From positions 1-29,221 of the IMG/VR virus record IMGVR_UViG_3300008266_000335: 29,221 nucleotides of DNA. The stretch is one strand, 5' to 3'. Positions 1-29,221 of this stretch are shown here, one piece after another. This DNA is from a virus. Position 1 is the stretch's first letter; each line of letters opens with the position of its first letter. A program made the position numbers and the translations under genes. Under the pieces are notes generated by a model. The model was not told where the DNA came from. It did not search any database and saw only the letters and a program-made list of their open reading frames with translations.

Positions 1-91
1 GGATTGTTTGAGCCACTGCGCCAAAAAGTTTACCTCCCATCACGGCAATGGCAATGGCACAGAGTTCGGTAAATGATTGGTGTGGTGTCAT
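1..91 (-). CDS. Partial unknown gene at the left edge
   Basis: Thirty codons are visible before the window ends. The ATG overlaps the TGA of the upstream gene by four bases (ATGA), so it is probably translated by coupling. The visible N-terminus begins MTPHQSFTEL and continues with a mildly hydrophobic stretch (LCAIAIAVMGGKLFGAVA) that could be a membrane segment or an amphipathic helix. Its opening TPHQSFTEL resembles TPQQHFREL near the start of the gene just upstream, hinting at related N-termini. A holin or another late small protein would fit the position, but nothing decides it. Confidence 0.5.
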   Translation of the reverse strand, partial: MTPHQSFTELCAIAIAVMGGKLFGAVAQTI

Positions 92-411
92 GGTTCTTCT
101 GCTGGTGGTGCGGGCGCGGTATAGGTAAACGCCATGCCGTTGAAAGCGTATCCATCTGGCATGGTAACAATGACGCGCACTGTCTCACCTGCTTGCTCTA
201 GTGCGTGATTGAGCGCGTTGCCAAGTAAGGTATTTTCACTGAATCGCGCCATGGTAAGCGCAAGGTCAGTATTCAGCATTTCCAGCACGTTAGGCGATGA
301 CCAAAAAAGATGATAGCACTCATTGAGCGTCAAAGCATGGTGCAAAGTCGCTTTCAATCCCCGCAAGGTAAGCTCGCGGAAATGCTGTTGTGGTGTGAGA
401 GGTTCGATCAT
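88..411 (-). CDS. Unknown 107-aa late protein
   Basis: I do not recognise this family. The protein has an alpha-helical first half (LRGLKATLHHALTLNECYHL), a second half with beta character and a short Ala/Pro/Glu tail. No signal peptide or membrane helix is evident. It overlaps the lipoprotein gene upstream by four bases (ATGA at 408-411) and the next gene downstream in the same way, so it belongs to the same late operon. It lies in the CpG-normal left segment of the window together with the fibre and lipoprotein genes. A role in tail-tip assembly or lysis is possible from position only. Confidence 0.6.
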   Translation of the reverse strand: MIEPLTPQQHFRELTLRGLKATLHHALTLNECYHLFWSSPNVLEMLNTDLALTMARFSENTLLGNALNHALEQAGETVRVIVTMPDGYAFNGMAFTYTAPAPPAEEP

Positions 412-938
412 ATTAATTGAGTAATTTCTAAGTAACTTCCTGCATTTAATCCCGCTGTTTCAACTCCGGCAGGCACACGCGCGCCCCACATCACTTTGAC
501 ATCGCCGGATGCTGCTGGGGTCAAAATGACCTCCATTCGCGTGGATAAATTTTGTCCGTTTTGATTGACCATGTTTGTCAGTGCGGTGCTTGAGCTTGGA
601 GTGACCGTAGCATTCCCCCCGCTGTTGGTTAAGTGACCCACCACTTCGCTGCCAGTCGCAGTGATAGTTGAATGGTCTAATCGTGCCACCATACCCACAG
701 TGGCGGTGCTGTTCTTGGTCAGTGTGTGAACTACAATACGGTATGTTACGCCGCTGACAACGGGCAGAACAAGTGTATCATCCGCGACCAATGAGCCACT
801 TGTGCGCGTTGCGAGCGTTATGCGCGGTATAAAAGAGTAATCCCCATACTGCCCTGCGACGGTTATTTTCGAGACTCCGCAACTGGTGAGCCCAATTACT
901 AAAATGATTGCAATTAGTAGTTTGTTAGTAGTTTTCAT
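408..938 (-). CDS. Predicted phage lipoprotein with a beta-rich domain
   Basis: I place the start at the ATG at 938, giving 176 aa that begin MKTTNKLLIAIILVIGLTSC. This is a standard lipoprotein signal: a basic N-terminus, a hydrophobic core of about 14 residues and the lipobox L-T-S-C, with Cys20 as the predicted lipidated residue. A longer reading from 1016 would overlap the fibre gene and bury the signal. The mature part is rich in Thr, Val and Gly with alternating hydrophobics, like a beta-sandwich of the kind seen in fibre or adhesin domains. The start lies five bases after the fibre stop codon, and its leader (AAATAACACC before ATG) lacks a Shine-Dalgarno. Phage lipoproteins can block receptors against superinfection; here that is only an inference. 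Confidence 0.7.
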   Translation of the reverse strand: MKTTNKLLIAIILVIGLTSCGVSKITVAGQYGDYSFIPRITLATRTSGSLVADDTLVLPVVSGVTYRIVVHTLTKNSTATVGMVARLDHSTITATGSEVVGHLTNSGGNATVTPSSSTALTNMVNQNGQNLSTRMEVILTPAASGDVKVMWGARVPAGVETAGLNAGSYLEITQLI

Positions 939-942
939 GGTG

Positions 943-2202
943 TTATTTATACATGATTCCGTAAACCCATAGGTTGCTGCTGGAGACGGCTCCGCTGACT
1001 GCGAGCGCAAGACCATTTCCGCGACGACTAAACGACACGGTCAACCCAGACGGAAGTTCTGCTGCGGTCATCGCTAGTCCTGTGAGCGGGTCGATGATGC
1101 GAAATGATGATGTGCCACCTGTGCTAGCTGACAGGATTGTGAAATAATTGTAATTTTGGCAATAAATAGAGACATTGGCGTGATTGGCTCCTGCATCGTC
1201 GTGAGTAACAACAATTTGCGTGCCAGTCATAACTGCGCTGGCGATTCCCACCGCCGATGATGCCGCCCAAGTCGATCCGTTAAAGGTTAGTATGCCTGCT
1301 GAGTTTAGACCGCTGAGATTGATGTCTGCGAACGTCGTGCCTACCGATGATCCAACGATCAATCCACGTGCCGCATACGCCTCATCTGGAACCACAATGA
1401 GAGTGCCTACTTTTGTGGCAGTTTGGCTATAATTTATCCGCACATTGTAACCCGATTGTGATACACTGGCGATATTGTATGGCTCATGCGTTGCGTCGTT
1501 TAGCATCGCCCACGTTCCAGCGGTGTTGCGGAGCACGCAGAACAATTCAAAACCAGCCGCACGATCTAGCCCTAGTGCCGTGCGTGTCGCCAGTGCCGCG
1601 CCAGTGCCGAAACTCATGCCTGTGTCGATGACAGGGCTTGTGATGGTCTTGTTTGTTAGAGTGACTGTGTTGGTCGCCGTAACCGTAATGTCACTCGTAA
1701 GCGCAACTGTGCCGCTAGCGTCTGGAAGAGTCCATGTGCGGGCGGCTGTCGTCGTTGGATACACTAAATTGACTTGGTGGACACTGAATCCTGTGATTGA
1801 GCCAGCACTTAAAGATCCGCCTTCGTTAGTTGAGAATGTGGTTGCTGCCACAATATCTCCCGAGCCGTTTCTTTTGACGATAGTGTCAGGGTCGGGGGAT
1901 GCGGTAGCCGCCGTCACGTCATCATTCGGAAACGTGGTGCGCGTATCAATGCCGCTGCGTGATAGTGAGCCGACATTGCTGCCGTTCGCGTATAGCACTT
2001 GCCCTGTCGTGAAGTTCGTCGTCGTCGCGCCTGTCACGCTGTTTGGACCGGTGGGTCCAGTAGGACCGGTGGGTCCAGTAGGACCGGTGGGTCCAGTAGG
2101 ACCGGTGTTGATCTGCACAATGGCAGGTGATCCAGTTGCTTGCAACTCCACAAGAGATGGGTTGGCACTGGCAACTCTGATTTCTACTGTGGACAGACTC
2201 AT
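943..2202 (-). CDS. Tail fibre with a collagen-like repeat
   Basis: This 419-aa protein has a short N-terminal attachment region (1-32), a collagen-like Gly-Pro-Thr repeat of about seven triplets (33-53), a beta-rich shaft full of Thr/Ser/Gly, and a C-terminal domain ending in LWVYGIMYK. The shaft includes TWTLPDASGTVALTSDI followed by TVTLTNKTITSP, motifs I know from many phage fibre shafts. Collagen triplets in phage fibres form trimeric stalks, so a trimeric receptor-binding or appendage fibre is likely. The ATG overlaps the preceding gene's stop by four bases. Codon and CpG use differ sharply from all genes to the right (see findings), a sign of recent exchange. Confidence 0.85.
   Translation of the reverse strand: MSLSTVEIRVASANPSLVELQATGSPAIVQINTGPTGPTGPTGPTGPTGPTGPNSVTGATTTNFTTGQVLYANGSNVGSLSRSGIDTRTTFPNDDVTAATASPDPDTIVKRNGSGDIVAATTFSTNEGGSLSAGSITGFSVHQVNLVYPTTTAARTWTLPDASGTVALTSDITVTATNTVTLTNKTITSPVIDTGMSFGTGAALATRTALGLDRAAGFELFCVLRNTAGTWAMLNDATHEPYNIASVSQSGYNVRINYSQTATKVGTLIVVPDEAYAARGLIVGSSVGTTFADINLSGLNSAGILTFNGSTWAASSAVGIASAVMTGTQIVVTHDDAGANHANVSIYCQNYNYFTILSASTGGTSSFRIIDPLTGLAMTAAELPSGLTVSFSRRGNGLALAVSGAVSSSNLWVYGIMYK
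2045..2107. repeat. 18-bp tandem repeat encoding Gly-Pro-Thr triplets
   Basis: Three and a half perfect copies of an 18-bp unit (ggaccggtgggtccagta) start at 2045, 2063, 2081 and 2099. Each unit encodes two collagen triplets on the minus strand. Exact copies at the DNA level imply recent expansion or contraction, which would change the fibre stalk length. Confidence 0.9.
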
Positions 2203-2525
2203 GGGGTGTTTTTCTTTCTCAGTTTGGTTGTGCCATAGCCAATCACGATTGGTGCATTGGATCCCTCAGTGATCTGGATGTCCCACCCATAAATCCCTGC
2301 AGCAACATCTGCTGTGTTGACAGACACCACCACCACACCATTTGCCGGTGTGGGGATTGTGGGTGCCAGATCCAGTGCCACTGCTGCTGTTGGATTGGTC
2401 TTGATGACACCGGCAGCAGTGTAGCCAGTCAGGTCAAAGGGGGTGCCGTCTGACTGCAAACAGGTCAAGGACATGGAGATGTCCTCCCCCACCCAAAACT
2501 CAAAATCTGCTCCTGTATATGCCAT
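2199..2525 (-). CDS. Small beta-rich baseplate or fibre-adaptor protein
   Basis: The protein is 108 aa from the ATG at 2525. A GTG at 2534 would add three residues and overlap the upstream stop as GTGA, so the start is uncertain. The sequence reads as alternating strands with GEDISMSLTC, the motif FDLTGYTAAGVIK and the end IGYGTTKLRKK. This pattern matches small Ig-like or BppU N-terminal-like domains found next to phage fibres, where they anchor the fibre to the baseplate. The family call is from memory of the pattern and is moderate. It is the first gene on the CpG-depleted side of the composition break at about 2.2 kb. Confidence 0.65.
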   Translation of the reverse strand: MAYTGADFEFWVGEDISMSLTCLQSDGTPFDLTGYTAAGVIKTNPTAAVALDLAPTIPTPANGVVVVSVNTADVAAGIYGWDIQITEGSNAPIVIGYGTTKLRKKNTP

Positions 2526-2530
2526 GCGCT

Positions 2531-3223
2531 TCACCCTAAGGATTTTGGTTGAGATTGCAAGAATTTATTGAGTTTTTGCATGGAGATTGTGACCCCCTCT
2601 GGTGTGCGGGGGGCATTGCCAAAAGTGCAAACAGAAAACTTTTGGCAGTCATCTGGGTGGAAAACCTTTGGCACTGCCGTGAATGCTCCACCGGTGGGGG
2701 TGAAGTTGTGCATTTTGTGGGGCAGACCCAACTCACACACTGCCCCCCAGATGGCAAGGTCCTCTGGCACATCATCAACATTCTCCCCATCTGAAAGTGC
2801 AATATAGACCTCCACGGCAGCTGCCATGGTCAGACTGTAGCAGCACCCAAATGCCTCACGCCTGTTGACCTCCAGCGAGCAAACACCGGTGGAGATTTCC
2901 AAAAAGGGTGATGCATCAAGGATGATGGTGTCACAATCCAGTTTGACTGCAAGTTTTGACCGGCAGAGGATCATGGCATGGATCATTGACCTCACAATCC
3001 CCACTGCACACTCAGTGCCATTGAGGTTGCCATTGCGGTCAAAAGTGGTGAGGATGTGATGCCCTCCATTTTCTTGGATCCATGTGACCATGTGCCTTGG
3101 CAGTGGTGCGTGTGAGTCATCAAACACATATGGCACCAGACCGGCAGCAATGGCACCCTTGATGCACTCCCTCAGTGGCAGGGCATCCCCAGAAAAACAG
3201 AAAATACAAGCAGGTGTTTTCAT
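2531..3223 (-). CDS. Glycosyltransferase-like protein in the tail module
   Basis: The protein has 230 aa. It starts with a Rossmann-like strand and helix (CIFCFSGDALPLRECIKGA), then FDD at 34-36, then VKLDCDTIIL at 93-102. Its D96-C-D98 is a DxD motif after a hydrophobic strand, the metal and nucleotide-sugar site of GT-A fold glycosyltransferases. A later GGAF (about 173) also fits a GT-A core. The gene is coupled by four-base overlaps to a tail protein on one side and a baseplate-like protein on the other. It may glycosylate tail proteins or modify a host surface sugar. The fold call is mine; donor and acceptor cannot be read. Cysteines are more frequent than in its neighbours. Confidence 0.6.
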   Translation of the reverse strand: MKTPACIFCFSGDALPLRECIKGAIAAGLVPYVFDDSHAPLPRHMVTWIQENGGHHILTTFDRNGNLNGTECAVGIVRSMIHAMILCRSKLAVKLDCDTIILDASPFLEISTGVCSLEVNRREAFGCCYSLTMAAAVEVYIALSDGENVDDVPEDLAIWGAVCELGLPHKMHNFTPTGGAFTAVPKVFHPDDCQKFSVCTFGNAPRTPEGVTISMQKLNKFLQSQPKSLG

Positions 3224-4140
3224 CTGTAGAGTATGGCACCATTGACAAATTGGGTGATGATGCCCCCGCCATCTGAGTGTGCAATGGGGACCACCTCCAG
3301 AGTGGCAGAGTTTGCTGGGAGTGCTGTGGCAAAATAGGGACCTCTGGCAGTGGAGAAAGCACCCCCAGACAGCACAATCTCCACATACACAAAACCCTCT
3401 TTTGGCATCCTGCCCAGCAGGGACACCAACATCACAAAAGATGCACCATCATTGTAGGTGGTGGCACCGTAGGCAGTGGAGTCATATGTGTTGGTGGGAT
3501 CTCTGCCATTGCTGGCAGCAGTTGCCACCACATCAATGCCATCATCAATCTCACCAGTGGTGCTGTTGATGGTCCACCCTGTGTTGGTCCATGTGTCAAA
3601 GGTTGCTTCTGTGTAAATGCCATCTTGAGCAGTGCCGGTGGTGATCTCAACCAGCACAGTGGAAGCAGTTGCACCCCCCTCAAAGGTGGTGGTGAGTGTG
3701 AAGGGTGTGCCTCCATTGTAGGTGTCCTCCCCAAAAGTGGTTGAGGAGAAGGTGCCAACTGGGGCAATTGTGTAGGAGGATGAAAAGGTGGCAATGACAT
3801 CACTGCCAATCACAATTTCTGCAGTGTTGGCAGCATCATCCCCAATGATCTCATTGCCAAAGTTGTCCACCCAAGTCTCTGTGCCGGTTCGCTCAAAGTA
3901 GCCAATGGGGGCAGCAGTGCCAGAGAGGGTGCCGGTGGTTCCCATTGACTCACCACTGCCCCCCACAAAGAACAGACCACCGGTGTTGACCATCCTGAGT
4001 CTTGGACCATTGCCAATGTTGGACAGCAGTGTCTCACCCAGACGCACTGTGGCAGTGGTGCCAGCAGAAAGGTCCACCACTGTCCCTGCTGCCACCAGCA
4101 GGTTGCCTTGGTTGTCAATAGATACATCAAACTGGTTCAT
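3220..4140 (-). CDS. Beta-rich tail protein with two internal repeats
   Basis: This is a 306-aa Thr/Gly/Ser-rich protein without a signal peptide. Two segments repeat: about 133-166 (STTFGEDTYNGG, then VLVEI) and about 221-255 (STAYGATTYNDG, then VYVEI). Both follow S-T-x-x-G-x-x-T-Y-N-x-G-x-x-F and end in V-x-V-E-I, consistent with two copies of a small beta domain. Its place directly after the tail hub gene and before the fibre end suggests a tail-tip, baseplate or receptor-binding component. The start is the ATG overlapping the upstream stop (ATGA at 4137-4140). The exact function is unknown. Confidence 0.65.
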   Translation of the reverse strand: MNQFDVSIDNQGNLLVAAGTVVDLSAGTTATVRLGETLLSNIGNGPRLRMVNTGGLFFVGGSGESMGTTGTLSGTAAPIGYFERTGTETWVDNFGNEIIGDDAANTAEIVIGSDVIATFSSSYTIAPVGTFSSTTFGEDTYNGGTPFTLTTTFEGGATASTVLVEITTGTAQDGIYTEATFDTWTNTGWTINSTTGEIDDGIDVVATAASNGRDPTNTYDSTAYGATTYNDGASFVMLVSLLGRMPKEGFVYVEIVLSGGAFSTARGPYFATALPANSATLEVVPIAHSDGGGIITQFVNGAILYR

Positions 4141-6080
4141 GTGAAAACGATGTTGTCTTGTGGGGTTTTGCGGATCCGGTCTGTGAGAGTGCGATAATCA
4201 ACCCTTGCTGGGGTGCCAAGGTTGATGGTGGTCTGCCCAGTGAAAAGATTGAGAGACTCACCAGCAACCATTGCACCCATGGTGGCATGTGCGGTCAAGG
4301 ATCCAATCACATTGATTTTCTTGCCACTATAACGCACGGCACCGGCAGTGTCCTCCGTGGTGGTGATTTGTCCCTCATAGACCACAAAACTCTGGGCAGC
4401 AAGTAGGTTGGCAGCAAGGTCCACCGGTGGTGCAAGAAAGTTGTAATCTGCGGCACGATATAGAGGGTGACCCTGCAGTTGGTAAGTCTGCCCACTTGCT
4501 GGTTTTTGGGCAGTTGACCATGTGCTGGTCAGTGTTGCTGCCCTTGTGCTGCCATCATAAGCAGTGATGGTGTCAGTGAAGGATGCCCCACCAGTGACTT
4601 TCCATGACACCGTCAACCCAACATAAAAATCATCCACAGAACTGGCAGCAGTTGCCAGCACGATGGTGGTGGTGTTGCTGCCAGTGCGAGCAGTGCCGGT
4701 CCAATGGTAGGAAAGGGGTGCAAGGTAGCCAGTGGCATTCAATGCCCCAGTGTAAAGGTTGGCAGTCTGTGCTGCCGTGCGGGTGCCTCTAAAACCAGTT
4801 TGTGCCAATGCAATTGCTACTGTTGAGTACCATGCCGGAGGATTGAACACATCAGTGGAGATGTAGCCACCTGCGGCATTGTAGTAGTTGATTTGAGACA
4901 CCCATGTGTCATAGTATGTGCCACTGAGGGTCACAGGAATCAGTCCATACTCCTCCACTGCCCAGTCTGGCACATTCTCTGCGATGGTGTAGAACATGCC
5001 GGTGGGATCCACTGGATCACCTTCTGCATTGCTCAGTGTGCTTGCAGCAACCACAAAAGAGGATGACTGTGTGGGCAGATTGGCAATCTGGGCAGCATAC
5101 GTCCAAGAGTATGCACTGAGAGATGCACCAACAGTGGTGATGCCCAATGCCCTTGCAGCATCAAACTGCCGGTCTGCTGCAACTGCAAATGCACCCAGAC
5201 TGGAGGCACTGCGGATGGTTGCCCTCTCAAACAAGTCATTTGGCAGAAAGGTGTCCAACTCCGGACCACCCATGGTGATCACTTGGATCTTGCCAGTTGC
5301 CGGTGTGCCACTGCTCTGGGTTTGGTATGTTGTGCGTCCAAGGGTGTCACGTTCCACATATGGCAGCACAACTTGATTGACCTTGAGATCAAACACAGGG
5401 TTGATGCTCATGGCATCAATGGGGGATGTGCCAACAGTCAAATCAACACCGGTGGCAACTCCTCTGCGGGTCACATGCAGAGTGGGTGTGGCAGTTGAAT
5501 AGTCAAAGTAGGTCATCACATCCGGCACAATCCGCACCAACTCAGTCAAGACCCCTGCACAGGATGCTTGGTTGAGTGTGATTCTTGGCAGGTCAAAAAA
5601 CGTGGCAACTGTGGACCCCCCAGCAATGTTTGCCATTGGTGCGCCCAAGGTGACTGAGGTGTTGATGGCAGTCTGGATGGCAGTGGTGAGACTGACCCCA
5701 GCACCGGCAGTGCCAAAAACCCCAGTCAAACGGTCTGCAGTGGATCCACCACTGTCTGTTTGGGGGGTCATGTAGGCAATCCGGTCCAACCACCACCATG
5801 GACCACTCACTGTGATGCTGAGATCACTGGTGTTCTGGGTCTTGATGTCAGTGACGGTGCCGGTGAAGAATAGTATGCCGGATCTGTAGAGTTTGATGGT
5901 CTGCCCCAACTCCGGTGGGGTGTAGGTTGCCAGTGATTGTGTGGTCACATTGACCACCAGTTCATCCACCCCCACTGACTGGAAGGTCAACTCAGCATTG
6001 GACACCTGCCGATGCTCCATGGTTTGAACAGTGGCATCCCACGCTTTTCCTGCCTCACCTGCTATTGTCCACACTGGCAT
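4137..6080 (-). CDS. Tail hub / baseplate protein (gpD or gp27-like)
   Basis: This protein of 647 aa follows the tape-measure gene, where the distal tail and hub genes of long-tailed phages lie. The N-terminal third has the strand-rich pattern of hub domains, with GQTIKLYRSGILFFTGTVTD at about 59-78, which matches the usual G-x-x-V-x-L-x-x-x-x-x-x-F-x-G-x-V phrase. A second hub-like phrase is PDVMTYFDYS followed by TLHVTRRG, near 186-207. The remainder is Thr/Ser/Tyr-rich beta sequence, probably extra surface domains. The product would close the tail tube and hold the tip proteins. No lysozyme motif is visible. The start ATG at 6080 lies one base past the tape-measure stop. Confidence 0.7.
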   Translation of the reverse strand: MPVWTIAGEAGKAWDATVQTMEHRQVSNAELTFQSVGVDELVVNVTTQSLATYTPPELGQTIKLYRSGILFFTGTVTDIKTQNTSDLSITVSGPWWWLDRIAYMTPQTDSGGSTADRLTGVFGTAGAGVSLTTAIQTAINTSVTLGAPMANIAGGSTVATFFDLPRITLNQASCAGVLTELVRIVPDVMTYFDYSTATPTLHVTRRGVATGVDLTVGTSPIDAMSINPVFDLKVNQVVLPYVERDTLGRTTYQTQSSGTPATGKIQVITMGGPELDTFLPNDLFERATIRSASSLGAFAVAADRQFDAARALGITTVGASLSAYSWTYAAQIANLPTQSSSFVVAASTLSNAEGDPVDPTGMFYTIAENVPDWAVEEYGLIPVTLSGTYYDTWVSQINYYNAAGGYISTDVFNPPAWYSTVAIALAQTGFRGTRTAAQTANLYTGALNATGYLAPLSYHWTGTARTGSNTTTIVLATAASSVDDFYVGLTVSWKVTGGASFTDTITAYDGSTRAATLTSTWSTAQKPASGQTYQLQGHPLYRAADYNFLAPPVDLAANLLAAQSFVVYEGQITTTEDTAGAVRYSGKKINVIGSLTAHATMGAMVAGESLNLFTGQTTINLGTPARVDYRTLTDRIRKTPQDNIVFT

Positions 6081-6081
6081 A

Positions 6082-7506
6082 CTATTTGATGTTTTGGATC
6101 CTCACCTGCAACCCTTTGATCTCCTGACTCATTGCACTCATCTTGAGTGCCATCTGATTGTTCACATCAATCAAGGACCTCACGGTGTTAAGTGATTCCG
6201 TTTGACCTGTTTTGAGAGAGTTGAGAAGAAAGTTGAGGTTCTGGGAGATCTTGATTTGATCCTGTGCAGTGATCTGCCCATCTGCTGCCATCTGTGCAAT
6301 CTCTGCTTTTGCTTGTTGCTGCAGTGGGGTGATGGCATCAACCTTGGCAATCTGCTCTGTGATCTCCTTGGCATCAGTGGTGATCTGGTTGGCAGCAGCA
6401 GTCAGGTCTTGTGTCCTCTTGGACAGATCTGCTTTCTGGGTGATTTCTGAGATGGTTGCTTCAATCTGTTGCACATTGGCATCACGTTCAGCCTCTGCCA
6501 CCACCAAGGCATTGTTGATCTTCTCAATCCGGTCTGGGGTTGAGTTAATGATCCTGTAAATGTTGGCAATCTGGGCAGCAACCTTCTCCTTGTCTGCTTC
6601 TGATGTCTGTGTCTCAAGTGATTTGAACCCTTCACCCTGATCCCCACTGCGGATGGCAGATGCATCTCTTGCTCTGTTGCGGTTCAGTTCAGCAAAAACC
6701 TCTTGCTGCTTTGCCTCCAGTTTTGCCAAGGATGCCTGTGCCAGCACTGCCTCAAACTCAAGTTGGGATTTTTGCTCTTTGAGTGCTTGCAGTTTTTTCT
6801 CCTCATTCTCAATCTTTGATTGCTGGGCAGCAATGGCAGCTGTGGTTGCTGCTGCTGCTGCTTGGTCCCTCAATGCCTGTAGTGCCTTCTCCTCATCCAC
6901 CACCAGACCAATGGTTTTGAGGTATTTGACAGAGGCAACCTCCAATGCAAGGTTGGATTCAATCAGTTTGGCATTTGTCTCTGCTTGCAGGTTGCGGTTC
7001 TCTGCCAGTGTTGCTTCTGCAGTTCTGACTGCATCTGCTCTGTCTTTGGTTCTGTCCAGTGCAGCATTGTAGCGGTCAACAGCATTCTTGGCATCATCAG
7101 CAAATGCCTCCTTGAGTTTGCCAGACATATCACCAATCTTGTCAGTGACATCCTCAGTTTGGTGCCATAAGTCATAAAATGCCTCACCCAGTTTTTTGCC
7201 CAGTCCAACACCCACAGCAAGTGCGGCACCAAGGATCCCCATGTTGCCAGCAACAGTCAGCAATGCCTCACCAAATTGGGAGGCAGCACTGTCCCCAAGA
7301 TCTATGCTGCTGGTCATTGACTGCACCTGCCCACCAGTCATGCTGGCAGCTTTTCCCATCTTGGTGGTGCTGGTGGTGACAGTGTCTGTGGCAGTGACAG
7401 ACTTGTTGGTGGCAGTGGTCAGACTCTCAACAGCAGCAGTTGTCTGCTTGGCACCGGTGGTGTCAGCAGTTGTCTTGATGTTGATGTCTACTTTTTTAGC
7501 TGCCAT
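6082..7506 (-). CDS. Tail tape-measure protein
   Basis: The product is 474 aa from the ATG at 7506. A TTG at 7515 would add three residues. The N-terminus is Thr/Lys-rich; a hydrophobic stretch follows at about 82-105 (LLTVAGNMGILGAALAVGVG). Nearly all of the rest is predicted coiled coil rich in Ala, Glu, Gln and Lys. This profile and the position between the tube and hub genes mark a tape measure, which sets tail length. At roughly 0.15 nm per residue it predicts a tail of about 70 nm, short for a siphovirus. No peptidase domain is visible. The gene overlaps the upstream one by about ten bases. Confidence 0.85.
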   Translation of the reverse strand: MAAKKVDINIKTTADTTGAKQTTAAVESLTTATNKSVTATDTVTTSTTKMGKAASMTGGQVQSMTSSIDLGDSAASQFGEALLTVAGNMGILGAALAVGVGLGKKLGEAFYDLWHQTEDVTDKIGDMSGKLKEAFADDAKNAVDRYNAALDRTKDRADAVRTAEATLAENRNLQAETNAKLIESNLALEVASVKYLKTIGLVVDEEKALQALRDQAAAAATTAAIAAQQSKIENEEKKLQALKEQKSQLEFEAVLAQASLAKLEAKQQEVFAELNRNRARDASAIRSGDQGEGFKSLETQTSEADKEKVAAQIANIYRIINSTPDRIEKINNALVVAEAERDANVQQIEATISEITQKADLSKRTQDLTAAANQITTDAKEITEQIAKVDAITPLQQQAKAEIAQMAADGQITAQDQIKISQNLNFLLNSLKTGQTESLNTVRSLIDVNNQMALKMSAMSQEIKGLQVRIQNIK

Positions 7507-8245
7507 ATTTGCCAAGGATTGTGACGTTGTGGGTGATGGTCACCCCCTGCTGTGAGAGATCCACCAATGCACTCACATCATTCAGAGTGACAGCATTGGA
7601 GATGGTTGGGGCAACACCGGCAGTGGTGTTGGCACTGGTGGCACCGGTGATGGTGGGGTTGGGGGATCCATTGGTGGTGACCAATGCCAGTGTGCCGTCA
7701 TTGGCAGCCGCATTGCGCTTGGTGATGATCACGGTGGACCCAGAACTGCTTGCCATGTTGGACACAGAGAATGCGGTGTTGGCATTCAGTGATGCTGCAA
7801 TCTTGGGTGCATAAAGGGTGGGAGTGTCCCCACTCAACACTGCAGTAGATCCACTGGCATTGCCATCAGCAGCAGTCAATGCCCAGTTGATGTTGCCATC
7901 AATGCTGGCATTTCCTGCACAGGTCAGTGTCTCAACTTGTCTGGTGCCATCTGCCGTGAGTCTGCCCAGTGTGGCAGTCATATCAAGTTGGTTGAGCAGA
8001 CCTTGTGGAGTGTTCAACAAGTAAGTCTCAGCCTCTGCGATGGTGGAGAAGGTCAGCACAGAGGAGAAGGTCACAGTGGTTGCTGCTCCTCCCCTGTAGA
8101 ACTGCACAAACTCTGCTGCCTCAATGTATTGAGATTGCTGAAAGTTTGCCTGTGACCCAATCCTCAAGTTGGACGTTTCACTCCTCTGCCCATCGCCACC
8201 AGCAAGGACAAAGAGAACAGATCCGCGATGAATGGAAACATACAT
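7496..8245 (-). CDS. Tail protein with a phage tail repeat-type beta domain
   Basis: The protein has 249 aa. The first third contains FVQFYRGGAATTVTFS and AEAETYLLN, a phrase I know from small tail-associated proteins (R-G-x then a beta pair, then A-E-x-F-L). The second half includes DTPTLYAPKIAASLNANT, a short VIIT strand, AAANDGTLALV and ATSANTTAG. This matches a beta domain often found at the C-terminus of phage major tail proteins. It occupies the slot between tube and tape measure where most siphoviruses carry the two frameshifted tail assembly chaperones, which are not seen here. It is probably structural (tube decoration or tail completion). Confidence 0.6.
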   Translation of the reverse strand: MYVSIHRGSVLFVLAGGDGQRSETSNLRIGSQANFQQSQYIEAAEFVQFYRGGAATTVTFSSVLTFSTIAEAETYLLNTPQGLLNQLDMTATLGRLTADGTRQVETLTCAGNASIDGNINWALTAADGNASGSTAVLSGDTPTLYAPKIAASLNANTAFSVSNMASSSGSTVIITKRNAAANDGTLALVTTNGSPNPTITGATSANTTAGVAPTISNAVTLNDVSALVDLSQQGVTITHNVTILGKYGS

Positions 8246-8254
8246 ATTGAGGTG

Positions 8255-9166
8255 TTAAGAGACTGCTGCCACTGTGAACAATGCAACTGGTGTGCCGGTG
8301 GAGAAGGTCCGTTTTGCTGCCAGAGTGAGTGTGCCAAGTCGATTGTCACCCACACTGAAGTTGCGAACCAGATCAATCAACTGCACTGCGGCACAGTCAA
8401 AGTTCAGACCTCCCACAGTGGCAGTGGAGATGTCCAAGGCACTGCTTGCCAGATCTTCACCAGCATCCAGCAGGGAAAAGAAGGTGTCAAAGGCATTCTG
8501 GTCTGCCCCAGTTGGCACACAGGTGATGGTGCAACCCAAGGATCCCAGTGACATGTCAACTGTGCCAATGCCGTCCACCGTGATGGGGTTGAGTGCAAGG
8601 TCAAAGGAAATGTCAAACCCTTCACCAGAGAAGAATGCTGGAACCGCACCAAGGGTTGCTTGGTAGGGTGCCGTGATGATTGCTGCAGGATTGAATGCAG
8701 TGCCAATGGCAGCACCGGTGGAGGCAGTGAAGTAGTCAGTGGACAGGGCAGGGTCACCATTCTTCTTGAGCAGACCGGTGAACTGGACAGATCCAAAGGC
8801 AGTGTTGTTGGCACTGCACTTGATGCTGGGCATCTGGGTGATGTTGGCATTGTGGATGGTGTAGGTGCGATCCAGTGCCACAATCACCAGTGGTTTGTCA
8901 GTGGCACCATAGATGCTGGCACCCATGGCAGTGTTGCCATGTGGGAACAGCACAGTGAGTGCCTCAATCTCACCTGTTGGTTCAAACTCCACCACACAGG
9001 AAAAGTCTTGTTTTGCTTTGCCCACAGGACCATACGCATCTGCCACCTTGTCAAAGGTGGTGAGTGCAGTGGTCAAGACCACATTGCCTTTGCTGTAGAA
9101 AGTGGCACTGTCAAAAGTGATCTTGCAAGGACCACGCACAATTGTTGTTCTGTCGAATGTTGGCAT
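8255..9166 (-). CDS. Major tail (tube) protein
   Basis: The protein has 303 aa and begins MPTFDRTTIVRGPCKITFDS, a typical opening of tail tube proteins in which an N-terminal strand passes the ring interface. The rest is alternating beta with Gly/Thr loops and few charged clusters. It lies one gene after the gp37-like terminator protein and two genes before the tape measure, the usual place for the tube gene. In the virion it would form stacked hexameric rings around the tape measure. No sheath gene precedes it, which supports a non-contractile tail. The start ATG at 9166 has an A/T/C-rich leader without a Shine-Dalgarno. Confidence 0.75.
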   Translation of the reverse strand: MPTFDRTTIVRGPCKITFDSATFYSKGNVVLTTALTTFDKVADAYGPVGKAKQDFSCVVEFEPTGEIEALTVLFPHGNTAMGASIYGATDKPLVIVALDRTYTIHNANITQMPSIKCSANNTAFGSVQFTGLLKKNGDPALSTDYFTASTGAAIGTAFNPAAIITAPYQATLGAVPAFFSGEGFDISFDLALNPITVDGIGTVDMSLGSLGCTITCVPTGADQNAFDTFFSLLDAGEDLASSALDISTATVGGLNFDCAAVQLIDLVRNFSVGDNRLGTLTLAAKRTFSTGTPVALFTVAAVS

Positions 9167-9172
9167 GATGAT

Positions 9173-9664
9173 TTATCGTGTAGGAGTTGTGTTGTGTAGC
9201 CCCACAGGGCAGTTGAAGCGAATGACTTGTTGGAGCATTGGAGGGATGGCATCTTGTGCCATGCCGGAAAAGATCAGCACTCCACCAGTGAGTGCTGCAC
9301 CATCTGTGTCCAGAGGGATGTGGTGGTGAAGGATGCGAGCAGTTGCCTCTGCAATCTCAGTGCAAGAGGGTTTTGATTGATTGCCAACCTGCTGCCTCCA
9401 CACACTTGGGATCTCACAGACAGTCACCACAAACTCACATTCATCCATGTAGGGACCGGCAGTGTCTGGGGTGCTGGTGTTGGAGTTTTCAAAATTGACC
9501 ACAACAAAGGCACCGCATGAGTTCATTGCCTTCTCAATCTGTGCATTGACATCACGGTGGTCCTCCACAATCACAGGAATGGTTGGCAGAGTGCGGAAAA
9601 AAGCATGTGCAGACAGAGTTGCTGCAATGCTTTCCACAATCTGTCTGATGATGCTGTTGCTCAT
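9173..9664 (-). CDS. Tail terminator / gp37-like (DUF1834-type) protein
   Basis: This 163-aa alpha/beta protein opens with a helix (IIRQIVESIAATLSAHAFF). It then has strands ending FVVVNFENSN, a strand CEFVVTVCE and helix EIAEATARIL, closing with VIRFNCPVGLH. The layout matches small tail-terminator or minor tail proteins in the position of Mu gp37, directly after the gp36-like connector and before the tube gene. It would cap the tube at the head-proximal end. It overlaps its upstream neighbour by ATGA. The family match is by pattern and synteny, so moderate. Confidence 0.6.
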   Translation of the reverse strand: MSNSIIRQIVESIAATLSAHAFFRTLPTIPVIVEDHRDVNAQIEKAMNSCGAFVVVNFENSNTSTPDTAGPYMDECEFVVTVCEIPSVWRQQVGNQSKPSCTEIAEATARILHHHIPLDTDGAALTGGVLIFSGMAQDAIPPMLQQVIRFNCPVGLHNTTPTR

Positions 9665-10113
9665 GGTGATTCTGAGAAGTTCATCAGTGTGCTGCCACTG
9701 ATCCGGAAGGATCCGGAAGATGACACCACAAAAGACTCTGCACCAGTGTCATCACTGTCTGCATTGTTGTTGGCAAGGTCATCAAGATAGTTGTTTGCCT
9801 CCTCCACACTGCTTTTCCGGTCATCACCATTGAAATCTGCCAGTGCTGGGTATGAGTCAGTGAGTTCTCTGCGGGCGAGAACATAGGAGTGACGACTTGC
9901 ACCGTGAGGGACAGACAGACCGGTGTTGACCAGTGGGGGCAGTCCACGTTTTCTGCGTCCAGCATTGACCCTTGACACCACATCTTGCGCCACTGCGGTC
10001 AGGATCTCTGCTGCCTTCTCCTCTGGGGTTGGACATTCTGCCAGCAGTCGTGACAGTTCATCACTTGAGAGTCTGTCTCTCAGTCCTGCATATGTCAGTG
10101 TGGTCCATGCCAT
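9661..10113 (-). CDS. Head-tail connector, Mu gp36-like (DUF1320-type)
   Basis: The product is 150 aa from the ATG at 10113. A TTG at 10122 would add three residues. The helical core contains LRDRLSSDELSRLL, AAEILTAVAQDVVSRVNAGR, HSYVLARRELTD and VEEANNYLDDLANN. That is the helix order of gp36/gp6-like connector proteins: an N-terminal sheetless helix, a dimerising helix, then a short helical pair with D-x-R before the last helix. An acidic Asp/Asn/Ser stretch and a Ser/Gly tail follow. The gene is downstream of capsid and cement genes and upstream of the terminator-like gene, as in Mu-type head operons. Confidence 0.6.
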   Translation of the reverse strand: MAWTTLTYAGLRDRLSSDELSRLLAECPTPEEKAAEILTAVAQDVVSRVNAGRRKRGLPPLVNTGLSVPHGASRHSYVLARRELTDSYPALADFNGDDRKSSVEEANNYLDDLANNNADSDDTGAESFVVSSSGSFRISGSTLMNFSESP

Positions 10114-10141
10114 GGTGGTCAAAGTGTGCTGGAAAAGATCA

Positions 10142-10172
10142 AGGGTGGCGGCAGATATTCCACCACCACCCT
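10142..10172 (-). terminator. Stable hairpin between the cement and connector genes
   Basis: On the minus strand AGGGTGGTGGT pairs with GCCGCCACCCT (11 bp including two G-U pairs) around a nine-base loop. A TTGATCTTTTCC stretch follows, with a weak T-run. It sits in a 72-nt gap right after the highly expressed capsid and cement genes, so it may be a partial terminator or a transcript-stabilising 3' hairpin that lets capsid mRNA exceed tail mRNA. This function is inferred from position only. Confidence 0.45.
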
Positions 10173-10194
10173 CTTTCTCACCTATGAAACAAAA

Positions 10195-10587
10195 TCAGAA
10201 CAGGAGTTTGAACGTGAAGTTGCCAGTGACAGACCCAAGGGTGTCACCAGTCTGGGCAACACGCACATAGCGTCTGGTGTTGGGCGGGAAACGGAAACGC
10301 ACAGTCTTTGCTGCGAGTGCGGAACCGGCAGCAGTGATGGTGGTGGTGATTGCCGGATCAATGGCAGCAAAGGTGACATTGTCAGCAGAGTCCTGCAGGG
10401 TGTAGGTGCAGATTTTGCCGGTGGTTGCAGCAGATGCTGGGGAAACAATCTCAGCAGCAATGCTCTCAATGTCACCACCCACAGTTTGCTCAAGATCAAA
10501 GGATGCTGAGTTTGCTGCGGTGGTGTGCAGTGCGGTGCTGTTGCTGTAGAGAAAATCCTGTTGGTTGCGATTAAATTCAAATGACAT
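10195..10587 (-). CDS. Probable capsid cement/decoration protein (Bbp16-like)
   Basis: The protein has 130 aa. After a short N-terminal arm comes a beta-rich domain with YTLQDSADNVTFAAI, an all-beta middle with repeated Thr/Ala, then FPPNTRRYVRVAQTGD and the end NFTFKLLF. The phrase x-LQ-S-x-D-x-x-x-F followed by R-Y-x-R-V resembles Bbp16-type capsid cement proteins, which stabilise expanded capsids. It is directly downstream of the major capsid gene, the standard place for a decoration gene. Its leader (CATCACAAAACT before ATG) is A/C-rich without a Shine-Dalgarno, like that of the capsid gene. Confidence 0.6.
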   Translation of the reverse strand: MSFEFNRNQQDFLYSNSTALHTTAANSASFDLEQTVGGDIESIAAEIVSPASAATTGKICTYTLQDSADNVTFAAIDPAITTTITAAGSALAAKTVRFRFPPNTRRYVRVAQTGDTLGSVTGNFTFKLLF

Positions 10588-10620
10588 AGTTTTGTGATGT
10601 TAGATGTTGAATGTGGTGGA

Positions 10621-11556
10621 TTAGCTCAGTGCCTCAGTGGAGGAGATGGAGTCAGTGACAATGATGGGGATGCCAAAAGACTCTGTGGGCATTCCAAAGG
10701 GAATGATGCCAGTGAATGCCTCTTGTTTGCTGTTGGGTGCAGTCACACGACTGGTTGCCAACTGAAATGCACTCCGGCGATTCATCAGCAAGTGAGTTGG
10801 GGTCTGACCAATTGGGAACTTGCTGATCAGTTCAGCAATCTTGGCATCAGTGACACCTTTGCCGGAGTCAGCAGTGGCATCCTTGAGTCGTCCAACTGCA
10901 TACTTGTTGACACACTGCAGACCAACCCAAGAGGTGAGATCTGCGATGAATGCCGCAAACCGGTTACCATCAGCATCCTCTGCATCACCCTCACGGAAGG
11001 GGGACAGTTCAAAGGAGGTGCCATTGCCATAGACGTATTGCACACCCTGCACACCTGCTTGGATGGCATAGACACTGGATCCGGTGTCTGCAGTTGTGCC
11101 ACCGGCATCAACCACAAGGTCACTGCCAAAGGTGGCAAGCAACTCTTGCAGACCAAGGAATCCTTTTGCACCACTGGCAGTGCCATAAATGGTTTGGGAT
11201 CCCACAGTGCTGAGTGCTTCACGCATGGTGCCAACTGCCTCAATTGCTTGGAGTGCTTCTGGTCCATCCTCATAGCCACGGGCAACTGCTTTGTCAATCT
11301 CCACACGGGCAGAGAGGATAAAGCACTCAACCAGACGTTCAGTGAACTTGGACGCACTGGTGGCAGTTCCTTGGTTGGCAGAGCGAAATGCCACGGATGG
11401 GCGGCTATTGCGCGATACCGTTTTGTAGCTAGTGCCACGGATGGTGCGAGCAGGGATGATGGTGACCTCCGGTGAGGAGGTTGCCACTTCTTCAATCAAT
11501 CCAACAACTTGGTCAGATCCATTGAGTTTTGCAAGGTCGAGTAATGTTAGCGACAT
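10621..11556 (-). CDS. Major capsid protein
   Basis: The 311-aa protein starts MSLTLLDLAKLNGSD. Its early region has EEVATSSPEVTIIPARTIRG and TYKTVSR-like sequence (TSYKTVSRNSRPSVAFRSAN), as in HK97-fold capsid proteins with an N-arm and E-loop. A long spine helix region follows (LVECFILSARVEIDKAVA), and the C-terminal P/A domain contains THLLMNRRSAFQLATS and FGIPIIVTDSI. That last phrase (G-I-P-I-x-V-x-D) is a hallmark of phage capsid C-termini. The gene lies downstream of the protease/scaffold and upstream of the cement gene, as in Mu-like head operons. Its leader (CAATAACACAACACTATT before ATG) has no Shine-Dalgarno. Confidence 0.85.
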   Translation of the reverse strand: MSLTLLDLAKLNGSDQVVGLIEEVATSSPEVTIIPARTIRGTSYKTVSRNSRPSVAFRSANQGTATSASKFTERLVECFILSARVEIDKAVARGYEDGPEALQAIEAVGTMREALSTVGSQTIYGTASGAKGFLGLQELLATFGSDLVVDAGGTTADTGSSVYAIQAGVQGVQYVYGNGTSFELSPFREGDAEDADGNRFAAFIADLTSWVGLQCVNKYAVGRLKDATADSGKGVTDAKIAELISKFPIGQTPTHLLMNRRSAFQLATSRVTAPNSKQEAFTGIIPFGMPTESFGIPIIVTDSISSTEALS

Positions 11557-11588
11557 AATAGTGTTGTGTTATTGTTGAATTGTGTTGA

Positions 11589-12101
11589 TTAAGAATCTTT
11601 TTGTGCCTTAAGTGCTGCCTCAACTTTGGCAATGCCTTTGAGGTCTGTTTCTTTGGTTGTGCCTTCTGCCTTGCCAGCAAGGATGACTTCACCATTGATG
11701 GGTTTGGCAGGGAGTGCTGCGAGAATGCCAGCAGCAGACTTGTCTGCCTTGATGCTGTTTTTCCAGAATGTTTTGGATGCCTCATCTTGTGGTGCAATGC
11801 GTCCAGCATTGACTGCCTCAGTGATGATCTGGTCAACCTTCTCATCCTCTGCTTTGTTGACAGTTGCGGTCAGGTCATCCACTTGTTTGGTGAGATCACC
11901 CACCTTGCCAACTGCAGCATCCTTCTCTGCGGTCACAGTGTCCAGTTGTGCTTGGATTGACTCAACCCGTGATGCCATCACAGTGTCCTCCTCTTTTTCC
12001 TCACGCAGAGTGGCAAGGTATGCTTTGGCAACATCCATTGCCGTTTCTGGGTCCTGTCCTTCTGGGACCAATCCCAGTTCAACCAAATAGGTGATATCCA
12101 T
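11589..12101 (-). CDS. Possible separate scaffold from an internal start
   Basis: The in-frame ATG at 12101 (Met163) would give a 170-aa scaffold lacking the protease half. The 20 bases before it are A/C-rich and end in ACAGACATT, closely resembling the leader before the capsid gene and lacking a Shine-Dalgarno, as many true starts here do. In phage Mu the scaffold (gpZ) arises from an internal start inside gene I, and lambda does the same with Nu3. The Asn-rich linker (NNNKT) may be a by-product of that leader being encoded in frame. This is inference from sequence and precedent. Confidence 0.4.
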   Translation of the reverse strand: MDITYLVELGLVPEGQDPETAMDVAKAYLATLREEKEEDTVMASRVESIQAQLDTVTAEKDAAVGKVGDLTKQVDDLTATVNKAEDEKVDQIITEAVNAGRIAPQDEASKTFWKNSIKADKSAAGILAALPAKPINGEVILAGKAEGTTKETDLKGIAKVEAALKAQKDS

Positions 12102-12587
12102 AATGTCTGTTTTGTTGTTGTTGTATGATGCTGCAATCTTTTCCATTGCCTCAAATGCTGGTTCATTCACCAGACTGCCAATCTCGCCATGTTTGGCAAG
12201 ACCGGCAGGGATGCCATTGACCAAAAGAAAATTGGGGGAAAAATAAGAGTAGTCTTTGCCCTCAATAGCTGCCTTGCCAGCCGCAGTCCACTCAACATCC
12301 AGCACCAGACCGGTGCCGTGTTCATATCGGAACTCTTTGGGCAGGAATGATGCTGCACCAGCAGCATGATCAAATCCGGCAAAGGGTCTGACATTGCGAG
12401 CAAGTCTTGACTCAAGATCTTCTGTGAAGGATGCCAGAACTCTCTGGTCAACAGTCACAGTGCGCTTCTGCGCTTTTCCATTCACGGTGGCATGGATCTC
12501 ATGCACACCCTCAGGTAGATAGACAATTGACTCTGTCAGAGAGTCAATCTCATTCCCAAATCCTGCTGTGATGTGTTCTGCGCTCAA
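11589..12587 (-). CDS. Mu I-like prohead protease with C-terminal scaffold
   Basis: The product is 332 aa from TTG at 12587. No in-frame ATG is available nearby and a TAG lies just upstream. The N-terminal half matches the Mu I protease family: FAGFDHA at 69-75, VEWTAAGKAAI at 98-108, YSYFSPNF at 113-120 and LVNEPAF at 139-145. A linker with NNNKT (156-160) leads to a scaffold-like half with coiled coil at about 205-250 and an Ala/Lys-rich end. The enzyme would cleave scaffold and capsid arms during prohead maturation. The position between the gpG-like and capsid genes agrees with Mu. An internal ATG may yield free scaffold (separate entry). Confidence 0.85.
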   Translation of the reverse strand: MSAEHITAGFGNEIDSLTESIVYLPEGVHEIHATVNGKAQKRTVTVDQRVLASFTEDLESRLARNVRPFAGFDHAAGAASFLPKEFRYEHGTGLVLDVEWTAAGKAAIEGKDYSYFSPNFLLVNGIPAGLAKHGEIGSLVNEPAFEAMEKIAASYNNNKTDIMDITYLVELGLVPEGQDPETAMDVAKAYLATLREEKEEDTVMASRVESIQAQLDTVTAEKDAAVGKVGDLTKQVDDLTATVNKAEDEKVDQIITEAVNAGRIAPQDEASKTFWKNSIKADKSAAGILAALPAKPINGEVILAGKAEGTTKETDLKGIAKVEAALKAQKDS

Positions 12588-12623
12588 TCTGATTGCAAAC
12601 TACCACAACTTTTCCAAACTCTT

Positions 12624-12643
12624 GAGTCTTATTTTTCAGACTC
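12624..12643 (-). other. Small hairpin over the stop codon of the gpG-like gene
   Basis: GAGTCT and AGACTC form a perfect 6-bp stem with an eight-base loop that includes the stop codon. There is no T-run after it on the minus strand, so it is not a convincing terminator. It could slow or protect the transcript before the TTG-started protease gene. Confidence 0.3.
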
Positions 12644-13219
12644 TGCAATGAGTGAGTCAAGGAGACCGGCAGCAAAGGCATCCACATACGTTTTCTCCGG
12701 TGGCAATGCACCCACCCATGGCTTTTGTGTAACTGACTTTTTCAGCACAAACACTGGGGTGATCTTGCCATCCTCCTCTGTTTGTGCCAGCACTCCTTTG
12801 ACTCTGAAAAGTGGTTTGATGGTCTTGGAGTAGGTCATGGCAGACAGACCATGTGCCTGTGGGATGATGGGGATTGTGAGTGCCTTCCCACGCTTTGCTG
12901 TGATGGTGCCACCGGTGATCTTGTGGGCAAAACCATCTGTGTTGACATTGGTGAGGGTGACACCATCAGCAGTGGCATTTGCCACACTCCAGTTGCTTTC
13001 CACTTTTCTCCACCACTGGGTCTTTTTGCGTCCAGCACCCTGTGTGGGTCCGGTGCCACTCCACATGGCACTGCCCCCCACACCATAGTATTTTTTCACC
13101 ACACTCAAGGCATCATTTGCACCGGCAGTGATTGCCCTGCGTCTGGCATCCACACTCTGCAGTTTGAGCATTGAGGCAGTGACCTCATCCAGTCCGGTGG
13201 TTGTGATTGTCACATTCAT
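12629..13219 (-). CDS. Mu gpG-like virion morphogenesis protein
   Basis: The product is 196 aa. It begins with a helix after a strand (DEVTASMLKLQSVDARRRAI), then has GFAHKITGGTITAKRG and ALTIPI, and ends with FVLKKSVTQKPWVGALPP followed by a helix. Strand/KRG, L-x-I-P and the P-W-x-G-x-P phrase fit the virion morphogenesis / tail completion family (phage Mu gpG, P2 gpS type). Its place between the portal region and the protease matches Mu gene order. Such proteins act in joining heads and tails. The ATG overlaps the upstream stop (ATGA). Confidence 0.65.
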   Translation of the reverse strand: MNVTITTTGLDEVTASMLKLQSVDARRRAITAGANDALSVVKKYYGVGGSAMWSGTGPTQGAGRKKTQWWRKVESNWSVANATADGVTLTNVNTDGFAHKITGGTITAKRGKALTIPIIPQAHGLSAMTYSKTIKPLFRVKGVLAQTEEDGKITPVFVLKKSVTQKPWVGALPPEKTYVDAFAAGLLDSLIAESEK

Positions 13220-13470
13220 AGTTTTTTCTCCAGTGGTTTGACAAATGCATCAACCATCTCATCATGCAGTGATTCATCAAGGGCATTGATGTCCAGACGT
13301 TCCCACAGGTCTGGGATCCTTTTGACCACCTCATCAACTTCACGATAGAAGGCACCGGCAGTCATCCTGTGTGACTTGTCAATGAGGTCAGCAATGACCT
13401 CATCAATGGGTGCCAACCATTTCTGTGACACCTCTGCCAGTTGTTCCTCTGTCATCATTTGCTGCTCCAT
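13216..13470 (-). CDS. Small portal-associated ORF, likely a detached portal C-terminus
   Basis: This 84-aa helical protein contains WLAPIDEVIADLIDKSH, then FYREVDEVVKRIPDLW and MVDAFVKPLE. The pattern (a helix with L-A-P-I, then a helix with R-I-P-D-L, then a closing helix) is what I expect at the C-terminus of Mu gp29-type portals. Here it is a separate ORF that begins 16 bases inside the portal gene in another frame. It could result from an ancient frameshift or be a natural split. Function alone is otherwise unknown; a role at the portal or in head assembly is inferred. Confidence 0.5.
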   Translation of the reverse strand: MEQQMMTEEQLAEVSQKWLAPIDEVIADLIDKSHRMTAGAFYREVDEVVKRIPDLWERLDINALDESLHDEMVDAFVKPLEKKL

Positions 13471-15047
13471 TCTTTGCCAGCATCACCACCCCATCCTTGG
13501 TAGGTCTGCCACTGTTTGGATCCCACCTCACCAGACTCTGCTGTGGAGAAAAATGCTTTCATTTTGTTCTTGGCAGTCTGGGTCAGTTCAACACCGGCAG
13601 CAATGTCTCTTGCTCTTTGCAGACCGGCTGCGGTCATCCCACGTTGTCCAATGGGTGCAATCCTTCTTGCTTCCAGTGCTGCCTGTGCTGCCTGTGCCAT
13701 CTCCGGTGTGGGTGTCAGATCCGGTGCTGTGGGATCCTCACCCTCAGGTGGGATGGTGGGTGCCGGTGGCGTGGGCAACAGATCTGGTGCATCCCCCAGC
13801 AGGATGTCACCATCCTGTGGTTCAGGAATGCCCATTTCCTCATACGCCCATTTAAGTGTGACTGGCAGACCAACCTCCTTGATGATCTTGAGTCTTTCTG
13901 CAATTGCCTTCTGGTCTTTTGGCACAGGGATCTCCAGTGTTGCGTAGGGCAGATCTTCACTGGCAACCTTGCCAAAGTTCATCTGCACAATGGCAGGGAT
14001 CAACTGGTTGGTGTAGATCCCAGACACCCATGTGGCAACTGATTGCAGGATGTCAGACCGCACAGATGCATGGACATCACCCAATGCCCTGCTGCCAGAT
14101 GCCCCCACATCTGTGGTCAAGGTCTGCCCCAACATGAGGATGTCACATGCCCTGTCTGCCACATCCATCAGGTGTGACTGGGGCATGGTTGTTGCGGATC
14201 CACTGACACCCTCCAACACATTGAGTTTGACATTGGGACCGGTCACAGCAGCACCAGAGGATCCAATGCCCTCCAGCAGATCCTGTGCAGCACTCATGGC
14301 ACCGTCACTGCCATCTGTCTCAATGTGCCTCCATGGGATGGCAAACAACTGTGCGTATTGCATCAACCACCCCATGCCGTAGATGGCACCCAACCAGTGC
14401 TTGGTCAATGCTCTGAGGTTGCCACAGTGGATGGGGTGGATGCCACCCTGCTGCCAGATGCCAATGAGGAATTTGTCTTCTGGGAAGTCCTCCAAGACCC
14501 CCTGTGCCACTCCATTGGGTGCCACCATCAACCTGTCTGTCTGGTTTGAGTCTTGTGGGTATGCCAAGTATTTTGCCGGAACTGGGCAGAAACATCTGGG
14601 GGACACCACACCATTTTCTGTGTGCCAGAGGATCTCCACCACACTGACACCCTTGGCATAGGCATCCACCATTGCCTTGATCATGCCCACCCCATCCAAC
14701 TCAAGGTATGCCGGTCTGGGTGCATATGACTCAAGTGCGCGTTCCACCACTTCATGGATCCGGAGTGCTGCCGGTGTTGGTTCCTCCTCACCTTCTCTGA
14801 TTGCTGGAGAGATCCGGATTGGCAAGGATGCCACTGCCCCACTGACCTCATTGAGACATTTCCGCAGTCTGCTCCATGAGTCAATCATCAACCTAAAAAG
14901 ACGGTCCTGATCTTCCAGTCTGCCAGTTCTCACATTGCGTAAGATTGACCGCACCTGATCTGGGGTCACATTGGCAAGGTCAAAATCTTGGGTCCGGTAG
15001 GATGCTGGCAGTGGGGTGACCACTCCTTTCTTCTCATCTTTTGTCAT
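13455..15047 (-). CDS. Portal protein, Mu gp29-like (DUF935 type)
   Basis: The product is 530 aa from the ATG at 15047 (MTKDEKKGVV). A longer reading into the terminase gene is not supported. The helical N-terminal half includes PDQVRSILRNVRTGRLEDQD and LRKCLNEVSGAVASLP, followed by the phrase AKGVSVVEILWHTENG. A central RALTKHWLGAIYGMGWLMQY (stem/wing region) and LGQTLTTDVGASGSRALGDV follow. All are characteristic of Mu gp29-type portals, the dodecameric DNA gate of the head. After a Pro-rich linker the C-terminus carries GLQRARDIAAG, KMKAFFS and WGGDAGKEW, a short motif seen at the ends of other phage head proteins. It follows the terminase genes, as usual. Confidence 0.85.
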   Translation of the reverse strand: MTKDEKKGVVTPLPASYRTQDFDLANVTPDQVRSILRNVRTGRLEDQDRLFRLMIDSWSRLRKCLNEVSGAVASLPIRISPAIREGEEEPTPAALRIHEVVERALESYAPRPAYLELDGVGMIKAMVDAYAKGVSVVEILWHTENGVVSPRCFCPVPAKYLAYPQDSNQTDRLMVAPNGVAQGVLEDFPEDKFLIGIWQQGGIHPIHCGNLRALTKHWLGAIYGMGWLMQYAQLFAIPWRHIETDGSDGAMSAAQDLLEGIGSSGAAVTGPNVKLNVLEGVSGSATTMPQSHLMDVADRACDILMLGQTLTTDVGASGSRALGDVHASVRSDILQSVATWVSGIYTNQLIPAIVQMNFGKVASEDLPYATLEIPVPKDQKAIAERLKIIKEVGLPVTLKWAYEEMGIPEPQDGDILLGDAPDLLPTPPAPTIPPEGEDPTAPDLTPTPEMAQAAQAALEARRIAPIGQRGMTAAGLQRARDIAAGVELTQTAKNKMKAFFSTAESGEVGSKQWQTYQGWGGDAGKEWSSK

Positions 15048-15095
15048 GTGCTGCCTATAGCACAGACCAGTGCCGATGGGAAGGAAAAGCGTGTG

Positions 15096-15115
15096 GTGTC
15101 TTTTATATAAGACAC
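15096..15115. other. Palindromic GTGTCTT hairpin between terminase and portal
   Basis: A perfect 7-bp inverted repeat (GTGTCTT and AAGACAC) with a six-base A/T loop abuts the terminase stop codon in the 67-nt gap before the portal gene. Its core TCTTATATAAA recurs at 19652-19662 inside another small hairpin in the divergent control region. It may be a processing or pausing site, or a shared regulatory element. Confidence 0.4.
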
Positions 15116-16464
15116 TAGAGGGCGTTGAACCCTTTGACTGCTCTGGGTTTGAACTCTGACTTGGAGGTGTTGACCACAGTGGCACTGCCCATGGCACCGG
15201 TGATCCTTGACCCCATCACAATGCACCCCAGCAGTGCATCTGCCCTGTCTGGTGACTTCAACCCGTGCATTGCCATCTTCTCTTTTGACTCACACCGGAG
15301 TTTGCCAGTCTCATTCCACTCTGACTTTCTGGTGGTCAACTGCTCAAAGGTCTTGGTGTCCAGTTGACCAAGGTTGATCCTGCCACGCTCAATCTCTCTG
15401 GCACCCACATGCCACACCTGTGCAATGAGGTTGGCATACTCATCCTTTTCTGTGCTGGTCTGACCACCATGGAACCTGTTGATGTGCCACCCCATCTCTG
15501 CGAATTGGTCAACAAACCCTGTGCCAAGACCATCAGCATCTCCCCAGATCTGACCGGCAGACAACTTCTCATCTTGGAAGATCTGCACAAATTCTCTTGC
15601 TGCTTGAACGGTGTCTTTCTCCACCCATGCTTTGACAATTCTGGCAGTGTTGCCTCTGCGGATTGCCAGCACATTCTCATCTCTGCCAGCAGCAAAGTCA
15701 CAGAATGCAATGACCTCACCGGCATGGTTCTCCACCGGCTGAGTGTCCAGTGCAGACCTCAGTGCCGGTGCTGACAACACCAACCTGTCAAGATCCTCAG
15801 TGAACTCTGCCAGATGCTTTGACCTGTAGAGTGGGTGACCCTCACCATACTTGATCAGATCCAGTTCTCTTTTCTCTGCACTGATGTGGGGGCATTCTGT
15901 GCTTGGCACCTTTCTGGTCCAGTATTGTGCTGCATTCTTGTGGAAAGAATCATAGAACTGACCTCTGGGTGATCCGGTGGATGACACCCACAACTCAAAG
16001 CGTCTGGTGCATCGATCAAATGCTTCAAAGATGGCATCTGGCACAGTCTTTGCCTCATCGATGATGAGAAAGACAGGATCCACTTCACCACTGATCTTTG
16101 GATGATGCCCTTCTGCCCTGCCAGCATGGTCTGTGGAAAAACCAAAAGCCACACCCCCCTCTGGTGTGCGGATCTCAGTTGCCATGAACTCCCACTTGGG
16201 GAACTTGGACCGGAAAACCTTGATTGCTGGCATCAACTGCTTTTCAATCTGCATCCAACTGCCAGAGGTGAACACACACTGACCTTGGGGGAACTCATGC
16301 AAAAACCACAGGATGAGTGGTGCCACCAGTCGTGCAGTCTTTCCAGATCCGTTTGCTGCCACCACGCTGGTGGGTTGCTCCATGGCAACTGACTCCATGC
16401 TCTCACACTGCCAGAAGTAGGGAACAACCTCCAGCACCTTGACACAAAACTCTGTGGGGGACAT
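15115..16464 (-). CDS. terL: Terminase large subunit
   Basis: The product is 449 aa from the ATG at 16464; a TTG two codons upstream is an alternative. The ATPase domain carries a Walker A-like AANGSGKT (about 36-43) and Walker B FLIIDEA (about 132-138), followed by the coupling motif VSSTGSPRG. The nuclease domain starts with VIAFCDFAAGRDENVLAIRR, whose Asp is the first metal ligand, then IWGDADGLGTG with the second Asp, and near the end SPDRADALL with the last Asp. The enzyme pumps and cuts phage DNA at the portal. It follows the small terminase after two bases and precedes the portal. Confidence 0.93.
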   Translation of the reverse strand: MSPTEFCVKVLEVVPYFWQCESMESVAMEQPTSVVAANGSGKTARLVAPLILWFLHEFPQGQCVFTSGSWMQIEKQLMPAIKVFRSKFPKWEFMATEIRTPEGGVAFGFSTDHAGRAEGHHPKISGEVDPVFLIIDEAKTVPDAIFEAFDRCTRRFELWVSSTGSPRGQFYDSFHKNAAQYWTRKVPSTECPHISAEKRELDLIKYGEGHPLYRSKHLAEFTEDLDRLVLSAPALRSALDTQPVENHAGEVIAFCDFAAGRDENVLAIRRGNTARIVKAWVEKDTVQAAREFVQIFQDEKLSAGQIWGDADGLGTGFVDQFAEMGWHINRFHGGQTSTEKDEYANLIAQVWHVGAREIERGRINLGQLDTKTFEQLTTRKSEWNETGKLRCESKEKMAMHGLKSPDRADALLGCIVMGSRITGAMGSATVVNTSKSEFKPRAVKGFNAL

Positions 16465-16466
16465 CC

Positions 16467-17033
16467 TCAAACGTCAATGGGGTCATGTTGTTTTTTGGCA
16501 GATGCCCTTGCCATCTCCACCAGTTGTGCAAGTTGCTCCTCCTGCTGCTTGCCAAGGTTGACACTACCGGCAGCAGCAGTGTTGTTGTTGTTCACAATGA
16601 TCTCTGGTTTGTCACCATAGCGTTTTGGGTCCCACTTTGCCAGCAGTTTGAGTCTTGTTTCCACTCTGAGTTTTGCCCTCAGGATCCACTCCTTGTTGCA
16701 TGACTCATTGCCGTTTTTGTCAGTCAGTGTGTCGTTTTCTCTGTCATCTGCAATTGCCAATGCCTCTGCTGCAATGGCATCAAAACCCAACCTTCTTGCC
16801 GATGCGATGGCAAAAGAAAGTGCAGCATCTGTCTCTGCCCAGTTCCTCACAATGACATCAGTGATGCCCTGCTCACGGCAGATGACAGTGAGTGGTGTGC
16901 CAATGCTCAGACCACCAAGGATTGCTGTGACAACTTTGTCATTGCGCTTGGTGGGTCTGCCCATTTTCGCCGGTGTCTTTTTGACCGGTGCTTTTTTCTT
17001 GGCAGATTTTCTTGCTGTTTTCTTTGCTGGCAT
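16467..17033 (-). CDS. terS: Terminase small subunit
   Basis: The product is 188 aa from the ATG at 17033 (MPAKKTARKS). A longer frame upstream overlaps the previous gene and looks non-coding. The first 30 residues are very rich in Lys and Ala (KKTARKSAKKKAPVKK) and end in GRPTKR, an AT-hook-like DNA-binding tail. A helix-turn-helix region follows (ILGGLSIGTPLTVICREQGI, then TDVIVRNWA). The end has WILRAKLRVETRLKLLAKWDPKRYG, a phrase that is standard in small terminases, and a Gln/Glu-rich C-terminus for oligomerisation or large-subunit contact. It recognises the packaging site. Confidence 0.85.
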   Translation of the reverse strand: MPAKKTARKSAKKKAPVKKTPAKMGRPTKRNDKVVTAILGGLSIGTPLTVICREQGITDVIVRNWAETDAALSFAIASARRLGFDAIAAEALAIADDRENDTLTDKNGNESCNKEWILRAKLRVETRLKLLAKWDPKRYGDKPEIIVNNNNTAAAGSVNLGKQQEEQLAQLVEMARASAKKQHDPIDV

Positions 17034-17040
17034 GATTGGT

Positions 17041-17331
17041 CTATGAGATTGCCCCCTCTGGGAGTGTGTCCTGTGGTTGGTGGTCTGTGTAGGTGATGAC
17101 CGGCATGGCATCTTCTGGGACACCAATGCTTGCCAGTGCCTCAAGGATCTGGTCACTTGCTGGCACATGTTGTGTGATTGCACCCTTCAGTGCCTCCTCA
17201 AGATCTGCCTTGATGGGCAGCACCTCCTTGCCAAAAACAATCTGCACCTTGCCACTGGACCCACTGAATAGGTATGTGACACCAAGCAAGGTGAACTTGA
17301 CAATGGAAAAATCTGGGGATGTGTTGCTCAT
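17041..17331 (-). CDS. Unknown 96-aa protein between minor head and terminase genes
   Basis: I do not recognise this protein. It begins with strands (FTLLGVTYLFSG, then VQIVFGKE), has a helix (DLEEALKGAI) and a second helix near the middle (SDQILEALASIG). The tail is acidic. It could be a small head-assembly factor. The ATG overlaps the stop of the MuF-like gene (ATGA at 17328-17331) and the stop lies seven bases before the small terminase start, so all are co-translated in one operon. Confidence 0.6.
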   Translation of the reverse strand: MSNTSPDFSIVKFTLLGVTYLFSGSSGKVQIVFGKEVLPIKADLEEALKGAITQHVPASDQILEALASIGVPEDAMPVITYTDHQPQDTLPEGAIS

Positions 17332-19103
17332 AGTTGTTGGAGTGTTCTGACCACAAATTCAAAATACTGCGGATCTGTTTTGTAGAATTGGGCAGGGTTC
17401 CTGTGCAACCTTTCAATGCCCATGGTGAGGATCTCAGTTGCGTCTGGATAAACCTTGCCACTATAAACCCTGCCCCCAAGTTCTTCCCATTTGTCCTTGT
17501 AGGCAACCTCCCATTTTTTGTATTGACTCACACCTGTGAGTCTTTTGAGTGAAATGGGTTTTTCCCCTTTGGACCTAAGTTGCAAAAAATCAAATGCCTG
17601 TTGCAAAACACCCCCTTTCACCTCAGTCACATGGGTGATCTCATGCGCCACAACTGAGGCATCAGTGATGTTGGGGTTGATTCTGATTCTGAACAACTCA
17701 GGGTCTGCGTATGCCCGTGACTCTTTTGTTGTTCCAACCACAATGTCCCTCAACAGACTTTTTGCTGTGTATCTTTCAGCAATCAAAACCCCATCACTGA
17801 CTCTGGTGGATCCTCTGAGCAATTCTTCTGCTTTCTGTGTTTCATAACTGATTGAAATTTTGCCACGCTCAGACACTGGGACACTCACCAATTCTCTGAA
17901 CCTCTCAATTGTCCCCATGTATTGGTCAAGAACTTGTCTTTTTCTGGTTGTTGCAGCATTTTTTTTGTCCTTCAAAGCATTTGCCAGTGGGTCATTATAG
18001 TTTGAATAGGCAACCAACCATTCTCTGTGCAACCTTTCACGCTCTGCTTCTGCTGCTTCATACTCATCCACCACTGCTTTTGATTTTTCAATCTCATCCT
18101 CAAGATTCTTTTTGATACTGTCAAAAGTTCTGACCGGCACCACTGGATCCGGCACCACAGGTGGTTTGACTTTTGCCACTCTGGGTTTGCGGGTCTTGAC
18201 CACCGGCACCGGTGTTGGTGGCACAGGTCTGCCAATTGCTGCCCTTGCTTGTCTGAGTGCGTCCAGTGTGGGTTTTCCATCCGGTCCTATGGCACCGGCA
18301 CCTAAACGTGCCACAATTGCCTTCTGTGCCTTTGCACGGATCTCTGGGGTGACATCATCCAGTGTGGCATCCACCCCATGGTTGAACTGTGACCCAAGAC
18401 TGACCCCAAACTGGGTGAGATCCGGCACAGGGACCACTTCACCCTTCTGCACCAACCCCAACCTCTCTGCCTCTGCCCTGCCCACTGGTTCCTGCACCAT
18501 GTAGGAGTTGAACCCAAAGGGTCCCCAAGGCACACCAAACCCCCCAATGTCAGCAGCATTCTGAAACATCCAAAAGGCAAAATCATCCCACCTTCTGACC
18601 ACACCTTCTGCCTCCACATGCCGTGGTCTTTTGGTGACTGCACCAGACCTGCGGAAAAATCTTGCTGCCGGTCTGCGGTTCAACTCATAGGGATCACGCA
18701 TCTGCACCTGCCATGCTGCAAAGGTTGCTGCCTGTTCCAAGTTGGTGTTGTAAATCAATTGCAGTCTTGCATTGCTGACCACATTCTGGATCCGCTGGTC
18801 AGCATAGTCATCCTCTGTTGCCAGTCCTTCTTGGATCATAAACTCAGCCGCAGTCTCTCTGAACTTTGCCAGTCCTGTCTCCTTGTAGGCAACACCACCG
18901 GCAGTGTCCTCCACTGCTCCTGCTTGCCAATCCAGCAGCATGTTCCTCATCTTGGTCAAGACCTTGGCACTGCTGATGGTGGCAGAGAAGAATGACCGGT
19001 TCCTCAGTGCCGGTGCCACAGATGCCCAATCACGGGTGTTGAACCATGAAGGGGTGACCTTCTTGTTGGCAAGGTTGTTGATGATGTCATTTAGATCAAG
19101 CAT
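17328..19103 (-). CDS. MuF-like minor head protein with a C-terminal metallopeptidase domain
   Basis: The product has 591 aa. Residues 1-225 match MuF head morphogenesis proteins: RLQLIYNTNLEQAATFAAWQ at 113-132, then RPAARFFRRSGAVTKRPRH, and WGPFGFNSYM at 193-202, the usual Cys-Arg-Cys position without cysteines. A Pro/Lys-rich linker (about 290-325) and a coiled coil (about 328-365) follow. The C-terminus (about 465-591) holds VVAHEITHV with the zinc motif H487-E-x-x-H491 and a later E557 in ATEILTMG, a likely third ligand. The end resembles domains attached to many phage head proteins. Such domains may be injected with DNA as effectors or act in maturation; which applies here is unknown. 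In Mu the F gene lies after the portal; here it leads the operon. Confidence 0.8.
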   Translation of the reverse strand: MLDLNDIINNLANKKVTPSWFNTRDWASVAPALRNRSFFSATISSAKVLTKMRNMLLDWQAGAVEDTAGGVAYKETGLAKFRETAAEFMIQEGLATEDDYADQRIQNVVSNARLQLIYNTNLEQAATFAAWQVQMRDPYELNRRPAARFFRRSGAVTKRPRHVEAEGVVRRWDDFAFWMFQNAADIGGFGVPWGPFGFNSYMVQEPVGRAEAERLGLVQKGEVVPVPDLTQFGVSLGSQFNHGVDATLDDVTPEIRAKAQKAIVARLGAGAIGPDGKPTLDALRQARAAIGRPVPPTPVPVVKTRKPRVAKVKPPVVPDPVVPVRTFDSIKKNLEDEIEKSKAVVDEYEAAEAERERLHREWLVAYSNYNDPLANALKDKKNAATTRKRQVLDQYMGTIERFRELVSVPVSERGKISISYETQKAEELLRGSTRVSDGVLIAERYTAKSLLRDIVVGTTKESRAYADPELFRIRINPNITDASVVAHEITHVTEVKGGVLQQAFDFLQLRSKGEKPISLKRLTGVSQYKKWEVAYKDKWEELGGRVYSGKVYPDATEILTMGIERLHRNPAQFYKTDPQYFEFVVRTLQQL

Positions 19104-19336
19104 TTTTGTGCTACCTCCCCCTGTGGTGTCAAAATGTATCGTGCAGGGTTGGTGGACCGGTCTGCCACCACAAACCCTTTGACGGTGAGAACATACAGCA
19201 TGTTGGTGATGTTGACCCTTGTGTCCTTCATATCGGCAGCAATGACCCTTGCAGGGATGCCACTGACTCTTGCCAAGACCCTTGCTTCTCTCATGCCAAT
19301 GCCCAACTTGGCAATCTGGTCAATTGGTTTTTCCAT
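19091..19336 (-). CDS. Small winged-helix DNA-binding protein, first gene of the late operon
   Basis: The product is 81 aa from the ATG at 19336. TTG at 19426 would add 30 less convincing residues. The core REARVLARVSG, VIAADMKDTRVNITNMLYVL then GFVVADRS and ARYILTPQGE reads as helix, turn, recognition helix and a beta wing, like MarR or phage replication/late regulators. It is the gene nearest the divergent control region on the minus strand and overlaps the MuF-like gene by 13 bases. A role in switching on the late operon or repressing the early side is plausible but inferred. No Shine-Dalgarno precedes the ATG. Confidence 0.6.
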   Translation of the reverse strand: MEKPIDQIAKLGIGMREARVLARVSGIPARVIAADMKDTRVNITNMLYVLTVKGFVVADRSTNPARYILTPQGEVAQKCLI

Positions 19337-19499
19337 GCCGGTGAGAGTGTCTTGTTTTTCCCTCACTGTCAACAGGAAATTTTGCACCCACTGCAAAGTT
19401 CTTTTTGCTCTCAACCCAGCACCCAATCATTTGCCAGAAGCACACTTTGCAGTGGGTTATGGAGATGGTGGGGGTGTGTGGTAAATTTGGCAACCATTT

Positions 19500-19525
19500 T
19501 TTCATGTTGTTTTTTGCACATGAAA
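19500..19525. repeat. Inverted repeat TTTCATGT / ACATGAAA
   Basis: A perfect 8-bp inverted repeat with a ten-base T-rich loop lies about 165 bases upstream of the winged-helix start. The spacing of the arms suits a dimeric repressor operator or a small hairpin. Confidence 0.5.
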
Positions 19526-19541
19526 TTAGTTAAGTTTTGTT

Positions 19542-19567
19542 AAGGGCAGTGAAATTTCACTGCCCTT
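19542..19567. repeat. Perfect 26-bp palindrome containing GGGCAGTG
   Basis: The arms AAGGGCAGTGAAA and its exact reverse complement meet without a spacer, giving a 26-bp perfect dyad. Another CACTGCCC half site lies four bases further on (19570-19577). The size and symmetry suit binding of a dimeric or tetrameric protein such as the phage's own winged-helix protein or an initiator. Confidence 0.85.
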
Positions 19568-19626
19568 GCCACTGCCCTCAAAAAATCCATTGGCACATAT
19601 GGGGAATCCGTGATTTCTAACGAAAA

Positions 19627-19752
19627 AGGGCAGAGGGCAGTGATTCTGTACTCTTATATAAAGAGACATCATGAAGAACACATGAAAAAACCCAATATAT
19701 ACTATATTTCACCTGTCCACTAATAAGGGTTAAAATCACTGCCCTCTGCCCT
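19627..19752. repeat. 19-bp inverted repeats flanking an 88-bp A/T-rich spacer
   Basis: The left arm 19627-19645 contains GGGCAGAGGGCAGTG and the right arm 19734-19752 is its exact reverse complement over 19 bases. Each arm has two GGGCAG units. The spacer holds CTCTTATATAAAGAG (19651-19665), itself a hairpin, and TATA-rich sequence near 19695-19708. The arrangement allows DNA looping between arms or a cruciform. A tiny inverted-repeat element of about 126 bp is an alternative reading. Confidence 0.8.
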
Positions 19753-19791
19753 AAAAACTGGCAATTCATTGTGTACCAATGGAAATTTGGG

Positions 19792-19826
19792 GGGCAGTGG
19801 CAAGGGCAGCAAAATTTCACTGCCCT
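19792..19826. repeat. Further GGGCAG sites with an imperfect copy of the 26-bp palindrome
   Basis: GGGCAGTG at 19792-19799 is followed by a 24-bp near-palindrome at 19803-19826 that differs from the perfect palindrome at 19542 in the left arm (GGGCAGCAAAA instead of GGGCAGTGAAA). Its right arm TTTCACTGCCCT is unchanged. Divergence in only one arm suggests the same protein binds with reduced symmetry. Confidence 0.75.
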
Positions 19827-19863
19827 CCCAATTTTCCTTGGTTTCATATAGGATTTTTCCTCA

Positions 19864-19984
19864 TTTGCACAGATTCTTACAGATATTCCATTTCATGCAT
19901 GATGATCTGTTAGAGTGGCAAAATAACTGCACGATTCTTTGCAAATGAGATTTTCCAACACATCTGCACGATTCTTTGCAGATA
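19864..19984. repeat. Iteron-like direct repeats TGCACGATTCTTTGCA
   Basis: Two exact 17-bp copies of CTGCACGATTCTTTGCA lie at 19927-19943 and 19964-19980, 37 bases apart. A degenerate third copy, TGCACAGATTCTTACAGAT, starts at 19866. Both exact copies are followed by a form of (A/G)AT. Same-direction repeats of this length next to a primase/helicase gene are typical of initiator-binding iterons. Confidence 0.75.
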
Positions 19985-20143
19985 AACACCCCAGAACAAT
20001 CTGACCACTGCCACACAATTTTGTTCCACTGACCCCCAGATGCTGCTATGAATGCCCACCGGTCACCCGCAAAAATCCATGAAAATTGTTTTTGACAGGG
20101 CGAACAAAACAGTTCAACCTCCCCACCTCAACCTCAACCACCT

Positions 20144-22486
20144 ATGACCAAAATACAAAACATCACCTTGCCACCGGCAGGGCAGGGACACAACGCAGGT
20201 CTGCCAGCAGCAGCAAGAAAATGCCAGAATGCCGGTGCCACAAAAGAGGAGGCACTGGAGCATCTCCGGTCCATTTACGACTCCACCAGAGCAGACCACC
20301 TCAGTGCCACACAACGTGCTGTGGACCTTGTCTGGTCAAGTTCTGTGCCAGATGAGGATGACCGGCAGACCTTGCCAGCAGCAGACCAAAACCTCATTGA
20401 CAGACTGCCCCTCACCCCCACTTCTGTCATTGTGGAGGCATCCCCGCACAACCCCAAGATCAAAACCATCAGCATCATCAAAAACCTTTTCCTGCAGGAT
20501 GAGATCATTGGGATCCAAGAGGTCAGCAAACAGAGTGCCACCCTGCTGGTGGTGGAGGACATTGATGCCCTGCACCCACACCCAGCACTTGACCAGTTCA
20601 AATTTCTCAACCCTTCCACATTCAAGTCAATTGAGGGTGCATGGATCCCAGACCAAAAGAATGGTGGGCAAAAACTCAGCACCAGATGCAATGCCAATGT
20701 TGCGAACAGACCTTACATGCTGCTGGAGATGGACAGCAAGGAGGAGAAGGTGGTGCAGCAGTTCTCCACCTTTGCCATGGGTCTGTCCAAGTTCATCCCA
20801 CTGCGGATGGTGGTGGACACCGGTGGCAAGTCTCTGCACTTCTGGTTTGATGCCAGACAAGCAACACCGGCAGAGGTGGATGCCATCTTCACCATTGCCT
20901 GTTTGTATGGAGCAGACAAGCAGATGGCAGTCCGGTCACAGGTGGCAAGGATGCCCAATGTCTCAGCAGCAGCAGATGGAAGATCTGCCCAGCGGGTGAT
21001 CTACTTTGACCCCAAGGGTCAGAACTACCCAACCCACATTGCCAAGGGCAAATGGGATGTGCTGGGGTTTGAGGCATCAATCACCACCTGCAGAGATGTT
21101 CTCTACTACTACCATGGCGGGAAGTATTACACAGAAAGCATCAGTGGCAAGTGGATCTCACTGTCTGGCAGATCCATGGCACGGCAGTTGATTGATGTGG
21201 GCATGAGAGGCACCAAGGTGCAGGGTGAGGGTCAATCTCCAGTTGACACCTTCATTGCTGGTGTGGAGATGCACCACCCCATTGATGCCATCATGCAGGG
21301 TGCCAGTGGACGGTGTGCCGGTGTGCATTCAGAGAATGGGTATGACTTTCTGGTCATGCGCTCCCCCACAGTGATCAAACCCAGAAAGGGTGACTGGGGG
21401 ACAATCAAAAAACTGCTGACCCACATGTTTGACCACACCCCCCACCAGTTGGATGTGTTCTTTGGTTGGTGCAGTGCCAGTGCAAAGGCATTCAGGAATG
21501 ATGGCAAGAGGCAATCAAAGTTTTCCCCCTGTCAGTTTTTGCACATCTTGGGTGAGGTCAACAGTGGCAAGACCTTGCTGCTGGACAACATCCTGCCCCA
21601 CCTTCTGGGTGGACGGTCCACCAATGCAGACAGCATGTTTTCAGAACATGGTGCAGCATTCAACTCTGACCTGTTCCAGTGTGAACTGCTTTTTCTGGAT
21701 GACACCAGTGTGTTGATGCCAGATTTCAAAAGCCGGTCCAAACTGGGTGAACAGATCAAAGCACTCACTGTTGGCACCGGAGGTGACTACCACCAAAAGT
21801 TTGCAGACAAGATCCCTGTCAAACCATGGTGGCGTTTTGTGAGATTGATGAACTTGGAGAACAGCAGCATCAGCACCCTGCCCCAGATGAATGAGGGCAT
21901 CAAGGACAAGATCATCCTGCTCAAAGCACAGAGCATGGTGGGTGGTCTGATTGACAACACCACTGCTGGTTGGTATGAACCAACCCAGCAGAAGATCCTG
22001 AGTGAGTTGCCAGCATTTCTGCACTTCTTGCTGGAGGAGTTTATGATCCCTGCCCACATTGTGGATCCGGCAAAACGGTTCCCCACAGTGTCCTACCACA
22101 ACCCAGCAGTGTTGGACCTGATCAATGAAGGCAGTCCGGAGCATTCACTGATTGAACGCATTGATGGTGCTGCACACGGCAGAATGTTCTGCCCACTGTT
22201 TGAGCAAGAGGATCAACCCCAGCAGTGGACCGGCACAGTGGGGGCATTGTTTGAGATCCTCAGTGATGTTGGCACACGCAACTCACAGGTGCAATTCAGC
22301 CGGTTCTGCCCATCACCCAAGGTGCTGATCAGTCAACTCCAGCACCTGTCCAAGACCCACCCAGAGCGTGTGACCTACTCTGGTGATGAGTCATCACAGA
22401 TCACACCAAAAAAGAAAAATGGTGCATTCTATTGGGTCATTGCACCCAAAAAAGAGGTTGAGGTCACCCCAGAAGATTGTTTGTAA
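20144..22486 (+). CDS. Replicative primase / SF3 helicase
   Basis: The product has 780 aa. A helical N-terminus (AGLPAAARKCQNAGATKEEA) precedes a primase-like part with MLLEMDS (E195, D197) and TGGKSLHFWFD, where S230-L-H232 forms the S-x-H motif of archaeo-eukaryotic-type primases. Walker A GEVNSGKT is at 470-477 and Walker B CELLFLDD ends at D519-D520, as in SF3 helicases. The last 130 residues look like a winged helix (VGALFEILSDVG, then ISQLQHLSKTHPERV). It would start DNA replication at the adjacent repeat region. The end is acidic and closes PEDCL, similar to the nuclease gene further down. The leader before ATG is C/A-rich with no Shine-Dalgarno. It is the first gene of the right arm. 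Confidence 0.85.
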   Translation: MTKIQNITLPPAGQGHNAGLPAAARKCQNAGATKEEALEHLRSIYDSTRADHLSATQRAVDLVWSSSVPDEDDRQTLPAADQNLIDRLPLTPTSVIVEASPHNPKIKTISIIKNLFLQDEIIGIQEVSKQSATLLVVEDIDALHPHPALDQFKFLNPSTFKSIEGAWIPDQKNGGQKLSTRCNANVANRPYMLLEMDSKEEKVVQQFSTFAMGLSKFIPLRMVVDTGGKSLHFWFDARQATPAEVDAIFTIACLYGADKQMAVRSQVARMPNVSAAADGRSAQRVIYFDPKGQNYPTHIAKGKWDVLGFEASITTCRDVLYYYHGGKYYTESISGKWISLSGRSMARQLIDVGMRGTKVQGEGQSPVDTFIAGVEMHHPIDAIMQGASGRCAGVHSENGYDFLVMRSPTVIKPRKGDWGTIKKLLTHMFDHTPHQLDVFFGWCSASAKAFRNDGKRQSKFSPCQFLHILGEVNSGKTLLLDNILPHLLGGRSTNADSMFSEHGAAFNSDLFQCELLFLDDTSVLMPDFKSRSKLGEQIKALTVGTGGDYHQKFADKIPVKPWWRFVRLMNLENSSISTLPQMNEGIKDKIILLKAQSMVGGLIDNTTAGWYEPTQQKILSELPAFLHFLLEEFMIPAHIVDPAKRFPTVSYHNPAVLDLINEGSPEHSLIERIDGAAHGRMFCPLFEQEDQPQQWTGTVGALFEILSDVGTRNSQVQFSRFCPSPKVLISQLQHLSKTHPERVTYSGDESSQITPKKKNGAFYWVIAPKKEVEVTPEDCL

Positions 22487-22540
22487 ATCAAGGGTTGCAG
22501 AACTATTTTTGATTTTTACACAAAAATATGCAAATAATTA

Positions 22541-22569
22541 TCGACAGCATACTGGTTTGTATGCATATT
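22541..22569 (+). promoter_or_regulatory. Candidate sigma70-like promoter of moron unit 1
   Basis: TCGACA and CATATT are separated by 17 bases. The spacer includes a GCATAC/GTATGC inverted repeat (22547-22564), a possible operator. Downstream, a leader with AAGGCACTGAACCAAA leads to the ATG at 22615. The same layout with nearly the same leader occurs at 25789-25863, which strengthens the call. Confidence 0.5.
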
Positions 22570-22614
22570 TCTCCCGCCACAAGGCACTGAACCAAATCAG
22601 AACCACACAGAACC

Positions 22615-22965
22615 ATGAAAGAAATCAAAGTCATAATCAAACAACTCACACCTGCCACCACTGAACAGATTGAGTTTGGCATCATTGACAACAAAGGCAG
22701 ATCAATTGGTCTGCATGTTGCCATCTCAACAGCAGAATTCACAGAAGTGACAGAAGACACAAAGTGCCATGGGTTTTATTACAAAACAGAAGCCCAACTT
22801 GGTGTGTGGTTTAAGGTGTCAATGACCTGCACAAGAGATGGCAATTGGTTTGGTGCAAGTCAATACCCAGACTACTATCGCACAATTGGTGAATTGCAAG
22901 ATGCAATTGACAAGCGCAAAAAATCAACTCTTGCACGTTACAAAAAACAATTTGCCAAAGCATAA
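22615..22965 (+). CDS. Unknown 116-aa protein in moron-like unit 1
   Basis: I do not recognise this protein. It starts with a strand (MKEIKVIIKQL), has a beta-rich middle containing two short charged loops (TEVTEDTKCHGFYYKTEA), an aromatic phrase (NWFGASQYPDYYRTIGEL) and a basic helical C-terminus (KRKKSTLARYKKQFAKA). The gene has its own candidate promoter, a leader and a terminator immediately downstream, and it separates two replication genes. Such autonomous units often encode accessory functions such as host takeover or anti-defence. The function is not readable from the sequence. AACCACACAGAACC before ATG replaces a Shine-Dalgarno. Confidence 0.75.
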   Translation: MKEIKVIIKQLTPATTEQIEFGIIDNKGRSIGLHVAISTAEFTEVTEDTKCHGFYYKTEAQLGVWFKVSMTCTRDGNWFGASQYPDYYRTIGELQDAIDKRKKSTLARYKKQFAKA

Positions 22966-22977
22966 ACCATCAACCCC

Positions 22978-23022
22978 CACAGAATCACCTCACCCATTGA
23001 ATTGGGTGGGGTTTTCTGGGCG
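22978..23022 (+). terminator. Rho-independent terminator, copy 1 of an identical 45-nt element
   Basis: CCTCACCCA (22988-22996) pairs with TGGGTGGGG (23003-23011), nine base pairs with one G-U, around TTGAAT; TTTTC follows. The whole 45-nt element is identical to 26083-26127. It begins 12 bases after the stop of the 116-aa gene. The T-run is short, so some readthrough to later genes is likely. Confidence 0.8.
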
Positions 23023-23036
23023 CAACACCTAAATAT

Positions 23037-23480
23037 ATGAATATCACAATCAACATCCCATCATTGGACCGTCTCTGCTCAATCCTTGAAAAAGGCATTG
23101 TCATCAACCCAACAAACTCCACCGGCATCATCCCCAGTGGTGACCAAGTCACACCGGCACCGGAGGTCACCACTGACCCTGTGCCAGTCACACCCAAGGT
23201 CAAGAAAAGCAAAACACCGGCAGTCACCAAGACAACCCCTGAGTTGACCCTTGAAGACAATTCTGAGGGTGAGGAGGATGAACCAGCAACACTGGTGGTC
23301 AAAGCACCCACTGTTGAAAGTCTCACCAACCTTGCCAAAAAATACATCACACAAAACTCTCCTGCAGCATTGCGTGATCTCCTTGACCATGCTGGCATCA
23401 AGGGTGAGAAGATCAGCACATGCAGTCCAAAGTTTTACCCAGACATTGAGGTGGCACTGAACAATGCCCTTGATGCATAA
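23037..23480 (+). CDS. Unknown 147-aa protein with an acidic linker and helical C-terminus
   Basis: An N-terminal region (MNITINIPSLDRLCSILEKG) leads to a long Pro/Thr/Lys-rich disordered linker (about 35-75) and an acidic patch NSEGEEDEP. A helical domain follows, with SLTNLAKKYITQNSPAALRD then LLDHAGIKGEKISTCSPKFY. This C-terminal phrase (a helix, then L-L-D-x-x-G-x-x-x-x-x-x, then a tyrosine and closing helix) recurs in phage early proteins near recombination genes, whose function is unclear. The leader before ATG (CACCTAAATAT) has no Shine-Dalgarno. It follows a terminator, so it depends on readthrough or on an unseen promoter. Confidence 0.7.
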   Translation: MNITINIPSLDRLCSILEKGIVINPTNSTGIIPSGDQVTPAPEVTTDPVPVTPKVKKSKTPAVTKTTPELTLEDNSEGEEDEPATLVVKAPTVESLTNLAKKYITQNSPAALRDLLDHAGIKGEKISTCSPKFYPDIEVALNNALDA

Positions 23481-23486
23481 ACAATT

Positions 23487-23555
23487 TGCTGTGGCAGCCG
23501 GTGGGAAACACGCTCTCTGATGCTGCAACAAGTCCGGAAAAGTCCTGCCACAGCA
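23487..23555 (+). ncRNA. Possible structured RNA leader
   Basis: TGCTGTGGCAG (23487-23497) and CTGCCACAGCA (23545-23555) are exact complements, an 11-bp stem enclosing 47 bases. Just inside, CCGG at 23498 can pair with CCGG at 23534, and GTG-GGAAA-CAC forms a small inner hairpin. The element starts right after the stop of the 147-aa gene and is followed by the usual A/C leader and a small membrane protein gene. A cis-regulatory RNA or a stabilising 5' structure is possible; I could not match it to a known class. Confidence 0.45.
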
Positions 23556-23581
23556 CCCACTCACCAAACACACTGAACCAT

Positions 23582-23743
23582 ATGAACCAAGAAACAAAAA
23601 AACTGCTGGGGGTCCTACCTCACCCAATCAACAACAACCACCCCAAAGATCCACAGATGCCGGTGGTGGGTCTGCTTTTCATCTATTTCATGGGGATCCT
23701 TTCTGGCATCTCCTTCTCACTCCTTGTCTCTCTTTTCTTATGA
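23582..23743 (+). CDS. Small membrane protein (53 aa)
   Basis: The ATG at 23582 follows CACTGAACCAT, the same leader end used by the gene at 25864. The first half is polar (MNQETKKLLGVLPHPINNN) and the last 26 residues form one transmembrane helix with small residues (VVGLLFIYFMGILSGISFS). The protein ends LVSLFL directly at the membrane, so an N-in or N-out bitopic protein is predicted. ATGA at 23740-23743 couples it to the alanine-repeat gene. A holin-like, superinfection-exclusion or host-takeover role is conceivable, but nothing decides it. Confidence 0.65.
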   Translation: MNQETKKLLGVLPHPINNNHPKDPQMPVVGLLFIYFMGILSGISFSLLVSLFL

Positions 23744-24309
23744 GTGCAGACTACACCATCACAGAGTTTTGCCAGACACACAATGCTTGCAAATCCGGCA
23801 GAGACTGGGCAATGCAAAACTGCCAGACCATGCAAGAAGTGTGGCAAAAAGCATCACCACAAGACCTCATCTGGGTTGCCATTCGCAAGGGTGTCTTGAC
23901 TGACAAAGAACTGCGTCTGTTTGCAGTTTTCTGTGCCAGACAAAACCAGCACTTGTTGACAGACCCACGCAGTCTGGCAGCAATTGAGGTTGCAGAAAAA
24001 TATGCAATGGGGGATGCAACAGATGCAGAGTTGTCTGATGCTGCTGATCGTGCTGCTGCTGCTGCTGATGCTGATGCTGATGCTGCTGATGCTGCTCGTG
24101 CTGCTGCTCGTGCTGCTGCTGCTGCTGCTGCTCGTGCTGCTGCTGCTGCTGATGCTGCTCGTGCTGCTGCTCGTGCTGCTGCTGCTGCTGCTGCTGCTGC
24201 TGATGCTGCTGCTCGTGCTGCTGCTGCTGATGCTCGTGCTGCTGCTGCTGCTCGTGCTACTCAAGTTGGCTATTTACTCAAAAACACAATGCCAAATTTT
24301 TCAAAGTAA
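23740..24309 (+). CDS. Alanine-repeat protein resembling repeat-companion/immunity-type proteins
   Basis: The product has 189 aa. The first 98 residues contain PQDLIWVAIRKG, KELRLFAVFCAR and DPRSLAAIEVAEKYAMGDAT. I recognise this order (W, then L-R-L-F-A-x-x-C-A-R, then D-x-R-S and E-x-A-E-x-Y-x-x-G) from proteins common in planctomycetes, Verrucomicrobia and some phages, where it precedes Ala-rich tails. Residues 100-173 are only Ala, Asp and Arg and would form a long alanine helix. All 74 codons in it are GCT, GAT or CGT, unlike the GCA preference elsewhere (separate repeat entry). Function unknown; some relatives are labelled putative immunity proteins. Confidence 0.7.
   Translation: MSADYTITEFCQTHNACKSGRDWAMQNCQTMQEVWQKASPQDLIWVAIRKGVLTDKELRLFAVFCARQNQHLLTDPRSLAAIEVAEKYAMGDATDAELSDAADRAAAAADADADAADAARAAARAAAAAAARAAAAADAARAAARAAAAAAAAADAAARAAAADARAAAAARATQVGYLLKNTMPNFSK
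24037..24258 (+). repeat. 222-bp GCT/GAT/CGT triplet tract
   Basis: Seventy-four consecutive codons are GCT, with scattered GAT and CGT, all in the Ala frame of the host gene. Sub-blocks such as GCTCGTGCTGCT recur, so the tract has grown by slippage or unequal recombination. The reverse strand reads AGC repeats. Length is expected to vary between relatives. Confidence 0.95.
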
Positions 24310-24536
24310 TGGTTACAACATCAACACAACTCAAACTGCCACAGGGCAAAATCAATGTCAGGTTCCGTCAAATGAGAGGTGTCTGGCAGGTGTTTGCAGG
24401 ACACAACTACCTAGATGGTGCAAATGCAGACACCCCCACTGAGGCATTGGCAGAACTCACCCGACAATACAACGTGCCATCCGGCACACCTGCAACCATT
24501 CACAACCTACAATTCACCAAAATCATCACACTATGA
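24309..24536 (+). CDS. Unknown 75-aa protein
   Basis: I do not recognise this protein. It has the profile of a small beta-alpha-beta domain: a strand (GKINVRFRQMRGVWQVFAG), an acidic loop, a helix (TPTEALAELTRQY) and a final strand. Small phage ORFs of this shape are common and usually of unknown role. The ATG begins on the last base of the preceding stop codon (TAATG), and its stop overlaps the nuclease start by four bases (ATGA), so it is translated between them in one transcript. Confidence 0.65.
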   Translation: MVTTSTQLKLPQGKINVRFRQMRGVWQVFAGHNYLDGANADTPTEALAELTRQYNVPSGTPATIHNLQFTKIITL

Positions 24537-25768
24537 ACACACCACCAGAAAATTCACACTATGCATGGGGGGCATCTGCCTCAAAACAGTGGCGCGGATG
24601 TGCCGGATCTGTGGCATTCATTGCAGAATGCAAGGAGGCAGGATTGATCCCAGACAAGGTTGACACTGCATACAGTCTGGAAGGCACAGAGGCACACAAC
24701 TGGGCAGACCGGTGTCTCAAGGGTGAGATCCTCCGGTCTGACATCCCAGAGTCTTTTCTTGAGCATCTGGGTGGATACCTTGACTATGCAGAGGAGTTGA
24801 AACAGACACACACTGACCCCTTTGTGATGACTGAGGCAAAGGTGCCACTTTACTACAACAAGAGTGTGCATGGCACCATTGACTATGCTGTTGCCAGTGC
24901 CAAGGGCATCAACATCCTTGATCTCAAGTATGGGGTGGGTGAGAAGGTCAGTGCAGAAGGAAATGACCAGTTGACCATCTATGCCATCTCTCTGGTGGAG
25001 TTGCTACAGTCACAGGGTCATGTGTTTAGCAAGACCACCCCAGTCACCATGGCAATCTATCAACCACGGCACCACTCATTTGATGGCACACCAGAAGTGT
25101 GGACCATCAGTCTGGTGGAGTTGATGCTTGTGAGAGGTGAACAGATCCTTGAGTCATACCTGCAGAGCAAAGCAGCAGACGCATCCATGCTCACCCCCTC
25201 ATATGATGCTTGCAGGTTCTGTGATGCTCGCAGAGTTTGCCCCACCAGAATGGGTGCCATGTTTGAGGGCATCCCCGAGGAGGTCAATCCACTCTCTCCG
25301 GCATTTGACCCACATGAGGCACTGGTCCTGCACATCACTGATGAGGTGCGTGTGAGAGTGGCACAGAAGGCAAAGGAGATCAAAGCATTTCTGGATGACC
25401 TCAATGATGACTCACTGGAGATGATTGAGAATGGCAAGACCATTGCCGGTCTGAAAACAATTGATGGTGGCAAGGGCAACAGACGGTGGACCAGTGAGGC
25501 AGAGGTTGACAAGTTGCTCAGAAAGATCCCAGCCGCAGAAAAATTTGCACCCAAAAAACTGCTCAGTCCTGCACAGATTGAGAAGGTGCTGAAAAAACAC
25601 GGCACACCATTGGAGAAACAGAACAAGAGATTCTTGAGCCGGTGGGATGCTCTGGTCACTCAACCAGAGGGATCCCCCAAACTGGTCCTGTCCTCAGACC
25701 CAAGACCGGCACGGGTCACTGGTGCTGACAATTTTGAGGATGAGGTTGCAGAGGATGACTGCCTGTAA
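24533..25768 (+). CDS. DUF2800-type nuclease (Cas4/RecB-like PD-(D/E)XK)
   Basis: The product has 411 aa. YSLEGTEAHNW gives E50 and H54, GTIDYAV gives D117, ILDLKYG gives D130 and K132, and DQLTIYA follows with its Gln: together the active-site order of PD-(D/E)XK nucleases of the RecB/Cas4 type. A cysteine set C227-x2-C230-x5-C236, perhaps with C23, could hold an iron-sulfur cluster. The gene precedes the DUF2815 single-strand binding protein and DNA polymerase, a cassette known in many phages. It may process DNA ends during recombination-linked replication. The end is acidic and closes EDDCL. Confidence 0.85.
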   Translation: MNTPPENSHYAWGASASKQWRGCAGSVAFIAECKEAGLIPDKVDTAYSLEGTEAHNWADRCLKGEILRSDIPESFLEHLGGYLDYAEELKQTHTDPFVMTEAKVPLYYNKSVHGTIDYAVASAKGINILDLKYGVGEKVSAEGNDQLTIYAISLVELLQSQGHVFSKTTPVTMAIYQPRHHSFDGTPEVWTISLVELMLVRGEQILESYLQSKAADASMLTPSYDACRFCDARRVCPTRMGAMFEGIPEEVNPLSPAFDPHEALVLHITDEVRVRVAQKAKEIKAFLDDLNDDSLEMIENGKTIAGLKTIDGGKGNRRWTSEAEVDKLLRKIPAAEKFAPKKLLSPAQIEKVLKKHGTPLEKQNKRFLSRWDALVTQPEGSPKLVLSSDPRPARVTGADNFEDEVAEDDCL

Positions 25769-25788
25769 AAAATAGTTCAAAATAAATC

Positions 25789-25817
25789 TGGACAGTGTCT
25801 GAACAATCCAGTATGCT
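25789..25817 (+). promoter_or_regulatory. Candidate sigma70-like promoter of moron unit 2
   Basis: TGGACA and TATGCT are separated by 17 bases, a fair match to sigma70 boxes. CTGGA and TCCAG form an inverted repeat across the -35 region and spacer. The transcript would carry CCGCC and AAGGCACTGAACCAAA like unit 1, then CACACTGAACCAT before the ATG at 25864. Confidence 0.5.
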
Positions 25818-25863
25818 GCCCCCCGCCGGAAGGCACTGAACCAAACCAAACACACTGAACCAT

Positions 25864-26076
25864 ATGACAACTACAGCACTGAAACCATACAGAGATTACA
25901 TCGCAATCATTGACAATGATGAGGCACACCCAATTGAGCTACGCGCAAGAGATGCTGCTGATGCTAAGAAAAAAGCAAGGCGTTACATGAGTGATGTGGT
26001 TGGTCACTCTGTCAAGTATGAGGGTCCCTACAATCTCAAGGTCAGACTCGCAACCCCAGAAGCACCACAAGATTGA
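25864..26076 (+). CDS. Unknown 70-aa protein in moron-like unit 2
   Basis: I do not recognise a specific family. It starts with a strand (YRDYIAIIDNDEAHPIELRA) followed by a basic helix (ARDAADAKKKARRYMSDVVG) and two more strands. The beta-alpha-beta shape with A-x-x-A-x-K-K-A-R is common among tiny phage proteins. It has its own candidate promoter and an identical terminator to unit 1 seven bases after its stop. It lies between the nuclease and the single-strand binding protein genes. An accessory role is inferred from the unit structure only. Confidence 0.7.
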   Translation: MTTTALKPYRDYIAIIDNDEAHPIELRARDAADAKKKARRYMSDVVGHSVKYEGPYNLKVRLATPEAPQD

Positions 26077-26082
26077 CCCACT

Positions 26083-26127
26083 CACAGAATCACCTCACCC
26101 ATTGAATTGGGTGGGGTTTTCTGGGCG
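26083..26127 (+). terminator. Rho-independent terminator, copy 2 of the 45-nt element
   Basis: The element is base-for-base identical to 22978-23022: a nine-pair stem (26093-26101 with 26108-26116), TTGAAT loop and TTTTC. Flanking sequence is unrelated on both sides, so the element as such has been copied or exchanged. It is followed after 56 bases by the next gene. Confidence 0.8.
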
Positions 26128-26183
26128 AAGGGTGGCACCTTGTCACTCTGACCAAATCAAACAAACTGAACCAAACACATATT

Positions 26184-26801
26184 ATGCAAGTTAAAATCAA
26201 AAACGTCCGGCTGAGTTTTTCCAACCTCCGCAAACCCTACACCCCCAAGACTGGGGATCCAAAATACACCTTCACCGGCATCTGCTCTGCTGACACCACT
26301 GTGGAGGCAACCATTGATGACAAGAAGGTCTGTGTGCCAAGCACAGACTTTGAGAAAGTCATTCTGGCAGCAATCTGCAAAGACAAGTGGGGCAAAACCC
26401 CCGCCAAGTTGGAGATGTATGCTTACAGCAAAGCAGACCAGCAGGTGGGCAGTCGTGGTGCCAAGATCAATGAGGATGGTGAGTATTATGATGGGTACAC
26501 CAAAGACACCATGTTTTTCTCCGCTGGCACCAAAGTGGAGGATGCCCCCAATGGGATCCTCATTGTGGACCAGAAACGTCAACCACTGCCAGCATCCTCT
26601 GGGATGCCGGTGAATGGTGACTACGTCAATGCCATCATCAACATTTTTGCCTATGAGTATGAGGGCAAAAAGGGCATCAGTGCCAGCATTGAGGCAGTGC
26701 AATATCTCCGCAAAGGTGAGGCATTTGGCACTGCCAAGGTGACTGTTGATGCCTTTGATGATGAGGAGATGGAGGATCTTGACGCAGATGACAGTATCTG
26801 A
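26184..26801 (+). CDS. DUF2815-type single-strand DNA binding protein
   Basis: This 205-aa beta-rich protein starts VKIKNVRLSFSNLRKPYTP and includes KYTFTGIC, a DKWGKTPAK phrase, YDGYTKDTMFFSAG, a central VNAIINIFAYEYEGKKGISA and then EAVQYLRKGEAFG. This is the DUF2815 pattern, related to the T7 gp2.5 OB-fold family. The last 15 residues are strongly acidic (FDDEEMEDLDADDSI), as in gp2.5 and SSB tails that touch polymerase and other replication proteins. It lies between the DUF2800 nuclease and the polymerase. The leader CTGAACCAAACACATATT has no Shine-Dalgarno. Confidence 0.85.
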   Translation: MQVKIKNVRLSFSNLRKPYTPKTGDPKYTFTGICSADTTVEATIDDKKVCVPSTDFEKVILAAICKDKWGKTPAKLEMYAYSKADQQVGSRGAKINEDGEYYDGYTKDTMFFSAGTKVEDAPNGILIVDQKRQPLPASSGMPVNGDYVNAIINIFAYEYEGKKGISASIEAVQYLRKGEAFGTAKVTVDAFDDEEMEDLDADDSI

Positions 26802-26874
26802 TCACTACCCTGCCACCCTGCCCAGCATTGGGTGGGGTGGTGGGGACACCACAACCACTGACCAGACCACCACC

Positions 26875-27123
26875 ATGGATCCCACAGAAGAAAAAATCAA
26901 ACAATACATCAAAGCAATCCACCACCTCTGTCAGAATGACAATGATGGGAAACGCTATCTGCGCGAGCAGTTGGCATCTTACAACTTGCTGCCAGACCAT
27001 CAGCAAGAGAAAATTGATGAGTTGCAAGAGGAGGTTGAGAATCTCAATGACCAGATCAAAGATCTCAAGTCTGAGCTTGCTGATTTTGCAAATGGTCTGG
27101 CAACATCTGCTGACCAAGACTGA
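26875..27123 (+). CDS. Small coiled-coil protein (82 aa)
   Basis: The ATG at 26875 follows ACCAGACCACCACC, an A/C leader like its neighbours. Earlier start codons in the same frame overlap the preceding gene. The N-terminal half is helical with an IHHLCQNDNDGKRYL phrase. Residues about 46-75 form a clear heptad coiled coil (KIDELQEEVENLNDQIKDLK). It ends 13 bases before the polymerase start and could be a small partner or dimerisation adaptor of the replisome. No family is recognised. Confidence 0.65.
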   Translation: MDPTEEKIKQYIKAIHHLCQNDNDGKRYLREQLASYNLLPDHQQEKIDELQEEVENLNDQIKDLKSELADFANGLATSADQD

Positions 27124-27136
27124 ACACCCAGACCAC

Positions 27137-29221
27137 ATGACCACACCAGACACCTACCATCTTGATTTTGAGACATTCTCACCAGAGGATCTCAAGTCTG
27201 TGGGCGCATTCAAATATGCAGCACACCCAGAGACAGAGATTCTTGTGGTGGCAATTGCCAAGAATGATGAGACACCACTGGTGTGGTCAGTTCTGGATGA
27301 CAACATTGACGCATTGATGTTGCTGTCAGAAGCAGTGCAGAGTGGTGCAGCAATCTGGGCGCATAATGCCCAGTTTGAGTTTGCCATCACCAAGCACCTA
27401 TTTGCCAAGACCTTTGGCATGACTCCACCGGCACTGACCCAGTGGCACTGCACAGCAGCACTGTGCAGGTTGGCAGCAATCCCATCCTCACTGGCAGGTG
27501 CCGGTGATTTTCTTGAGATCCCCATGCCCAAAGACAAGGATGGGGTCAAACTCATCCAGCAGTTCTGCTGCCCACGCAAACCCACCAAGGGTGACCCACG
27601 CACACGCATTCATGCAGCAGATGCACCGGAGGAGTTCCAGAGGTTCATTGACTACTGTGTGCGCGATGTGGAGGCAGAGAGACTGGTCCACACGGCACTG
27701 GGCAGACTGGCAAAGCAGTCACACCCCACCACCGCACACTTTCACGCAGACCTCAGGATGAATGACAGAGGCATCCCACTCAACATTGATGCCCTGCGTC
27801 ACGCAGAAAGTCTCATTGGTGAATACACCAGCAGACTGATTCCAATTTTCCAATCTCAGGTGGCACACCCCACTGATGTGATCACCCTGCCGGTCACCAA
27901 ACTACGCAAAGCACCCAAGCAGGTCAGCATCACTGCTGGGTTCAACCCATCGCAAAATGAGATGATGCAGTGCTGGTTGAGGGGCAGAGGTTTTACTGGC
28001 AAGGATCTGCAAGCAGACACTGTGACTGCGTGGTTGACCCCACCACTGAGGGACAGATTGACCCCAGAGGCAGTGGCAGCATTGACCACATATTCACTCA
28101 TTGGATCAGCAGCAGTCAAGAAGATCCCTGCCATGCTCCAGATGGCAGAGGCAGATGGTCATGTGAGAGGTGCCTTGATGATCTATGGAGCAGAGAGAAC
28201 ACACCGGTGGACCGGCAAAGGGATCCAACCACAGAACTATGCCAGACCCACAATCTCCTTCTCTGATCTGGCATATGCTTGTGTATGTGCCGGTGCCAGC
28301 ATTGATGAACTGGAAGCACTCTTTGGTGACCTGTTTCAAGTCATGATCTCTGTGATCCGCAACTTTATTCAGCCCACCACCGGCATGGTGCTGCAAGCAG
28401 ACTACTCTGCTATTGAGGCAAGGGTGGCACCATGGTTGGTGGGTGAGGAGAGGACCCTGCAAAAGTTCAGAGAAAATGCCCCCATCTATGAGATCATGGC
28501 ATCCATGATCTTTGGCAAACCAGTTGGTGAGATCACCAAGGATGAGAGGTTCATTGGCAAGCAAGCAGTGTTGGGTTGCTCCTACAACATGGGCAGACCC
28601 AAATTCAGAGCAACCTGTGAGTCTTACGGATTCACACCCACCCCACAGATGGTTGCTGACTACAAACCAAGGCACAAGGCATTCATTGATGGCAAGGATC
28701 CAAAAGCCATGGGGTGGAAAACTCTGGACCCACAGACCCCAGAGGAGTGGGCAAATTTTTGTTATGATGATCTGGCAGACCGTGCGGTCAGCAGTTGGAG
28801 AAAAGCCAACCCCATTGTGGTCAACAGTTGGAGGCAGTTGGATGATGCTGCCAAGGCAGCAATCAACACACCCACCACTATGCACACAGTTGGCAAGTTG
28901 ACCCTTGCCACAATCCCCATTGCCAACTTCACTGCCCTTTGCATCAAGTTGCCCTCTGGTCATTACTTGATGTACCCAAAAGCAGAGGTGGTGCCAAATG
29001 AGAAAAGGACAGACACCCAGATGCACATTTATGGCACCCAGATCCGTTTCTGGGGGGTGATCCCCAACACCGGTGGCACATGGGGATGGTGCTACACCTA
29101 TGGGGGGAAACTCCTTGAGAACTGCACCCAAGCATGTGCTGGTGACATCATGCGTGAGGGGATGCTGGCAGCAGAGGGTGCTGGTTACAAACCATTCATG
29201 CTGGTGCATGATGAGATGCTC
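27137..29221 (+). CDS. Family A DNA polymerase with 3'-5' exonuclease (partial, runs off window)
   Basis: The frame is open for 695 codons from the ATG at 27137 to the end. The exonuclease domain shows LDFETF with D10 and E12, WAHNAQFEF, and YCVRDVEAE with its Tyr and Asp, so proofreading residues are present. The polymerase domain has THRWTGKGIQPQNYARP, motif A DYSAIEARVAPW (D422), an O-helix region RFIGKQAVLGCSYNMG, and motif C VHDE (H691-D692-E693), two codons before the window ends. It is the phage replicase and follows the usual DUF2800-DUF2815 order. About the last 60 residues expected after motif C are missing only because of the cut. Confidence 0.92.
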   Translation, partial: MTTPDTYHLDFETFSPEDLKSVGAFKYAAHPETEILVVAIAKNDETPLVWSVLDDNIDALMLLSEAVQSGAAIWAHNAQFEFAITKHLFAKTFGMTPPALTQWHCTAALCRLAAIPSSLAGAGDFLEIPMPKDKDGVKLIQQFCCPRKPTKGDPRTRIHAADAPEEFQRFIDYCVRDVEAERLVHTALGRLAKQSHPTTAHFHADLRMNDRGIPLNIDALRHAESLIGEYTSRLIPIFQSQVAHPTDVITLPVTKLRKAPKQVSITAGFNPSQNEMMQCWLRGRGFTGKDLQADTVTAWLTPPLRDRLTPEAVAALTTYSLIGSAAVKKIPAMLQMAEADGHVRGALMIYGAERTHRWTGKGIQPQNYARPTISFSDLAYACVCAGASIDELEALFGDLFQVMISVIRNFIQPTTGMVLQADYSAIEARVAPWLVGEERTLQKFRENAPIYEIMASMIFGKPVGEITKDERFIGKQAVLGCSYNMGRPKFRATCESYGFTPTPQMVADYKPRHKAFIDGKDPKAMGWKTLDPQTPEEWANFCYDDLADRAVSSWRKANPIVVNSWRQLDDAAKAAINTPTTMHTVGKLTLATIPIANFTALCIKLPSGHYLMYPKAEVVPNEKRTDTQMHIYGTQIRFWGVIPNTGGTWGWCYTYGGKLLENCTQACAGDIMREGMLAAEGAGYKPFMLVHDEML

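Follow-up and report, generated by a model that had tools for sequence, protein, structure and literature searches.

A putative imported tail fibre cassette in a CpG- and TpA-depleted tailed phage genome

Gene content of the window

The stretch of DNA analysed here (the window) comprises the 29,221 bases of the IMG/VR record IMGVR_UViG_3300008266_000335. Its left end encodes, on the minus strand, a protein of 107 aa (88-411), a lipoprotein (408-938), and a tail fibre of 419 aa (943-2202), the last identified by PHROG tail fibre matches. The gene upstream of the fibre (2199-2534, minus strand), which resembles phrog_1084 and an L-shaped tail fibre assembly protein, belongs to the core side and is 80-85% identical in the clade described below. 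The minus strand of the core carries a Mu-type portal gene (PF06074, 6e-63) together with terminase, head, and tail genes, and the plus strand carries exonuclease, SSB, DNA polymerase-like, and other genes. No MuA transposase or MuB was found among the PHROG matches of the subset of plus-strand genes scanned, in a record that may be incomplete. No Pfam fibre domain was hit in the window fibre, and megablast and blastn comparisons of the left 6 kb and of positions 2199-6080 with named phages returned no match. A protein with a long low-complexity run rich in Ala, Asp, and Arg is encoded at 23740-24309, where the local GpC observed/expected ratio (o/e) is 2.57.

Dinucleotide composition

The CpG o/e was 1.07 for positions 1-2198 and 0.25 for positions 2199-29221. 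In 300-bp windows it ranged from 0.97 to 1.23 up to position 2100 and from 0.05 to 0.58 thereafter, and was flat on either side of the step. TpA stepped at the same place, from 0.74 at the left to 0.23 at the right, and CA/TG rose across it from 1.33 to 1.76. The original prediction had reported a sharp CpG break from counts made by eye, and these counts were exact (25 CpG in 1861-2040 and 4 in 21421-22020). The break is genuine and is shared by TpA, the low state continues to position 29221 as had been proposed, and the 300-bp plot, named beforehand as the check, gave an abrupt drop in place of a smooth profile.

Synonymous codon usage differed strongly between the core and the left end: GCG supplied 2% versus 35% of Ala codons, ACG 3% versus 24% of Thr codons, and TTA plus CTA 3% versus 39% of Leu codons. 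Relative to the expectation from synonymous shuffling, CpG at codon boundaries was 0.19 in the core and 1.00 at the left, and CpG was 0.26 in the 1,168 bases right of the step that were treated as intergenic. The step is thus one of DNA and not of protein, because synonymous codons containing CpG or TpA are nearly absent at the right and CpG is also scarce there at codon boundaries and between genes; amino-acid composition as its cause was ruled out by the synonymous usage and the codon-boundary CpG.

Position of the joint

A first-order model placed the break at 2104 (range 2029-2124), and second- and third-order models placed it at 2039-2045, with a third-order optimum at 2045 and a 3-nat range of 2029-2048. 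The first-order estimate lies farther to the right because the four CpGs at 2049-2103 all fall within CCGG, a context that the core does not avoid. The module of normal CpG and TpA therefore occupies positions 1-2044, as delimited by composition, relatives, and donor matches, with its far border outside the window, and the depleted core occupies 2046-29221 (CpG o/e 0.25, TpA 0.23). The four-base ATGA stop/start overlap on the minus strand at 2199-2202, which had been taken as the site of the break, is real, but the low state starts to its left. The joint does not coincide with a gene boundary; it lies about 155 bp inside the fibre gene. Position 2045 is the left end of an 18-bp perfect tandem repeat (2045-2107, minus strand, 3.5 copies) detected by repeat analysis, which encodes the collagen-like motif GPTGPT. 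It adjoins the conserved, CpG-poor N-terminal anchor of the fibre (33 aa, 2104-2202, minus strand), defined by the alignment of relatives and the break models. The fibre gene is chimeric, in that the anchor and the collagen-like repeat are compositionally core and the imported part makes up the rest.

Relatives with the same switch

Ten viral loci were retrieved as relatives with a core tail protein. In L002-L005, which are IMG/VR phages, the structural genes were mostly 68-91% identical to those of the window at the amino acid level, one tail gene being more diverged. The N-terminal 32-46 aa of the fibre were 82-97% identical in L002, L003, and L005, which had no match to the window past that point, and the anchor of L004 was 66% identical over 73 aa. 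All four loci are depleted and all turn to normal CpG just past the same fibre anchor; in L005, low CpG returns after a module of about 2 kb. Both sides of the step do not, then, co-occur with matching composition, an outcome named beforehand as contrary to an import; the four relatives show the same switch. The 120 aa that follow the anchor in L002-L005 form a shaft that is common to them and absent from the window. This shaft showed 79-85% DNA identity among the four loci, compared with 89-93% in the adjacent core, and a CpG of 1.1-1.5.

Donor-like phages and the fate of CpG

When the L002-L005 shaft was used as the query, phages L063 and L064 were retrieved, which lack comparable core similarity and have a CpG of 1.31 and 0.89, respectively. 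The record of L004 (G003) matched L063 over 1,565 bp at 82.5%, with fibre blocks at 81-89% and no long core match; genes for the fibre shaft, a member of the 107-aa family, a membrane protein, and a protein of 157 aa follow the same order in both. The modules of G004 and G001 were mostly 82-92% identical in DNA to L063 or L064. For the window itself, donor matches at the DNA level reached only 71-76% and concerned two parts of the lipoprotein gene; it is homologous to phages with unrelated cores only at the lipoprotein gene, the 107-aa gene, and a short part of the fibre. Homologues of the 107-aa gene lie beside fibre genes in many phages, the majority of which have unrelated cores; several more members of the family come from phages whose cores show no similarity to that of the window. 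The G003 and G004 copies were 79-89% identical to those of some unrelated-core phages, versus 45-47% to that of the window. A scan of viral contigs with the fibre C-terminus gave two weak hits only and no near donor, alignment of the fibre to 289 genomes from the Luteolibacter order gave none, and a module gene gave one weak hit in 337 genomes of Luteolibacter's phylum.

Between the modules and the donor-like copies, 145 of 214 CpGs were kept in each direction, and this symmetry means that the modules show no erosion. In the window terminase compared with that of sisters L030/L031, 17 of 85 were kept. The sequence CCGG was avoided in the G003 module (1 versus 9 expected) and in L063 (4 versus 47 expected), and was above expectation in the G003 core (93 versus 64). 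The single GGCC of G003, and likewise that of G004, falls in the module. A second island of normal CpG with small ORFs was observed in L017 at about 6400-7600 (about 23.4-24.6 kb in G003); one of its ORFs resembles window positions 25864-26076, and 27 bases are identical to L063.

The chimeric lipoprotein

In the lipoprotein gene (408-938, minus strand), a lipobox-bearing N-terminus (about 820-938) is joined to a fibre-tip domain (about 408-818). The signal peptide with the lipobox LTSC was read in the translation of 408-938 (LIAIILVIGLTSC). In the longer frame, residues 65-201 matched the C-terminal tip of the L064 fibre at 77% identity, and the stretch 28-65 matched, at 71%, a 43-aa lipoprotein that L064 encodes separately. 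Since the DNA matches of the two parts abut at 818/821, the gene is a fusion of two cassette parts. This fusion is most likely a by-product of cassette shuffling, functional or not, and a receptor-decoy role would be a guess. Named phage records contained no match to the protein, PDB gave none of significance, and a scan of viral contigs yielded none that was confirmed. An AlphaFold model had a mean pLDDT of 52.6, and fold matches were set aside.

Depletion of the core and likely host

The terminase CpG was 0.23 in the window, 0.32-0.52 in relatives at 92-95% identity, 0.84-0.87 in sisters L030 and L031 (89-90% identity), and about 1.2 in others at 77-80%. CpG was therefore lost within this clade specifically, after it had separated from these sisters; TpA was low (0.24-0.50) already in the others. 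The main replacements for lost CpG in the window terminase were TG and CA, along with AG at arginine codons (CGN to AGN). Within the core (2046-29221), CCGG is spared (139 sites, o/e 1.22), CCGA/TCGG stands at 0.03, and TCGA is almost absent; the clade relatives spare CCGG and TCGA. The whole window is free of GGCC (0 versus about 93 expected in the core), the core contains neither CCWGG (CCAGG/CCTGG) nor CCSGG (CCCGG/CCGGG), and AGCT, GTAC, CTAG, and RGCY sites are rare. The absence of GGCC, CCWGG, and CCSGG and the rarity of AGCT, GTAC, CTAG, and RGCY sites form a strong pattern that looks like restriction-site avoidance. The general loss of CpG and TpA may reflect methylation with deamination, selection, or both. 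Simple 5mC deamination does not by itself account for the loss of TpA, the sparing of CCGG, or the arginine CGN to AGN changes, and host composition as the cause is unsupported among the cellular contigs with related terminases that were sampled (CpG 0.96-1.37).

The nearest terminases in cellular genomes were mostly from Verrucomicrobiota (Luteolibacter prophages, 58-64% aa identity), and the hosts are likely Verrucomicrobiota, to judge from this gene. Akkermansia phages Chambord, DTMo-2021a, and Chantilly are also terminase relatives (39-45% aa). Unlike the window, these phages and prophages have normal CpG (0.97-1.13).

Origin of the left end

We regard it as very probable that the window derives from a depleted tailed phage that has exchanged its receptor-binding end for a cassette belonging to a different gene pool of phages; the host of this phage is probably a member of the Verrucomicrobiota. 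The original prediction of a foreign left end is borne out by the composition, by the switch in four relatives, by the DNA identity, mostly 80-92%, of the relatives' modules to phages whose cores are unrelated, and by the symmetric fates of CpG. Recombination, presumably at or near the tandem repeat, would have left the conserved anchor and collagen-like repeat in place and exchanged the shaft and tip of the fibre along with the downstream lipoprotein and 107-aa genes. The depleting pressure would have yet to erode the newcomer, and for that reason the junction would still be visible as a step. Given the nature of a fibre, the swap may have altered host range.

The module could instead be a long-term resident at a fibre locus exempt from CpG and TpA removal, through different exposure or gene conversion with undepleted relatives. 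Such an exemption would account for normal CpG at this locus in all five clade members seen, for the homologous normal-CpG shaft of L002-L005, and for the symmetric module-donor CpG fate. However, the shaft alleles diverge more than the core and are as close to the unrelated L063/L064 (80-86%) as to each other, the window's own shaft is unlike theirs, the gene content of the modules varies (G003 has extra genes in the order of L063), and G003 has another normal-CpG island elsewhere, so that we consider long residence unlikely. A perfect tandem repeat at the junction of a public virus record that is possibly a fragment might also suggest an assembly chimera of two phages, but the same architecture recurs in four further contigs that carry different metagenome IDs, an open frame crosses the joint, and the anchor is conserved, which makes an artefact highly improbable.

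Comparison with known systems and implications

Exchange of tail fibre genes among unrelated phages has long been known (Haggard-Ljungquist et al. 1992, as cited in PMC3368898). Insofar as it is represented there, that exchange is like the present case in its constant N-terminal attachment part, swapped distal part, and donors with unrelated cores; the swap in the window differs in being marked by a dinucleotide step and in a cassette that reaches beyond the fibre and includes the lipoprotein-tip chimera. In the collagen-like prophage side tail fibres of E. coli O157:H7, a Gly-X-Y repeat similarly joins modular fibre domains, whose combinations are attributed to recombination (PMC3368898), whereas the window has a short GPT repeat only, on the core side of the break.

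The fibre swap itself is familiar; less ordinary are a depleted clade with nearly normal sisters and the chimeric lipoprotein. Depletion of CpG and TpA is mostly discussed for eukaryotic viruses, and no description of a phage depleted in both was found among the open-licence papers listed by literature searches. It is conceivable, though rather doubtful, that an unrecognised, CCGG-sparing DNA-level pressure in a bacterial host removed CpG and TpA throughout the genome of a narrow clade and, in addition, that the imported lipoprotein presents its fibre tip on the infected cell and blocks receptors against phages with the same tip, as a decoy for superinfection exclusion.

Interruptions in homology are the usual evidence for mosaicism in phages. 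A resident dinucleotide signature acts as a natural dye that makes imports visible even without donors, and imports that are uneroded give relative timing. With sisters at 89-90% terminase identity that are nearly normal, the depleted clade makes the cause of CpG and TpA removal in a dsDNA phage testable.
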